Positions 1 through 64,000 of a stretch of 64,000 bases of DNA are shown piece by piece. The notes under the pieces are model-generated. The model did no database searches and was not told the DNA's origin. It saw only the letters and a program-made list of their open reading frames with translations. The stretch's first letter is position 1; the number at the start of each line of letters is the position of its first letter. Both the position numbers and the translations under genes were made by a program. The DNA is from Deltaproteobacteria bacterium (GTDB lineage: Bacteria > Desulfobacterota > Binatia > Binatales > Binataceae). Location of the stretch: positions 1-64,000 of the forward strand of contig JAKBMB010000028.1 of the NCBI GenBank assembly GCA_021831785.1. The letters are read 5' to 3'.

Positions 1-163
1 TTCTCCTCTTTATTCAGTGGGGCGGGCCGCCGTGCCCGCCTTGCTTCTCTTTATTCAGTGGGGCGGGCCGCCGTGCCCGCCTTGCTTCTCTTTATTCAGT
101 GGGGCGGGCCGCCGTGCCCGCCTTGCTTCTCTTTATTCAGTGGGGCGGGCCGCCGTGCCCGCC
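1..163. repeat. 41-bp GC-rich tandem repeat, four copies
   Basis: A 41-bp unit is repeated head to tail, with equivalent GTG triplets at 17, 58, 99 and 140. The first copy has a slightly different left flank. Each unit holds the inverted repeat GGCGGGC-CGCCGT-GCCCGCC, able to form a 7-bp hairpin. The open frames through the array are translations of the repeat and not genes. There are no spacers, so it is not a CRISPR. It looks like an intergenic repeat family that has expanded locally. Confidence 0.9.
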
Positions 164-210
164 TTTCGGGCCGCAGGCCCGAACCTCTGTTGTGCCGCGC
201 CGCCCGAAAC

Positions 211-257
211 AGCACCCTCACCCCCACCCTCTCCCAAAGGGCGAGGGAGCAGAAAAG
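211..257. repeat. Dispersed 47-bp intergenic repeat, copy 1
   Basis: A stretch of C-rich then G-rich sequence (CTCACCCC through GCGAGGG to GCAGAAAAG) that can fold into a hairpin with arms CCCTC and GAGGG. A second copy of the same length lies at 50175-50221 with roughly 80% identity by eye. It is flanked by two copies of a GCAGGCCCGAACCTCTGT element near 173-190 and 268-285. No gene function is implied. Confidence 0.75.
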
Positions 258-370
258 CTGCGCCGCAGGCCCGAACCTCTGTCGCACACCAGCCCGCAAT
301 GGAAGCTGCTCCCTTCCTTACCCTCCTCCGCGCGACCGGGGAAGGAGATGACATGGGCGCGCTTATTTCA

Positions 371-424
371 GTGGGGCGGGCCGCCGTGCCCACCCCACTA
401 CTCAAAAATTCACAAACTCTCAGG
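371..424. repeat. Degenerate 41-bp unit plus 27-bp dispersed repeat
   Basis: Positions 371-393 repeat the core of the 41-bp unit with one change near the end. Positions 398-424 form a 27-bp AT-richer sequence matched at 25 of 27 positions by 44153-44179. In both places it follows a copy of the GC-rich hairpin core, so core and tail seem to travel together as one composite intergenic element. The rest of 425-518 shows nothing recognisable. Confidence 0.7.
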
Positions 425-518
425 ATGACGTGAAGTGGGGCTTGGTGCGCTCGCCGGCCGTGGAGTCAACATGCCAGTGCCCGAACGCCCGCCTCAAGCA
501 GCGGGACGGGAAGGAGCG

Positions 519-1819
519 ATGAGCCCTGGAATTGACGGCGGCCGAGCAGAAGTTGGTCGATGCAGCGCGCAAAGGCGAGGCCGCGGACTATGCCGCCGGC
601 AACGCCGAAGCGGACGGCCCGGCTAAGGACGCCGAACGGGGCGCTGAGCGCGCGATCCATGCCGAAGTAATCTACGCCCTTGCCACGGCCTCGAATCCGG
701 CGTGGCCGGTCTGCGCCAGCGGGATTTGGGTAAAAGGCGCAAGGATCATCGACCCGCTCGATTTTTTTTGCGGCGCAGATCAAATTTCAGCTCGTCCTGT
801 TGAACTGCTGCTTCGAACAAGAGGTTGTCCTCCAGCCCGCTTCAGCCCCCGTTATCGCCTTGACCGGCAGCTATCTTCACGACGGCATGCTGGCCGACGA
901 CCTAACGGCCCACGGCGGCGTGTTCCTTGGCCAAGGCTTCAGCGCCAAGGGCGAGGTGAGGCTGCTGGGTGCAAAAATCGATGGCCAGCTTGGCTGCAGT
1001 GGCAGCACGTTCGACAGCGGCAAGGTCGACAAAGGTGGCAATCCTGCCGGAGACGCCCTCACGATCCAGAGCGCGACAATCAATGGTCTGTTGTTCCTCG
1101 ACGGTCTGTCAGCCAAGCCCAGAGGGACGGTTAACCTATCCCACGCCGAGGGGGGTGTCCTCGTCGATGACGAGAAAAGCTGGCCCGAGCCGGGCAAGCT
1201 TCTGCTCGACGGCTTTCGCTATGACGCGATCGCCGAAGACCCCCCGAAGGACGTCAAGTCGCGGCTCAAGTGGATTGGGCTGCAACCCGACGAAGATTTT
1301 TCGTTTCAGCCCTACGAACAGCTCGCGGCGGTGATGCGCCGCTGGGGCGACGAGGCCGGCGCGCGCAAGGTCCTCATAGCAAAAAACAAAGCGCTACGCA
1401 AAAGGGGCAAACTGGAATGGGGCGGGCGGTTGGGAAATTTCTCCTTATCTTGGACCCTCGGCTACGGCTATAGGCCACGGCGGGCCCTTCTGTGGGCAGC
1501 GGCCATCGTATTTGCCGGGTGGCTGGCCTTCGGATGCGCCAGAAGTTCAGGTGTCCTCGTGCCGTTGCGCGCCGAAGCTGCGCTCGCCCTTCCTTCGCGC
1601 AAGTCACCACCGCAGTTCCATCCCTTCTTCTATTTGCTCGACGTCTTCCTGCCCGCGCCGGACCTGAGTCAGAAAAAGGCTTGGGTGCTCGAAGCGCGAC
1701 GGCAGTGGGACTGCGCCTTCTATGTCTTCGAGCTGTGGTACATCTTCGAGGGGCTCTCGGGTTGGGTGCTGACTGCGCTCTTTGCCGGCGCGGTGACGGG
1801 CTTGCTAAGAAAGGAGTAA
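519..1819 (+). pseudogene. Membrane protein with N-terminal repeat domain, frameshifted
   Basis: Two overlapping frames make one protein. The 5' part (TTG at 532, residues TAAEQKLVDAARKGE on to IDPLDFF) continues in another frame from about 770 (AAQIKFQLVLLNCCFEQEV on to the stop at 1819). Removing one T from the T8 run at 762-769 joins them. AAGGAG at 511-516 and ATG at 519 lie in a third frame; removing one G near 528 would extend the protein to MSPELTAAEQ. The middle part has a regular hydrophobic periodicity suggesting a beta-solenoid (pentapeptide- or bactofilin-like), and the C-terminal third has about two membrane segments (ALLWAAAIVFAGWLAF and WVLTALFAGAVTGLL). I recall this architecture from uncharacterised proteobacterial membrane proteins, but no function is known to me. 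It could be a true pseudogene or homopolymer sequencing error; the intact reading elsewhere favours recent damage or error. Confidence 0.75.
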
Positions 1820-1886
1820 CCGGCCTGCCCGCTTGTATAAGGGCGCTCCGCCGCACAACATCGAGCGCCCGGAGGCATTTCAAGCC

Positions 1887-1919
1887 TTGACAAACGGTAT
1901 AGAGAGTTAATACTATACC
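1887..1919 (+). promoter_or_regulatory. isc operon promoter with overlapping palindromic operator
   Basis: A TTGACA box (1887-1892) lies 18 bp upstream of TACTAT (1911-1916), a fair sigma70-type promoter. A perfect inverted repeat, GGTATAG (1896-1902), ten bases, CTATACC (1913-1919), covers the spacer and the -10 box, the usual place for a repressor. An Rrf2-type regulator such as IscR would be the expected ligand for an isc operon, but the site does not match the E. coli IscR type 1 consensus closely and no iscR is in the window. The assignment is inference. Confidence 0.65.
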
Positions 1920-1936
1920 ATTCTAGTCGAGTAATT

Positions 1937-1981
1937 TGCGAGCGCTCTCATACTAGCGTCCGTAAATGGCTGCGAGCGCTC
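1937..1981. promoter_or_regulatory. Paired TGCGAGCGCTC sites in the iscS 5' region
   Basis: TGCGAGCGCTC occurs at 1937-1947 and again at 1971-1981, 34 bp apart (about three helical turns). Each contains the palindrome GAGCGCTC. The pair lies between the promoter and the iscS start at 2013. This spacing would suit a regulator bound to one face of the DNA, or a 5' UTR structure. No binding protein can be named. Confidence 0.4.
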
Positions 1982-2012
1982 CTGATGGTTTTGCCTTGGC
2001 TGAGGGGTAAGC

Positions 2013-3233
2013 ATGGTTAAGCTGCCGATTTACATGGACAATCACGCCACCACGCCTCTGGACCCGCGGGTGCTGGACGCGATGATGCCGTATTTGACGA
2101 CCAAGTTCGGCAATGCGGCCAGCCGCAACCATAGTTTCGGCTGGGAAGCCGAAGAGGGGGTGGACAAGGCGCGCGGGCAAATTGCTGCCCTGATCAACGC
2201 CAAGCCCAAGGAAATCATCTTTACCAGCGGCTCGACCGAGTCCGACAATCTGGCGATCAAGGGCGTGCTGGAGTTCTACAAGGAAAAGGGCAACCACGTC
2301 ATCACCTGCGTCACCGAGCATAAGGCGGTAATCGACAGTTGCAAGGCGCTTGAGCGGGCGGGCAAGGCGGTAGTGACCTACTTGCCGGTGGACAAGTACG
2401 GGATGGTCGAGCCGGACGACGTGCGCAAGGCGATCACCGACAAGACCGTGCTGATCACGATTATGTTCGCCAATAACGAGGTCGGCACGATTCATCCGGT
2501 GGCCGAGATCGGCAAAATCGCCAAGGAAAAGGGCGTAATTTTCCATTGCGATGCGACCCAGGCCGTCGGCCATGTGCCGGTGGATGTCGAGCGTGGCGCG
2601 ATTGACCTGCTGTCGCTCACCGCGCACAAGCTTTACGGGCCGAAAGGCGCCGGTGCGCTCTATGTGCGCTCGCGGGCGCCGCGGGTGCGGCTGACGCCGG
2701 TTATCGACGGCGGAGGACATGAGCGCGGAATGCGCTCGGGAACGCTCAACGTGCCGGGAATCGTCGGCTTAGGCGCGGCGTGCGAGCTGGCGGGCCGAGA
2801 AATGCCGGACGAGATGCGCCGGCTGACCGACCTGCGCCACCGGCTGCAAGCGGAGATGTTCGAGCGCCTCGACGATGTGATTCTCAACGGCCATCCTACC
2901 GAACGGCTGCCCGGCAATCTGAACCTAAGCTTCGCGTACGTAGAAGGCGAATCACTGCTGATGGGAATCAGCGACATCGCGGTCAGCTCGGGCTCGGCCT
3001 GCACTTCGGCCACGCTGGAGCCCTCTTACGTGATTCGCGCGCTGGGTACCGACGAGGAGCTGGCGCACAGCTCGATCCGCTTCGGCCTTGGCCGATTTAA
3101 CACCGAGGAAGAGGTGGACTACGTGGCCGGGCGGGTGGCTAAGGAGGTCAGCCGGCTGCGCGAGATGTCGCCGCTGTACGAAATGGCCAAAGAGGGAATC
3201 GACCTCAAGAGCGTGGAGTGGCGCCGGGAATAA
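2013..3233 (+). CDS. iscS: Cysteine desulfurase IscS
   Basis: PLP-dependent cysteine desulfurase that takes sulfur from L-cysteine and passes it as a persulfide to IscU and other acceptors in the cytoplasm. The 406 residues match the family length (E. coli IscS is 404). Visible landmarks are the N-terminal [10 protein letters not shown], the PLP lysine Lys206 in [10 protein letters not shown], and the persulfide cysteine Cys330 in SSGSACTSA, in the long mobile loop typical of IscS rather than SufS. ATG at 2013 follows GAGGGG. It is the first gene of the isc operon; a 146-bp gap with no gene separates it from iscU. Confidence 0.98.
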
Positions 3234-3379
3234 GGTCTCCGGCAAGGTTCGGAGGGGGCTGCCCTGGCGCGCTATACGAGGCGGCTCATTAAGACAGCGA
3301 GAGACCAAAGCGAGCCTTTGTCGCGGCGGTTTAGGGGAAGGAAAAAGCACATCAGCAAAGTTTCTGAGGTGGAACAGGC

Positions 3380-3793
3380 ATGGCATATTCGAGCAAGGTT
3401 CTGAGTCATTACACCAATCCCCGCAACGTCGGCAGCTTTGCCAAGGACGAGGCCGGCGTCGGCACCGGAATCGTCGGCGCGCCCGAATGCGGGGACGTTA
3501 TGAAGCTTCAGCTTAAGATTCGGGACGACGGGGTGATTGAGGATGCCCGGTTCAAGACCTTCGGCTGCGGCAGCGCGATCGCAAGCTCGAGCTACGTAAC
3601 CGAGCTCGTAAAGGGCAAGAAGATCGAAGAGGCGCTGGCGATCAAGAATAGCCTCATCGTGCAGGAGCTAAGCCTGCCGCCGGTCAAGATTCACTGCTCA
3701 GTGCTGGCCGAGGATGCTATCAAGGCCGCGATTGCCGACTGGCAAAAGCGCAAGGGCGAGAAGAGCGCGGACAAAAAGGAGCAAGCGGCTTGA
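3380..3793 (+). CDS. iscU: Iron-sulfur cluster scaffold IscU
   Basis: Scaffold on which [2Fe-2S] clusters are built before transfer by HscA/HscB. The 137-aa protein has the three ligand cysteines Cys37 (APECGD), Cys63 (GCGSA) and Cys106 (HCS), and the HscA recognition motif LPPVK at 99-103. The C-terminal tail is lysine-rich and slightly longer than in E. coli. ATG at 3380 follows GAGGTGG. It sits between iscS and iscA as in classical isc operons. Confidence 0.98.
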   Translation: MAYSSKVLSHYTNPRNVGSFAKDEAGVGTGIVGAPECGDVMKLQLKIRDDGVIEDARFKTFGCGSAIASSSYVTELVKGKKIEEALAIKNSLIVQELSLPPVKIHCSVLAEDAIKAAIADWQKRKGEKSADKKEQAA

Positions 3794-3838
3794 GGCCTTG
3801 AGCGCCTTGGTTTTGCGAGCGGGCGGTAGTGAGCGATT

Positions 3839-4156
3839 ATGATTTCGCTGTCGGAGAATGCGGCGCAGAAGATAAAGGCGCTTACCGCAGACAAGCCCCC
3901 GAGTGTAGGTTTGCGGGTCAAAGTCGTCGGCGGCGGCTGCTCGGGTCTACAATATCGAATGGAAATAGACGAGGCCAAGGAGCGCGACCGGGTCTTCGAG
4001 CTTGAAGGGGCGCGGCTAATTGTCGATAAAAAGAGCTTCCTTTACCTCAACGGCTCCGAGCTTGACTATGGCGAGGAGCTGATGTCGGCCGGCTTCAGGC
4101 TGGTTAACCCCAACGTCAAGCGCACCTGTGGCTGCGGTGAGTCATTCACCGTATGA
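3839..4156 (+). CDS. iscA: A-type iron-sulfur carrier IscA
   Basis: A-type carrier thought to deliver iron-sulfur clusters to apo-proteins, especially [4Fe-4S] targets. The 105 residues show Cys34 in GGGCSGLQY and the C-terminal pair Cys97 and Cys99 in TCGCGESF, the three ligands that define the family. It could be called ErpA-like from sequence alone; the position after iscU supports IscA. The hscB start follows after about 20 bp. Confidence 0.95.
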   Translation: MISLSENAAQKIKALTADKPPSVGLRVKVVGGGCSGLQYRMEIDEAKERDRVFELEGARLIVDKKSFLYLNGSELDYGEELMSAGFRLVNPNVKRTCGCGESFTV

Positions 4157-4177
4157 AGCACAGCGGCGGGCTGAGCT

Positions 4178-4834
4178 TTGACTGTGGCGACGATACGATG
4201 CCCGTCCTGCGCAAGCGCGCAACCGGCCGGCCTGATGTGCGCGCGGTGCGGCGGTCCGTTAGCGCCTGAGTTGGACCTTTTCGCGGCGCTGGGCCTGGCG
4301 CGCCGACTGGTGGTGGAGCCGACGGAGCTGGAGCGGCGCTATCACGATTTGGGCCGGCGAATTCATCCCGATCGTTTCGCCTCTAGTTCCGCCGCGGTCA
4401 AGGAGGCGAGCCTCCAGGGCACCGCGCTGCTGACCCGCGCATACCGCGTCTTACGCGACCCGATGAGCCGCGGCCTCTATTGGCTTGAGCTTCACGGCGA
4501 AAAGCTGGCCGACAACAATAAGCAGGTGCCTGCCGAGTTGGCCGCGCTGGTTTTCGAAGTTCAGGAGCAACTAGCGGAGCTGCGCGAAGCACAGGATCGA
4601 TCGGCTAGCGAACCGCTAGCAGAGGCGATCCGAGCCTGGCGCGCTGAAGTTCAAGCGGCGATGGAGCAGGCGCGCGAGGAGCTCGGCGCAAACTTCGCAA
4701 GCTGGGACGAAGGACGCGCCGAGGCCGCAAACCTGCTGCCCAATCTAAAGGCGACGCTGGCCAAAATCGCTTATTTGCGCACCTTGCTGCGGGACATCGA
4801 CCGCGAGCTTGAGCCGCCGGTCTTGAGCGGCTGA
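4178..4834 (+). CDS. hscB: Co-chaperone HscB with N-terminal four-cysteine module
   Basis: J-domain co-chaperone that brings IscU to HscA and stimulates its ATPase. The J domain has the HPD triad at 63-65 (RRIHPDRFAS) followed by TRAYRVLRDPMSRGLYWLELHG; a C-terminal helical IscU-binding domain follows. Unusually for a bacterial HscB, the N-terminus carries CPSC (8-11) and CARC (21-24), a likely zinc or redox module. Human mitochondrial HSCB also has an N-terminal tetracysteine domain, whereas E. coli HscB does not. TTG at 4178 is used here because GGCGGG lies 8 bp upstream; GTG at 4184 is the alternative. Both keep all four cysteines. Total length is 218 aa. Confidence 0.93.
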   Translation: MTVATIRCPSCASAQPAGLMCARCGGPLAPELDLFAALGLARRLVVEPTELERRYHDLGRRIHPDRFASSSAAVKEASLQGTALLTRAYRVLRDPMSRGLYWLELHGEKLADNNKQVPAELAALVFEVQEQLAELREAQDRSASEPLAEAIRAWRAEVQAAMEQAREELGANFASWDEGRAEAANLLPNLKATLAKIAYLRTLLRDIDRELEPPVLSG

Positions 4835-4902
4835 AAACACGCACCTAAGAGCGCCCGGTGACGCCCCGCGCTTTGCCGGTAAAGCGCCGGACGGGAGTCT
4901 TT

Positions 4903-6759
4903 ATGAGCCGTATTTTCGGAATTGACCTTGGCACGACAAACAGCCTGATTGCGATGATGGACGGAGACACGCCGCGGATTATCCGCGACCCGCATACCGG
5001 CGCCGCTCTTCTGCCTTCGGTGGTCGCGCTGGGCCCGAACGGGGTGCTTGCGGTTGGCGCCCGAGCAGTTGAATTGGAGGGTGAGTTGACGGACGGGAAT
5101 CAGCCGCTTGCGTCCGATTCGCCGTCCACGGAGGTTTGCGTCATTCGTTCGATCAAGCGCTACATGGGACTGGGAGGGGACGATTTGGCGCCGGAAGAGC
5201 GCCGTCGCTATCCCTTTGCCGAGCTCTCCGGTCCGCTGGTTCGCTTTCGAATCAGGGAACGCGTATATAATCCGCCGCAGATTTCCGGCGAGATTCTACG
5301 CGCGCTCAAGGCCCGGGCCGAAGCGGCGTGCGGCGAAGCGGTCGAGAAGGTGGTGATCACGGTCCCCGCCTACTTCAATGACGGACAACGCCAGGCCACT
5401 AAGGATGCCGGCCGGCTGGCCGGGCTTGAAGTCGTGCGCCTGGTCAACGAGCCGACCGCGGCCTCGCTGGCTTACGGGCTGGGCAACATGACCAGCGGGA
5501 AGGTCGCGGTTTATGACCTGGGCGGCGGCACCTTCGACATCTCTATCCTGAGCATTAAAGAAGGCATCTTCGAGGTGCTCGCAACTAACGGCGACACTCA
5601 TCTGGGCGGCGATGACATGGACCAGGCGCTGGTCGACTTAATTATGCGCGCCTTGCCCGAGGAGCTCCGTCATGAGCGCGGCGTATGGACCAAGGCTCGC
5701 ACCGCTGCCGAAAGCGCCAAGTGCCAACTGAGCGATGCGCCGAGCGCGCGAATCAAGCTCGAGCTTGCCGGACACCAAATTGACCTGACGCTTAGCCGCG
5801 AGGAGTTCGAAAAAATGATCGACCGCCTCGTCGCGCGCACGATGGAGCGCTGCCGCATGGCGCTCAAGGACGCGGGACTGCGCACGCAAGACGTCGACGC
5901 GGTGGTTTTGGTAGGCGGCGCTACGCGCGTGCCGTTGGTCAGCCGGCGGGTCGCCGAGCTTTTTGGCCGTCAGCCCCTGTGCTCGCTCGACCCCGATCTG
6001 GTCGTGGCGATGGGGGCGGCGGTACAGGCCAGCGTCTTGATGGGAAAGCAGGGTGATATGCTGCTGCTCGATGTCGTCCCGCTGTCTTTGGGAATCGAGA
6101 CCATGGGCGGCGTCATGGAGCGGCTGATCCATCGCAACACCACCATTCCCACCAGCGTCAAGGAGAAATTTACCACGGCGGTGGACAAGCAGACCTACGT
6201 TGATGTCCATGTCGTGCAAGGCGAGCGCGAATTGGCGGGCGACTGCCGCAGCTTGGCGCGCTTTAAGCTCGGACCGATTCAGCCGCAGCCCGCCGGCGTT
6301 CCGCGTATCGAAGTGACGTTCATGATCGACGCCAACGGGATACTCAATGTCGCGGCGCGCGACGAACGCACCGGTCTCGAACATTCCGTGGACGTAAAGC
6401 CAAGCTACGGACTGACCGAGGAAGAAATTGAACGCCTACTCGAAGAGGCTATTGACCACGGCGAGCAAGACCTCGAGCAACGGCTGCTGATTGCCGCCCG
6501 TAACGACGCGGAGCAGATTCTCAGCGCCTTCTCCAAGCAGTCGAACGAATATCCGGAGCTTATCGAGCCCAAAGAGCGGACGCGCTCGGAGGCCGCAGCG
6601 CAGCGGCTCAGCGCCGTGCTCTCGGGCCAAGACCGCGAGTCGATCACGCGCTTGACCGAGGAACTCAACGAACTTACCACGCCCTTCGCCCAACGAATAA
6701 TGGAGCAGGCAATCAAGCAAGCGTTGCAGCAAAAATCGGTTGACGAAATCGCCGATTAG
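4903..6759 (+). CDS. hscA: Hsp70-type chaperone HscA
   Basis: Specialised Hsp70 that binds the LPPVK motif of IscU and drives cluster release. The 618 aa from ATG 4903 match the E. coli length (616). It has GIDLGTTNS near the N-terminus, the Hsp70 motif [13 protein letters not shown], the adenosine motif [12 protein letters not shown], and a substrate-binding domain ([24 protein letters not shown]). The frame is open from GTG 4858, but ATG 4903 is preferred because GGGAG lies 5 bp upstream and the conserved sequence begins there. It follows hscB and precedes iscX. Confidence 0.96.
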
Positions 6760-6867
6760 GGGATTCGCCGGCAGCCCGGCGCCGGCCAACTGCGGGTTGA
6801 ATCAAACCACGGCTTGAATCAAAGGCGCGACTCGACTAAAACTCTCAGACGCTGCGGAGGCGGGACT

Positions 6868-7083
6868 ATGGGGCTTAAATGGGATGAGGCGCAAGAAATC
6901 GCCGAGTTGTTGGCGGAAAACCATCCCGGGCTAAACCCTCTTGAGGTGCGCTTTATCGACCTAAGACAGTGGGTGATTGACTTGGATGAGTTCGACGATG
7001 ACCCGGGCGAGTCGAACGAATCGCTGCTCGAGGCAATTCAGATGGCTTGGCACGAGCTGTACCAGGACCAGGAAGAAGAGTAA
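6868..7083 (+). CDS. iscX: IscX family iron-sulfur assembly regulator
   Basis: Small acidic protein that binds iron and IscS and modulates cluster assembly. ATG 6868 with GGAGG seven bases upstream gives 71 aa beginning MGLKWDEAQEIAE. The core VRFIDLRQWVIDLDEFDDDP and SNESLLEAIQMAW match the IscX signature (E. coli 66 aa). The frame is open farther upstream, but that extension is unlike the family. It closes the isc operon; no ferredoxin gene (fdx) lies between hscA and iscX as it does in E. coli. Confidence 0.94.
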   Translation: MGLKWDEAQEIAELLAENHPGLNPLEVRFIDLRQWVIDLDEFDDDPGESNESLLEAIQMAWHELYQDQEEE

Positions 7084-7324
7084 CCCTGTGATGCCGCTGC
7101 CGACGTCTCGGCAAGGACGAATCCAAGGGATACGGTCAATTCTGGTCAGCGGCCGAGCCATAATCGGGGCTGCAACTCGCCGCAAACGCTCGTATGGCCC
7201 CCCGCGGTGCGCCCGCGAACGTCGGACGTTGAATACAACCGGTAACTCCGTCGTCATAATAAATCGGCAAACCTTCCGCCTCAGCGCGAAGAAGAATGCT
7301 AGACCGTTAAAGGATGAGGCCACT

Positions 7325-7825
7325 ATGCAGGAAAAGGAAGCTTTGGACGAACGCTTGCCCGGCCTATTTGAGCCGGACACCCTCCTACCCATCCAATATT
7401 TTGAGGCGATGCGGCGCAAGCATCTGCTTGAGGGTGAGAAGCGACTTGTCTTAAGCGTGCTAGAAGACGCGGTAGAGTGCTATATGAAGTGCCTGACTTC
7501 AGCCACCAGCAAGGGCCAAAAGCTTTTCCGCGACGCCGAAGAATGGATTAATCTCGAAGATAAGCGCTGGGTCTTCTCGTTCGACAACGTGTGTGAGATG
7601 TTGGACATCAACCCCGAGTACATGCGTCGTGGACTGCGCAGGTGGAAGGAGCGCAAGCTCGTCGAGTTAGCGCACCAGCAAGAAACCGCTGAAGAATCCG
7701 ACGAGGTCAAGCCGCCGGAGGAATTTGCCCCCGAAAGACCCGTGCGGCAAAAGAATGAACCCACAGGCAGGGCGTCAGCCAGGCGTAATCATCCGCCTAG
7801 ACGAATGAGCGAGGCCCGTCTTTAG
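7325..7825 (+). CDS. Conserved hypothetical protein, paralogue of the 10298-10798 gene
   Basis: A 166-aa protein of unknown function. ATG 7325 follows GGATGAGG. Residues from about 20 to 115 form a folded, helix-rich core (LLPIQYFEAMRR, EGEKRLVLSVLEDAVECY, KLFRDAEEWI, WVFSFDNVCEMLDINPEYMRRGLRRWKE). The last stretch looks like a helix-turn-helix with a basic second helix. The final 50 residues are charged and low complexity. The core aligns without large gaps to the minus-strand gene at 10298-10798. I do not recognise a named domain; a DNA-binding regulator is possible but not shown. A weak CATAAT -10-like box is at 7255-7260. Confidence 0.75.
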   Translation: MQEKEALDERLPGLFEPDTLLPIQYFEAMRRKHLLEGEKRLVLSVLEDAVECYMKCLTSATSKGQKLFRDAEEWINLEDKRWVFSFDNVCEMLDINPEYMRRGLRRWKERKLVELAHQQETAEESDEVKPPEEFAPERPVRQKNEPTGRASARRNHPPRRMSEARL

Positions 7826-7946
7826 TGCCCTACGCGGCAAAGCCGAGCGGGCCGCTCTAAGGCAAGCGGGTCGCAGCGTGGGGCCTTAGGCCCGGCGGCG
7901 ATTGTCGCGGGAACGTCAGGTACAGCGGCGCCGCTTGACCGGCGGC

Positions 7947-8495
7947 CTAAAGCAAAGCTCCACGCATGACGTCGTGGCGCGGCGGCGGATAGCTGATCAA
8001 ACTGTGTGCCCATTGCTGGGCCTGTCTTAAGGCGTCGCGCGAACGTCTAAACAGCCGTTCGCGAAATAACGTGCCCCAGACGTAAACGTCGACTGAAGTT
8101 TCCGCCGCGAGGCGCACGTCGATCATCCAATCTTCAAGCTGCGGCCCGCATATCAGTAAACGCACTAGGCGGCCGTGGTCAACGATAATTCCGCGGGCTT
8201 GCTCAGGCATCGTGAATTCGTGTCTTACGCGTCTCGGTATGCGTTCCGGACAACGCTCCTCCGTCATGGCCACATAAGCCCATTCCCCGAAGGGCGGGTC
8301 TACCTGGCGCGCCAAACGCAGATTATTGTCCGTCAGATGCTCCTTGGCCTCTTCCTGGTTATAACCGCTGGCCACCACGTAGAACTTTGCGCCAACCGGC
8401 AGCGCGGCATCGGGCTCTTGCGGCGGACTGGATTTCGGCCGCTTAATGCCGGTTTCGACCCACCAGCGATTATCGATGCTCGGTTTTGCGTTCAC
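7947..8495 (-). CDS. Hypothetical protein beside the metallopeptidase-like gene
   Basis: A 182-aa soluble protein of unknown function. It starts 23 bp after the stop of the metallopeptidase-like gene upstream, so the two are probably cotranscribed. It has a proline-rich start (residues 15-30), a central mixed alpha/beta segment with RIPRRVRHEFTMPEQ and GRLVRLLICGPQLEDW, and no signal peptide or membrane segment. No motif gives a function. The gene is minus-strand while both flanking paralogues read toward it. Confidence 0.6.
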   Translation of the reverse strand: MNAKPSIDNRWWVETGIKRPKSSPPQEPDAALPVGAKFYVVASGYNQEEAKEHLTDNNLRLARQVDPPFGEWAYVAMTEERCPERIPRRVRHEFTMPEQARGIIVDHGRLVRLLICGPQLEDWMIDVRLAAETSVDVYVWGTLFRERLFRRSRDALRQAQQWAHSLISYPPPRHDVMRGALL

Positions 8496-8518
8496 TTGGA
8501 CGGGGCGCGCCGGCGAAG

Positions 8519-9019
8519 CTATGCCCGAGCCTGTTTGTTGCGGCGTCCAATTTTAAGCTGACGTCCGCTTTTGCCGCTCTTGGCGCGCAGGCCTAGCGCG
8601 GAAAGGGACCTGCTTCGTCGCGCCGACTCCGCCACGCTGCGGGTGGCGACGCGACGCAATCCGCGCACCATCCGGCGACTGAAGGTGTCGGCCTTGTGCT
8701 CCGGGTCCGTCCACAGCAAGTAGTGACCCAGCTCATGGTAAACGGTTTGAATCCACATCCGCTCCCGGTTATAGATCCGGCCGCGTTTCCAATGGAGCGG
8801 ATGCAACAGATAGATCTTGCCATTTTCGTAGGTTTTTCCCGCCGTTTTGCCCCAATCAATAGACGCGTGCCATTCGATTCTCGGCCGCCTTACATGATAA
8901 AAGCGGCAAAGCCGGGAAATGGCCCGGTTAAAGGCGCTAAGTTGGTGCTCACGAAAGAAAAGCACTAAATTGCGGTCGATTTCTCTGCGTAGAGCTACTT
9001 GCGGCAAAAGCATTCTCAT
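8519..9019 (-). CDS. HELGH metallopeptidase-like protein
   Basis: A 166-aa basic protein with a zinc-protease signature: TVYHELGHYLLWTDPEHKADTF, with His95, Glu96 and His99 as HExxH and Glu107 a candidate third ligand. The spacing and the EHKAD stretch recall the ImmA/IrrE family, in which such enzymes cleave a repressor; SprT-like is an alternative. The C-terminal 45 residues are very Arg/Lys-rich and could bind nucleic acid. ATG 9017-9019 is preceded on the minus strand by AGGAAGAGG. It is the first gene of a two-gene unit with 7947-8495. The protease assignment rests on the motif only. Confidence 0.7.
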   Translation of the reverse strand: MRMLLPQVALRREIDRNLVLFFREHQLSAFNRAISRLCRFYHVRRPRIEWHASIDWGKTAGKTYENGKIYLLHPLHWKRGRIYNRERMWIQTVYHELGHYLLWTDPEHKADTFSRRMVRGLRRVATRSVAESARRSRSLSALGLRAKSGKSGRQLKIGRRNKQARA

Positions 9020-9420
9020 GGCTGCCTCTTCCTCGCCCGGCTATTAGCATAAGGAGCCGGCCCGAGACGAGTCAACGTACTTGCTTGGCAGCGCGGTCGC
9101 TCTTTTGCGGAAATTTTATTTGGCGTGCGTCCGCCGCGTGCCCGAAAATAATTTCTCACTGAACGGAGTTGCCTTAGTACGGAGTTGCTTTAGTAAAGAC
9201 GCCTGCCCCGGCTAGCCGCCGCTCAAGACATAACGAAAGCGAAAATTAGCCGCCGGTCGGCTAATAAATCCGCGCTTGCTTGGGACGTTGCGCTGTGCGC
9301 CAGCGATGGCGCCTGGCGTAGCGGATCGGCTATGGTCTATTGAAACCTTGCTGGAGGCGGCCATCGAGGAGATTTCTTCTGCTTGCTGATTCGAAAGACT
9401 TTGTCCTATAAAATACAGGC
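9020..9420. other. Divergent intergenic region with 16-bp tandem repeat
   Basis: A 401-bp gap between the divergent genes at 9019 (minus) and 9421 (plus). It contains two adjacent copies of ACGGAGTTGCYTTAGT (9163-9178 and 9179-9194, one mismatch). No convincing gene is seen in it. The repeat is a candidate binding site for a regulator of either side. Confidence 0.5.
9383..9412 (+). promoter_or_regulatory. Promoter of the 9421 gene, possibly leaderless
   Basis: TTGCTG (9383-9388), 18 bp, TATAAA (9407-9412) in the run TATAAAAT. Transcription would begin about 9419-9421, right at the ATG at 9421, and no Shine-Dalgarno sequence is visible. This suggests a leaderless mRNA. Confidence 0.5.
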
Positions 9421-9765
9421 ATGGGTGATGAAGAAAAGGAAGTCCAGGGAGTACCGCAGGAGACCCAAAGCGATTTCCTGTTTGCGCAACCTTCTTTTTG
9501 GTCCGGTTTAGGGCGTTGGCTTGATTTGTCAGGGCGGTTTGATGGCTACAACATTTCGCCAACTGGCGAAACCGCCGACGCGCTCGCTCTATATGCTGAC
9601 TGGCGGGCTGTGGGGCAAGAGCTGCGACGTGCCTGCAACCGTTGTGGAGAAGAAATAGCTGCTAGGCAGGGCCAGCTCTTTGCCGAGGGCTCATGGCAAA
9701 GCCACGATGAGCACGATCAACGACGAACCGCCAAAGCTCGAATCATCGGAGCCATCCGACGCTAG
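9421..9765 (+). CDS. Small hypothetical protein overlapping a DUF2335-like gene
   Basis: A 114-aa protein of unknown function. The conserved-looking part is WSGLGRWLDLSGRFDGYNISPTGETADALALYADWRAVGQEL (residues about 27-70), which I associate loosely with small uncharacterised phage or plasmid-type proteins. It has no membrane segment. Two cysteines in RACNRCGEE could bind a metal. The 3' end overlaps the next gene (start 9707) by 59 bp in another frame, implying translational coupling. Confidence 0.55.
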   Translation: MGDEEKEVQGVPQETQSDFLFAQPSFWSGLGRWLDLSGRFDGYNISPTGETADALALYADWRAVGQELRRACNRCGEEIAARQGQLFAEGSWQSHDEHDQRRTAKARIIGAIRR

Positions 9766-10216
9766 CGGACCGGAAATAACGAAAATAACCGCCGAGGTTA
9801 CCCGTCAGGTAATCACGCGGGTTTCAAAGTTTTTTTCTGGCCCTCTCCCTCCGCCTGAGGTTCTTATTGGGTACAACGAAGCGTTCCAAGGTGCAGCAGA
9901 ACGCATCGTCGCGATGGCCGAAAGCCAACTAAAGCACCGGCAAGGGCTAGAGAGCAAGGTCGTTGAATCGAATTGTCGAAATGAACGGACTGGCCAGATT
10001 ATCGGAGCCGTCTTAAGTGGGATCGCAATCCTCGGAGGAATCTATCTCGCTGCCCATGATAAACCTCTTTCTGGTTTTGGCGTCATCCTGGTTGATCTGA
10101 CAGCATTCGCCGGAATCTTCGTGTATACGCGCCGCGAGCAATCAAAAGAACGCGCTGACAAGCTCAAGCCTTTCAAGGCCGCTACTGGCCAAACGCCGCC
10201 CACTCCATCAAATTAG
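9707..10216 (+). CDS. DUF2335-like membrane protein
   Basis: A 169-aa predicted inner-membrane protein. The segment SGPLPPPEVLIGYNEAFQGAAERIVAMAESQLKHRQGLE followed by two hydrophobic stretches (IIGAVLSGIAILGGIYLAA and GVILVDLTAFAGIFVYT) matches the DUF2335 layout: a soluble N-terminus, an amphipathic helix, then a two-helix hairpin and a charged tail. The function of that family is unknown; members are common in accessory regions. ATG 9707 is chosen because the conserved part follows it; the frame is open from 9680. Confidence 0.75.
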   Translation: MSTINDEPPKLESSEPSDASGPEITKITAEVTRQVITRVSKFFSGPLPPPEVLIGYNEAFQGAAERIVAMAESQLKHRQGLESKVVESNCRNERTGQIIGAVLSGIAILGGIYLAAHDKPLSGFGVILVDLTAFAGIFVYTRREQSKERADKLKPFKAATGQTPPTPSN

Positions 10217-10297
10217 GCTAGGCGCCTTTCCGTGGCGCATTGGCCGTGCCGCTCACACGGTCAATAGGCCGCGCGGGCTTAGGCTGGGTCCACCGCG

Positions 10298-10798
10298 CTA
10301 GTTAGCCAGTGAGTGAGCGCGTCGGCGATGCGCCCGTTCGCGGTTGACTGTCATATGCTGGGCGCGATTAGATTCCTTAAGGCGCAGCCGAAACGAATCC
10401 GCGCTTCGGGTGCCGGCGCGGATTTCACGCTCTAGGCTCCGCAAATGTCGGCGCAGGGCTTGGGGCTCGATGCCCAAGGCATCGCACACCGTCACAAAGG
10501 AAAACGGCCAGCGTTCGTCGGAGCTGAATATCCATTCTTCAGCTTCGCGAAAGAGCCGTCCCCGGGGCACCTCGCCGGTGGCCTGGCAACCCTGAAAAAT
10601 GTTGATCGCGTCGGCCAGAATCGCCAGCATCAGACGCTGCTCGCCGCTTAGGCTGCGCCCGCCTCGAAGCGCATAAAACTGACTCGGAAGCAAAATGTCG
10701 GCTTCCACTCCCAGCGGTTCAGCATGCACCGGCGCCCGGCGCTCTGCGGGCTTCGATTCAGCCTTGTGCCTGGTTGATCCCTGATCCGTACTCTCCAT
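10298..10798 (-). CDS. Conserved hypothetical protein, paralogue of the 7325-7825 gene
   Basis: A 166-aa protein, the same length as its paralogue. The shared core (LLPSQFYALR, SGEQRLMLAILADAINIF, RLFREAEEWIFSSDERWPFSFVTVCDALGIEPQALRRHLRSLER, residues about 36-127) aligns residue for residue with 7325-7825. It also ends in an Arg-rich tail. The two copies lie at opposite ends of the same small island and point toward each other, 2.5 kb apart. Function unknown. Confidence 0.75.
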   Translation of the reverse strand: MESTDQGSTRHKAESKPAERRAPVHAEPLGVEADILLPSQFYALRGGRSLSGEQRLMLAILADAINIFQGCQATGEVPRGRLFREAEEWIFSSDERWPFSFVTVCDALGIEPQALRRHLRSLEREIRAGTRSADSFRLRLKESNRAQHMTVNRERAHRRRAHSLAN

Positions 10799-11705
10799 AT
10801 TCGCGTTGCCGCCTTCGAAGCGTCTTCGACCTGGAAAAGATGTCGCACTGGCCCAGGCGCTTCATTAGTGCGACTAAACTAATATTTTGCAATGGGTTAT
10901 GCAATATCGCCAAGCTCGCCGGCCGCGGCAAACCAGTTTCCGGCCACCTCGGGCTAGAGCGCAACGAGCTCAGGCTGCGGGTACGCCGCGCTAGCCTCAT
11001 CTGCAGCCCGGTCCGGTTTCGCAGCTCAACGTGTCGATCTACTGAACAAGCAAAAACTTTGCCGGGGCGGGTCTCACTACTCTGAGCCACCAGAATACCG
11101 CACGCGGAGCTGCCGTCGCGCGAACAACCAGATTTGTAACGCGTGGCCAGCGAACGGGAAAGCACGTTGCGCCTTGAACCGCTTGACGCAAGGTTCTTCA
11201 TTTGGGGGTCGCCGCGATGACGTTTGTTGACCTCGTTCGGCGCCGACGCATACCATGAATTTAAATTCGATGAAGGTCGGGCCGACGTTTAGGGCGAAAC
11301 TTGGCGAAGGACGCGCCTAGCAAGGGCGCTTACCACAACCCGATGCGCCGTATCGCGTCGTACTTGCGCCGCACTGGGCTCGGGGCCCAGGCGTGCGCCA
11401 AGCCGGTGCGTCGGAGCCTCGCCGCAAGGACCGCGGCGCGTAAATCTGCGGCCCCTTCATGCGGCCATGCGCACTTGGCCAAGGGCTGACTCAGAGCTTT
11501 AGTGCGCCGGAAAAATGTTATGCGTCAAGCTTCGCGCGCGCACCCGCTCGGTCCGCCGCTTCGCGTTCGGCGTCCTGCGGCGTCGCATTCGGCCGGAAGG
11601 CAAGCGCTCCTTTTGGGGCGGGCGCGCCGCGGGTTTGGCGCGCCAAACCTGGCCAGCCGCCACGCCGTTGGCGCCGGCTTCTGACCATCCCTAGGAGACC
11701 ATGCC
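10799..11705. other. Long intergenic region before pntAA
   Basis: About 900 bp without a gene I can support. An imperfect inverted repeat (ATATTTTGCA, eight bases, TGCAATAT) at about 10892-10917 lies upstream of the minus-strand gene ending at 10798. A weak promoter-like pair TTGACC (11227-11232) and TACCAT (11251-11256) reads toward pntAA. The open frame at 11301-11489 has skewed composition and no similarity I recognise. Confidence 0.45.
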
Positions 11706-12890
11706 ATGATCATCGGTGTCCCCAAAGAAAGTTTTCCCGGCGAGCGCCGCGTGGCTCTGGTGCCCACGGTTCTTCCGGCTTTACTCAAAGCCGGCTGTGA
11801 GGTGATGGTGGAAGCGGAGGCCGGAGCGGCGGCGGGATGGGCCGACGCCGCGTACGCCGAAAAGGGCGCCAAGATATTGTCAAGCCGGGACGAGCTCTTC
11901 AAGCGCGCTGATGCAGTGTTGCAAGTCCTCTGTCACGGCGCGAACGACAGGACCGGACACGATGACCTCAAGCTTTTGCGGCGCGACCAGGTTCTGGCCG
12001 GTTTTTTGCGGCCGTTAGGCTCTCCCCAGACGGTGCAGGAGATCGCTGCCACGGGTGCCATCGCTTTCGCGATCGAGCTAATGCCGCGTATCACTCGGGC
12101 CCAGCCGATGGACGCGCTGTCCTCGATGGCGACGGTGTGCGGCTACAAGGCGGTTTTGCTGGCCGCCGACACCCTGCCGCGCATGTTCCCGATGATGGTC
12201 ACGGCGGCCGGCACGATCTCGCCCGCGCGCGTGCTCATCGTCGGCGCAGGAGTGGCTGGACTGCAGGCCATCGCTACCGCGCGTCGGCTCGGCGCGGTGG
12301 TCTCCGCGTATGACGTGCGGCCGGCGGCCAAGGAGCAGGTGCAAAGCGTCGGTGGCCGCTTTGTCGAGCTGGAACTCGAAGCCCAGGACGCGCAGGACGC
12401 GCGAGGATACGCGCGCGCCCAGGACGAGAGTTTTTACCGCCGCCAGCGCGAATTGCTGGCGCGCGTGGTGGCCGAAAGCGACGTGGTTATCGCCGCCGCG
12501 GTGGTGCCGGGCAAGCGAGCGCCGGTGCTGATCACGCGCGACATGGTGGCCCGCATGGCGCCGGGTTCGGTGATCGTCGACCTAGCGGCCGAGCGCGGAG
12601 GCAACTGCGCGGCGACGCGCCCCAATCAGGTGCTCGTCGAGCACGGCGTAACCATCATCGGCTACTTCAATCTGGCGAGCAGCACGCCCAACCATGCAAG
12701 TTTGATGTACGCGCGCAACCTCACCGCGTTTTTTCTCCACCTGCTCAAGGATGGCAAAATCGCGCTGGACATGGAGGACGAGATTACTCGTGAAACTCTC
12801 GTCACGCGCGGGGGCGAAGTGGTCCATCCACGGGTGCGCGAGATGCTTTCATCGCCGCCTCCCCAAACCGGCGTCGAGCACGGCGCCTGA
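11706..12890 (+). CDS. pntAA: NAD(P) transhydrogenase subunit alpha 1 (NAD-binding domain I)
   Basis: Soluble NAD(H)-binding part of the proton-translocating transhydrogenase, which uses the proton gradient to drive hydride transfer from NADH to NADP+. The 394-aa protein has the alanine-dehydrogenase-like N-terminus (IIGVPKESFPGERRVALVP), the RITRAQPMDALSSMA loop (128-142) and a Rossmann motif GAGVAG (180-185). ATG 11706 follows AGGAGA. The alpha subunit is split, as in Rhodospirillum rubrum, with the membrane part in the next gene. Confidence 0.95.
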   Translation: MIIGVPKESFPGERRVALVPTVLPALLKAGCEVMVEAEAGAAAGWADAAYAEKGAKILSSRDELFKRADAVLQVLCHGANDRTGHDDLKLLRRDQVLAGFLRPLGSPQTVQEIAATGAIAFAIELMPRITRAQPMDALSSMATVCGYKAVLLAADTLPRMFPMMVTAAGTISPARVLIVGAGVAGLQAIATARRLGAVVSAYDVRPAAKEQVQSVGGRFVELELEAQDAQDARGYARAQDESFYRRQRELLARVVAESDVVIAAAVVPGKRAPVLITRDMVARMAPGSVIVDLAAERGGNCAATRPNQVLVEHGVTIIGYFNLASSTPNHASLMYARNLTAFFLHLLKDGKIALDMEDEITRETLVTRGGEVVHPRVREMLSSPPPQTGVEHGA

Positions 12891-12906
12891 ACTCGGAGTG
12901 AACATC

Positions 12907-13203
12907 GTGACTTCCGACATGATCGCGAGCTTGTATGTCTTCGTCCTGGCCGGCTTTATCGGCTTCGAGGTAATTCGGCGCGTCTCGCCGCTTTTGCACA
13001 CGCCGCTGATGTCGCTAACCAACGCGCTCGACGCCATCGCTGTCGTCGGCGCGATCGTTATCGCCGGCCAGCAGCGCGGCGCGCTGGGCACCGTGCTGGG
13101 CACGCTGGCCATCGTCGCCTCGATGAGCAACGCGGTGGGCGGCTTTCTCATCACCGACCGGATGCTGCGGATGTTCAAAAAACGCGAGCCGAAAAAGCCA
13201 TGA
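12907..13203 (+). CDS. pntAB: NAD(P) transhydrogenase subunit alpha 2 (membrane)
   Basis: Small membrane subunit that supplies part of the proton channel (domain II). The 98 aa have three hydrophobic helices: MIASLYVFVLAGFIGFEVI, DAIAVVGAIVIAG and GTLAIVASMSNAVGGFLIT. GTG 12907 (after CGGAG) is used; ATG 12919 is the alternative. Its stop overlaps the pntB start in ATGA, indicating translational coupling. Confidence 0.93.
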   Translation: MTSDMIASLYVFVLAGFIGFEVIRRVSPLLHTPLMSLTNALDAIAVVGAIVIAGQQRGALGTVLGTLAIVASMSNAVGGFLITDRMLRMFKKREPKKP

Positions 13204-14579
13204 CCGAACAGCTAATCCAACTCGTCTACATCGTGGCCGCCGCGCTCTTCATCCTGTCGCTGCGCTGGCTGAGCGCGCCCAGCACGGCGCGGCGCGGGGT
13301 GCTGGCGGGCGAGGCCGGGATGTTGCTCGCCATCGCGGCGACCCTCTTCAACCACCAGATCGTCGCCTATCACTGGATTTTCATCGCTTTCGCCGTCGGC
13401 GCCGCGATCGGCGTGCCTCTCGGCCTGGTGCAGATGACGGCCGTGCCGCAACGGACAGCGCTTAGCCACGCCTTCGGCGCGTTTGCGGTCACGCTGGTCG
13501 GCACCGCGGAATTCTATTTGGACACGCCCGACATCTCCCGCTTCATGATGCTCGCGTTGACGATGGAGGTAATCCTCGGCGGGCTGACCTTTACCGGCAG
13601 CCTGATGGCGGCGGGCAAGTTGCAGGAAGTGCTGCCCCAGCGCCCCATCACGTACAAGGGACAGAACGTGGTGAACCTATCTCTGCTGGGCGTGGCGGTC
13701 GCCGTCGGCGCCTACCTCATCTTTCATCCCGGGTCGAGCTATCTGTTCCCGATAATCATTTTGATTCCATTGGTCTTCGGCGTCCTGATGGTCATCCCCA
13801 TCGGCGGCGCCGACATGCCCACCGTGATCTCGCTGCTCAACTCTTACGCCGGACTTTCCGCCGCCATGATGGGTTTTGTGCTCGACAATAAGCTGCTCAT
13901 CGTCGCCGGCGCCTTGGACGGTTCCTCGGGCTTTATCCTCTCGGTGATCATGTGCCGCGCGATGAACCGCTCGTTCACCAACGTGCTATTCGGCGCCTTC
14001 GGCCAGGTGCAGCCGCCGCAGGCCCGCACCGAGGAGCGGATCACGCGCAGCGCAAGCGCCGAGGACGCGGCGTCAATCCTCGATTCCGCGGGTTCGGTTA
14101 TTATCGTGCCGGGCTACGGCATGGCTGTGGCGCAGGCGCAGCATCGCGTGCGCGAACTCTACGACGTCCTCACCAAGCGCGGCGTCAACGTCCGCTTCGC
14201 CATCCATCCGGTGGCGGGCCGGATGCCTGGGCACATGAACGTGCTTCTGGCCGAGGCGGACATTCCCTACGACAAGCTGCTCGACATGGAAGAGGCCAAT
14301 CCCGAGTTTCCCCAGACCGACGTGGCGCTGGTGATCGGCGCCAACGACGTCACCAATCCCGCCGCGCGCACCGATCGCGGTAGTCCCATCTATGGCATGC
14401 CCATCCTCGAAGTCGATAAGGCGCGCACGGTGATGGTGATCAAACGCAGCCTGAGTCCGGGTTTCGCCGGAGTCGATAACGACCTTTACTACCTCGACAA
14501 AACCCTGATGCTGTTCGGAGACGCGAAGGCCTTCGTCGGCTCGATCATGCGCGAGCTTTCTCACGGTCACGGCGCGTAA
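13200..14579 (+). CDS. pntB: NAD(P) transhydrogenase subunit beta
   Basis: Beta subunit with an N-terminal membrane domain (about eight or nine helices, residues 1-270) and a C-terminal NADP(H)-binding domain III. The latter shows IIVPGYGMAVAQAQHRVREL around residue 300, AIHPVAGRMPGHMNVLLAEA, and GANDVTNPAARTDRGSPIYGMP near 380, all typical of PntB. The 459-aa length fits the family (E. coli 462). ATG 13200 overlaps the pntAB stop. It supplies NADPH for biosynthesis. Confidence 0.96.
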   Translation: MTEQLIQLVYIVAAALFILSLRWLSAPSTARRGVLAGEAGMLLAIAATLFNHQIVAYHWIFIAFAVGAAIGVPLGLVQMTAVPQRTALSHAFGAFAVTLVGTAEFYLDTPDISRFMMLALTMEVILGGLTFTGSLMAAGKLQEVLPQRPITYKGQNVVNLSLLGVAVAVGAYLIFHPGSSYLFPIIILIPLVFGVLMVIPIGGADMPTVISLLNSYAGLSAAMMGFVLDNKLLIVAGALDGSSGFILSVIMCRAMNRSFTNVLFGAFGQVQPPQARTEERITRSASAEDAASILDSAGSVIIVPGYGMAVAQAQHRVRELYDVLTKRGVNVRFAIHPVAGRMPGHMNVLLAEADIPYDKLLDMEEANPEFPQTDVALVIGANDVTNPAARTDRGSPIYGMPILEVDKARTVMVIKRSLSPGFAGVDNDLYYLDKTLMLFGDAKAFVGSIMRELSHGHGA

Positions 14580-14625
14580 TCCCCGCGGCGCAGCGCGCGC
14601 CCCGAGGTCCGCGACGCGACGGCTT

Positions 14626-15831
14626 CTAGGCAACCTCGCGCAAGGCGTCTTCGGGCAGGAAAGGGACCGCGGCCAGCGCCAGCGCGGCTGTACCGACGCT
14701 GAGCCACAGCGCGGCGTTAATTCCCCATCGGGCGGCTACCGGCCCCAAACCGGCTATCGCCACCGCGCCCAGCGCGTTGGAAAAGCCCAAGGCAAGTCCC
14801 GAGCCAAGCGAGTGATTGTCCGGCAGGATATCCTGGGCGATCAGGATGCGGATGGGCATCGTGGAGAATGCGACCAAGCCTAGAGCACCTAAAAAAACCC
14901 AGCGCAAAAGCCCGGTCTCAAGCATAAACACGACGAGCAGCAGCGCCGAGAACACGCTCGCCGCAGCCAACAGATTGCGCCGTCCGAAGCGGTCGGCCAG
15001 ATAGCCGCCACCCACGTTGCCCAGGTTGCCCGCCGCCAGCAGGACCGTCACGGTCGTAGCAGCGCCAACCAATGAGCTGCCCTGAAGCTTATAGAGCAGC
15101 GGCAAAAACGTCGTAAGACTATAAAGCAGCGTGGCATGAAGCGAGCAATAAATCACCAAAGCTAGCAGCGCCGGAGAATTCCACTTGGGCTGCCCTTGAC
15201 GCGACATACGAGACGCGCTCCGGCCCTTCAGCCGCGGCAGCTCCTGGGCGATAAGCGGCAGCGTCGCGATCGTGGGCAAAGCCAGTACCCACAACGCGCG
15301 CAGTCCGAAACGCGAAGCGACAATGCTGGCGACCAACGGCCAAAATGCGCGGCCGAGCTCTCCGCCAACCAGAAAAACCGACATCGAAAGCGCAAACCGC
15401 CGCTCTGTAACCTGGCGCACGCAGGCCATCGCCTGCGGGTGAAACAACGAGTTGGCCGTGCCGACTATGAGCAAGATAACGAGCAGGCTGTAGTAGCCGG
15501 GCGCCAAGCCCACCAAAGCGCCGGCAAACGCGCTCCCGGCTACGCCTATGATGACGAACATCCGCCCACCGAAGCGATCAGCAAGCCATCCGCAGGCCGG
15601 CTGCAAAGCCTGGCAGACCAAAAGCGCCGCCATCACCGTGCCGACGAGCTTAAGCTCGATATTCAGCGCAACGAGGATCGCCGGCAGCACGCCGGGGAGA
15701 AAGTTTGCCGCCCCGTCATTAAGGAAATGGGCCCACGCAAGACTGAGAAGGCGCCAGTTTACGCGACCCGGGTGCGGGCGCTCCAGGCATGCAGCCGCTG
15801 GCTGGGTGGTTTGTGGCGAAGCGTGAAACAA
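14626..15831 (-). CDS. MFS transporter, fosmidomycin-resistance (FSR)-like, copy 1
   Basis: A 401-aa major facilitator with about 12 membrane segments. WAHFLNDGAANFLPGVLPAIL at the start and LQPACGWLADRFGGR between helices 2 and 3 resemble the Fsr-type MFS group; the second half repeats GGYLADRFGRRNLL. Substrate unknown: drug export or a small anion are both possible. It is convergent with pntB and is a close paralogue of 16738-17943. The frame opens with TTG 15831 and no better start is seen. Confidence 0.85.
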   Translation of the reverse strand: MFHASPQTTQPAAACLERPHPGRVNWRLLSLAWAHFLNDGAANFLPGVLPAILVALNIELKLVGTVMAALLVCQALQPACGWLADRFGGRMFVIIGVAGSAFAGALVGLAPGYYSLLVILLIVGTANSLFHPQAMACVRQVTERRFALSMSVFLVGGELGRAFWPLVASIVASRFGLRALWVLALPTIATLPLIAQELPRLKGRSASRMSRQGQPKWNSPALLALVIYCSLHATLLYSLTTFLPLLYKLQGSSLVGAATTVTVLLAAGNLGNVGGGYLADRFGRRNLLAAASVFSALLLVVFMLETGLLRWVFLGALGLVAFSTMPIRILIAQDILPDNHSLGSGLALGFSNALGAVAIAGLGPVAARWGINAALWLSVGTAALALAAVPFLPEDALREVA

Positions 15832-16197
15832 GTCGTCGGCGCGCCCCTTTTTAGTTCACCTTTATCACGTGCTTAACGGCCCGCTAATCTCCGCTCCGGC
15901 GCTTTTCGGCTGGAGACTACGGCGCGCTCTGCGCTGCGCCCGCGAGAGCTGGGAGTGCCCGCTCGCCGCTTCGCGCAGTTCGTCTCGGCTCTAGCAACGA
16001 CGCGCAACGGGCCCGAACAGCAGGTGCGGAATTCCGCGCCGTCCGTCTCCCGCCCGGACCCTCGTATGGAGTTGCGAAGCGTAAGGGCAATGATAGCGAG
16101 TCATGGTGTCGCCTGGCTATCATTCCGAGCTCAGGCTGCACCAGGAGAAACATCGGCTCAGCCCTGATTCGAGGGCCAGCACCTCAATTTCAAGGCA
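15832..16197. other. Intergenic region with no recognised feature
   Basis: About 366 bp upstream of MFS copy 1. It contains high-GC sequence and open frames without coding character. I see no tRNA, terminator or clear promoter. Confidence 0.4.
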
Positions 16198-16437
16198 CTA
16201 CGGTGCTCGGTCAGCGGCCACATATCGGCGGGATCGCCGCCAACGCTGTAACGCGACAAGAGACCAGACGGCTTCAATCAATCCGAAGGGCCACGCGCCT
16301 TGGAGAAATCCATACGCGCAACCAAGCGCACAGGATACGGCAAACCCCAGAAGAAACCACGGGCTACGGCGTTCTAACGCGTAGCACACAAGCATGGCCG
16401 TTACTGCAAACAGGCCAAACAGCGTCAGGTGATCCAA
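16198..16437 (-). CDS. Small conserved inner-membrane protein
   Basis: A 79-aa protein with two or three hydrophobic helices: LTLFGLFAVTAMLVCYALE, WFLLGFAVSCALGCAYGFLQ, and PFGLIEAVWSLVAL, followed by a basic tail RWRRSRRY. I recognise this pattern (YALE-RSPWF, AYGFLQGAWPFGLIEAVWSLVAL) as a widespread uncharacterised family. The start is TTG 16437. It lies between the two MFS paralogues on the same strand; no function can be given. Confidence 0.75.
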   Translation of the reverse strand: MDHLTLFGLFAVTAMLVCYALERRSPWFLLGFAVSCALGCAYGFLQGAWPFGLIEAVWSLVALQRWRRSRRYVAADRAP

Positions 16438-16737
16438 GAACGCGGCTACCTGGCGAGGCTTTATTCCGTCTTGCTTTTACGGGAGCCGGTTGGACACGGT
16501 TAGCGCGGCGCCCGACGGCCGCTTTGCGCGCCTTGGCTCGGGGGGCAGCCCGGGTTTTTCTGCGCATCGCCAGCTCGAACTCTATCCGGCAGAACTGGGC
16601 TTGCGATGTCTGTGAACCGTCTCAATTATCCCAACGCGGCGGCCATAACTCGGACGCTGCCGAAATGTCCTCGACCGGGGACGTGGCTTCTTTGCCTCTA
16701 CTGCTCATTGCGCTTGACCTGATTAATTGCGGTCGGG
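16438..16737. other. Intergenic region with no recognised feature
   Basis: 300 bp between MFS copy 2 and the small membrane gene. I see no coding sequence, repeat or terminator here. Confidence 0.4.
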
Positions 16738-17943
16738 CTAAATCGCGTCCTCGAAGCTTTCCTCGGGCAGAAAGGGAACCGCCGCGATTGAAATCGCGCT
16801 CAGCGCAACGTTCAGCCAAAGCACCGAATCAATTCCCCATCGCGCGGCCATCGGACCCAAGACCACCACTGCAAGCGCGCCGAGCGCGTTGGAAAAGCCC
16901 AGCGCGAGCGCTGAGCCCAGGCAGTGGTTGTCGGGCAGGATGTCTTGGGCAATCAGTATACGCGCCGGCATGGTGGAAAACGCTGCCAAGCCCAGCGCGC
17001 CGAGAAAAAGCCAACGCTCCAGATGGCTCGCCAGTAGAAACCCGCCGAGGAGCAGAGCGGACAGGGCGGCGGCGGCGCTGACAAGACGGCGGCGGCCCAG
17101 GCGATCGGCCAAGTAGCCGCCCGCTAAGTTGCCCAGGTTGCCGACCGCTAAGACAACCGCGACGGTCGTCGCGCCGCCGACCAACGAGCCGCCTTGAGCT
17201 ATCCAAAGCAGCGGCAAAAAGGTGCTTAGGCTGTAGAGCAGCATCGCATGGAGCGTGCAGTAGGCGACCAGAGCGAACAGCGCCGCTTTGTCGCATCCCG
17301 CTCCTGTCACGCATCGCTGCGCCAACGAAGGGTGGCATTTCACCTGCGGCGTGTCCTTAATGATTAGCGGCAGAGTGAGAACCGTTGGTACTGCCAACAG
17401 CCATAGTGCCGCGATGCCAAAGCGGGTCACGACCAGACCGGCAAGCAGCGGCCAGATCGCCCGGCCGAGCTCGCCGCCCACCAGGAAAACGGACATCGAG
17501 AATGCAAATCCCCGCTGCGTGACCTGGCGCACGCCGGCCATTGCCTGCGGATGAAACATCGCGTTGGCTACGCCGAGAAACAGTAGGACGATTACCAGCG
17601 TCCAGTAATTCGGCGCCAAGCCTACCAACGCCCCGGCGACGGCGCCCGCGCCAACGCCGAGGATAATGAACGCGCGCCCGCCCAAACAGTCGGCGAGCCA
17701 TCCAAAGGCCGGCTGCAAGGCCTGACAGACCAACAGCGCGGCCATCACCGTGCCGACCCACTTCAGCTTGATATGCAAGGCAACGAGAATCGCCGGCAAC
17801 ACGCCCGGAAGAAAGTTCGCCGCCCCGTCGTTAAGGAAATGCGCCCATGTCAAACTAACAAGCGGCCAATTCACCTCGCGTGCGCGCGCAGGTTCAAACT
17901 CCGAGACCTCGGGTTCAAGTCCTACTTGCGAAATATAAGCCAA
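16738..17943 (-). CDS. MFS transporter, FSR-like, copy 2
   Basis: Paralogue of 14626-15831. The two proteins align along their whole length: WAHFLNDGAANFLPGVLPAIL, CQALQP-GWLAD, GVRQVT-R-FA-SMSVFLVGGELGRA, AFSTMP-RILIAQDILPDNH. The frame runs upstream to 18120, but the extension is Cys-rich and unlike the paralogue. TTG 17943 gives 401 aa, exactly the length of copy 1, and GGGAAGG lies upstream. Like copy 1 it should be an inner-membrane exporter or importer of unknown substrate. The pair arose by duplication, perhaps with later specialisation. Confidence 0.82.
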   Translation of the reverse strand: MAYISQVGLEPEVSEFEPARAREVNWPLVSLTWAHFLNDGAANFLPGVLPAILVALHIKLKWVGTVMAALLVCQALQPAFGWLADCLGGRAFIILGVGAGAVAGALVGLAPNYWTLVIVLLFLGVANAMFHPQAMAGVRQVTQRGFAFSMSVFLVGGELGRAIWPLLAGLVVTRFGIAALWLLAVPTVLTLPLIIKDTPQVKCHPSLAQRCVTGAGCDKAALFALVAYCTLHAMLLYSLSTFLPLLWIAQGGSLVGGATTVAVVLAVGNLGNLAGGYLADRLGRRRLVSAAAALSALLLGGFLLASHLERWLFLGALGLAAFSTMPARILIAQDILPDNHCLGSALALGFSNALGALAVVVLGPMAARWGIDSVLWLNVALSAISIAAVPFLPEESFEDAI

Positions 17944-18194
17944 CGCCCCGGTTACCTTCCCTCGGGTTTTTATACTCTTCGCACAACAGCACGGTCCATT
18001 CTCGGCGCGTCCCAAAGCGCCTTGCGCGACGACCTCTTCGCTGCAATCCTTCCGGCAAGCTCTCGCGGCACGACTTTTGATACAAGCGGCAGGTCCACCC
18101 CGGATAGCGCCTGGAAACAAGCGATTGGGTTTGCCGGCCCCATGACTTATTCTACTGAAAGTAATCGCACTTGTATGCTTGCCGTCGACGGCCT

Positions 18195-19214
18195 ATGAAC
18201 GAGGCTTCATTTCCTCAGTTATCCACTTTAGCAGTGGCCGAGCGCGCGACCGCTGCCGAGGCCATCGTGGCCCGCGGCGTAGGTTTCAGTTACGGCGCGC
18301 GGGAAGTGTTGCGCGGCGTCAGCTTTACCGTTTCAAGGGGCGAAGTATTCGGCTTTCTCGGGCCCAACGGCAGTGGCAAAACGACGCTGTTCAGGGTGCT
18401 TTCAACTCTGGCGATGCCGGCGCGCGGAACCGTAAGCATGCTTGGGCAAGACCTGCGCGAAGCTTCACGGACGCTGCGCCGCTCGCTCGGCGTCGTATTC
18501 CAGAACCCCGCGGTGGACGCCAAACTGACGGTGTCGGAAAATTTGCGCTATCACGGCTACCTTTACGGCCTGCGCGGCGCCAAACTTAAGGAGCGCAAGG
18601 AGGCGATGCTTGAGTTGCTCGAGCTAAAGGACTTTGCGGCGGCAAAAGTGCAGACCCTGTCCAGCGGCTTTCGGCGCCGCGTGGAGTTGGCCAAGGCGCT
18701 GCTGCACGAGCCGGAAATTTTGGTGCTGGACGAGCCCAGCAGCGGCCTCGACCCCGGCGCGCGGCGCGAGTTCTTCAATTATCTGCTCAAGCTGCGGGCA
18801 AGCCGCGCAGTCACGGTAGTTCTAACGACTCATCATATGGACGAGGCCGAACGATGCGACCGCGTAGCAGTGCTCCATCGCGGCCAGTTGGTGGCGCTTG
18901 CACCGGCCGGCGAGCTCAAACGGCGCATCGGCGGCGACGTGGTCGTGGTGCACGCCGCGCGCCCGGAACTGTTGCAACAAAGGCTTAAGCAGCGGTTCGG
19001 ATACCCGGTCACCTTGGTTGACGGCATGCTGCGGCTGGAATCGCCGCGCGGATACTTATTGGTGGCGCAAGTCGTCGAGGCCTTCGGCGAAGAAGTCGAG
19101 TCGATCAGCTTTGGCAAACCGACGCTCGAGGACGTGTTCATTCAACTGACAGGCCAGCGTTTTTTTCCCTTTGCGGACGCCGAGAGTGCGGACGCGCAGA
19201 GCGACCGGACATGA
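18195..19214 (+). CDS. ABC transporter ATP-binding protein (ABC-2 / DrrA-like)
   Basis: ATPase of a two-gene exporter. The 339-aa protein has Walker A GPNGSGKTT (56-64), Q-loop VVFQNPAVD, signature LSSGFRRRVELAKALLHEP, Walker B ILVLDEPSSGLDP, and H-loop TTHHMDE, followed by a C-terminal extension of about 90 residues typical of drug, polysaccharide or lipid export ATPases. ATG 18195 is chosen over an upstream TTG. Its stop overlaps the permease start. Confidence 0.92.
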   Translation: MNEASFPQLSTLAVAERATAAEAIVARGVGFSYGAREVLRGVSFTVSRGEVFGFLGPNGSGKTTLFRVLSTLAMPARGTVSMLGQDLREASRTLRRSLGVVFQNPAVDAKLTVSENLRYHGYLYGLRGAKLKERKEAMLELLELKDFAAAKVQTLSSGFRRRVELAKALLHEPEILVLDEPSSGLDPGARREFFNYLLKLRASRAVTVVLTTHHMDEAERCDRVAVLHRGQLVALAPAGELKRRIGGDVVVVHAARPELLQQRLKQRFGYPVTLVDGMLRLESPRGYLLVAQVVEAFGEEVESISFGKPTLEDVFIQLTGQRFFPFADAESADAQSDRT

Positions 19215-19999
19215 TCGGCCTCGGCCTGCAAATCTGGTCGCTGTGGCAGCGCGAGATGAGACGCTTTAGCCGCCAACGCAGCCGTTTGATTGGAGCGGTG
19301 CTTCAGCCGGTGGTCTTCTGGTTCTTGCTCGGCGCCGGGCTTAACGGCGCGTTTCGCCCGCCGGGCGCGCCGCCGGCGACGACCTACATGGAGTACTTTT
19401 ATCCCGGCGTGATTGTGCTGGTGCTCTTGTTCACGGCGATCTTTTCCACCATCTCGACTATCGAGGATCGCAGGGAGGGCTTTTTGCAAGGGGTTGTAGT
19501 GGCGCCTATCTCGCCCGCGGCAATCGTGGTCGGCCAGGCGCTCGGCAGCACAACATTAGCACTTGGCGAGGGGTTGGTGTTCTTGGTCTTGGCGCCGCTT
19601 GCCGGCATCAGTTTAAGCCTAGCCGGGGTCTTGGCGACGGTTGCAACGATGGCGGTCATCGCGTTCGGTCTAGCCGGGCTAGGACTTGCGCTGGCGTGGC
19701 GGATGGAATCGACCCAGGGCTTTCACGCGATCATGAACCTGATCCTGATTCCAATCTGGCTGCTCTCGGGCGCCTTTTTTCCGCGCGCGGGGGCGCCACG
19801 CTGGCTGCAAAGCATCATGAGCGTCAATCCGCTCACCTATGCGATGGCGCTATTGCGGGGGAGTCTGTACTTGCGGAACTTTGAGTTTGGCGCGAGTGCC
19901 GGCCAAACCGGACTTGCGGTTGCCGTAACAATCGGCTTTGCGGCGCTGATGCTGATGCTCGCCGTCAGCGTGGCGCGCCGGGGGCTCGCGCTAAGCTGA
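19211..19999 (+). CDS. ABC-2 type transporter permease
   Basis: A 262-aa permease with six hydrophobic helices and the ABC-2 pattern (FWFLLGAGLNGAF; EYFYPGVIVLVLLFTAIFSTISTIEDRREGFLQGVVVAPISP; LSGAFFPRAGAPRWLQSIMSVNPLTYAMALLRG). This resembles DrrB and NodJ-type exporters. ATG overlaps the ATPase stop in ATGA. Substrate unknown; export of a lipid, saccharide or drug is typical of the family. Confidence 0.92.
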   Translation: MIGLGLQIWSLWQREMRRFSRQRSRLIGAVLQPVVFWFLLGAGLNGAFRPPGAPPATTYMEYFYPGVIVLVLLFTAIFSTISTIEDRREGFLQGVVVAPISPAAIVVGQALGSTTLALGEGLVFLVLAPLAGISLSLAGVLATVATMAVIAFGLAGLGLALAWRMESTQGFHAIMNLILIPIWLLSGAFFPRAGAPRWLQSIMSVNPLTYAMALLRGSLYLRNFEFGASAGQTGLAVAVTIGFAALMLMLAVSVARRGLALS

Positions 20000-20115
20000 G
20001 GCCGGGGCTTCGCCGGCGCTGATAAAGCTCGCCCGCTGCGGAGCGGAAGCGACGCGCAGGCGAAAGGGCCCGTCGGCGGCGTTCTCCCGTGTGGCATCGC
20101 CCAGACGGGTATCGT

Positions 20116-20331
20116 TCACCGTGGATTTGCGACATGGCTCGCGGCTCGGTTGAGCGCCGGCGCCGGCGTGGGGCGCGCTTCGCGCCGTCGGGCGCTAAGG
20201 CTGCCAAGCCAGCTCAAGACGCTCGCCGACAGCGCTGCCGCCACCATAAATACGGCCAGCAATATCAGCGTCCACAAGAGCGCCAGGAGCAGACCCAGCA
20301 ACCCGAGTCCAAAAAGAGCAAGTGCTTTCAT
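20116..20331 (-). CDS. Possible small membrane protein
   Basis: A 71-aa frame starting at ATG 20331 with one long hydrophobic stretch (ALFGLGLLGLLLALLWTLILLAVFMVAAAL) and a basic, proline-rich tail. It lies downstream of lptD on the same strand. The Shine-Dalgarno match is weak and I do not recognise a family. It may be a real small membrane protein or chance. Confidence 0.35.
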   Translation of the reverse strand: MKALALFGLGLLGLLLALLWTLILLAVFMVAAALSASVLSWLGSLSARRREARPTPAPALNRAASHVANPR

Positions 20332-20415
20332 CTCGTTTTGTCGCCGCACGCCATTCTATCGGCAATATGCCCGTTGCGGTCAAACTATAGCATGGGCCGG
20401 AGGGTTTGCGCCGCG

Positions 20416-22953
20416 CTACTGCCCCGTCGTAGGCGAAAGCGGAGGCGGCGGCGGCTGGGCGAAAAGCCTCGGGTTATATACTGCAAAAGGATTGTTCGGT
20501 ATCGGGCTGCTGCCCACCGACCCAATCCCGCCGAGGGTCAACATGACCTGGAAGCGGTACTCCAAGGGGTTTACCGATTGCACGACCCCGAAGTCGAGGA
20601 TCCAGCAGTTGCAGACCGACTTGATCCGGCCGCCATACTCGGCCGACAAAAGACTGTCATTCGCAACGTCGTAGCTGGGCCCTAAGTAGGCTCCCCAGCG
20701 GGTCGTTTCGTAGTAAATGTTGGCCGACACCTGGTTGGTCTCGTTATCGATGGTGACGGCCTTATTGAGCGAGGCCGTAGTGCTCGGCGCGATGTAGTTG
20801 TAGCCGAGTTGAAGAAAGGTCCCGCCGATCGCCGCCTTACCCAGTCGCGCCTGGTATTGATACCAGCTCTCCGGCGGACGCAGAGTCAGGTAATCGTAGG
20901 AGTAGTCAAGATGGTGCGTTATAGGATTGATGCCGGTCTCGGCGCTGGCGATCACTAAATTCGTGGGAAAGAGGTTGATCAAAATGTCCGTGTCCGAAAA
21001 ATGCGATCCATTGCTGCCGATGGCGTAAAGATTGTCGTAAATCTGGGTTATGTTGAACTCCAAAACCTCTTGCACTCGATTCGGGGGTAGCCCCGCCGGC
21101 GCCTGGACCGCGGCCGCGCCGGTTTGCGTTTGCTCCGCGCCGGCAGCAGGCTGGGTCGGGCTCTGGGTGCCGGATTGGCTTTGACCCTGGGCGGTGGTCG
21201 AAGAAGCCGGCGCGGCCCGGTACTTGACGAACAGTCTGGAGACGACGCCCATATAAAACATGCTGCGCGGGTCGATCCGATCAATCTGGTCCCAGAGCGG
21301 TAGCTGGCTCTGGTTCATATCCGGCACATAGTAGTAATTGGCGATGGGCTGGATGGTATGCTTGAGCTTTTCGATATCCTTCCACTCGACATCGTAAATT
21401 CGCTCGAGCACGGATGAAACGCCCGCCTGGCCGTACGGGATTTCGCGAAAGTACTGGCCGGTGTTGGCCGGTCCTCCGAGTTCCAGCGCGTTGTTATACA
21501 GCCGCCCTTCGGTGCCGACCGGGATGACGTCTACGTTGTTGCCGGAATAATTATACGCGGTTGATTCCGCGGTCGCCGAGGCGTAGGCGTTCAAGTAATT
21601 TCCCCACAGAAACGGCACCGTAACGGTGGGCGTGGCGTCCAGCCGCTGGCCCGCAGTCCCTTGTTGGCGCCAGTATTCGACGCCGGAGGCTTGGTAGTCG
21701 GCATATGCAAGCCCATCCAGGATATCGCTGTGGCCTTGGTACCAGATTTGGGGTAATTGCTGAAGGGCGAACTGCTGCTGCTGAATCAAATCCTGAAAAT
21801 AGCTGCCCTGAAACTGCAAAAAAGAGTCCTGAAAATCGTCCAATACGCCGAAGTCCGAAGGCGCGATGCGGTTGAAGGTGAAGTTAAAGCCGTAGCCGGG
21901 GGAAAGCACCGGGACGTCCATGTCGCGCAAAAAGTAGCTGTCGCTGACCGTCTGTGTGTCGCCATAGACGGTGATCGTCGGCGTAAGATGCTCGCGCACG
22001 ATGCCGATTAGTCCATAGCGAAAACTTGGAACGAAAGGATCGGCAATCTGACGGTCGGCTTCGGGCGCGAGGCGTTGAGCTTCGGAAATGATCTCCTGAT
22101 AGCTGCTCGCCGTGATTTGCAGGTAGTCGTCGGTCGAATCCTGGCGGCGGTACTCGCCCAGCAGGCCGACGCGCTGTGCCGTTTCGATGTCGGGCGCAAT
22201 GGTGGCGTCCTGGCTCTTGCCCAGGTCGATAAAATACGGCTCCATCAACTGAAATCCGCGCAGCGTCGATTCGCTGTTGTAGGAATTGACGAACCCGGTC
22301 TGGCGCTTCGAGTTGGCCGGGAACGTGGCGTAAGGAATGGTAATCAGCGGATAGCCCAGCACCTGGACGGTCGCATTTGTGACCTCGGCTTTGCCGCCGA
22401 GGCGGCAGTCAATGGTCGTGCCACTGACGCTCCACGACGGCGTGCCGGGCTCGCATCCGCAGGTGGTAAAAAACCCGTCGAGGACGTGTAAGCGGGCCCC
22501 GGAAAGTTTATCGATGATGCGCCCGGCGATGGTGTAGGCTCCGACGCGCGGCGTGATCACCGCGTTTTCCAGCTCGCCGGTCTCCGTGTCCAAATTGAGG
22601 TGGGCGCTGGAGGCGCGAATTTTCAGCTCCGGATCGACCAGGTGCACGTCGCCGGAAGCGGCGGCATCGCGGCTGTCGCGCTTAAAGCGCAACTCTTTTG
22701 CGGTCAGCAGAGTTGGGCCGCGGCGCAAGCGCGCGTTCCCGCGGGCAATAAAGGTGTCGGTCTTGGAGTCGTAGATGAAGCTTTCGCCGCCGAGATTGGT
22801 CGGAATCGGCTCGCTGCCCATGCTTTCGAGTTCGCTGCGCAATTGGGCGAACGCCGGCGTCGGGCTGGTCCAGCCCACTGCAAGCGCCACCAGCAACACT
22901 GCCAGGGTTGAGCGCTTACGCCACAGCTTCAGGAAACAATCCCCGGCGGCCAT
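20416..22953 (-). CDS. lptD: LPS-assembly protein LptD
   Basis: Outer-membrane beta-barrel that inserts lipopolysaccharide into the outer leaflet with LptE. From ATG 22953 the protein is 845 aa. It has a signal peptide (WRKRSTLAVLLVALAVGWTSPTPAFAQ), an OstA/LptA-like jellyroll domain (GESFIYDSKTDTFIARGNARLRRGPTLLTAKELRF) and a long barrel rich in Tyr and Gln. Cysteine pairs FTTCGCEP and SVCNCW sit at the positions where LptD forms its inter-domain disulfides. A low-complexity Gln/Ser/Thr loop lies at about residues 575-610. The frame is open 35 codons farther upstream; the chosen start overlaps the end of folC by 38 bp. Confidence 0.9.
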   Translation of the reverse strand: MAAGDCFLKLWRKRSTLAVLLVALAVGWTSPTPAFAQLRSELESMGSEPIPTNLGGESFIYDSKTDTFIARGNARLRRGPTLLTAKELRFKRDSRDAAASGDVHLVDPELKIRASSAHLNLDTETGELENAVITPRVGAYTIAGRIIDKLSGARLHVLDGFFTTCGCEPGTPSWSVSGTTIDCRLGGKAEVTNATVQVLGYPLITIPYATFPANSKRQTGFVNSYNSESTLRGFQLMEPYFIDLGKSQDATIAPDIETAQRVGLLGEYRRQDSTDDYLQITASSYQEIISEAQRLAPEADRQIADPFVPSFRYGLIGIVREHLTPTITVYGDTQTVSDSYFLRDMDVPVLSPGYGFNFTFNRIAPSDFGVLDDFQDSFLQFQGSYFQDLIQQQQFALQQLPQIWYQGHSDILDGLAYADYQASGVEYWRQQGTAGQRLDATPTVTVPFLWGNYLNAYASATAESTAYNYSGNNVDVIPVGTEGRLYNNALELGGPANTGQYFREIPYGQAGVSSVLERIYDVEWKDIEKLKHTIQPIANYYYVPDMNQSQLPLWDQIDRIDPRSMFYMGVVSRLFVKYRAAPASSTTAQGQSQSGTQSPTQPAAGAEQTQTGAAAVQAPAGLPPNRVQEVLEFNITQIYDNLYAIGSNGSHFSDTDILINLFPTNLVIASAETGINPITHHLDYSYDYLTLRPPESWYQYQARLGKAAIGGTFLQLGYNYIAPSTTASLNKAVTIDNETNQVSANIYYETTRWGAYLGPSYDVANDSLLSAEYGGRIKSVCNCWILDFGVVQSVNPLEYRFQVMLTLGGIGSVGSSPIPNNPFAVYNPRLFAQPPPPPLSPTTGQ

Positions 22954-24229
22954 GTCGAGCAAGGAAATGGGAGTAAACCTCTCCGACGAGGTATATAGAA
23001 CCGGTAACCAGGATGACATCGTCGTCAGCGCTTTGCGCAAGCACCTGCTCGAAGGCACGCGCGGGGTCGCGAACTATGCGGGTCGGCACCGCGCAGGCGA
23101 AACTTTGATACAGGCTCTCCGGCGCGAGCGGCTGTTTCGGCGCTGCTCGGGTCAGCGTAGCGTCGGTGATATGGCGGCGCAGCAGTTGCGCCATCCTGCT
23201 CCAATCCTTGTCGGCTTGGCAGCCGAAAACTAGACGCGGCCTGGTTTGCTGGCCAAGCTCGACTCGCAACGCCTTGAGCAGCGCCCGAATGCTCAGTTCG
23301 TTATGCGCGCAGTCGAAAATGACTAGAGGACGCCGGCAAACAATGTCGAAGCGTCCAGGCCAAGTCACCGCTTTGAGGCCGGCGCGCACAGCCTCGTCGC
23401 TCACCCGCCAGCCCATCGCGCGCATCTGCTCGAGCGAGGCGATAACCAGCGCCGCATTCTCGTATTGGAAAGGGCCGAGCAAGCCCAGCGTCACTTCGGT
23501 CAGATGCGTCTTAAGCCCGCGATAATCAAAGCAGCGCTTGTCCGGTCGAGGGCGGAATGAAAAGTCGCGGCCCAACATCAGCGCCGGACTGCAATTTCGC
23601 CGGGCAATCGCGCCGAGCACCGTCCGTGCTGCCTGTTGGCGCGCTCCTATCACCACCGGCGTGCGAGGTTTGATGATGCCGCCTTTTTCACGGGCGATCG
23701 CTTCGATCGTCGAGCCCAGATATTCAACGTGGTCGAAGCCCAGCGGCGTGATAACGCTCAGCAGCGGACGCACCACGTTGGTCGAGTCAAGCCTTCCGCC
23801 CAGCCCGGTCTCGACAACCGCTACGTCCACGTTCTGCTCGGCAAAGTAGAGAAACATCATCGCGACCGTGAACTCGAAGAACGTAAGCTTAACGTCTTGA
23901 GCTTCGTACAGCTTGCGCAGCCGCTCGACATACTCAACCATCGTTGCCGCCGGCATCTGCGCCGCACCGATTCTGAAGCGCTCGCTCAAGCTGACCAGGT
24001 GAGGCTTGGTGTAGAGGCCGCATCGGTAGCCGGCCGCGCGCAAACAGCTCTCCAGCATCGCGGCGACCGAGCCCTTGCCCTTGGTGCCGGCGATATGCAC
24101 GACCTTGAGTTTCAGATGAGGGCCGTCGATAAGCTTAAGCGCGCGCTCCATCCGCTCAAGCTTGTAAACAATCCCGCGGCCCTCCAGCGAGTAGAGCCAC
24201 TGCAAGTTCTGATGCGCGTCTTGCCTCAT
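22916..24229 (-). CDS. folC: Bifunctional dihydrofolate / folylpolyglutamate synthase
   Basis: Mur-ligase-like enzyme that adds glutamate to dihydropteroate and to folates. The 437-aa protein has the P-loop HIAGTKGKGSVAAMLE, then KPHLVSLSERFRI, FEFTVAMMFLYFAE, VVETGLGGRLDSTN, and a C-terminal domain with TWPGRFDIVCRRPLVIFDCAHN. It sits after accD in the usual accD-folC order, though separated by 551 bp. Confidence 0.95.
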   Translation of the reverse strand: MRQDAHQNLQWLYSLEGRGIVYKLERMERALKLIDGPHLKLKVVHIAGTKGKGSVAAMLESCLRAAGYRCGLYTKPHLVSLSERFRIGAAQMPAATMVEYVERLRKLYEAQDVKLTFFEFTVAMMFLYFAEQNVDVAVVETGLGGRLDSTNVVRPLLSVITPLGFDHVEYLGSTIEAIAREKGGIIKPRTPVVIGARQQAARTVLGAIARRNCSPALMLGRDFSFRPRPDKRCFDYRGLKTHLTEVTLGLLGPFQYENAALVIASLEQMRAMGWRVSDEAVRAGLKAVTWPGRFDIVCRRPLVIFDCAHNELSIRALLKALRVELGQQTRPRLVFGCQADKDWSRMAQLLRRHITDATLTRAAPKQPLAPESLYQSFACAVPTRIVRDPARAFEQVLAQSADDDVILVTGSIYLVGEVYSHFLARHGRRGLFPEAVA

Positions 24230-24780
24230 CGCACCCCGGCCTTGGCCGCCGCCGGCCTTCTACGAATAAAACTATGAAAGGCGCGGCGAAGCGAGTCGAG
24301 CGCGCGTGCCGGCGAAAGGCAACGAGCATTGTTACGCAACCGGCAACCCGCCCGCCCGCGTCGCGCTAAACCCGTACCGCCTACGGCGCAAGTCGCGCCC
24401 TTAGATACACACGCCGCCCAAGCTATTTGGTTGACGTTTGCTTATTCGGCGCGCGCAATCAATCAAGATGGCCACAAGATGCCAGGCCTCGCCCCACGCG
24501 GCCCCAATGCGGTTGGACGGCGGCTGTTAGTCGCCTGCCACGACAGGCCGGGGGGTCATATGACGACTGCGCGGCCGCGTCGGCGCCCGCCTCGTCTTTT
24601 GCCCCCGATTGGCGTTAGGGCAAATTACAGCGGAGCGCCGCTCGGGTTCCCGATGGCACCTGCTTTAATCGCTCTTTTGCGGCCATTGTTGTCGCATAAA
24701 GCGGCTCGCGAGCGCTGGACTTCGTCGAAGCCGCCTTGGCGATGCGCGGTCATCCACGCGCGCGAGCGGCCGCTAGGCCG
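24230..24780. other. Intergenic gap between accD and folC
   Basis: A 551-bp stretch with no gene I can support; the plus-strand frame through it lacks coding character. The gap is long for an accD-folC pair and could hold a folC promoter, but no clear box is seen. Confidence 0.4.
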
Positions 24781-25632
24781 TCAGCTCTGGGGTCGATGGC
24801 GCGCGCGGCCTTTGTCGCAGTGCCCCAAAAGAGCAAGCAGAGTCGCCAGCGCCGGCCGCAGCTTGCGCCGCGTCACAATAGCGTCAACCATACCGTGCGC
24901 GAGCAAAGATTCCGCGCGCTGGAAATCCGCGGGCAGCGCCTGCGGCGTGGTTTGCTGGATAACGCGCCGGCCGGCGAAGCCAATTATCGCTCCGGGCTCG
25001 GCTAGATTAAGATCCCCCAGCATCGCGAACGACGCCGCCACACCGCCGGTAGTCGGATGGCACAGTATGCTGAGGTACGGCAAGTGAAGCTCTCGATAGC
25101 GCGCCAGCGCCGAGACCACCTTCGCCATCTGCATCAAGGAGAGAATTCCCTCTTGCATCCGCGCCCCGCCCGAGGCGCAGAAGATTACGGCCGGAAGACG
25201 GCTCCGACCGGCGTAAGCGAACAGTCGCGCGAGCTTTTCGCCAACAACCACCCCCATGCTGCCGCCCATGAACTGAAAATCCATGATTCCGATGGCGACT
25301 CGCCGGTGCTCGATCTCGCATACGCCGGTCGCCACCGCGTCATAACGTCCGGCGGCGGCGCGGGCCTGGGCCAGCCGCTGCGTGTAGGGTTTCCAGTCGA
25401 CAAACCCTAGCGGGTCCACGCCGGCTAAATCGGCGTCGAGTTGGCGCCAGGAACCGCGGTCGGCGACGATTACGAGGCGCTGCTCAACTGTCAACGGGAA
25501 GTGAAGGCCGCATTTGAGGCAGACGTTGAGATTGCGCTCGACCTGCTTGCGAAAGGCGACCGTCGCGCACCCCGAGCACTTGACCCACAGTTCCGCGGCC
25601 GGCCCGCCCGCTCGTTCGACTCCGCCCGCCAT
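24781..25632 (-). CDS. accD: Acetyl-CoA carboxylase carboxyltransferase beta subunit
   Basis: Beta subunit of the carboxyltransferase that makes malonyl-CoA for fatty-acid synthesis. The 283-aa protein has the N-terminal zinc ribbon with Cys19, Cys22, Cys38 and Cys41 (VKCSGC, VCLKCG) and the crotonase-like core (IGIMDFQFMGGSMGVVVGEK, FCASGGARMQEGILSLMQMAK, PTTGGVAASFAMLGD, GFAGRRVIQQT). ATG 25632 is used; a TTG codon precedes it directly. Located after trpA, an arrangement shared by many proteobacteria. Confidence 0.96.
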   Translation of the reverse strand: MAGGVERAGGPAAELWVKCSGCATVAFRKQVERNLNVCLKCGLHFPLTVEQRLVIVADRGSWRQLDADLAGVDPLGFVDWKPYTQRLAQARAAAGRYDAVATGVCEIEHRRVAIGIMDFQFMGGSMGVVVGEKLARLFAYAGRSRLPAVIFCASGGARMQEGILSLMQMAKVVSALARYRELHLPYLSILCHPTTGGVAASFAMLGDLNLAEPGAIIGFAGRRVIQQTTPQALPADFQRAESLLAHGMVDAIVTRRKLRPALATLLALLGHCDKGRARHRPQS

Positions 25633-25663
25633 CAACGTTCACTTCCCGCGCTTGGCACTTTGC

Positions 25664-26497
25664 TTATGCCACAGACGCGGCGGCGGCGCGCGCCGTCTTC
25701 ATCGCGCGCTTCATAGCGCCAACCAGCTCGCCCGCCGCTGACCAGGCAGCTACGCCGTGCCCGTGTTGCTCCAGCACCAGTGAAAGCGCGCTGCCGACCA
25801 CGACTGCGTCAGCGAATACAGCGACCTCGGAGGCCTGCTGCGGCGTGGAGATGCCAAACCCTACCCCGAGCGGCAGCGAGGTGATACTGCGCAGCTCCCG
25901 CAGCCGCGTCTCCAGATCGGCGGGCAATTCCGCACGCGCGCCGGTCACCCCGGTCACCGATACGTAGTAGAGAAAGCCGCTGGCCGCGCGCGCAACCTCG
26001 CGGCAGCGCTCAAGCGGCGTGGTCGGGGCGAGCAGCCTAATCAGGTCCAGGTTATTCGCGCGCGCCGGGCGCGCGAGCTCGGCGCTTTCCTCGGGCGGCA
26101 AATCCACGACCAACAAGCCGTCCACTCCCGCGCTCGCGGCATCGCGGCATAAGCGCTCGCAGCCGTAATGAAAGAACGGGTTGTAATAGCCGAAAAGGAT
26201 AAGCGGTATCTCGGTTGTGCGCCGCAGCTCTCGCACCAATCCGATTATCGAGGCGAGCGACACGCCGGCAGCCAGGCCGCGGGCGAGCGCCCGCTGGTTC
26301 GCGGGTCCGTCCGCCATCGGGTCCGAGAACGGCACGCCCAATTCCAACAAGTCGGCCCCCGCCGCCTCAAACGTCTCCACCAGGGCTGCGGTATCATCCA
26401 AACTAGGGTCTCCGCAGACGATAAAAGGAATCAGCGCGCTCTCGTTGCGAGCGCGAAGCTCGGCGAATTTACGGCTGATTCTGGTCTTCGGCGCCAT
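25664..26497 (-). CDS. trpA: Tryptophan synthase alpha chain
   Basis: Cleaves indole-3-glycerol phosphate to indole and glyceraldehyde 3-phosphate and channels indole to TrpB. The 277-aa TIM barrel has the catalytic Glu52 in LELGVPFSDPMADGP and Asp63 in the same segment, plus YYNPFFHYG and YVSVTGVTGAR. It starts 3 bp after the trpB stop and ends the trp genes proper. Confidence 0.97.
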   Translation of the reverse strand: MAPKTRISRKFAELRARNESALIPFIVCGDPSLDDTAALVETFEAAGADLLELGVPFSDPMADGPANQRALARGLAAGVSLASIIGLVRELRRTTEIPLILFGYYNPFFHYGCERLCRDAASAGVDGLLVVDLPPEESAELARPARANNLDLIRLLAPTTPLERCREVARAASGFLYYVSVTGVTGARAELPADLETRLRELRSITSLPLGVGFGISTPQQASEVAVFADAVVVGSALSLVLEQHGHGVAAWSAAGELVGAMKRAMKTARAAAASVA

Positions 26498-26500
26498 CGC

Positions 26501-27694
26501 TCAAACCACCCCATCTCTGGCGCGCGCTACGGTTTCCATGTCCTTGTCGCCGCGCCCGGAGAGATTCACGATAATTATTTGGCTGCGTTCCATGGTGGGC
26601 GCGACCTGCGTTGCGCCGGCAACCGCGTGCGCGCTCTCGAGCGCCGGAATGATGCCCTCGACGCGAGCCAAAAGCTCCAGCGCCTCGAGCGCCTGCTCGT
26701 CCGTGGCCGTGATATACTGCGCGCGCCCGGTATCTTTGAGATAGCTATGCTCGGGACCCACGCCCGGGTAATCGAGCCCGGGCGCGATCGAATGGGTCTC
26801 GCGAATCTGGCCGAGCTCGTCCTGCAAGAGGTAGGTGCGGTTGCCGTGGAGTACGCCGACCTCTCCCGCGTTGAGCGTGGCCGAATGCGCCGGGGTGTTC
26901 AAGCCGCGCCCCGCCGCTTCCACGCCGAGCATGCGCACCGCGGGCTCCTTGATAAACGGGTAAAACAATCCGATCGCGTTCGAGCCGCCGTTGACGCACG
27001 CGATAAGCAAGTCGGGCAGCCGCCCTTCCTGCTTGAGGATTTGGCGGCGAACTTCGCGCCCGATAACCGACTGAAAATCGCGCACGATAAGCGGGTAGGG
27101 ATGCGGACCGGCGGCGGTGCCGATTAGGTAGTATGTATGACCCACGGTTGCAATCCAGTCGCGCAGCGCCTCGTTGAGCGCGTCTTTGAGGCTTTTGCTG
27201 CCCGAATGAACCGTGCTCACCTTGGCCCCTAGGAGCTTCATTCGGAAGACGTTGAGCGCCTGGCGTTCAACGTCGAGCGCGCCCATGAAGACCTCGCACT
27301 CGCGCCCAAAGCGCGCCGCCATGGTCGCGGTCGCGACTCCGTGCTGTCCGGCGCCGGTTTCGGCGGTGATGCGCCGTTTGTTCATCCGTATCGCCAGCAG
27401 CGCCTGGCCGAGCGTATTGTTAACCTTATGCGCGCCGGTATGGCACAAATCCTCGCGCTTTAGGTATATCTTCGCGCCGCCCAGCCGCGCAGTCAGATTG
27501 GCGGCGAAATAGAGCGGCGTGGGACGCCCGACGAACTGGCGTGAATAGTAGTCAAGCTCGGCGCGAAAGCCGGGGTCGCGCCGCGCCTGGCGGTACGCCC
27601 GCTCCAGCTCCAGCAGCGCCGGCATCAGGGTCTCCGCGACGTAGCGCCCGCCGTAAGCGCCAAAATGGCCGCGGCTGTCAGGCAGACTTTGCAT
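26501..27694 (-). CDS. trpB: Tryptophan synthase beta chain
   Basis: PLP enzyme that joins indole and serine to tryptophan. The 397-aa protein has the PLP lysine in [14 protein letters not shown]... (lysine after TGAH), [12 protein letters not shown], the phosphate-binding [10 protein letters not shown], and a C-terminal [12 protein letters not shown] 27694 overlaps the trpF end by 17 bp. Confidence 0.97.
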
Positions 27695-28289
27695 TGGCGA
27701 TGAATTCCTTCAATTTATCGTGATCCTTCACCCCCGGCGCGCTCTCGACGCCGCTGGCGACGTCCACCGCCCACGGCTTGAGGGCCGCGGCGGCGCGTAC
27801 GCTGTGCGGCCGCAAACCGCCGGAAATGATCGTCGTGCCGAGGTCGAATCCCAACAGCATCAAGTTCGGCAACGCGTGGCCGGTGCCGCCGAACAGCTTC
27901 CGGTCGTAATGGTCCAACAGCACGTAGTCGGCTTTGGGCCGCTCGCTCCAGTCGAGCACCGCGCCGGCGGGCACGCGCCAAGCGCGAATCACCGGCAGCG
28001 GCCATCCGCTCAACGCCGGCTCGTCCTCGTTGCCGTGAAACTGGAGCAGATCGAGCTTAAGGGCTTGGCGAATTTGCTCGATCTTCGGCCTCGGGGCATC
28101 GACGAAAACCCCGACCAACGCCGCTCCTCGCGCGGCCACAGCCTGGGCGATGACTCGGGCCGTTTTAAGCTCTACCGAACGCGGGCTTGGGCGGAAGAAG
28201 TTAAGCCCGATGAGATCAGCGCCGAACTCGCACGCCGCCACGGCGTCCTCGACCCGGGTCACACCGCAGATTTTAACCCTCACTGCCAT
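27678..28289 (-). CDS. trpF: Phosphoribosylanthranilate isomerase
   Basis: Third enzyme of tryptophan synthesis (Amadori rearrangement of phosphoribosylanthranilate). From ATG 28289 it is 203 aa, beginning [17 protein letters not shown] with the catalytic Cys in KICG; the catalytic Asp is in [15 protein letters not shown], and [10 protein letters not shown] follows. The frame is open to 28325 but that start would lie inside trpC. The chosen start is 10 bp past the trpC stop. Confidence 0.95.
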
Positions 28290-28299
28290 CCTGGCCGCC

Positions 28300-29091
28300 T
28301 CAGCTCCCGCTTTCAAAAGCCTCAATCAACGCGCGCAGGCGCTCTCGCGGCCGCCCGTTCTTGAGCAGGCTCTCGCCGATCAGCGCGGCGCGGGCGCCCG
28401 CGCGCCACACTCGCCGCACATCGGCCGCAGTCTCAATTCCGCTTTCCGAGACGACTAACGCCCGGGGGCGGCGAGCGGCGAGGAGCTTCTCGGTGACGGC
28501 AATATCAGTGGCAAAAGTATGCAGATCGCGATTGTTGATCCCGATCAACGGGCTGCTCATGTTCTCCGCCCGATCGAATTCCTGCGTGCTGTGCGCTTCA
28601 ATTAGCGCCGCCATCCCGAGTTCGGCCGCCCCGCCGGCCAAAAGGTTCAGCTCACCATCTCCAAGCATCGCCGCGATCAACAGTATAGCGTCAGCGCCGG
28701 CCGCCCGCGCCTCGTAAATTTGGTAAATGTCAAAGATAAAATCTTTGCGCAAAACCGGAAGCGAGACCGCGGCTTTCACCGCGCGCAAGTCGTCAAGCGA
28801 GCCCTTGAAATGGGGATCCGTGAGCACCGAAATAGCGGCCGCGCCGCCGGCCGCATACTCGGCAGCCAGCTTGGCCGGGTCGAGCGCGGGCAGTATGTCG
28901 CCCTTGCTCGGCGAGGCGCGCTTTATCTCGGCGATAATCGCCGGCCGGCGCTGCCTGAGGGCGCCGATGAAATCGCGCGCCGGCGCGGCATCAGCCGCCT
29001 TAGCCTGGACTTGAGCCAGGGGCCTTTCCCGCTGGAGCGCGGCAAGAGCGCTCCTTTTTGCGGCAAAGATTTGCTCAAGAATCGAGTTCAT
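28300..29091 (-). CDS. trpC: Indole-3-glycerol phosphate synthase
   Basis: Closes the indole ring from the TrpF product. The 263-aa TIM barrel shows IIAEIKRASPSKGDI near the N-terminus (catalytic Lys), VLRKDFIFDIYQIYEARAAGADAILLI, LIGINNRDLHTF, and VSESGIETAADV. It overlaps trpD by 17 bp. Confidence 0.97.
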   Translation of the reverse strand: MNSILEQIFAAKRSALAALQRERPLAQVQAKAADAAPARDFIGALRQRRPAIIAEIKRASPSKGDILPALDPAKLAAEYAAGGAAAISVLTDPHFKGSLDDLRAVKAAVSLPVLRKDFIFDIYQIYEARAAGADAILLIAAMLGDGELNLLAGGAAELGMAALIEAHSTQEFDRAENMSSPLIGINNRDLHTFATDIAVTEKLLAARRPRALVVSESGIETAADVRRVWRAGARAALIGESLLKNGRPRERLRALIEAFESGS

Positions 29092-30127
29092 CGGCTGGTG
29101 CGGTTTCCTGGCTCGCGCGGCGCAGCGCTTCGAGCACGTCGAGCGCCTGCCCGAGTCTCAGCACCTCGTTGGCCTTGGTCACGCCCTCGGCAAGCGAGTT
29201 GCTCTGACCGGCGACGTAGATTGCCGCGCCGGCGTTCAACGCGACGACCGCGCGCGGCGAGTCCGGCTGGCCGGCCAGCGTCCGCTTGAGCAACTCGGCC
29301 GCTGCGTCAGGGCCGGCGGCGCCCATCAGGCCGTTCTCGGCCGGGTAGCCCTCGACCAGCTCGGCCGGATAAATCTTGAACTCGCGTGGCGGCTGGCCGG
29401 CGCGGACTTCAATTGCCCGCGTCGGCGCCTGCGCCGAGACCTCGTCGAGGCCGTCGTCGCTGTTAACCACGAGCGCATGCTCAACGCCGAGCGCGGCGAG
29501 CGCCTGCGCCATCGGCGCCAGCAAAGCCCTTTCGGCAACGCCTGCCAGTTGGCGGCGCGGGCGCGCCGGGTTGGCCAGCGGACCGAGAAGGTTAAACAAC
29601 GTGCGCACGGCGAGCTCCCGGCGCAGGGACGCCAGACGGGCCATCAGCGGATGGTATGCCGGAGCGAAGACGAAGCAGATTCCCGCGCTGCGCACGCACG
29701 CGCGCAAAACCGCGGGCCCGGGGTCGAGCTTGACGCCCAGACGCTCGAGAACGTCGGCGCCGCCGCAGCGGCCGCTTACCGCGCGATTGCCGTGCTTTGC
29801 GACGCGGGCACCGGCCGCGGCCGCGACCAGCGCCGCCGCGGTCGAAATGTTCACCGTGCCCAAACCGTCGCCGCCGGTGCCCGCGGTGTCGAGCAGCGGC
29901 TCCATGCCGAGCTTAAGCGGCCGCGCGACGGCAAGCATCGCGCGCGCTGCGCCGGTGAGCTCCGGGCCGGTTTCGCCCTGAAGACGCAAGGCAACCAGAA
30001 AACCCGCAATAAGCGCGGCCGGCGGCGCGTTCTCGAAGACCTCGCGCAACGCCCCGCTCATCTGCTCTTCGCCAAGACTGCGCCGGGCCAGCAGGTCCTG
30101 AAAGGCCTGCCGGAGTTTTTCACTCAC
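29075..30127 (-). CDS. trpD: Anthranilate phosphoribosyltransferase
   Basis: Transfers phosphoribosyl from PRPP to anthranilate. The 350-aa protein has [39 protein letters not shown] with the PRPP-binding GTGGD and KHGNR motifs, then [23 protein letters not shown] 30127 overlaps the trpG stop in GTGA. Confidence 0.97.
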
Positions 30128-30702
30128 TTGCCCGCCTCGGTCAGGAAATTGGCTAATAGCGCCTTGCCGTGCGGGGTCAGGATGGACTCCGGATGGAATT
30201 GAGTGCCCTCGACCAGATAATCATGATGGCGCAGCCCCATCACCTCGCCTTCTGCCGTCCAGGCGCTGACCTCCAGACAGTCGGGCAGCGAGGCTCGTTC
30301 CACGACCAGCGAATGATAGCGGGTAGCCTCGAACGGGTTGGGCAAACCCCGAAAGATCGTCCGGCCATCGTGAACGATCGGCGAGGTTTTGCCGTGCATT
30401 AGGCGCGGCGCCCTGACTACCGTGCCGCCGAACGCTTCGCCGACGCATTGATGACCCAAACAGACGCCGAGGATCGGAATTTTGCCGGCCAGCTCGCGTA
30501 TCACCGCAACCGAAATTCCGGCCTGGCGCGGCGTGCACGGCCCCGGCGATATGACTATGGCGCGAGGATTTAAAGCTTCGATCGCCCTGACATCGGTCGC
30601 GTCGTTGCGGACGACGGTCACCTCAGTGCCCAGCTCGCCCAGGTACTGCACCAGGTTGTAGGTGAACGAGTCATAATTGTCGATCATCATTATTCGGAAC
30701 AT
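30124..30702 (-). CDS. trpG: Anthranilate synthase glutamine amidotransferase subunit
   Basis: Class I glutamine amidotransferase that supplies ammonia to TrpE. The 192-aa protein has [19 protein letters not shown] at the start, the catalytic cysteine in [11 protein letters not shown], and the [10 protein letters not shown] triad region. Some relatives also serve p-aminobenzoate synthesis (PabA); the trp operon position makes TrpG primary, and a dual role is possible since no pabA is in the window. Confidence 0.95.
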
Positions 30703-30714
30703 AACCGGCAGCCG

Positions 30715-32271
30715 CTACCGTTTTCGACCGTGCGGGTCGGGCGTTGTCTCCGATGCACCTTGATGCGCCGCGGCGCTTTGCGCTTCGAGCTCGCGCGCGA
30801 GCACGAGCGCGCGCAGCATCGCTTTGGCCTTGTTCACCGTTTCTTCATACTCCGCGTCCGGCTCCGAGTCAGCGACCACTCCCCCGCCGGCCTGGATGTA
30901 CACCTGGCCATTTTTTACCAGCAAAGTTCTAAGCGTGATCGCCGTGTCCATGTTGCCGGTATAGCTGAAGTAGCCGACCGCCCCGGCGTACACGCCGCGC
31001 CGCGTGGGCTCCAGCTCGTCAATAATTTCCATGGCGCGAATTTTGGGCGCCCCGGACACCGTACCTTGAGGGAAAGTGGCGCGAAAGGCGTCAAAGGCGT
31101 CGCATCCCTCGCGCAGTTCGCCTTGGACGTTTGATACGATATGCATGACGTGGGAGTAACGCTCCACGAGCAGAAACTCCGTGACCTTGACCGACCCTAT
31201 TTTGGCTACCCGCCCCACGTCGTTGCGCCCCAGGTCGACCAGCATCACGTGCTCGGCGCGCTCCTTGGGATCGCTCAAAAGCTCGCGCTCCAGCGCCGCG
31301 TCCTCCTCTGGCGTGGCGCCGCGTCTTCGCGTGCCGGCGATCGGCCGCACAGTGACTTCGCGCCCGGCCAGCCGTACCATCACCTCCGGTGACGCGCCGG
31401 CCAAGGTGAGGTCGTCCATGCGCAGATAGAACATGTACGGAGACGGATTAATCGTCCTGAGGCTGCGGTACAGGTTGAAGGGATGGACCGTCAGCGGCGC
31501 CTGGAAACGCTGCGAGGGGACAACCTGTATCACATCGCCGGCGGCGATATACTCCTTGGCCCGCAGCACTGTCTGCATGTAAGACTCGCGTGTGTAGTTC
31601 GAAACGACGGCGGCTTCACGATCGGTCCTCGCCTGATCCGGCGCGAGGCGTGGCAGCACCGGCGGTTGTGCCAGCTTGGCGATGAGCCGATCGATCTTGA
31701 CCGCCGCGTTTTGATAGGCGGTGTGGGCTGAATCGAACTCGTCCAAGGCCGCGTTGGCGACAATGCGCAGAGTTTGCCGCAGATTGTCGAATACCAACAT
31801 CGTGTCGGTGAACATCAGGCAAAAATCCGGCACACCCAACTCGTCCGGCGGCGGCGCCGGCAGGCGCTCGAAATGGCGCACGATATCATAGGCCAGAAAG
31901 CCTACCGCTCCGCCGAAAAACGGCGGTAAGCCCTCGGGCTTGGGCGCGCGATAGCGGACAAGCTCGGCGCGCAAGGCGGTCAATGGGTCCGAGATGTCGC
32001 GCACCTCGACCGAGCGGCCGGGCCGCATCACCTCCATGCGCGAGTCTTTGGCTCTCAGCACCAGGGCGGGATCCGAGCCGAGAAAGCTATAGCGCCCCCA
32101 TTTTTCGCCGCCCTGAACGCTCTCGAGCAGAAAGGCATAGGTCTCGCCGGCGACTTTGAGAAACGCCGAAACCGGGGTTTCGAGGTCGGCGGCGATCTCG
32201 CGCGAGAGCGGGATCAGGTTAAAGCCGGCCGCGGCTAAAGCCTCGAACTCTTTTTCGCTTGGCTCTAGCAT
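30715..32271 (-). CDS. trpE: Anthranilate synthase component I
   Basis: Converts chorismate to anthranilate with ammonia from TrpG. From ATG 32271 (GGGAGG upstream) it is 518 aa. The N-terminal domain carries LLESVQGGEKWGRYSFLG, whose LLES motif forms the tryptophan feedback site. The chorismate-binding domain has PSPYMFYLRM, PIAGTRRRGATPEEDAALE and LVDLGRNDVGRV. The frame is open to 32328 but the extension is not conserved. First structural gene of the trp operon; controlled by the leader at 32326-32511. Confidence 0.97.
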   Translation of the reverse strand: MLEPSEKEFEALAAAGFNLIPLSREIAADLETPVSAFLKVAGETYAFLLESVQGGEKWGRYSFLGSDPALVLRAKDSRMEVMRPGRSVEVRDISDPLTALRAELVRYRAPKPEGLPPFFGGAVGFLAYDIVRHFERLPAPPPDELGVPDFCLMFTDTMLVFDNLRQTLRIVANAALDEFDSAHTAYQNAAVKIDRLIAKLAQPPVLPRLAPDQARTDREAAVVSNYTRESYMQTVLRAKEYIAAGDVIQVVPSQRFQAPLTVHPFNLYRSLRTINPSPYMFYLRMDDLTLAGASPEVMVRLAGREVTVRPIAGTRRRGATPEEDAALERELLSDPKERAEHVMLVDLGRNDVGRVAKIGSVKVTEFLLVERYSHVMHIVSNVQGELREGCDAFDAFRATFPQGTVSGAPKIRAMEIIDELEPTRRGVYAGAVGYFSYTGNMDTAITLRTLLVKNGQVYIQAGGGVVADSEPDAEYEETVNKAKAMLRALVLARELEAQSAAAHQGASETTPDPHGRKR

Positions 32272-32325
32272 TTTCGATGAACCTCCCGTCGCGGCAGTAA
32301 ATTTAAGCGGCGCTGCGGCTATGCG

Positions 32326-32366
32326 CAAAAATTAAAAAGGCCGCCGGAAACCAATTCCCGCGGCCC
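32326..32366 (-). terminator. trp attenuator (intrinsic terminator)
   Basis: Read on the minus strand: GGCCGC-G-GGAA, loop UUGGU, UUCC-G-GCGGCC, then U5-A2-U5. The stem has six plus four pairs around one mismatch. It lies between the trp leader peptide and trpE. An upstream CCCGCG (plus 32405-32410 as CGCGGG) can pair with CGCGGG in the 5' arm (plus 32357-32362), giving a candidate antiterminator. Confidence 0.85.
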
Positions 32367-32390
32367 TTCCAAGTCCGGTTTCGGCCAAGC

Positions 32391-32468
32391 CTAGCAGACC
32401 AAGGCGCGGGCGCGTGCCGGCCCTCGCCATAGCCACAAAACGCAAAGCCTTTTCTCTGACGGCTTCAT
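32391..32468 (-). CDS. trpL: trp operon leader peptide with two Trp codons
   Basis: A 25-codon frame on the minus strand, ATG at 32468 and TAG ending at 32391, too short for routine gene calling. Codons 12 and 14 are TGG, giving the local sequence VLWLWRG. Stalling at these codons under tryptophan shortage would leave the CCCGCG segment downstream free to pair with the 5' arm of the attenuator. Position, Trp codons and terminator together match classical attenuation leaders of the trp operon. The start lies only about 8 bases after the predicted transcription start. Confidence 0.8.
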   Translation of the reverse strand: MKPSEKRLCVLWLWRGPARARALVC

Positions 32469-32471
32469 TAG

Positions 32472-32511
32472 GGTTACAGTCCTAGCTAACCGCCCCGGCA
32501 CTGCCTGTCAA
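32472..32511 (-). promoter_or_regulatory. trp operon promoter and palindromic site
   Basis: On the minus strand, TTGACA (plus 32506-32511) and TAGCTA (plus 32483-32488) are 17 bp apart. The inverted repeat GGTTA-N10-TAACC (32472-32491) covers the -10 box, as an operator would. A TrpR-type repressor is possible, but the sequence is not the E. coli trp operator. Confidence 0.65.
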
Positions 32512-32589
32512 TACCCTGCCCGCGCGGCGGACCCGCAGGCGGCGAGCTTGCCGAGGTCACGCGCGTCTGGTTTAGCCTTCGAGCAAAGC

Positions 32590-33786
32590 TCAGCTCCTGT
32601 ACTCCGCATTAATTCTGACGTACTCGTTGCTTAAGTCCGAAGTCAGAATCGAGGCTTTCGCGCGGCCAAGCTTAAGGTCGAGCTTAAGCTCGAGCTGCCG
32701 TTGATTCATGACACGCTTGGCCTTGTCGAGCCCGCTTACGATGATTTTACCCCGCGCGGCGAGCGTGACGTTTCCGACGCGCAACACAAGCCGGTCGGGG
32801 TCCAATCGCACCCCGCTCGCACCCGCAGCGGCCAGAATTCGGCCCACATTGGGATCGCGTCCGAAAAGCGCCGTCTTGACCAGCGGCGAGTTCGCGATCC
32901 GGCGGGCGACCTTTTCGGCGTCCGCCCGGGAGCGGGCACCGCTTACCTCCACCGCCGCCAACTTGGTGGCGCCTTCGCCGTCGTAGACGATCTGGCGGGC
33001 GAGGCTTTGCGCGACCGCGCTGAGCGCGGCCTCGAACTTGGCCAACGCGCTGCCGGCAAGCTCTTGGCCCGCGGCGGCGCCGCTGGCCAAGAGGAGCACG
33101 GTGTCGTTGGTGGACATGTCGCCGTCGATTGTGATCGCGTTCAGGCTGGCCTTGAGCGCCCGCCCCAGCGCCCGGCGCAGCACGCCCGGCGCGGCCCGGG
33201 CGTCAGTCACAATAAAGGCGAGCATCGTAGCCATCGCCGGGGCGATCATTCCCGCGCCCTTTGCGATACCCAAGAGCGTGATTGAGCGGCCGTCGAGCTT
33301 AAGGCCCGCGCACGCGGTTTTGGGGCGCGTATCGGTGGTCATTATGGCGCGGGCGAAATCATCGGCGCCCTCGCAGCGCAGCTCGCCGCATGCCGCCTTG
33401 ACCCCGACGCGCAAGCGTTCGAGGCTGTACAGATGACCGATCACGCCGGTCGAGCAGGGCACGACCAGGTCGGCGGCGCATCCGATCTCGCGCGCCAGCG
33501 CGGCGCACGAAGTGCTGGCTAGGCGGTCGCCCGCTTTGCCGGTGAAGCAGTTGGCCGAGCCGGAATTGACCAGCACCGCCTGGACCCGCCCCGCCTCGAT
33601 CCGCTTGCTGGCGAGCCGTACCGGCGCGGCCTTGATAAGGTTCGTGGTGAACGCGCCTGCCGCCGCGACCGGGCGCTCGGCCACGATAAGCCCGAGGTCT
33701 TTTGCCCCGGCCGCTTGCTTAAGCCCGGCACTGACGCCGGCGAAGCGAAAGCCCGCGACGCGGCAAGTTTCGGTTTTGACCGGCAT
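32590..33786 (-). CDS. argJ: Bifunctional ornithine acetyltransferase / N-acetylglutamate synthase
   Basis: Makes ornithine from N-acetylornithine and recycles the acetyl group to glutamate. The proenzyme cleaves itself at Ala-Thr in KGAGMIAPAMATMLAF; Thr187 of the 398-aa form becomes the new N-terminus and nucleophile. Other landmarks are the oxyanion region PCSTGVIG, TIDGDMSTNDTVLLLASG and the C-terminal NAEYRS. ATG 33786 is used; GTG 33792 is two codons upstream. It lies 28 bp after secA and is probably cotranscribed. Confidence 0.95.
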   Translation of the reverse strand: MPVKTETCRVAGFRFAGVSAGLKQAAGAKDLGLIVAERPVAAAGAFTTNLIKAAPVRLASKRIEAGRVQAVLVNSGSANCFTGKAGDRLASTSCAALAREIGCAADLVVPCSTGVIGHLYSLERLRVGVKAACGELRCEGADDFARAIMTTDTRPKTACAGLKLDGRSITLLGIAKGAGMIAPAMATMLAFIVTDARAAPGVLRRALGRALKASLNAITIDGDMSTNDTVLLLASGAAAGQELAGSALAKFEAALSAVAQSLARQIVYDGEGATKLAAVEVSGARSRADAEKVARRIANSPLVKTALFGRDPNVGRILAAAGASGVRLDPDRLVLRVGNVTLAARGKIIVSGLDKAKRVMNQRQLELKLDLKLGRAKASILTSDLSNEYVRINAEYRS

Positions 33787-33814
33787 GGGCACGGGGCCGA
33801 TTCACTGCGTGGCG

Positions 33815-36508
<2,694 letters not shown>

Positions 36509-36869
36509 GTGTTATCAATAATTTACTTGCTTAAGCACGTTGGTAAAGGCGAGCCGCGCGATCGAGCCCACGCGGCGCTTAAGCCTATCATTCTGGTCGA
36601 TTTTCGCCACACCGCCTAAGCAGGCTCGCTGACTGCCATATACGGACCCATCGCGAGGGGCGCTCCAAGCGCGGCGAAGGGGCCCGGCAAGAAATCACCG
36701 TGCGGGGCGCCGCGCGCAGCCCGACATGCGCCGAGACACCGACCGCGGCCCCGGCTAGAGAGCCGGCTGCGTGGGGCGGCAAATGTCGGGTTCACGCGCT
36801 CGACCCGGGGCGACACGCGCGCCGCCGGTCCGGCCAAGCCATGGCGATCACGGTTTTCAAAACCTCGCG
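36509..36869. other. Intergenic region upstream of secA
   Basis: 361 bp between murI and secA. AT-rich sequence near 36513-36530 just before the secA start probably holds its promoter, but no box pair is convincing. No gene is seen. Confidence 0.4.
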
Positions 36870-37736
36870 CTAACGCTCGATGCGCACCGCGGACTCCACC
36901 TGAGGTCCGAAGAAACGGCGCCCGACGCGGGTGAAACGCTCCGGCATCTCGGTGACGAAAAAAACTTGCTCGCCGTTGCGCGCGGAGCGCAGAAGCTTAA
37001 ACCGCGCGAGCGTGCTGTGCACCGCGCGAGCCGTAGCGCCCGCCGAGTCGACGACGCGCACCCCAGGCCCTATCACCTGTCGAATCAGGCCGCGCAGCAT
37101 CGGGTAGTGCGTACAGCCAAGGAGCAGCGTATCGATCCCGCTGTCTTTGAGACCGGCCAGATAGTGCTCAACCGTGCGACAGGCGATCTCGTTGTCGGTC
37201 CAGCCTTCTTCGACCAACGGCACCAGTAGCGGGCAGGCCCGGGTGTAAATCTCGGCTTCGGGCCGTAAGCGCTTGAGCAGCCGGGTGTATATTCCCGAGG
37301 CGATCGTCGCTTCGGTTCCGATGACGCCGATTTTACCCTTGACCGACGCCTCAGCCGCGGCCTGCGCGCCGGGTTCGATCACGCCGATCACGGGCACGGC
37401 AGTGTCGCGTGCGATCGCCTCCAGGGCTACGGCGCTTGAGGTGTTGCACGCAACCACCAAAAGCTTGATTCCCTTGGCGAGCAGAAATTCGGCGTTCTCG
37501 CGCGAGTAGCGCGTGATTACCTCGCTCGATTTGTTGCCATACGGGGTGCGCGCCGTGTCGCCCAGGTAGATGAAGTTTTCCCCCGGTAGAATCTCGGTCA
37601 GCGCCTTGAGCACCGTAAGCCCGCCGATTCCGGAGTCGAACACTCCGATTGGCCGCACCCGGCTGTCTACGGCTACCGCGGGCCCGCGACCCGTGGGTTG
37701 GCGGCGGTGATTGGCGGAAACGGACCTCGTTCGCAT
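36870..37736 (-). CDS. murI: Glutamate racemase
   Basis: Interconverts L- and D-glutamate for peptidoglycan. The 288-aa protein has IGVFDSGIGGLTVLKAL, the two catalytic cysteines Cys97 (VACNTSSA) and Cys208 (LGCTHYP), and YLGDTARTPYG. ATG 37736 has GAGG eight bases upstream. The first 25 residues before RPIGVFDSG are not conserved in the family and may be unneeded. Confidence 0.95.
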   Translation of the reverse strand: MRTRSVSANHRRQPTGRGPAVAVDSRVRPIGVFDSGIGGLTVLKALTEILPGENFIYLGDTARTPYGNKSSEVITRYSRENAEFLLAKGIKLLVVACNTSSAVALEAIARDTAVPVIGVIEPGAQAAAEASVKGKIGVIGTEATIASGIYTRLLKRLRPEAEIYTRACPLLVPLVEEGWTDNEIACRTVEHYLAGLKDSGIDTLLLGCTHYPMLRGLIRQVIGPGVRVVDSAGATARAVHSTLARFKLLRSARNGEQVFFVTEMPERFTRVGRRFFGPQVESAVRIER

Positions 37737-37775
37737 CACTATACCTCGGCATACCTCGGCGCGTCGCGCGGCCCG

Positions 37776-38867
37776 CTACTTGGTGGCGAGCCATTCGCTC
37801 AAAGCCGCTGGGGAAGACGGCGGCGCACCGAGCGCGCGCGCCGCGACCGCCGCCGTCTCCATGCACAAATAGTGCATCAGGTTGGGCGCCGCCGCTTTGA
37901 TCCGCGCCGACAGCCCTCGGTACAGTTTAACCCGCAACGGATGGAATGCACGGTAGCGGCCGTCGTCCGATAAGACTTCTTCGCCCGCGAGCATCGAGTC
38001 GTCCGGAAAGCGGCGGCGCGCGATCGCTCGCAGCCCGGGCGTCATCCGCAACCCGCCCAGACTGACGAACGAAATTTCCGTCGGGTCGAGCACCTCGAAC
38101 AGCGCGCCCAGCAGCTCGCCGTACTCGGCCGCGGCCTGGGGATAAGCGATGATAGGGTCGAGATGGAAGGCGACGCGATAGCCGGCCTCGCGCAGGCGGC
38201 GCGCGGCATTGATTCGGGCCTCGGGCGCGGCTGCGCCGTGCTCCGAGCTCTCGTAGACGCGCTTGGTCGAGAGCGTCCAGGAAACCAGCACGCGTCCTTT
38301 TGGGTCCAAGCGCAGCAGATTGTCTATCTCGTCGGTCTTGGTCTTAAACTCCAGCGTCAACCTCTCATGCCGGGCGAAGAATTCAACCATATCGACGCTC
38401 ATTCCGGTCAGCCGATCAAACGCGAGCGAGTCGGCCAGCTCGCCTGTGCCGACGCGAAAATGACGCGTCGGATTGGACCTCGATAAGCGCTCGAGCTCCT
38501 CGAACGCCCGCGTGTAGTTGGCGTAAATCTGGAAACCGGGGTTGTCCGCCAGATACTCCTGCAAAAAGCAGTAGCTGCAATCCATGGGGCAGTTCGACGC
38601 CAACACCAAGACCAGGTAGCCGCAGCATGCGAACTGCGCGGAGCCGGCGGGACAGGCGCCAAGGAAACGCGAGCGGCGATTCATTATCACCAACCGCCGC
38701 TTACCGCAGGCAAACGGATCGAGCCCCGGCGTCGGGCGGATTGCCTGGCGTCCGTCGGCAATATAGGAGACCGGCAGGCTGCGGTCGATTCGCGCAAGAA
38801 TCCGCCGCGCCAGCTCGCTCGAGCGCGCGGCTTCCTCGACAAAGAGCGCTTCGAGCTTAAAATTCAT
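37776..38867 (-). CDS. SPL-family radical SAM protein
   Basis: A 363-aa protein of the spore photoproduct lyase family of radical SAM enzymes. The cluster motif is Cys93, Cys97, Cys100 in SNCPMDCSYCFLQEYL. Other family landmarks are FRVGTGELADSLAFDRLTG, TLEFKTKTDEIDNLL, VSWTLS and FHLDPII. The region where Bacillus SPL has its hydrogen-donor Cys141 reads GTGELADSL (140-148) with no cysteine, so true spore photoproduct repair is doubtful. It overlaps the upstream gene by 11 bp and belongs to a three-gene unit with a glycosyltransferase. Substrate unknown. Confidence 0.85.
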   Translation of the reverse strand: MNFKLEALFVEEAARSSELARRILARIDRSLPVSYIADGRQAIRPTPGLDPFACGKRRLVIMNRRSRFLGACPAGSAQFACCGYLVLVLASNCPMDCSYCFLQEYLADNPGFQIYANYTRAFEELERLSRSNPTRHFRVGTGELADSLAFDRLTGMSVDMVEFFARHERLTLEFKTKTDEIDNLLRLDPKGRVLVSWTLSTKRVYESSEHGAAAPEARINAARRLREAGYRVAFHLDPIIAYPQAAAEYGELLGALFEVLDPTEISFVSLGGLRMTPGLRAIARRRFPDDSMLAGEEVLSDDGRYRAFHPLRVKLYRGLSARIKAAAPNLMHYLCMETAAVAARALGAPPSSPAALSEWLATK

Positions 38868-39507
38868 TCGCGCCGCCCAGCAATTCGAAGATAAGAGCCA
38901 GTTGGATGCGCCGCTGACGCAGCGCGTCCAGCGCGCCGTCAAGCTCGGTCGTGGACCCTACGCGAAGCTCTATCACAAGCTGGCCCGAGCTTAACTCCCT
39001 GGGCAGCATCACCGCCGCACCCGCCGGCATGCGCAAGGCTTCGATCTGGCCTTGAAGCTTCGCCAACGCGCGGCTGAGCCGCGGGTAGCGCAGGACGCGC
39101 AAGGCGGCGAGCAGCTTGCTCGCCCGTTCGGGCGCGGAGCCCGGCGCGGCTGCTATGCGCTTGATTTCGGGCCGCGCCAGCACCGCCGCCGGGCTAACGC
39201 CCTCGCGCAGAGCGACCTCGGGCAACATGTCGAGCACCGCGGCAAGCTGGCCGGTCCTCAGATTCAGCGCCGCGGACAACCCCAGCAGCATCCGGCCTGC
39301 GTCCGCGCCGAGCGCGAGCCAGGCCTCGACGCTGCGCTGCGGCAGATGGCGTTTTTGGCCGAATCGGCGAATTGCCGCTTGCTCGGCGGCCGCCTGTACG
39401 CGCGCGCCCGAAGGTCCGTCGAGTGGCGCCCGCTGCGCTGCTTCAACGGCGTTGTCGGCCGTCCCTCCAGACGTTTCATCCCCTTTGGTTCGCGTGTCTG
39501 CTTCCAC
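38857..39507 (-). CDS. Conserved SPL-associated hypothetical protein
   Basis: A 216-aa helical protein with RFGQKRHLPQRSVEAWLAL, RTGQLAAVLDMLPEVALREGVSPAAVLARPEIKRI and a C-terminal LPRELSSGQLVIELRV. I recall similar proteins next to SPL-family genes in Geobacter-type genomes, but know no function. It overlaps the SPL-like gene and starts 6 bp after the glycosyltransferase, indicating a tight unit. No membrane segment or catalytic motif is visible. Confidence 0.75.
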   Translation of the reverse strand: MEADTRTKGDETSGGTADNAVEAAQRAPLDGPSGARVQAAAEQAAIRRFGQKRHLPQRSVEAWLALGADAGRMLLGLSAALNLRTGQLAAVLDMLPEVALREGVSPAAVLARPEIKRIAAAPGSAPERASKLLAALRVLRYPRLSRALAKLQGQIEALRMPAGAAVMLPRELSSGQLVIELRVGSTTELDGALDALRQRRIQLALIFELLGGANEF

Positions 39508-39513
39508 CTTTGC

Positions 39514-40656
39514 TCACACCCGTGCCTGAACCGAAGCGTGGCGCGGCGTACCGATTGGGTAGTCCCGACCACCGGTGCTAAAGCCACAGGCCGGCTCATC
39601 TCGGGCAACGTCGGACGCGCTAGGTTGAGGAGCCTTGAGGGTCGGGGTATCGCCGCAGCGCCGGGCAGCCGGCGCGCGGTCAGGACAGTCGCTGAAATTA
39701 TCCGCCGCAAGCCCGCAGTCGGCGAGCGCGCGAGCGAGCCGGGAGAGCTCGCCCAAATCTCCAAAACGCCAATTTTTTTCGGCCAGAGCGCCGGCGCGCG
39801 CGTAGATCTCGGCTGGCCAAACCTTACCGCGGCGCGCCAGGCCGGCGGCCAGGATGCGGCATTTTTGCGCTAGCACCTCGGCTACCACTTCGTGTCTTTG
39901 CCGTCCGAGCCGCGCGTCAGCGAGCAGCTTAAGCAGCGTTATGATCCGAAAGCGGTCCGGCGCGGGAACCGTCGCCGAGAGCTGGCCGGCGTGCCCGGCG
40001 CGCCGCGTCACGAGCGTCTGGTCGAGCAGTCCCACTTCGTGGCGGGAGAGAATCCGAAGCCAAAGGTCGTAATCCTCACACGCGCTCAGGCGCCGGTCAA
40101 AGCCGCCAAAGGCGAAAAACAGCTCGCGCCTGATCATCACCGCGGACGGACTTATCAAGCACGTGCGCAGCGAGTCGACGAAAATATCGCCGGCGCGCTT
40201 GCGATGGCGCCGACCCGGGTTGACGCGCCGGCCCTTGCGCATCCATAGCTCCTCGGTCTGGGTCAGCAGGTAGCGCGCAGACGAGCGCATGAAGTCGAGC
40301 TGGCGGCTGAGCTTGGACGGCGCCCAGAGATCGTCCGAGTCGAGAAAGGCGAGAAACTCGGCGCGCGCGACGACGGCGCCGCGGTTTCTTGCCGCGCCAA
40401 CTCCGTAATGCGGCATCTTCTCGAGGCGAGCGCTGCACAGGCCCCCGCCGCCGGCCGGTTGCCGACCGGTGCCCCGGGCCGCCAATCCCCGCGCAAGCAC
40501 AACGCCGACCGCGGCCGAGGTTGCGTCCGTCGAGCCATCGTCAACGACGATCAACTCGAACCTCACCTCGCGCTGCGACAGCACCGAGCCGATAGCCTCG
40601 ATCAGCATCAGGCGCCGGTTAAAGCTCGGAATAATTACGCTGACCTGCGGCTTCAT
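39514..40656 (-). CDS. Family 2 glycosyltransferase
   Basis: A 380-aa GT-A fold glycosyltransferase: VSVIIPSFNRRLMLIEAIGSVLSQ, VVDDGSTDAT, GVGAARNRGAVVARAEFLAFLDSDDLW (the DxD-like metal site), and FGGFDRRLSACEDYDLWLRI. The C-terminal 130 residues are less conserved and end in a low-complexity tail. No membrane helix is seen. First gene of the GT2 / unknown / SPL-like unit. Acceptor unknown. Confidence 0.88.
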   Translation of the reverse strand: MKPQVSVIIPSFNRRLMLIEAIGSVLSQREVRFELIVVDDGSTDATSAAVGVVLARGLAARGTGRQPAGGGGLCSARLEKMPHYGVGAARNRGAVVARAEFLAFLDSDDLWAPSKLSRQLDFMRSSARYLLTQTEELWMRKGRRVNPGRRHRKRAGDIFVDSLRTCLISPSAVMIRRELFFAFGGFDRRLSACEDYDLWLRILSRHEVGLLDQTLVTRRAGHAGQLSATVPAPDRFRIITLLKLLADARLGRQRHEVVAEVLAQKCRILAAGLARRGKVWPAEIYARAGALAEKNWRFGDLGELSRLARALADCGLAADNFSDCPDRAPAARRCGDTPTLKAPQPSASDVARDEPACGFSTGGRDYPIGTPRHASVQARV

Positions 40657-40780
40657 CACGAAGCCTGCGCGAGCCCGTGCCGCCCCCTGCGGCTCCGCGT
40701 CCGCTCCGGCGGCCGGGGCGTGTCATGACCCTGCTTTGCGCGCACAAATGGCGCGCGCCGGCGATGGTAGTTCGCGGGGG

Positions 40781-41401
40781 TCAGCAATTGCGCCTCAGGT
40801 TCTCTCGAGCTATCCGCAGCAGCTCGCCAAGCCGCCGGCGCAACTCCTCGATGCCTTCTCCCTCAAGCGCCGAGCATAGAACCGGACGGGCGGCCAACGC
40901 GGCGTATCGTTCGAGCGCGGCCGAGCGTTCATGACGCGCAAGTTTATCACATTTGCTTACCGCCAGAATTAACCCTAGCTCGCGCCCGCGTATCAACTCG
41001 GCAAGCTCGATTTCTTCCGCTTCGGGGCCGCGACGAGCATCGGTCACCATCAAGGCACCAATCAAATTCTGCTCGGTGCGCAGATACCCGTAAAGCAGTT
41101 TAGACAGGGCTTGCGCGGAGGCCTTCGATAGCTGGGCGTAGCCGTAGCCCGGAAGGTCGACCAGCGCGAGTTCGTCGCCGAAGGCAAAGAAATTGAGCGC
41201 GCGCGTGCGCCCCGGGGTCTTGCTTGTCCTAGCCAACCCCCGAGCGCCGAGAAGCGCGTTGAGGAGCGAGCTTTTGCCCGCGTTGGAGCGCCCGAGGATG
41301 GCAATTTCGTGTAGGTTCCAACGCGGCCGGTCGCTCAGAGAACCGACGGACCTGAGGAATCGCCCCCGCACGGTCGCCGAGCGCCGGATCACGCGGCTCA
41401 T
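40781..41401 (-). CDS. engB: Ribosome biogenesis GTP-binding protein EngB
   Basis: Essential small GTPase (YihA/YsxC) in 50S subunit assembly. The 206-aa protein has G1 GRSNAGKSS (37-45), the G2 threonine in KTPGRTRALNFF, G3 DLPGYGYA (82-89) and G4 SKCDKL. ATG 41401. Confidence 0.95.
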   Translation of the reverse strand: MSRVIRRSATVRGRFLRSVGSLSDRPRWNLHEIAILGRSNAGKSSLLNALLGARGLARTSKTPGRTRALNFFAFGDELALVDLPGYGYAQLSKASAQALSKLLYGYLRTEQNLIGALMVTDARRGPEAEEIELAELIRGRELGLILAVSKCDKLARHERSAALERYAALAARPVLCSALEGEGIEELRRRLGELLRIARENLRRNC

Positions 41402-41585
41402 CGGCGACCGGACCGCGGCGGAAACGTCGCCTTCATTGCGTGACCTCCGCGCAAGGACTCAGGACCTCTTTGGGTCTGCGCGGCGAAGGTCCACGCCGCT
41501 TTCGGCTGCGCACCGGCGCGGACCTGCATTCTCTCGCCGGCGTCGCGAGACGCGACTTAAGCCGCCGCCGCCGACCGGTTCAGTG

Positions 41586-42227
41586 CTATCGGTACCGCGG
41601 TGGGCATTCGCGGTCCGGGTCGAAGGTTTTTTCGAGGCGCTCCACGGTTGTCTGTATTTTTTTAGAATCGTCGATGAACTCCTGAGCCAGCGCCTGCTGC
41701 TGGGCCGGCGCGAGTTTCGCATTCGCGGGAAGGTCCAATCGTTCCTCAAGAAACAACTTCGGCATATCGCCCAAAGCGGCCAATTTGACCGGCCAGCGGC
41801 TAAGCTGCTGCGTGCCCCTTCCTAAGCCGAGCATAAGCATGCTCCGATAAGAGAGCACCTGGAAGCTCCGGTCTTCGTTTAGCCGACCGTCGAACATGAA
41901 AGCGGTGCTCGAAACCGGCACTAGAAATAAGGGATCGGGGGTCTGAAACCGACATTGCTGCTGCAAGATGCCGGCTTCCAAGGTTAGGCTGTCGTCGAGT
42001 AGGGCCGCGGGGGAAACGTAAGGAACTTTGATATCGCGGCCGGCGTAGTCAAAGACCGAGGGGTTGGGGACGCTGGAGGCAAGGGTGCCGATGTTGGCGG
42101 CGCCCGAGGACGCCCCGCCGTTGGACGCACCGCCTGTCGAGGTGCCCAGAAACGGAAGCGCCGCGCAACCGGCGAATCCCAGGATGCTCACGGATAGAAT
42201 GAGTAACTTTATCATGCTGCGTACCAT
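41586..42227 (-). CDS. Predicted lipoprotein of unknown function
   Basis: A 213-aa lipoprotein. ATG 42227 with AAGAGGAG upstream gives a signal peptide ending in the lipobox LGFAGC. A Gly/Ser/Ala-rich linker follows, then a folded domain (VPYVSPAALLDDSLTLEAGILQQQCRF; LNEDRSFQVLSYRSMLMLGLGRG). No family recognised. Probably anchored to the outer membrane, on the periplasmic side. Confidence 0.75.
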   Translation of the reverse strand: MVRSMIKLLILSVSILGFAGCAALPFLGTSTGGASNGGASSGAANIGTLASSVPNPSVFDYAGRDIKVPYVSPAALLDDSLTLEAGILQQQCRFQTPDPLFLVPVSSTAFMFDGRLNEDRSFQVLSYRSMLMLGLGRGTQQLSRWPVKLAALGDMPKLFLEERLDLPANAKLAPAQQQALAQEFIDDSKKIQTTVERLEKTFDPDRECPPRYR

Positions 42228-42750
42228 GTGCGCTCCTCTTGTGTGGTCGGCGACGAGGTTCCCATGCAGCGCGGTGCACGTCATCCTTAAAGCAAAGGTA
42301 AGGCCGGGTAGAGAAGCCCCGGATTCCTCCAAGCACAAGCCCTGGCTCGCATACTCCGCTGCCGTCGAAACCTACCGGCCTTAGGACTCTGAAACAAAGC
42401 GACTCAATAGCGTAGTATTTTAGCTGGAGCGCGGAAGCCCTCCACACTCAAAGCGCGCAAGAATCTCGACCCTGATTGGCGCGCTTGCTATAAGATTTCT
42501 CCAATCCCATGGCGCTCTGGCGCTTCAGCCGTGTCGCGATCGAGCTCGGTATAGGCATTGGATGCCGGCGCGGCGGCTGTCGCCGACACCGCTGTTCCGC
42601 TATCGCGGCGGGCGGCCCCATGTTGCGTGAGGCGTCACATCGGTTGAGCGAGGTAGAGCGCTCTCGCCCCGGCGCCGGTCAGCGAACGGCTGACACGCCG
42701 CTTGCGGCCGCTAGGCTGATAAAGCGGCAAAGGGCGCTGTTGGCGAAGCC
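42228..42750. other. Intergenic region with no recognised feature
   Basis: About 520 bp between the lipoprotein and the PEBP-family gene, both on the minus strand. The open frame at 42509-42802 lacks coding character. No RNA gene or terminator seen. Confidence 0.4.
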
Positions 42751-43302
42751 TCAACGCTCGAAAATGCCCACGATTTCGGTCGAAGCCAGCACCCGGCCTT
42801 GAATAAGACGTTCAAGCGCGGCTGCCGAGAGGCCTGGCCTGGCTCGAGTGACAAAGTCCAGCGCGTAAAGCCTGAAGTGGTAATGGTGGGGCTTGCCCGA
42901 AGGCGGACAGGGTCCCTTGTAACCGAGCTGTCCGGCGCTGTTAACTCCCTGGGTGCCCACGCCCGCCACCGTGCCGACGTTTTGGATGGATTCGGGAAGC
43001 CCGTTGAGCTTGGCGGGGATGTCGTAAATTATCCAGTGTATGAAGATGCCCATAGGTGCGTCGGGGTCGCTAACGATCAGAGCCAGACTCTGCGCGGATT
43101 TTGGCGCGCTTGTCCAGGTTAGGGCCGGCGACTGGTCTCGACCTGAGCACGTATTCGCGGTGGGGATTTTGGCGCCTGGCGCAAAGGCCGCGCTGGACAG
43201 GGTGAAGCCCTCTTGGGTCAGCGCTTGGTTGGGGTTAAAGGCGAAAAAAGCTGCGGTTACGACCAAAACTGAGGCCCACGCCCTAGCGCGTCGCTCTTTC
43301 AT
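42751..43302 (-). CDS. YbhB/YbcL family PEBP-like protein
   Basis: A 183-aa secreted member of the phosphatidylethanolamine-binding-protein family. ATG 43302 gives a signal peptide (WASVLVVTAAFFAFNPNQALTQ), then the PEBP core with PALTWTSAPKSAQSLALIVSDPDAPMGIFIHWIIYDIP and GYKGPCPPSGKPHHYHFRLYALD. E. coli YbhB and YbcL have no firm enzymatic role. Likely periplasmic. Confidence 0.92.
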   Translation of the reverse strand: MKERRARAWASVLVVTAAFFAFNPNQALTQEGFTLSSAAFAPGAKIPTANTCSGRDQSPALTWTSAPKSAQSLALIVSDPDAPMGIFIHWIIYDIPAKLNGLPESIQNVGTVAGVGTQGVNSAGQLGYKGPCPPSGKPHHYHFRLYALDFVTRARPGLSAAALERLIQGRVLASTEIVGIFER

Positions 43303-43487
43303 CACGTGACCCTTCCAATGTGCCTTAAGGGCGGCACACCGAGTTAAGAAGCCGAAAAGCCCTCTGGCGCGTATCGTGAAGCTGTAGCGATACAAACAAA
43401 ACCCGACATTTTTGAGCTAAATGCTGGAAAACTCTTGACTCAGTTGTTATTCGTAGCAAATCATCGTAGGTCAAAGCTCGTCACAGG

Positions 43488-43527
43488 GCTACGTGAGCGA
43501 GCTTACGTAGCTGTTATCGTTTACAAT
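43488..43527 (+). promoter_or_regulatory. Palindromic site and -10 box upstream of the HTH gene
   Basis: A perfect inverted repeat GCTACGT (43488-43494), ten bases, ACGTAGC (43505-43511) lies upstream of the HTH gene. TACAAT (43522-43527) is a good -10 box; no good -35 is seen, and the palindrome covers where it would be. Two TCGTAG half-sites lie at 43451 and 43464. Autoregulation by the HTH protein is an inference. Confidence 0.6.
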
Positions 43528-43567
43528 GAGTAGGCGATACAACGTTTCTTAGAAAGAGGTTAGGCTG

Positions 43568-43780
43568 ATGGCTGGGCCGGACTTGAAGGACACGTACCCC
43601 CATGTCATGACCGTTGGGGAGCTTTCACAGTATCTCCGAGTTCACCCTTCAACGATTTATAAGCTTTTGCGGCGTAAGGAGCTACCTGCGTTCAAGATCG
43701 GCACGGATTGGCGGTTCAACCGCGCGACGATCGACCGTTGGTGCGAACAGCGAACCAAGTCCTCCGAGCGTGAACAGTAG
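43568..43780 (+). CDS. Excisionase-type helix-turn-helix protein
   Basis: A 70-aa DNA-binding protein of the MerR/excisionase-like HTH_17 type: VMTVGELSQYLRVHPSTIYKLLRRKELPAFKIGTDWRFNRATIDRWCEQR. Such proteins act as small regulators or excisionases; no integrase lies nearby, so a regulator is more likely. ATG 43568 has AAAGAGG upstream. Confidence 0.88.
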   Translation: MAGPDLKDTYPHVMTVGELSQYLRVHPSTIYKLLRRKELPAFKIGTDWRFNRATIDRWCEQRTKSSEREQ

Positions 43781-44286
43781 AACCGGGGCTTGAACTTTCG
43801 CTAAATCGAACCGCAGCTCTTTGCAAAAACAACCGGATACATGTGATAATTCTGCTGCGCTCAGGCGACGAACCGAAAGACAGTGGGCAAGGCTGAACGA
43901 GCGTGCAGTGGCTCGCTTGGAGGCATCCGTGATTTGCCGGGCGCCTGAACCAAAGGCAACACCGGCTCAAGTCTGAGCGGCGTGACCATCTCCGACCGAG
44001 CCGCTCAAAGCAACTTCCTCAGAGCCGGTGAATTTTTGGCAAGCTGCCGCATGTCGCCGCAGGCTGCGCCAAATTATGTCTCTAGTGTGGCGAGCCGCCG
44101 TGCCCGCCCGGTCGCCGTGATTCATTGGTCGCGCGGGCGTGGCGCCCGCACACTACTCAGAAATTCACAAACCCTCAGGGCAAACGCGCTTTGTCAGGAG
44201 CGGCTTTTTTGGCTGCCGTTTGCGCGCTCCGGCATCAGAAAAAGAAATCTCGCGGCTGGCTGTGATGCCTTGGCCTGAGTTCCGAG
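43781..44286. repeat. Intergenic region with second copy of the composite repeat
   Basis: 506 bp between the HTH gene and pyrF. Positions 44086-44109 match the 41-bp unit core (GAGCCGCCGTGCCCGCCC), followed by a GCGGGCG-TGG-CGCCCGC hairpin near 44131-44150, then 44153-44179, which matches 398-424 at 25 of 27 positions. No gene is supported here. Confidence 0.65.
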
Positions 44287-45189
44287 CTAAGACCAATGCG
44301 GCCGGTCCGAAAAGAACTCAAGCGGATTGCGCGGACTTGAACGCAAACCGCGTTCCATTTCTTCAGCCAAAAAACTCAGCGTGCGGCCGGGATCCGGCGC
44401 CTCCCACAGCGCGCCGCCGACAATTAAGTAATCCGCGCCGGCGCGAACCGCCTGGGCCGGGCCTGGCACGCTCGGATCCAGCACTCCCCCGGGGGCCAGG
44501 CTGATACCGGAGGTCACGATGGTAAAGCGGCGCCCGCAAGTCGCGCGCACCGCCGCGGTCTGCGCAAGCGAGGTGAGCACCCCATCGAGCGAGGCGTCTG
44601 CGGCTTGGCGCGCGCGCCGGCAGACCTGGTCGTGCAGCGGGCCGTTTCCTTCAGCGCGCGCCTGGTCGGCGCGGCTGAGCACCGTCATTATCGCCACCGC
44701 CAGTATATAGGGCCGGCGCAAGCCCTCATTGCGGCATACCCGGGTCACTTCGCCGCGCACTTTCTCCATCACTTCGCTGCCGCAATGTGGATGAAGATCG
44801 AACATCTTAACCCCCAGGCGCGTGGCCTCGACGGCAGTCTTGTAAATCGCCCGCGGCTCATCGTGAAACTTAAGGTCAAGAAAGATCTCATTGCCCCGAT
44901 GCCGCAGCTCTCGAATTAACTCCGGTCCGCCTTTGAGAAACAAGTGTTTGCCGACGGCGAACATCCCAACCCGTCCGCTCAGACGCTCGGCAAGCTCGAG
45001 AGCTTCGTGCGGCGAGGCGGCTTCAAGCGAGACGATGAGGCGTTCCCGCAAGGGGGCCGACCTTAGAATATTTGAGAAGGGCCAGAACTGATTCACAACC
45101 GGCTTCTGAACGCCAGAGCTGATAAACTTCCACCTGGTTTGATCTTCGGCGCGCGGCTGGTTCCACGGCCAAACCACCGGCTCGGACAT
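44287..45189 (-). CDS. pyrF: Orotidine 5'-phosphate decarboxylase
   Basis: Last step of UMP synthesis. The catalytic Lys/Asp motif is LDLKFHDEP; also present are RERLIVSLEAASPHEALELAERLSGRVGMFAVGKHLF at the start of the fold and SGISLAPGG and GGALWEAPDP at the end. The ATG-based protein is 300 aa, about 50 longer than usual; conserved sequence starts near RERLIVSLE, so TTG 45051 is a plausible true start (AAGG about 10 bp upstream). Confidence 0.88.
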   Translation of the reverse strand: MSEPVVWPWNQPRAEDQTRWKFISSGVQKPVVNQFWPFSNILRSAPLRERLIVSLEAASPHEALELAERLSGRVGMFAVGKHLFLKGGPELIRELRHRGNEIFLDLKFHDEPRAIYKTAVEATRLGVKMFDLHPHCGSEVMEKVRGEVTRVCRNEGLRRPYILAVAIMTVLSRADQARAEGNGPLHDQVCRRARQAADASLDGVLTSLAQTAAVRATCGRRFTIVTSGISLAPGGVLDPSVPGPAQAVRAGADYLIVGGALWEAPDPGRTLSFLAEEMERGLRSSPRNPLEFFSDRPHWS

Positions 45190-45199
45190 CCGTTTTGCA

Positions 45200-45229
45200 A
45201 CAATACTCGCCACCGCGAAAGCCTGTCAA
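45200..45229 (-). promoter_or_regulatory. pyrF promoter
   Basis: On the minus strand TTGACA (plus 45224-45229) and TATTGT (plus 45200-45205) are 18 bp apart. The predicted start of transcription, about 45193, lies just before ATG 45189. This makes the upstream GTG at 45213 unlikely as a start. Confidence 0.5.
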
Positions 45230-45351
45230 GCAAACGGACCGCTGGCGCATAACGCGCCAGCCAGGCCGCTCCTTGCTGCGGCCTCAAAGGATGCGCGCCG
45301 GCGGCCCGCCTCGACATAATTCGATTGGAGCGGTTGGCGGCGCTTTTGCCC

Positions 45352-46635
45352 TCAGCGGCGAAACGGGAGCGATTTGCCGAGCTCAAGGCCGAGCGCGTAG
45401 CGTCGTATCCAGTCAAGTCCCGCCTGGGAGGCGAGCAGCTTGATCCACTGGCGATCTCCGCCCATCTGGTAGCGTCGGGCAATGTTCAAATCTCGCGCTA
45501 CCAGGGCGATCCAGACCGTGCCGACCGGCTTGTCGGGCGTGCCGCCGTCGGGGCCGGCAATGCCCGAGGTCGCTAGGGCTAGGTCGGCGCCGGCGAGCTT
45601 GCGCGCTCCCGCGGCCATCTCTTTGACGCACGCCTCGCTAACCGCCCCATGCCGGTCGAGCGTGCTTTGCGCTACGCCCAGAGTTCGCATTTTCGCCTCG
45701 TTGGAATAGACCACGAAGTCGGCCTTCAAATAGCGCGAGCTGCCGGCGATGTTGGTCACGCGGTGGCCGATTAGTCCGCCCGTGCACGACTCCGCTATCG
45801 CCAGGGTGAGCTCGCGGCGGGTCAAAAGCTTCCCCACCACAGCTTCCATCGAGGTTTCGCCCTCGCCATAGATATACTCGCCGAGCCGTACGCGCACGCG
45901 CACAGCCAGCGCCTCAAGTTGGGCGCGGGCGCTTTCGGGGTCGGCCTGCACGGTGAGGCGCACCGAGATTTCCGGAAAGCTTGCGCGAAAGGAAATGCGC
46001 GCCTCATCGGCGCTTATTACCTCTCCCACGGCCTCGTCGAGCGCCGACTCGGTGATGCCGAAGGTCTGGAAGGTGTGCGTCAGATAGACGGCGCGGCCGG
46101 CGCGGTTCGCCTTAAGCCACGGCAGTACGCTCGCCTGCATCATCGGTTTCATCTCGCGCGGCACCCCGGGCAGAACGATGAGCTGCACGGCACGTCCGTT
46201 ATGCGTTAGCGGCAGGCGAAAGCCCGGCGCGGTCCCGACCGGGTTAGGAACGATTTCCGCGCCCTCGGGAAACAGCGCTTGTTTGAGGTTGTTCTCGGGC
46301 ATCGGGCGGCCGCGGCCGCTAAAAAACGCTCTAATATGGTCGACTACCTGCTGTGAAAGCACCAGTTTCCGGCCGGCCAGCCGCGCGATGGTTGCAGTCG
46401 TCAGGTCGTCCGCGGTCGGGCCCAGGCCGCCGGTCGAAATCACCACGTCGCTAATCGCTGCCGCGCTGCGCCAGGCCCATTCCAGGCGCTCCGGCACGTC
46501 GCCGACCGTGAGCACGGCCGCGAGCTCTATCCCGATTTGCGTTAATTGGTCGGCAAGATAGTTGGCGTTGGTGTCAACGATTCTGCCGGTGGTCAGTTCG
46601 TCTCCGGTCGAGATCACTGCGGCGCGCTGAATCAT
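45352..46635 (-). CDS. cinA: CinA family protein, nicotinamide-nucleotide amidase
   Basis: A 427-aa CinA-family protein. The N-terminal MoCF-like domain (AAVISTGDELTTGRIVDTNANYLADQL, STGGLGPTADDLT, NPVGTAPGF, VLPGVPREMKPM) and the C-terminal amidase domain (LAIAESCTGGLIGHRVTNIAGSSRYL, ATSGIAGPDGGTPDKPVGTVWIAL) are both complete. Family members act on pyridine nucleotides: the C-terminal domain deamidates NMN, and the N-terminal domain has ADP-ribose pyrophosphatase activity in some. Confidence 0.94.
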   Translation of the reverse strand: MIQRAAVISTGDELTTGRIVDTNANYLADQLTQIGIELAAVLTVGDVPERLEWAWRSAAAISDVVISTGGLGPTADDLTTATIARLAGRKLVLSQQVVDHIRAFFSGRGRPMPENNLKQALFPEGAEIVPNPVGTAPGFRLPLTHNGRAVQLIVLPGVPREMKPMMQASVLPWLKANRAGRAVYLTHTFQTFGITESALDEAVGEVISADEARISFRASFPEISVRLTVQADPESARAQLEALAVRVRVRLGEYIYGEGETSMEAVVGKLLTRRELTLAIAESCTGGLIGHRVTNIAGSSRYLKADFVVYSNEAKMRTLGVAQSTLDRHGAVSEACVKEMAAGARKLAGADLALATSGIAGPDGGTPDKPVGTVWIALVARDLNIARRYQMGGDRQWIKLLASQAGLDWIRRYALGLELGKSLPFRR

Positions 46636-46738
46636 CGCCCTCGCTTATCTCCACGCGGCGGCTCGTGCTCGACGGCTCGCGGCTCATCCTGCCTGGCCTT
46701 CGGAGGCCGGCAAACGGCCGTGACCGAGTTGAGCGTGC

Positions 46739-47563
46739 TCACACCGGCCGTTCCGGCGGCGTCGGCGAGAGCACCGTCAGGTCGACCGTTCTGACGCCCT
46801 CGATTTCGCCGGCCACCTGGATCGCCAATTCGTCCCACGGCGGCGTCAGGCACTCGCCGCTCAAAGTCACGGCGCCTTGGCGGGCGCTGACGCTGATCGG
46901 CGCATTGCCGAATCTCGGATGGGACAAAAGAGCGGCCCGCACCAGCGCGCCGATCGCGTTGTCGCAGAGCAATTCGCGCGAGGCCGGGTCGGCGGCGCGC
47001 TCGCAGGTTTCGACGCATCCCGCAAGCATCGTGACCAGGCGAGCAAACGGCAGTGCCGCGGTGTTTATCACCAGATGGTAGAGACTCGGGTCATCCGGGT
47101 CTTCGCCCAATAGCGCATGGATGCGCGCGCGTTCCTCGCGGTCCGAGTTATACACCCGGTGCTCGGCCGCGATGGGCTCCAGGTTTTCCTCCGCTGCGAC
47201 CTGCGCCACGCGCTGCGTCAGCGGCGCTATCGCGCGCACGCGAAGGGCGTTTTGCGCTTGCATGGGAACCAGCAGCGAAAACGACTTGCCTACCATCACG
47301 ACGCGGTCTCGCGCCATCTCCAAAAGCGCCATCGCGCGCATGTAGGCAAACAGCCGCTCCATATCAGTCTTTAGCCGCTCCCAAAAGCGCAGGTAGCGCT
47401 CGTCGATTATGCGCAACTCGCGCGCCGGCACCCCGTAGCGGCTGGCGGTCCGCGCGATTATGTCTTCCCCGACCAAATAGCGGTACCCCAAGTGTTCGGC
47501 AAGCAATCGCCCGAGCTCGCGCCCGCGGCTGCCGACCTGTTGATTGATAGCAATGACGGCCAT
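46739..47563 (-). CDS. Cytidylate kinase-like protein fused to a BON domain
   Basis: A 274-aa protein. Residues 1-195 resemble the cytidylate-kinase-like family (P-loop-like VGSRGRELGRLLAEHLGYRYL; NSDREERARIHALLGEDPDDPSLYHLVINT). Residues about 200-264 form a BON domain (ISVSARQGAVTLSGECLTPPWDELAIQVAGEIEGVRTVDLTV), a module usually linked to membranes, phospholipids or stress proteins. No signal peptide is present, so the BON domain would be cytoplasmic. It lies upstream of cinA on the same strand, 103 bp away. Function unknown. Confidence 0.8.
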   Translation of the reverse strand: MAVIAINQQVGSRGRELGRLLAEHLGYRYLVGEDIIARTASRYGVPARELRIIDERYLRFWERLKTDMERLFAYMRAMALLEMARDRVVMVGKSFSLLVPMQAQNALRVRAIAPLTQRVAQVAAEENLEPIAAEHRVYNSDREERARIHALLGEDPDDPSLYHLVINTAALPFARLVTMLAGCVETCERAADPASRELLCDNAIGALVRAALLSHPRFGNAPISVSARQGAVTLSGECLTPPWDELAIQVAGEIEGVRTVDLTVLSPTPPERPV

Positions 47564-48099
47564 GGCTTATGGCGCCCCCACTGCGAAAATCTTCCCCGAT
47601 TGAGTCTAATGGCGTTGAGACACCCGAGCAATCGCGGGCGCCCGACAAAACCGCAAGTCGCGCCCACGGTTTTCAACGGCAAGGTTGTTCAGGGAGTTTT
47701 TTGCCGGCGCTTTGGTCAACACGGCTTATCGCCATTGGACACGTACTCCCTGCGGTTGCGAGCGCGGCTGAGAACCGCGACCGCCGGCGCGCTGTGCGGC
47801 TTTGCCGGAAGAGGGTCTTTCTCGGTATGATTTCGTTTGCCACAAGCTGTTTGGTTCCGCATGCGCGGTGGATTCTATGAAGCTCGGGGAAAGCACGCCA
47901 GGACTGCGCGGCTTTCAAGCTTTGCGCCGACGCACGAGCGGGAGCGAGGGCGGCTCGTAAGCACTTTGCCGGAGGCGGCGCTTTCTTGGGCTGCAAGCGG
48001 GCCGCTCCGGCCGGCTTGCCCGCGCCTCGGGACGCAAAGCTCGGGCCGGCCTCCGACAATTTGCCCGACCCCGAGCTAACGGTGAGGAGTCTCTGTGCG
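47564..48099. other. Divergent intergenic region before the DHS-like gene
   Basis: 536 bp between a minus-strand kinase-like gene and the plus-strand DHS-like gene. Frames crossing it are open but not coding in character. GAGGAG at 48083-48088 serves the downstream gene. Confidence 0.4.
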
Positions 48100-49224
48100 A
48101 TGGCCAGCGAAAGGACCGACAAGGAGCTTACCGGACGGCGAATCGGACCGGCTCCGGTTCACGCCGACATCAGCGCCGCCGATCTAATCGACAGCACCTT
48201 CGTGGCGTACAACGGCCGTCGTTTGGGCGAGGCGTGCAGGTTGTTCGCGGAGAAAATGCTGGACGCGGACACGGTGGTGGGAATGACCTTGACCGGCGCG
48301 CTGACACCGGCGGGACTGGGGATGTCGTGTTTGGTTCCGCTGGTCGAGCGCGGGTTTGTGGACTGGATAGTTTCGACCGGCGCCAATCTTTACCACGATA
48401 CGCACTTCGCGCTCGGCCTGGAGATGCGCCAGGGTTCGCCCCAAGCCGACGACACGGTGTTGCGCGAAGCCGGAATCGTACGAATTTATGATATCTTCTT
48501 CGCCTACAATGTCCTGCTTTCGACCGACCAGTTTATTCGCGAGGTGGCGGCGCAACCGGAGTTTCAGCATCCGATGAGCTCGGCGGAGTTCCACTACAGG
48601 CTCGGCCGCTACGTTGCCGAACGCCAACGGGCGCTGGGGCTCAAGGGCTGCTCGCTTACCGCTGCGGCCTATGAATTCGCGGTGCCGGTTTACACCTCCT
48701 CGCCCGGCGACTCGTCGATCGGGATGAACTTGGCGCTGCTCGAGCTCGAAGGCCGAGCGCTCAGGCTCGATCCGCTGGCGGACGTCAACGAGACCGCAGC
48801 CCTGGTCTACTGGGCCAAAAAGACCGGCAAGAAAAGCGCGGTTTTTGTCGTGGGCGGAGGCTCGCCGAAAAACTTTGCGCTTCAGACCGAGCCCCAAATT
48901 CAAGAAGTGATGGGGATTAGCGAAAGCGGTCACGACTACTTCTTGCAGGTGACCGACGCGCGGCCTGATACGGGCGGGCTGTCGGGCGCGACGCCCTCGG
49001 AGGCGGTGAGCTGGGGCAAGATTGATCCGGCGCGGCTGCCGGATTCGGTCGTGTGTTATCTGGATGCGACCGTCGCGCTGCCGCTGATCACCGCCTACGC
49101 GGTCTCGCGCCGGCGGGCGCGCCCGCCGCGCCGGCTTTATGAGCGGCGAGAGGAGGCGATGGCGCAGCTTAAGCGCGCGTACCAAGCGGCGCGCGCCCGA
49201 GCCGGGGAGCCGACCGACAAGTGA
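48100..49224 (+). CDS. Deoxyhypusine synthase-like protein
   Basis: A 374-aa member of the deoxyhypusine synthase family. The reactive lysine is Lys257 in [13 protein letters not shown]; other landmarks are [41 protein letters not shown] and the polyamine-binding acidic stretch. Bacteria lack eIF5A, so the enzyme cannot make hypusine there; the likely activity is polyamine synthesis, for example homospermidine from putrescine and spermidine. The exact product is not predictable from sequence. ATG 48100 has GAGGAG about 11 bp upstream; the frame is open from 47986. It overlaps the next gene in GTGA. Confidence 0.9.
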
Positions 49225-50027
49225 GCGCCTTAAGCGCGGAGCTAAGCGCCGCGCGCCGCGCCGCGCTGGCCGGCGGCGCGGTGCTCAGTCGCCACTGGCA
49301 TCAACGCTCCTTTACCGTTGCCTCCAAGGACGGAGGCAGCCCGGTCACCTCGGCCGACCTCGAGGCCAACCGCGCGATCGCCGCCGTGCTGCGCGCAGCC
49401 TCTCCGGACTACGGATGGCTTTCCGAGGAGACGGCCGACAACCGCGAGCGTCTTGGACGCAGCCGCGTGTGGATCGTCGACCCGCTCGACGGCACCGAGG
49501 AGTTTATTCATAGAGTGGCGGACTTCTGCGTCTCGATCGCGCTGGCCGAAGACGGCGCGCCGGTGCTCGGCGTGATCTATCATCCCATTCGCCGCGAGCT
49601 TTACTGGGCGCTGCGCGCGGTGGGCTGCTTTTTGGGCCGGCGGCGGGTCAGCGTGAGCCGAACCGCTAGTTTGCGGCGCGCCACCGTGCTGGCCAGCCGC
49701 AGCGAGACCAAGCGCGGCGAGTGGCTCAAGTTCGGAGGGCAGTTCCGTTCAAGTCCGGTCGGCAGCGTGGCCTACAAGCTGGCGCGTGTGGCCGGCGGGT
49801 TTGCCGATGCGACTTTCACCTGCCGGCCGAAAAATGAATGGGATATCGCCGGCGGGGCGGCATTGATCGAAGCCGCCGGCGGCTGCCTTAGCGCTCTTGA
49901 CGGGCAGCCGCTTCGCTTCAACCGCCCCGAGGTCAAGATTGCGGGTCTTATCGCCTCAAACGGGCTGCTCCATGATCAATTGCGCGCTCTGATTGCGCGT
50001 GAGCAGCGGCCTAACGGCCGCGCCTAA
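49221..50027 (+). CDS. CysQ / inositol monophosphatase family phosphatase
   Basis: A 268-aa metal-dependent phosphatase. WLSEETAD (about 66-73), [12 protein letters not shown] (84-95) and [10 protein letters not shown] (206-215) are the metal and substrate signatures. TEEF rather than TxNF, and TSADLEAN, favour CysQ (3'-phosphoadenosine 5'-phosphate nucleotidase), but inositol or another sugar phosphate cannot be excluded. GTG 49221 overlaps the DHS-like stop, implying cotranslation. Confidence 0.88.
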
Positions 50028-50412
50028 GCCGGGACGCCGCTGAAGAGGGCAGAATATAGTGACGGACACACTCTCGGCTTGGTTCTCTACCGCCATCCGC
50101 ATCCTTACCTTCCGTTACCCATCTCCCAAGTTCAAACAAGCGCGGAAGGTCGGGATCAGGGTGCAGATGCCCCCAGCACTCTCACCCCAACCCTATGCCG
50201 GATGGCGAGGGTGCAGAAAAGAGTCGCGGCCCTCTGACTCCTTCCCCCCGCAGCGCCTCTTAACTCCTTTCCCCGCAACGCGGGGGAAGGTCGGAAAGGG
50301 GGCGCCCGCTTTCCCGGCGCAGACGTTGGAGGGATGCTCACGCTGACCCTCCGCTGTCGCGATATTCTGCGATTCTCCGGAGGGAGGCGCCGGCGCGCAG
50401 GCGGTCTAACGG
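50028..50412. repeat. Intergenic repeats, including 47-bp repeat copy 2
   Basis: 385 bp between convergent genes. The 47-bp repeat of 211-257 recurs at 50175-50221. A strong hairpin with arms CCTTTCCCCGC and GCGGGGGAAGG, loop AAC, lies at about 50267-50292, without a U-tract. The convergent placement would suit a bidirectional terminator or an intergenic repeat; no gene is seen. Confidence 0.6.
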
Positions 50413-52365
50413 TTACAGCCAGCGCTCGCGCCACGCCTGGAACATCAGCACCGTCCAGAGTTGATACTGCCAGTTGCGCTTGCCCACCAGATGCTCGCGC
50501 CATTTCTCGCGGATCGGCGCCGGGTTGAGGAACCCGTCGGCGCGCAAGCGCGATTCCTGCAGCAGCGCCTCGGCCCATTCGCGCATTGGCCCTTTGAGCC
50601 ACGCCCCGACGGGCGCGCCGAAGCCCATCTTGGGCCGCTCGACCAGCTTTGCCGGCACGTACTTGTACAGCAGCCGGCGCAGAAGGTACTTGCTGACACC
50701 GGCGCGTATCTTCATCGCCCGCGGCAAGCGCCAGGCGAATTCAACCACGCGATGGTCCAAGAACGGCATCCGGCCCTCCAAGCTGACGCCCATCGTCGCG
50801 CGGTCGACCTTGGCCAGGATGTCGCCGGGCAGGTAGCTGACCAGATCGAGGTACATCTTGAGCGCCAGCCAATCGGCGAGCCGCGGGGCCTGCGCGCCGT
50901 CGTTGAGCACCGAAGGCGGCTCGCGCCCGCTGGCGACGACCAAGCCCGGGTCCTGCCAATGGGAGAGCAGGCCGGCGTAAAGCGTATCGCGCGTGGGCGC
51001 CTCCAGCACCTCGGCAAGCTTATGCAGCTTCTCGCCGAGGCGAACCTGCTGGCGCCGGCTGGGAAGCAGACGGTTCAACGGCGCGGCCAGCGCGCGGTCC
51101 CAGCTTTCCGGCGCGGCGGAAGTCAGCAGCGCCGCCAACGCGCGCCGAAGCCGCCCAGGCATCCATCCCAGCACCTGCCATAGCGTGTCGGCCGCGAGAT
51201 AGCGGTCGTATCCGCCGAACAGCTCATCGCCGCCCTCGCCGGTCAGAGTCACGGTAACCTCCCGCCGCGCCAGCTTGGCGACCAGATACGTGGGCACCTG
51301 GGAGTAGTCGGCGAAGGGTTCGTCGAATAGCTCCGGCATCCGCGCCGTCGCCTCCGCCGCATCCTGCCCTGAGACGTAAAGCTCGGTGTGCTCGGTCCCC
51401 AGATGCTGAGCGACCAGCTTAGCCTGGGGCGCCTCGTTGTAACCGAGATCGGAAAAGCCGAGCGAGAAGGTCTTTACCGCGCGCGCGCCCTGCGCCTGCA
51501 TCAGGGCGACAATGAGCGAGGAGTCGATCCCGCCGGAGAACAGCACTCCCAGCGGGACATCGGCCAGCATTCTCAGGCGGACCGCGTCGCGCAGGAGCGC
51601 TTCGAGTTGCTCAAGCGCCTGCGCCTCGCCGCCCACAAAAGGCTCGGCGACGCCCTTTTCCGCGGCCTCCTGCGCCGACCAATACCGGCGCGGCGCCGAC
51701 AGCCGCGGCTCTGCGCCGCTCTCCAGCCGGACCGAGACGATCACCCCCGCCGGCAGCTTGTAGACCTCGCGGTAGATCGTGTAGGGCTCGACGATGTAGC
51801 TGTAGCGCATAAAGAGCGCCAGCGCGTCGCGATCAAGTTCGGCTCTGAAGGCCGGATGCTTGCGCAGCGTCTTGAGCTCGGAAGCGCACAAGAAAACCCC
51901 GTTGGCCACGGCGTAGTACAGCGGCTTTTCGCCGAGTCGGTCTCGTGCGACGTAGAGCGTCCGCTCGAAGCGGTCCCACAACGCGAAGGCGAACATTCCG
52001 TTGAAGCGGCGCACCGCCGGCTCAACGCCCCAGCACTCGGCGGCCGCCAGCACCACTTCGGTGTCGGAGCCGCCGCGAAACGAATCGCCGAGCGCCTCAA
52101 GCTCGCGGCGCAACTCGACGAAATTGTAGATTTCGCCGTTAAACGTGATGACGTAGCGCCCGCTGGCCGAGGTCATCGGCTGATAGCCGTCGGGCGAGAG
52201 GTCGAGAATCGACAGGCGCGTGTTGCCCAGGGCGCAGCCCGCCCCGGCGTCGGTCCAGACGCCGCGGCTATCGGGTCCGCGATGGGACAACGTCGCGACC
52301 ATCGATTCGAGGGTCGGACGCGATATATCCCCGCGCTCAGTGAGTACGCCGACTATGCCGCACAT
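50413..52365 (-). CDS. asnB: Glutamine-hydrolysing asparagine synthetase
   Basis: A 650-aa asparagine synthetase-type protein. The class II glutaminase starts MCGIVGVL, with the nucleophile Cys2, then FNGEIYNFVELRREL. The synthetase domain has the ATP motif LFSGGIDSSLIVALM and VTLTGEGGDELFGGYDRY. Many proteins of this length with a C-terminal LVSYLPGDILAKVDRATMGVSLEGRMPFLDHRV serve in polysaccharide clusters, where they may act on sugars rather than aspartate; the neighbouring glycosyltransferase makes that possible. Confidence 0.93.
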   Translation of the reverse strand: MCGIVGVLTERGDISRPTLESMVATLSHRGPDSRGVWTDAGAGCALGNTRLSILDLSPDGYQPMTSASGRYVITFNGEIYNFVELRRELEALGDSFRGGSDTEVVLAAAECWGVEPAVRRFNGMFAFALWDRFERTLYVARDRLGEKPLYYAVANGVFLCASELKTLRKHPAFRAELDRDALALFMRYSYIVEPYTIYREVYKLPAGVIVSVRLESGAEPRLSAPRRYWSAQEAAEKGVAEPFVGGEAQALEQLEALLRDAVRLRMLADVPLGVLFSGGIDSSLIVALMQAQGARAVKTFSLGFSDLGYNEAPQAKLVAQHLGTEHTELYVSGQDAAEATARMPELFDEPFADYSQVPTYLVAKLARREVTVTLTGEGGDELFGGYDRYLAADTLWQVLGWMPGRLRRALAALLTSAAPESWDRALAAPLNRLLPSRRQQVRLGEKLHKLAEVLEAPTRDTLYAGLLSHWQDPGLVVASGREPPSVLNDGAQAPRLADWLALKMYLDLVSYLPGDILAKVDRATMGVSLEGRMPFLDHRVVEFAWRLPRAMKIRAGVSKYLLRRLLYKYVPAKLVERPKMGFGAPVGAWLKGPMREWAEALLQESRLRADGFLNPAPIREKWREHLVGKRNWQYQLWTVLMFQAWRERWL

Positions 52366-52598
52366 TGAAATGGGGACTGCCCGTCAAGCAGAGCGCAGGT
52401 CAACGCGGCGTAAACCCCGGCGCGTCCCGGGTTGCGCCGGAGGACCGGAGCCGCGGCGCGGGTTAAATTCCGCCGCGGCCCCATTCGGCCGCCGCGCTGC
52501 GCGCCTGCAAGCAAAGCCGCGCGAAGAGCCGAGCGGGAAGAGAGCAACGACGACGTTTGATCGAGTCTTCTTCGCAACTTCGATTCCCTCGCACTCTC

Positions 52599-54308
52599 TT
52601 AGCCCGCGCATGCGGCGCCGGAGAGGTTGCGGCGTTTCAGCAGCAGGATGCCGCCGCTGCCGTCGAGCTCGGTCGGCCCGCTTTGCATCAGCACCGTGTA
52701 ATCGTCGCGCCATCTTGGCGCGGCGCCGTCGTAGACTTTGCGCCACGCCAGCAGGTATGGCGGCCGGTCGCGCGCGTCGGGCGCGAGCATCGGAATCTTG
52801 CGCCGGTAATAAAAGGCGACGCTGTAGCTCAGGCCACCGAGGTAGGCAACCGGGCATCCGTCGGTTAACTTGGACACCTGCAGCGCAGCGGTCTTAAGGG
52901 TCAGCGTGTCGGCGATCGCGGGAACAAAGAACAGTTCGGCAACTAGCGCAAACCCGAGCATCGCCGCCGTCGTCAGTCCGAAAAGGCGCGCCGGCGAGGC
53001 CGCCCGCGCGAGCAAGACCGCGCCCGTGACCGCCAGCGCGGCGGCCAGCGCCAGGGCCGCCGGCGGATAGCGCCAAACGGCGAGCCTCAGATTGAGCGCC
53101 AGCCCGCCGGCCTTAAGGCCGGCGGCGACGAACACTTTGGCCAAGGCAGCGGGGGCGAACGCCGCCAGCGCGAGCACTATAAGCAGCCCGGCGCAGGCGC
53201 CGAGCGCCGCTACTGCCAGACCTGTGGAAAGGGCGGCCACCCAGCGCGGCACCTGCCGGCCGCAACTGCGCATGAGGTCAGCCAAGAACACGCCGAGCAG
53301 ACTCGCCAGCGCGGGATAGAGCGCCAGCAAGTAGACGCCGCGCTTTTGACGCGCGAGATTGTAAAAGACCAGAACTGTGGCCACCCAAATCAGCAAATAG
53401 ACAATCCGGGGGTTTCTCAAGCGCCGCAAAAGATCAGCGCACAGCCAGGGTAAAAAGCAGCTCCAAGGGAGAAAGCCGATTAGCAACGCCGCATCGAGCC
53501 AATAAAACGGATGGTCATGGCCGCCGCTCAGCACCGGATCGGAAAAGAACGCATAAAAGTTCTCGCCGATGATCTGTCTGCGCAGAAAACTCGGACCACC
53601 TATCATGCTCGCCCACGCATACCATCCGCCGGCCACGGCCGCTATCACGCCCAAGCCCGCGCCCAAGCGAAGCTCGCTTGGGCTGAACCGCCGCCGCTCG
53701 CACAGACTCCACAGAATCGCCACCGCCGCCGGCAGGACCAGACCCACAGGTCCTTTGCTCAGAACGGCAGCGGCGACGCTGAGGTAAAACACTAGCCAGC
53801 GACGGCTGAGCCCCTGCGCCATCATCAGGAACTCCAGCAGCGCCAGCGACAGGAAAAAAGTGAGCGTCATATCAACCCGCGCGCCGGTGCCGGCCTGCAA
53901 GTACTGAAGGTTCGTGCCTAACACCAGTGCGGCAATCAAACCGGCCGGCGGGTCGAACAACACGCGCACGTAGCCGTAGCACAGCAACATTGCGCCCACG
54001 GCCAGCGCGGCCGACGGCGCGCGCATGGTCCACTCGTCAACTCGCCCGACCGCCAGCGAAACTAGCGACGCCAGCCAGCGCATCATGGGCGGCTTAAACG
54101 GCATCTCCACCGTCGGCGCCCGCGGCAGAATAGCGCCATGTCCTTCGACGATATCCTCCACTTGCACGCCTTCGCGCGGCTCGCCCTTGGTATACAGCGG
54201 ATGGCCTAGACGGACGAAAAAGAGCAGCAGCCCGACGCCTATGATCAAGACCGGCGCCAAGCGCGGCTGCGAGAGAACGTCGAGCCAGGATGAAGCTTCC
54301 GGGCTCAT
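52599..54308 (-). CDS. GT83-like integral membrane glycosyltransferase (ArnT/PMT family)
   Basis: A 569-aa polytopic membrane protein. It has the acidic GT-C loop GEPREGVQVEDI in the first periplasmic loop, ten or more membrane helices (VLIIGVGLLLFFVRL, VALAVGAMLLCYGYVRVL, GLIAALVLGTN, and others), AVLSKGPVGLVLP and a soluble C-terminal domain. ArnT and dolichyl-phosphomannose-type enzymes share this form and use a lipid-linked sugar donor to modify lipid A or proteins. ATG 54308 is used; GTG 54335 is open in the same frame. Donor and acceptor unknown. Confidence 0.82.
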   Translation of the reverse strand: MSPEASSWLDVLSQPRLAPVLIIGVGLLLFFVRLGHPLYTKGEPREGVQVEDIVEGHGAILPRAPTVEMPFKPPMMRWLASLVSLAVGRVDEWTMRAPSAALAVGAMLLCYGYVRVLFDPPAGLIAALVLGTNLQYLQAGTGARVDMTLTFFLSLALLEFLMMAQGLSRRWLVFYLSVAAAVLSKGPVGLVLPAAVAILWSLCERRRFSPSELRLGAGLGVIAAVAGGWYAWASMIGGPSFLRRQIIGENFYAFFSDPVLSGGHDHPFYWLDAALLIGFLPWSCFLPWLCADLLRRLRNPRIVYLLIWVATVLVFYNLARQKRGVYLLALYPALASLLGVFLADLMRSCGRQVPRWVAALSTGLAVAALGACAGLLIVLALAAFAPAALAKVFVAAGLKAGGLALNLRLAVWRYPPAALALAAALAVTGAVLLARAASPARLFGLTTAAMLGFALVAELFFVPAIADTLTLKTAALQVSKLTDGCPVAYLGGLSYSVAFYYRRKIPMLAPDARDRPPYLLAWRKVYDGAAPRWRDDYTVLMQSGPTELDGSGGILLLKRRNLSGAACAG

Positions 54309-54440
54309 AGCGGAGCAAGGCCGATTTGCCGGCACGTCAAAGACCCGCCGGCGCTCCGGCAGATACTGCGCGATAAAGTCTTAGCGGCGCGCCCCATGCG
54401 GGCTCTATCCGCGTCGGTTGCATTTGCCGCCGGCGGGCGT

Positions 54441-55553
54441 TCATCGTTCTTCCCCAAACAGGAAAAGCGAGAACGCGATCGCGATGAAGATTAAGTTTGG
54501 CGTCCACGCTCCCAGCCAGGCAGCGACGATGCCGCCGCGAGCAAAAGACGCGGTAAAGCCGAGCACCAGCCAGTAGCTGAACCCGATGCCGACCCCGAGC
54601 ACGAAGCTGCGCCCTAAACTGACGTTGCGCGGCGCCGGGTCAAGGCTCAAGGCCAAGGCGAGCGCGACCATGATGACGCACGCCACGGGCATCGCGAACT
54701 TCAGGTCGCGGTCGACCAGGTAGCTGCCCGGATCGATTCCCTTGCGCTTGAGGTCATGAATATAGCGATTGATCTCGCTCAGGCTGAACTCTTCCGGGTC
54801 GCGGCGCAAAAGACTCAGATCGGAGGGTCTGGCGCCGATCGACACGTCGGTGGATGGTTCGCGAACCGCGCTGTAAGCGGCGCTGCCGTCGGCCTTCAGG
54901 CGCATCTCGGTGACGTTTTCGAGCCGCCAGTCGCGGCCGGTCCACAGGGCTCGCTTCACGAGCTGTACGTCTTTGAGCTTAAAAGCCGGATCGATGTGAT
55001 AAAGCGTGACGCCCTCCAACACCTTACTCGATTCGTCATAATGGTCGGCGCTGAGAAAGCCCTTGAGCGTTCGAATCCACAACTTGCGATTGGCAAACAC
55101 GCCGACCAGGTGCCATTTCTTGATCCGGACCATGTACACGTAATGAGCGCGCCGCGCGGCTTGCGGCACAATCGTTTCGGAGAGGCCGAAATCCGCCAGT
55201 GAGATCAGCATCCCGAGCGCCAGCAGCGGCGCGGCCATCGCCAGCCGGCTCACTCCCAAGGCCTGGAACGCCAGCACCTCGCCGGTGCGATTAAGCATCG
55301 AGAAGCTCAAAAGGCCGGCGGCCAGACACGCCACCGGCATCATCTGCGCCGTGATTAGCGGCAGCTTGAGCGCGAAGTACTCGACGGCGAGCCAGCCGAA
55401 TCCATGATGGCGCATCAGGTCGTCAAACCGGTCGAAGAAGTCGGCCAAAAGGTAAACACCGGCAAACCCGGCAAGCGCGAGAAAAAACGGCTCGCTGAAA
55501 CGCGCCACCAAGAACCGAACAATGGTCGGTGAGACGCGAAACCAGTGCTTCAT
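54441..55553 (-). CDS. lptG: LPS export permease LptG
   Basis: Membrane subunit of the LptB2FG transporter that extracts LPS from the inner membrane. The 370-aa protein has three N-terminal helices, a periplasmic beta-jellyroll (about 130-265), and three C-terminal helices (KFAMPVACVIMVALALAL; FVLGVGIGFSYWLVLGF; PNLIFIAIAFSLFLF). It overlaps lptF in ATGA. LptF and LptG are similar; the order and the sequence favour LptG here. The lptB gene is not in the window. Confidence 0.9.
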   Translation of the reverse strand: MKHWFRVSPTIVRFLVARFSEPFFLALAGFAGVYLLADFFDRFDDLMRHHGFGWLAVEYFALKLPLITAQMMPVACLAAGLLSFSMLNRTGEVLAFQALGVSRLAMAAPLLALGMLISLADFGLSETIVPQAARRAHYVYMVRIKKWHLVGVFANRKLWIRTLKGFLSADHYDESSKVLEGVTLYHIDPAFKLKDVQLVKRALWTGRDWRLENVTEMRLKADGSAAYSAVREPSTDVSIGARPSDLSLLRRDPEEFSLSEINRYIHDLKRKGIDPGSYLVDRDLKFAMPVACVIMVALALALSLDPAPRNVSLGRSFVLGVGIGFSYWLVLGFTASFARGGIVAAWLGAWTPNLIFIAIAFSLFLFGEER

Positions 55554-56779
55554 GCGCTCGCCTCCCGCCGCTGTCCGAAGCGCTCCATCAAGTCCCAGAC
55601 CAGCTCCAGCGGGCCGCGGCCGAAGTTCGTCAAGTCATTGGCGGCGCGATAGAACATCCACGCCGCCAGGCCGGCGAAGGCGATATCGGGCAGGCTCATC
55701 GCCACCACGACGTTAAGCTTGCCGGCCGTAGCCAATCCCTGCCCCCACCGCATTAGAATGTAGTAGCTAAAAAAAATCACCAGGGAGACGCCGATCCGTT
55801 CGGACTGGCCGCCTCGCACCGGCTTGAGTCCCAGCGTCATGGCGACCACCGCGAACAGGATCGTCGCCACCGGAACGGTATAGCGATGCCACAACTCGGC
55901 CTCGGCGGCTAGATTCCGCTTCTGCGCTCGCTGCGCGGCTGCAATCAGTCGGCGCAGCCTGCCGGTAGACAGCTCCTCCGGGTCGCGGCGGATCGCACCC
56001 ATCGAATCCGGCGGCCGGATCGTCAGGTCGTAGGTGCGAAACGTGGTAATGCGCGAGGAGTTTTGTTCCGGCTCCGAGCCGAACACCGAGCCGTCGAAAA
56101 GCCGCAGCACCACGGAGCTGTGCGCCAGGTCCGGAATCAGCACGCCGGAGCCCGCGATTACCGTGGACGACTCGCGCGGATCGCGGTCGTCGGACAGCAC
56201 CACTCCGAACAATCGCGAATGCGCCGGGTCAATCCGCTCGGTATAGACGACGAGGCCGGGAAGGTTGTTGTTAAAGACTTTTTCCTTGATCCCGGCGATG
56301 GCCTGCGCGCGCGTCATCTGATAGAGCTGGTCTTGCAGCCTGGCGTTGGCCCAGGGCCGCGCGACCAGGGCAAGCCAAGAGGCCACCGCGTAGGCGGCCA
56401 GCGCCAGCATCAGCACCGGCACGGCCAGCCGGTGAAGGCCGATTCCGCTGCTGCGGGCAGCGGTGATCTCCTGGTCGCTGGCCATCCTGCCGAAGCCGAG
56501 CAGCACACCCATAAGCAGCGCCATCGGAAAGGTCAGCTCCAGAAAGCCTGGCATGATATAACCAAGTATGTCGAGAATCTCGCCCGGCGAAACGCCGCGA
56601 TTGACCATCAGGTCGATCAGCTTTAAAGCGCGCCCGACCACCAGCGTCAGGGTCAGCAGCAAAAGACCACCGAGCGAGGGCAGCGCGACTTCGCGCATGA
56701 TGTAACGGTCTAATGTCTTTAGCCTGGGCAAAAGCGAGCGCGACACGTGTGGAAGTGTCGAATTCGGCAGTTTCTTCAA
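55550..56779 (-). CDS. lptF: LPS export permease LptF
   Basis: Partner of LptG. The 409-aa protein starts with TTG 56779; conserved sequence begins at LKTLDRYIMREVALPSLGGLLL. It has six helices in two groups of three around a periplasmic domain (FNNNLPGLVVYTERIDPAHSRLFGVVLSDDRDPRE), with PMALLMGVLLGFGRMASDQEITAARSSGIG typical of YjgP/YjgQ. An internal ATG (56698) is possible but would delete part of the first conserved segment. Confidence 0.9.
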   Translation of the reverse strand: MKKLPNSTLPHVSRSLLPRLKTLDRYIMREVALPSLGGLLLLTLTLVVGRALKLIDLMVNRGVSPGEILDILGYIMPGFLELTFPMALLMGVLLGFGRMASDQEITAARSSGIGLHRLAVPVLMLALAAYAVASWLALVARPWANARLQDQLYQMTRAQAIAGIKEKVFNNNLPGLVVYTERIDPAHSRLFGVVLSDDRDPRESSTVIAGSGVLIPDLAHSSVVLRLFDGSVFGSEPEQNSSRITTFRTYDLTIRPPDSMGAIRRDPEELSTGRLRRLIAAAQRAQKRNLAAEAELWHRYTVPVATILFAVVAMTLGLKPVRGGQSERIGVSLVIFFSYYILMRWGQGLATAGKLNVVVAMSLPDIAFAGLAAWMFYRAANDLTNFGRGPLELVWDLMERFGQRREASA

Positions 56780-56814
56780 GACAAGAGTCTAATCCCGTAG
56801 CCGATTCCGTGTAA

Positions 56815-57681
56815 ATGAAGCGGCGGAAAAAAACGACGGCGGAGATAACGGCACCACGCCTCACCCTCGCCGCCCGGCGGCCGCTCGGCGAAGAAACCGC
56901 GCGCGACTACTCGGCTGCGCGGCGCCAGCTCGCGTTCGGCGTCGAGCCGGTGCGCGAGCTCCTTGCAGCCGGCCAGTCAGTGGACGCCTTGTACGTGAGC
57001 GAAAGGGTCCAGGGGCGTTTCGCAGCGGAGATGCGCCGCGTGCGCGAGGCCGGCGGCAAGGTCGCGGTCGTGGACGATAAAATAATGCGGCGGCTTTGCG
57101 GGCCCGAGGCGCATCACCAGGGTCTCGCCGCGGTTTGCCGCGAGTTCGACTATGCGAACCTCGACGACGTTGCCGCGTTGGGCGTGGACCCGCTGCTGTT
57201 AGTCGACGGGGTCACCGATCCGCGCAATCTTGGAGCAATAATGCGCAGCGCCGAAGGCGCCGGTGTGCGCGCCATGATCTTGGCCCGCGACCGCACCGCC
57301 GAGGTCTCGGCGACGGCGATAAAGACCTCCGCCGGCGCGCGAGCGCATCTGATGATCGCCCGCTGCGGCAACGTCGCCGGCGCTTTGGAAATGCTCAAAC
57401 AGCGCGGCTACTGGGTCGGCGGGCTCGCGCCCCACGGCGAGTGCAGCCTCTACGCACTGGACGTCAGCCGCCGGCTGGCGCTGGTGGTGGGCGGCGAACA
57501 GCATGGTCTGCGCCCGCTGGTGGCGCGCCGTTGCGACTTCCTGGTCGCCATCCCTATGTACGGCAAGGTCGCCTCGCTTAACGTCGCCGTCGCCGGCGCC
57601 GTGGCGCTGTACGAGATCGCGCGGCGGCGCGCGGCCTTGAGCCGCGCGCTCGGCGGCCGGCGCGACGGCGGCCACGAATAA
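56815..57681 (+). CDS. rlmB: 23S rRNA (guanosine-2'-O-)-methyltransferase RlmB
   Basis: SPOUT methyltransferase for G2251 of 23S rRNA. The 288-aa protein has an N-terminal substrate domain (AFGVEPVRELLAAGQSVDALYVSE) and the SPOUT knot motifs LLVDGVTDPRNLGAIMRSAEGAGVRAMIL, LVVGGEQHGLRPLV and IPMYGKVASLNVAVAGAVALYE. ATG 56815 has no good Shine-Dalgarno and lies only 35 bp from the divergent lptF start. TrmH-family tRNA activity is the alternative; RlmB fits better. Confidence 0.9.
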   Translation: MKRRKKTTAEITAPRLTLAARRPLGEETARDYSAARRQLAFGVEPVRELLAAGQSVDALYVSERVQGRFAAEMRRVREAGGKVAVVDDKIMRRLCGPEAHHQGLAAVCREFDYANLDDVAALGVDPLLLVDGVTDPRNLGAIMRSAEGAGVRAMILARDRTAEVSATAIKTSAGARAHLMIARCGNVAGALEMLKQRGYWVGGLAPHGECSLYALDVSRRLALVVGGEQHGLRPLVARRCDFLVAIPMYGKVASLNVAVAGAVALYEIARRRAALSRALGGRRDGGHE

Positions 57682-57741
57682 TACGCGAGTTGCGGCGCGC
57701 CGGCGCTAAAACCGCGGCCGCTCCAAATCGAGAACCAAGCC

Positions 57742-58494
57742 ATGATTCGCGCCATGATCTTCGACCTTGACGGCACGCTGGTTGACACCGAGCCGCTGCA
57801 TTTTGCGGCCTTCAATCGGGCCTTGGCGCCGCTCGGCATCGTGATTTCACGCGCGGACTACTATGCGCGGCTGATCGGCTATGACGACCGCGGATGCTTC
57901 GAGATCGTGCTGACGGAACGGCGCGGCAGGCCAAGCGCGGGCGAAATCAAGGAGCTGATTCGGCGCAAATCAGAGGTCTATCAACAGATAATCGAGGGCG
58001 GCGAACTGCTCTATCCCGGCGCGTTCGAGTTCGTTCGCCGATGCGCCGCGCGGTTTCCGTTAGCGCTAGCCACCGGAACACTCGCTCGTGAAGCCGAGTT
58101 TATCTTGGCCCGAACCGGCCTGCGTGAATCTTTTGTCGCAATCGTCGCGGCCGAACACGTTTTAAGCGGCAAGCCGTCAGCCGCGCCGTTTGTCGCTGCG
58201 CTTGAGCGTCTTAACGCAGCGTTGCGCGCCCGCCCACCCGCCGCATCCCGACTCGCCGCCGAGCTTAGGCTCCCCAGCGCAAGCGAGCCCGCGATCGCTG
58301 CCGGACAATGCCTCGCGATAGAAGACTCCGTGGCCGGCGTCGTCGCAGCGCGAACGGCAGGAATGAAGGTGTTGGCGCTCACCCATACCGCGAGCCGCGC
58401 CGACCTTGCGGATGCGCACCTGGTCTGCGACGGCTTTGCGGCAGTCGAGCTGGAGCAAATCCTGCGCGAATTCGCCGGCGACGCCGAGACCTGA
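57742..58494 (+). CDS. HAD-superfamily hydrolase (beta-phosphoglucomutase-like)
   Basis: A 250-aa phosphatase with the HAD nucleophile DLDGTLVDTEPLHF (Asp8, Asp10), motif II TGT around residue 113, Lys in LSGKPS and the motif IV CLAIEDSVAGVVAARTAGMKVLALTH. A helical cap lies between motifs I and II. An Ala/Arg-rich insert (about 158-185) before motif IV is unusual. Substrate unknown: a phosphoglycolate or sugar phosphate is typical. Confidence 0.88.
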   Translation: MIRAMIFDLDGTLVDTEPLHFAAFNRALAPLGIVISRADYYARLIGYDDRGCFEIVLTERRGRPSAGEIKELIRRKSEVYQQIIEGGELLYPGAFEFVRRCAARFPLALATGTLAREAEFILARTGLRESFVAIVAAEHVLSGKPSAAPFVAALERLNAALRARPPAASRLAAELRLPSASEPAIAAGQCLAIEDSVAGVVAARTAGMKVLALTHTASRADLADAHLVCDGFAAVELEQILREFAGDAET

Positions 58495-58713
58495 CGCGGG
58501 TGACACGCAAGGATGCACCGTCCGTGGGCTTCGTTACGCTCCCAACGGCAAGGGCGTGACGGAAGGTCCTACTTAGGGTTCGTAGCCCCGTTCCGGCGGT
58601 GCCTTCACCATCTTACGCACGAGAGCGCTGCCAAGAACGTCTCGCCCCCCCCTCAGATGCAGGCCGTCTAGACTGCGCCTGTCCCGGGGCGGCAAACTCA
58701 GCGAACCTCGAGG

Positions 58714-59253
58714 CTAGGCCGCGAACCGGTATTCGTCGCGTGCCTGAGCTTCGAGGGGCTCAGCGAAAGCAGGAAGCCTCTGGTAAAACGCCCGCGCAGC
58801 GTTGACCCACAGTGCTACGATTCTCAAAATCCACAGAAGCAGCAAAAGCATCAAGGACCTGTCAGTCACGTAGTGCACTACCGCGTCCAGCGCGCGCATG
58901 TGCGTCTCGCGCAGCCGGCGCCCAACCAATGGCTCAAGTTGATCCAGCCGGCGGAGCCATTGCGGCTCGCTTCTCCTCGGCGTTACCCAATATGCTGAGA
59001 GCCCGCGGAAGAAAGATAATTTCTCGGCAAACAGAATCAGGCTGTTAAGATCATCTCGCAGCTCGCGATAACTGGGATCGTCGAAGGGTATTCCTCCGTC
59101 TGCGGCGAAATCGAACAAATCGTCCCGGATACGAAAAAGGTTCTGTCGCAGATCGTCGAGCAAATAGGCACGGATGCTAAAGTAAAAAAATCCCCAGAGG
59201 AGGAGTAGACCGAAGGACAGGCGTACTAACCGCACTGCTGCTAGAATCTCCAT
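58714..59253 (-). CDS. Unknown membrane protein, partner of the next gene
   Basis: A 179-aa protein with an N-terminal membrane helix (LVRLSFGLLLLWGFFYFSI), a soluble segment (YLLDDLRQNLFRIRDDLFDFAADGGIPFDDPSYRELRDDLNSLILFAEKLSFFRG) and a second helix (SLMLLLLLWILRIVALWV). I associate the RDDLFD-GIPFD-YRELR pattern with a poorly known membrane family. ATG 59253 has GGAGG upstream and begins 4 bp after the stop of the preceding gene. No function known. Confidence 0.65.
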   Translation of the reverse strand: MEILAAVRLVRLSFGLLLLWGFFYFSIRAYLLDDLRQNLFRIRDDLFDFAADGGIPFDDPSYRELRDDLNSLILFAEKLSFFRGLSAYWVTPRRSEPQWLRRLDQLEPLVGRRLRETHMRALDAVVHYVTDRSLMLLLLLWILRIVALWVNAARAFYQRLPAFAEPLEAQARDEYRFAA

Positions 59254-59256
59254 CAC

Positions 59257-59664
59257 TTAAACCTCCGGCGGCGTTTGTCCTCGCGGCGTCAATCCACTTG
59301 TCGTTCGGCCCGGGTCGAGTCGCTGTTCAAGCTCCTGAATCCGAAACGTCAGTCTTTCGGTGACGTTTCTTCGAAGACGTTGCGCCTCAATCCCGAAAAC
59401 CCATCCCAGTAAAGCAAGCGCCCAAGCTATTATCTCATTTGGCCGAACATCTGCAAAGAATCTCAAGGTGAAGCCTGCTAGTGACTGTTTGCCAGCAAGG
59501 TCGTGAACGGTCCTATAGATGCCAAAATAAGCGATTAGCACGCCAACGACACCCGGAACGAGTCGGTCGATGGCTTTCGAGACGGCATCAACCATGCGGA
59601 ACCGAAGCTGATATTGGAGTTCCAGTTTCCGCAGTTCGAGTTGCTTAGCGCCGTCGTTTGCCAC
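59257..59664 (-). CDS. Unknown two-helix membrane protein
   Basis: A 135-aa protein from GTG 59664 (GAGGA six bases upstream; the frame is open to TTG 59700). An N-terminal coiled-coil-like helix (QLELRKLELQYQLRFRMVDAVSKAI) is followed by two membrane helices (VPGVVGVLIAYFGIYRTV and EIIAWALALLGWVFGI) and a charged helix ending in a Pro/Thr-rich tail. Probably acts with the next gene, which starts 4 bp after it. Function unknown. Confidence 0.6.
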   Translation of the reverse strand: MANDGAKQLELRKLELQYQLRFRMVDAVSKAIDRLVPGVVGVLIAYFGIYRTVHDLAGKQSLAGFTLRFFADVRPNEIIAWALALLGWVFGIEAQRLRRNVTERLTFRIQELEQRLDPGRTTSGLTPRGQTPPEV

Positions 59665-59755
59665 GTCAGTCCTCGTAACAGTGCGCGCGCCTCTAGTCAA
59701 TCATGTGATGGCATGGGAATCCTTTCCCGGCGTGTCCGAGCCTCCAGCGAGGCTC

Positions 59756-59784
59756 TTGACGCGCGCGCCGCAAGCCGCTATAAA
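59756..59784 (+). promoter_or_regulatory. leu operon promoter
   Basis: TTGACG (59756-59761), 17 bp, TATAAA (59779-59784): a near-consensus sigma70 promoter. Transcription would start about 59791, twenty bases before the leader peptide ATG at 59811. Confidence 0.75.
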
Positions 59785-59810
59785 CCAGCGTTAGCGTGAG
59801 AACGACGGCG

Positions 59811-59891
59811 ATGTTGAACCCGGCGACCGCACTACTAGCTGGCCTATTGCTACCCGACTCCCGCGCCGGGGGGTTCGCCGTGCACGCTTAA
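59811..59891 (+). CDS. leuL: leu operon leader peptide rich in leucine codons
   Basis: A 26-codon frame, ATG 59811 to TAA 59891. Leu is at positions 2, 8, 9, 12, 13 and 14; four are CTA and two TTG. The dense run is CTA CTA GCT GGC CTA TTG CTA. It is followed by the intrinsic terminator at 59913. Stalling at this run (59832-59852) under leucine shortage leaves CCGGGG (59866-59871) free to pair with CCCCGG (59917-59922) in the terminator 5' arm, allowing readthrough. This is the classical layout of leu operon attenuation. Confidence 0.85.
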   Translation: MLNPATALLAGLLLPDSRAGGFAVHA

Positions 59892-59912
59892 GCGGCATTA
59901 GGTTTCAAGACG

Positions 59913-59957
59913 AGCGCCCCGGACAGCGGAATAAGACTGTCCGGGGCGCTTTCTTTT
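59913..59957 (+). terminator. leu attenuator (intrinsic terminator)
   Basis: A perfect 14-bp stem (AGCGCCCCGGACAG / CTGTCCGGGGCGCT), loop of ten (59927-59936), then TTCTTTTT. It stands between the leader peptide and leuA. Confidence 0.92.
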
Positions 59958-60013
59958 TGGGCCGCCGGCGCGCCGGTTCGACGTGACGAAGGACAAAGTG
60001 GAGGAGCCAAAAG

Positions 60014-61585
60014 ATGACGGTTTCAAATCCTGAAATCAACGGCCATGACGATTACGTGCGAATCTTCGACACCACTCTGCGCGACGGTGAGCAGTCGCCG
60101 GGAGCGACCATGAACGTCGAGGAAAAGGTTGCGATCGCGCGCCAGCTCGAGCTGCTCAACGTGGACGTAATCGAGGCCGGGTTCGCCATCTCTTCGGAGG
60201 GCGATTTCGAAGGCGTACGGCGGGTCGCTCAAGCGGTTGCCAAACCCGTGGTGTTGAGCCTGGCGCGCACCAATCAGGGCGACGTTGAGCGCGCGCTGAA
60301 GGCCGTGGAACAGGCGGCGCGGCCAGGGATTCACATCTTCATCGCCACCTCGGACATCCATCTGAAGTACAAGCTGCAGATGAACCGCGAAGAGGTGCTG
60401 GCTGCGGTTACGCGCGCGGTCTCGTTTGCCAAGCGCCACCTCGACCACATCGAATTTTCGTGCGAAGACGCGTCGCGCAGCGATTGGGCTTATCTGGCAA
60501 CGGTATGCGAAGAGGCGATCCGCAGCGGCGCCAGCGTGATTAACATTCCCGACACCACCGGTCATGCGGTCCCCGAAGAGTACGGGCGGCTGTTTGCCTA
60601 CCTGCGCGAGCGGGCGGGAGGCGCAAGCGGGGTGGTGTGGAGCGCACATTGCCATAACGACCTCGGGCTTGCCGTGGCCAATTCGCTGGCGGCGATTCGC
60701 AATGGAGCGCGCCAGGTCGAATGCACGGTCAACGGCATCGGCGAACGCGCCGGCAACACTTCGATGGAGGAGGTGGTGATGGCGCTGAAGACGCGCAAGG
60801 ACCTCTTCGGCGTCGAATCTAGGGTTAACACCCGGCAAATTTACGCTGCCTCGCGCTTGCTCTCGCAGATAATCGGCCAAGCCGTGCCGGCGAACAAGCC
60901 GATCGTTGGCGACAACGCCTTTGCCCACGAAGCCGGCATCCATCAGGACGGCGTCCTCAAACACAAGCTCACCTACGAAATAATGAAGCCCGAAGACATC
61001 GGCATCCCGTCCAACAAGCTCGTGCTCGGCAAACATTCGGGCCGCCACGCATTGGTCGAACGCCTGAAGGAGTTGGGCGTGGAGCCGACCCACCTGGACC
61101 TCAATAGCGTGTTCGCCGAGTTCAAGGCGCTGTGCGACAAGAAAAAGGTCGTCTATGACGATGACCTGCTTGCCCTGGTTACCGAAGAGGCCAGGCACGC
61201 GGGCGAACATTACGCGCTGGCGGCGCTCGAGGTAGCCTCGTCCAGCAAGTCCACTCCCGCCGCCACCGTAACGCTTAATGTCGGCGGACAGGAGCGCACG
61301 GCGAGCTCCACTGGCGACGGCATGGTGGATGCGTGCTATAAGGCGATTTGCAAGGCAGCCGCCGCCAACGTGACGCTAAATCGTTACACGGTTAAGTCGA
61401 TCACCCGCGGCACTGACGCCCTCGGTGAGGTCAACTGCCTGGTCGTCAACGACGGGATGACGGTCGCCGGACAGGGCGCCCATAGCGATATCGTGATGGC
61501 AAGCGCGCTGGCCTTTGTCAACGCGCTGAACCGCTTAGAATTGCGCCGGCACGCCACCGGTCAACGGCCCACCGGCGGGCCGTAA
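60014..61585 (+). CDS. leuA: 2-isopropylmalate synthase
   Basis: First committed step of leucine synthesis: acetyl-CoA plus 2-ketoisovalerate. The 523-aa protein has [60 protein letters not shown], and the regulatory C-terminal domain (residues about 390-510) with [23 protein letters not shown] precedes ATG 60014. Controlled by the attenuator upstream. Confidence 0.97.
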
Positions 61586-62049
61586 CGTATCGCGGTCGTT
61601 TGCTCGGCCGTAAAGCATCACGCGCGTTTGCTCAAAGGCCGTCGCGCTGAATTCGACCTCGGCGCGGCACAACCGATCGGGCTCTACTGAGGGGTTTAAG
61701 CCTGCTCTCAATGCCATTTGGTGTTGCACGACGGCCGGCCTAAGTGCTAGTGCTACGCGACGAAAGTGAACGCCGGCCATTTCGGTGCAAAAGTGCCTAA
61801 TTTCGTTGGCGTTTTTGGTAACGCAATAGCATCGCTTTTCGGTTCCACGAGGCGGCCGTCAGGACCCGGGCGCGTCCGGCCCACCCGCTAGCGCGATGGG
61901 CACGGAGTCCGTTCGCGGCAGCATCAGCAACAATGTTAGGGCTTATCGGACCATCGAGGCGCGGCGCGCGCCGCGCAAAGCCGAGTCGGTCGCAAAGCGG
62001 GGCGAATTTCATTATGTCCGCAAGGGGCGCGGGCGGTTAGCGCAAAGAG
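61586..62049. other. Intergenic gap between leuA and leuB
   Basis: 464 bp without a gene I can support. In many leu operons leuC and leuD lie near; here neither is in the window between leuA and leuB. No promoter or terminator stands out. Confidence 0.4.
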
Positions 62050-63159
62050 ATGACCTACAAAGTTCTGGTTCTTAAGGGTGACGGAATCGGGCCCGAGGTT
62101 ATAGGCGAGGCCGTGCAGGTGCTCAAGGTAGTCGCGCGGCGAGCGGCGGTTGACTTCGCCTTTGAAGAGGCAGTGGTGGGCGGTGCAGCGATCGATGCCT
62201 ACGGTGTTCCGATGCGCGCCGAGACGCTCAAACTGGCGAGCGAATGCGATGCGGTCCTGTTCGGCGCCGTCGGCGGCCCGAAGTGGGACAACCCGAATGC
62301 CAGCCATAGACCGGAGCAGGCGCTGCTGACGCTGCGCAAGGAACTGGGTCTTTACGCCAATCTCCGGCCGGTCAAAACCGTGAAGGAGTTGCTCAACACC
62401 TCTCCCTTGCGCCCCGAAATAGTCTCAGGGGTTGACCTGGTCGTGTTGCGCGAACTCACCGGCGGGCTTTACTACGGCCAGCCAAGCGAAAAACGCCAGG
62501 GGCGCGAGGGACGCGAGGCGGTGGACACGTGCTTCTATACCGAAGCCGAGGTCGCCCGCGCGGTGCGCTTCGGCTTCGAGCTCGCGCGCAGGCGACGCAA
62601 GCACCTGACGCTGGTGGACAAGGCCAACGTGCTCTCCACATCGCGTCTCTGGCGCGAGGTTGCAACCGAGATCGCCGCAGAGAACAAGGACGTGGCCTTC
62701 CAAGCCGTTCTGGTCGACGCCATGGCGATGTATCTTTTGCGCCGGCCCAGGGACTTCGACGTAATCGTCACCGAAAACATGTTCGGCGACATCCTGACTG
62801 ACGAGGCCTCGATGCTGGCGGGCTCGATGGGTCTGCTGCCGTCGGCGTCGGTGGGCAGCGAAATGAACAGCGTTGGCGGCCACATCGGCCTGTACGAGCC
62901 GATTCATGGCACCGCGCCGGACATCGTTGGACGCGACCGCGCAAATCCAATCGCGGCGATCCTGTCCGCGGCAATGATGCTGGACCTTTCATTCGGCATG
63001 CGCGCCGAGGCCGACTGGATAAACGACGCGGTCGCGGCCGTGTTGCGCGAGGGCTACCGCACCCCGGACCTCGCCGCGCCCGGGACCAAAATGGCCGGAT
63101 GCAAGGCGATGGGCCGCCTGGTGCGCGAGCGGCTGGAGAGCATGGAGCGGGACAGTTAA
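62050..63159 (+). CDS. leuB: 3-isopropylmalate dehydrogenase
   Basis: Oxidises 3-isopropylmalate with NAD+ and decarboxylates it. The 369-aa protein has VLKGDGIGPEVIGEAVQVL, GAVGGPKWDN, RELTGGLYYGQP, DKANVLSTSRLWREV, and VTENMFGDILTDEASMLAGSMGLLPSAS. ATG 62050. Confidence 0.97.
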   Translation: MTYKVLVLKGDGIGPEVIGEAVQVLKVVARRAAVDFAFEEAVVGGAAIDAYGVPMRAETLKLASECDAVLFGAVGGPKWDNPNASHRPEQALLTLRKELGLYANLRPVKTVKELLNTSPLRPEIVSGVDLVVLRELTGGLYYGQPSEKRQGREGREAVDTCFYTEAEVARAVRFGFELARRRRKHLTLVDKANVLSTSRLWREVATEIAAENKDVAFQAVLVDAMAMYLLRRPRDFDVIVTENMFGDILTDEASMLAGSMGLLPSASVGSEMNSVGGHIGLYEPIHGTAPDIVGRDRANPIAAILSAAMMLDLSFGMRAEADWINDAVAAVLREGYRTPDLAAPGTKMAGCKAMGRLVRERLESMERDS

Positions 63160-63307
63160 ACATGCGTCACCGCGCTCGCCGCTCGCTAAACCCGCGTCCG
63201 CCGGAAATAAGCAGCGAGGCAGCAGCCTTGACGACGACAGGCAGCGCCGCTGACGAATCGCGCGACGGCGCGCCGGGCCACAAGCCGAGCGCAGGGCGGC
63301 AGGCCTG

Positions 63308-64000
63308 ATGGCGACTAATCGGCCGCAAGGTCCGCGGGTGGCCGTGGTCGGCGCAAGCGGCGCCGTCGGAAGCCAGCTGGTCGAGCTTATTTTCGAGCGC
63401 GGCCTAAACTTTGGCTCGCTCGGATTGTTCGCTTCGTCGGCCAACGACGCGCCAAACGTCGAAAGCGCGGGCCAAGAGCAGCGCGTAGAGCACTTGGAAG
63501 ATTTCCAAGCGCTGGCCGAGTTCGATCTTGCTTTCCTGGCCGTGCCCGCACAAGTTGCCTTGGAGATTGCCGCCGCGCGCCTGGGCTCGATGCTTATCGA
63601 CATAAGCGGCGCTTGTGAAGATCACCCTGGGGCCGCCCTCGTCGCCCCGGGCTTCACGCCGCGCCAGCGCCTGCTTGAGTTGCAGGCAAGGGGGGCCGTC
63701 TTTGTCACTCCCCATCCGGTTGCGTTGGTGACGGCAACGATTTTGCGCGCCCTCGGGGTCGAGAGCGGATTGGTTAGCGCGGTTGCGATGCTCGGCGCGA
63801 GCTCGCTCGGCAAGCACCGCGCGCGTCAGGCCATCATCCAGTCCGCGGCGGCGCTAAACGGCGAGCTCGACCTCGCTGACGGCGAAACGCAACTGGCCTT
63901 CAACCTATGCTTAAGCCCCGACCGCGATCGTTTGGCGCGCACTGTCTCGCGCCAGGTTGCGGGACTTGTCGGTCGAGCGCCCGAGTTGGCGCTTCAATCC
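63308..64000 (+). CDS. Aspartate-semialdehyde dehydrogenase-like protein without catalytic Cys, partial
   Basis: The gene runs off the window end (at least 231 codons). The N-terminus RVAVVGASGAVGSQLVELIFERG is the Asd-type NADP-binding fold. In Asd the nucleophilic cysteine lies in a GNPNC-type motif; the equivalent segment here reads VFVTPHPVALVTATIL, with no cysteine. The next conserved part reads MLGASSLGKHRARQAIIQSAAAL. This resembles the E. coli Usg class of Asd paralogues lacking activity. It follows leuB by 148 bp. Function unknown; a second, true asd may be elsewhere. Confidence 0.8.
   Translation, partial: MATNRPQGPRVAVVGASGAVGSQLVELIFERGLNFGSLGLFASSANDAPNVESAGQEQRVEHLEDFQALAEFDLAFLAVPAQVALEIAAARLGSMLIDISGACEDHPGAALVAPGFTPRQRLLELQARGAVFVTPHPVALVTATILRALGVESGLVSAVAMLGASSLGKHRARQAIIQSAAALNGELDLADGETQLAFNLCLSPDRDRLARTVSRQVAGLVGRAPELALQS

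Follow-up and report, generated by a model that had tools for sequence, protein, structure and literature searches.

The leucine locus and its leader

The window, a stretch of 64,000 nucleotides, is part of contig C4 in a 3.68-Mb genome of the Binataceae, phylum Binatota. It carries leuA followed downstream on the same strand by leuB, and leuC is located apart from leuA in the same genome (C4:164359-165750). Upstream of leuA a short Leu-rich reading frame is placed between a promoter and a terminator, and the features of the region are as follows:

59756-59784, forward strand: sigma-70-type promoter, -35 TTGACG at 59756-59761, 17-nt spacer, -10 TATAAA at 59779-59784
59796-59810, forward strand: possible in-frame extension of the leader, its GTG (59796) lying 11 nt past the -10 box
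59805-59825, forward strand: segment 1, putative protector, from the minimum-energy fold
59811-59891, forward strand: leader ORF of 26 codons plus TAA, MLNPATALLAGLLLPDSRAGGFAVHA, ATG at 59811 and TAA at 59889-59891
59832-59852, forward strand: control codons CTA CTA GCT GGC CTA TTG CTA, five Leu in seven, read from the sequence
59861-59877, forward strand: segment 2, from the fold and from the synonymous-codon control (0/200)
59913-59926, forward strand: segment 3, the terminator 5' arm, also within the antiterminator 3' arm, which spans 59911-59929
59937-59950, forward strand: segment 4, the terminator 3' arm, from sequence and covariation
59950-59958, forward strand: T-tract TTTCTTTTT, read from the sequence
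60014-61585, forward strand: leuA, 2-isopropylmalate synthase, the putative controlled gene (TIGR00973, 690.8 bits, cut-off 598.7)
62050-63159, forward strand: leuB, 3-isopropylmalate dehydrogenase (TIGR00169, 474.7 bits)

Each of the two promoter hexamers has five of the six consensus bases, the promoter has the top score in the region searched, and transcription is predicted to start near 59791. A TTGACN box located 17-18 nt 5' of a -10-like box is found at the matching place in most relatives. Both the promoter and the terminator were missed by a generic scan, the rules of which want a T ending the -10 box and loops of at most 8 nt. The closest sizeable ORF upstream (59257-59700) is on the opposite strand, and a separate transcript therefore seems to begin with the leader. 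The six Leu codons of the leader are TTG 59814, CTA 59832, 59835 and 59844, TTG 59847 and CTA 59850. Read from GTG 59796 the leader has 31 codons, compared with 26 from ATG 59811; this in-frame GTG is common to the window and the congener L084 and absent from L085, and either codon may be the start in the window. The terminator stem consists of 14 perfect pairs (59913-59926 with 59937-59950) around a 10-nt loop, and the T-tract ends 55 nt before the start of leuA. The first-pass annotation had described a complete leucine attenuation leader, with a near-consensus promoter, a 26-codon frame holding six Leu codons of which four are CTA, a dense run at 59832-59852, a perfect 14-bp stem before leuA, and a possible pairing of CCGGGG (59866-59871) with CCCCGG (59917-59922); on re-reading of the sequence all these parts are present at the coordinates given here, and the last pairing lies at the core of a more extensive antiterminator.

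On both strands of the window, the leader is the only ORF of 10-45 codons with at least five Leu in seven codons, and its terminator is the only stem of at least 12 perfect pairs followed by a T-tract. The total number of Leu codons is unremarkable, with P 0.07 for at least six in 26 codons and 0.14 for 31 codons, and for five Leu in seven codons at a given position P is 3e-4. CTA accounts for 8 of the 237 Leu codons in six ORFs of the window (2075 codons overall), and at this rate (8/2075) at least four CTA in 26 codons has a P of about 3e-6. The fold of the 170-nt leader RNA beats all of 200 shuffled sequences, with a z of -3.05.

Alternative pairings

The predicted antiterminator and terminator pairings are mutually exclusive as both use segment 3. 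In the fold of the whole leader segment 1 pairs with the region of segment 2 (59805-59811 with 59875-59881, and 59819-59825 with 59864-59870), and when the leader is covered to 59845 the remainder folds as the antiterminator holding the six CCGGGG/CCCCGG pairs, in agreement with the two-state leader first proposed. The pairing of segment 2 with segment 3 has five pairs outside the six core pairs (59861-59864/59926-59929 and 59865/59924), the core itself (59866-59871/59917-59922), and five pairs inside it (59873-59877/59911-59915).

Compensatory change is strong for the terminator and weaker for the antiterminator, and the two tests are not independent as strand 3 is common to both. For the 12 terminator pairs on alignment A1, 98.6% of 414 cells are paired, seven of the 12 pairs have double-sided changes, and the stem covaries to a degree that none of 500 shuffles reaches by any of five measures. 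The 16 antiterminator pairs are formed in 88.2% of 544 cells, compared with 24-49% when the strands are slid, and the covariation of 0.103 (shuffled mean 0.068) and the nine cells with double changes were each matched by none of 500 shuffles. The three antiterminator pairs with double changes were matched by 143 of the 500 shuffles, and the 13 further pair types by 18 of them. L038 was dropped from the terminator and antiterminator sequence sets as a false leader.

The duplex of segments 2 and 3 in the window has an energy of -29.7 kcal/mol, and is stronger than all 200 versions encoding the same peptide with randomised codons. Over 50 sequences, with the codon usage of leuA and leuB of the window applied to all, the mean z is -1.33, with 31 sequences below -1 and 19 not below this value; in L040, L045, L046 and L052 the hairpin picker took the second of tandem hairpins, which weakened their values in this set. 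Cognate pairs of segments 2 and 3 beat permuted pairs both in the 50 sequences (0/2000) and in 34 sequences outside the family (0/2000), 14 of which are also in the 50-sequence set, the relatedness of the sequences not being controlled for in these permutations. By the codon control 28 of the 34 have a z below -1 and six miss it; this repeat used a shorter reach, and the families lacking a Leu leader (f2, f7, f8, f12, f86 and f87) and L042 were excluded before the count. In the window clade a non-cognate Binataceae segment 3 pairs slightly better with segment 2 than its own does (-34.2 versus -31.0 kcal/mol), and by group means the Binataceae segment 3 pairs well with segment 2 of other groups also.

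Outside the family CCCGCC or CCCGTCC, which are Pro-Pro or Pro-Ser codons, often pairs with GGGCGG of the first hairpin. A different sequence thus serves there for the predicted antiterminator, which has two sequence solutions inside one class. Since these conserved codons pair with the hairpin, the conserved peptide tail probably reflects at least partly a constraint on the RNA.

Conservation in the Binataceae and the class Binatia

We collected 110 leuA loci (L003-L112), and when exact duplicates were collapsed 100 upstream regions remained. The Binataceae have 45 loci, and with 10 duplicates dropped this gives 35 distinct upstreams, where the rows from named contigs were placed in the family by leuA identity (at least 71%, L060 excepted) and not by tree. 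All 35, the window counted, have a Leu-rich leader and a terminator before leuA, as the first-pass reading would require, including L095, L098, L107 and L108 that were missed in the initial search and found with wider limits or by eye. A covariance model, R1, built from these 35 upstreams has exactly one match per genome in 40 of the 41 family genomes, and the only genome without a match, G006, is 53% complete and has a best leuA match of merely E 5e-11. Many of the genomes are sources of the model, and the result shows a single copy and completeness, not independent discovery. In the genome of the window a 35-base match to the promoter region was found elsewhere (L002), but it falls inside what by eye is a sulfotransferase-like gene and was put down to chance, and no comparable leader was seen in the 500 nt before ilvB (L193) and leuC (L201).

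From the class 58 genomes were drawn, and 51 of them have leuA at E 1e-150 or better. With a rule of at least four Leu in nine codons and a stop 60-280 nt before the leuA match, a Leu-rich leader is present in 32 of the 51 genomes and in 8 of 14 families, namely f1 (8/8), f4 (3/4), f5 (7/7), f6 (2/6), f9 (6/7, the miss being an upstream of only 177 nt), f10 (2/2), f11 (3/3) and f88 (1/1). By the same rule there is no leader in the other 19 genomes, including all those of f2 (four genomes), f7 (five), and f8, f12, f86 and f87 (one each).

At the outer Binatia loci L019-L022, L040, L041, L045, L046, L052 and L060 two tandem hairpins are located between the leader and leuA, and at several outer loci both hairpins share an arm of the GCCACGGGC type (partly by eye). 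At L017, L026 and L029 the gene preceding leuA encodes a membrane protein (phosphatidyltransferase-like by eye); a short terminator is present but no Leu leader was seen, indicating that leu attenuation may be absent or lost in part of the Binatia.

The control runs of the window clade have CTA in 9 of 17 Leu codons compared with 5 of 111 in its leuA genes. In the control run of other Binataceae CTG (113/185) and CTT (39/185) predominate, and CTT and CTA exceed their share in leuA. The leu leader of Salmonella uses CUA, and a swap to CUG lowers its sensitivity, according to PMC1183508; the window clade would have chosen CTA in parallel.

Start of the leader

For each upstream region the best promoter was picked without reference to the start codon. 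Of 74 leaders, 63 have their first in-frame ATG 5-12 nt downstream of the -10 box, most often at 9 nt (24 rows); three of the 74 rows (L168, L171 and L174) are probably not real leaders, one of these being among the 63, and the distant promoter of L095 is probably a wrong pick. In a set of 48 sequences, which leaves out L018 and L042, the same spacing is found in 43, compared with 60 of 960 shuffled upstreams. The close spacing occurs in families f1, f4, f5, f6, f9, f10 and f11, and not in the single f88 row. An ATG at this distance is at, or within a few nucleotides of, the expected transcription start, leaving little room for a Shine-Dalgarno sequence. Pairing to the anti-Shine-Dalgarno sequence is weak for the leader, with a median of -2.4 kcal/mol, and strong for leuA, with -8.5 kcal/mol; the leuA value is the optimum among candidate starts in a 90-nt range, a choice that favours leuA. 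No strong Shine-Dalgarno site was found before the leader, the translation of which is assumed. The close ATG and the weak pairing predict a leaderless leader ORF in most of these genomes. Among the exceptions is the whole window clade (L083, L084 and L085), with 26, 26 and 31 nt from the -10 box to the ATG; an in-frame GTG 11 nt from the box occurs in L083 and L084 only.

A second amino-acid leader, located before trpE in a putative trp attenuator region at 30715-32511, is present in the window:

32468-32391, reverse strand: trp leader MKPSEKRLCVLWLWRGPARARALVC, with Trp codons
32365-32339, reverse strand: terminator between the trp leader and trpE
32271-30715, reverse strand: trpE

Among the 39 family genomes with a match 30 trp loci were examined, and 29 of these, the window counted, have before trpE a short ORF in which a five-codon stretch holds two Trp codons. 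The ATG of this leader is 6-12 nt after the -10 box in 25 of the 29 loci, and three of the four exceptions belong to the window clade (L205, L206 and L207, with 14, 15 and 22 nt). Both in leu and in trp the distance from the -10 box to the ATG is thus longer in the window clade than in nearly all other Binataceae sampled (at most 12 nt), as if leaderless starts had been abandoned. We lean towards the reading that amino-acid attenuators of the Binatia are normally leaderless, in at least seven families for leu and across the Binataceae for trp, and that the window clade acquired its 5' untranslated stretch secondarily, at leu as well as at trp. If so, with a leaderless start a ribosome could bind the nascent RNA at once, and its spacing from the polymerase would be fixed from the outset. 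The predicted leaderless design at leu and trp, left by one clade at both, should constitute a testable case for the coupling of translation start and transcription.

Proposed mechanism and alternatives

Very probably the element controls transcription as a ribosome-mediated attenuator responsive to leucyl-tRNA. The polymerase should start near 59791, and a ribosome would begin on the short leader. When leucine is plentiful the ribosome would clear the CTA/TTG run and get to the stop codon at 59889, segment 2 would be occupied or folded onto segment 1, segment 3 would pair with segment 4, and transcription should end at the T-tract near 59957. When charged tRNA-Leu is scarce, especially that reading CTA, the ribosome would be expected to stall at 59832-59852 and cover segment 1, and the free segment 2 (59861-59877) could then capture segment 3 ahead of the synthesis of segment 4, blocking the terminator so that leuA is transcribed. 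Stalling, termination and the response to leucine are here deduced from the arrangement of the parts.

Two other explanations have a very low probability. In the first the hairpin is simply an intrinsic terminator that ends an upstream transcript and the Leu-rich frame is incidental, which would suit the strength of the terminator and the Binatia loci where leuA lies behind a gene and its short terminator and lacks a Leu leader (L017, L026 and L029 by eye; short terminators are also listed for L025-L028 and L030-L032). This is hardly compatible with the sizeable ORF nearest upstream in the window being on the other strand (59257-59700), with the Leu-rich frame, promoter and terminator being kept together in relatives, and with the complementarity of segment 2 being above the codon-randomised control.

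According to the second, which is just as improbable, the leader peptide exerts control in a way other than classical attenuation, for example by an RNA fold acting on the translation of leuA. Such an action is suggested for the actinobacterial LEU element, where frames with Leu runs are located before leuA and a pseudoknot is described (PMC1262725) in which the base stem pairs Leu codons with the Shine-Dalgarno box of leuA. The available text mentions no terminator for that element, whereas the window has a terminator and a T-tract; all family members sampled have a covarying terminator with a T-tract, and the partner of the leader segments is the terminator arm and not the start of leuA.

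Direct sensing of leucine or tRNA, by a T-box or some other leader that responds to a ligand or protein, has only the position before leuA in its favour and can practically be dismissed, as a Leu-rich reading frame is conserved instead, no Rfam model, Leu_leader and T-box included, reaches its gathering threshold anywhere in the window, and neither of these two models is among the five matches listed up to E 10 in 59740-60030. These five (rdlD, two microRNAs, ncS54 and ar7) are below their gathering scores and centred on the terminator hairpin, and were rejected. Judged from its sequence and its conservation, the element is very probably a real leucine attenuator of the classical kind, with an ordinary mechanism.

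Relation to known leaders

In E. coli and Salmonella leuL is a Leu-rich leader before leuA with an alternative antiterminator and terminator, and comparative work on proteobacterial attenuators exists. The Leu leader architecture and the CTA control codons of the window are like those of leuL (Rfam Leu_leader), but the window has no match to the Rfam model, most of its relatives have a predicted leaderless-type start, and leuC is not next to leuA. The trpL attenuator leader RNA of Sinorhizobium meliloti begins with ATG, and is thus leaderless, according to PMC7298713. It resembles the predicted design of the Binatia leaders, and differs in its amino acid, Trp and not Leu, and in belonging to another lineage; in addition its RNA 5' end is reported in that text, whereas that of the Binatia is predicted from promoter spacing, and the spacing in the window clade is longer. 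Leaderless initiation is also discussed for the ilvBNC leader of C. glutamicum in PMC11857589.

No description of a leucine attenuator in the Binatota or Binataceae was found in a search that mostly covered literature outside subscription journals, which together with the lack of an Rfam match is consistent with the first-pass suggestion that the element may be undescribed in this lineage. The mechanism is known; its occurrence in this lineage and the conserved design with a predicted leaderless start appear to be undescribed. Leucine attenuation would thereby be extended to the Binatota, the members of which are nearly all metagenome-assembled genomes in the collections searched, and the conservation throughout the family provides a covariance model usable for annotation.

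In the rest of the phylum R1 has matches in 6 of 198 genomes, three of these being Binataceae. The matches L144 and L145 were rejected as leu leaders and are leaders of other amino-acid genes. L145, on the reverse strand of the phylum member G189, has the leader MKQLLVLVLMVVLVVVVPPGRDCPWD and a terminator before an ilvB-like gene (by eye), and L144, on the reverse strand of G081, has the aromatic-rich leader MGKGYFWGFYFYYWFGPGLPVGLEVETLE and tandem terminators before a DAHP-synthase-like gene (by eye).
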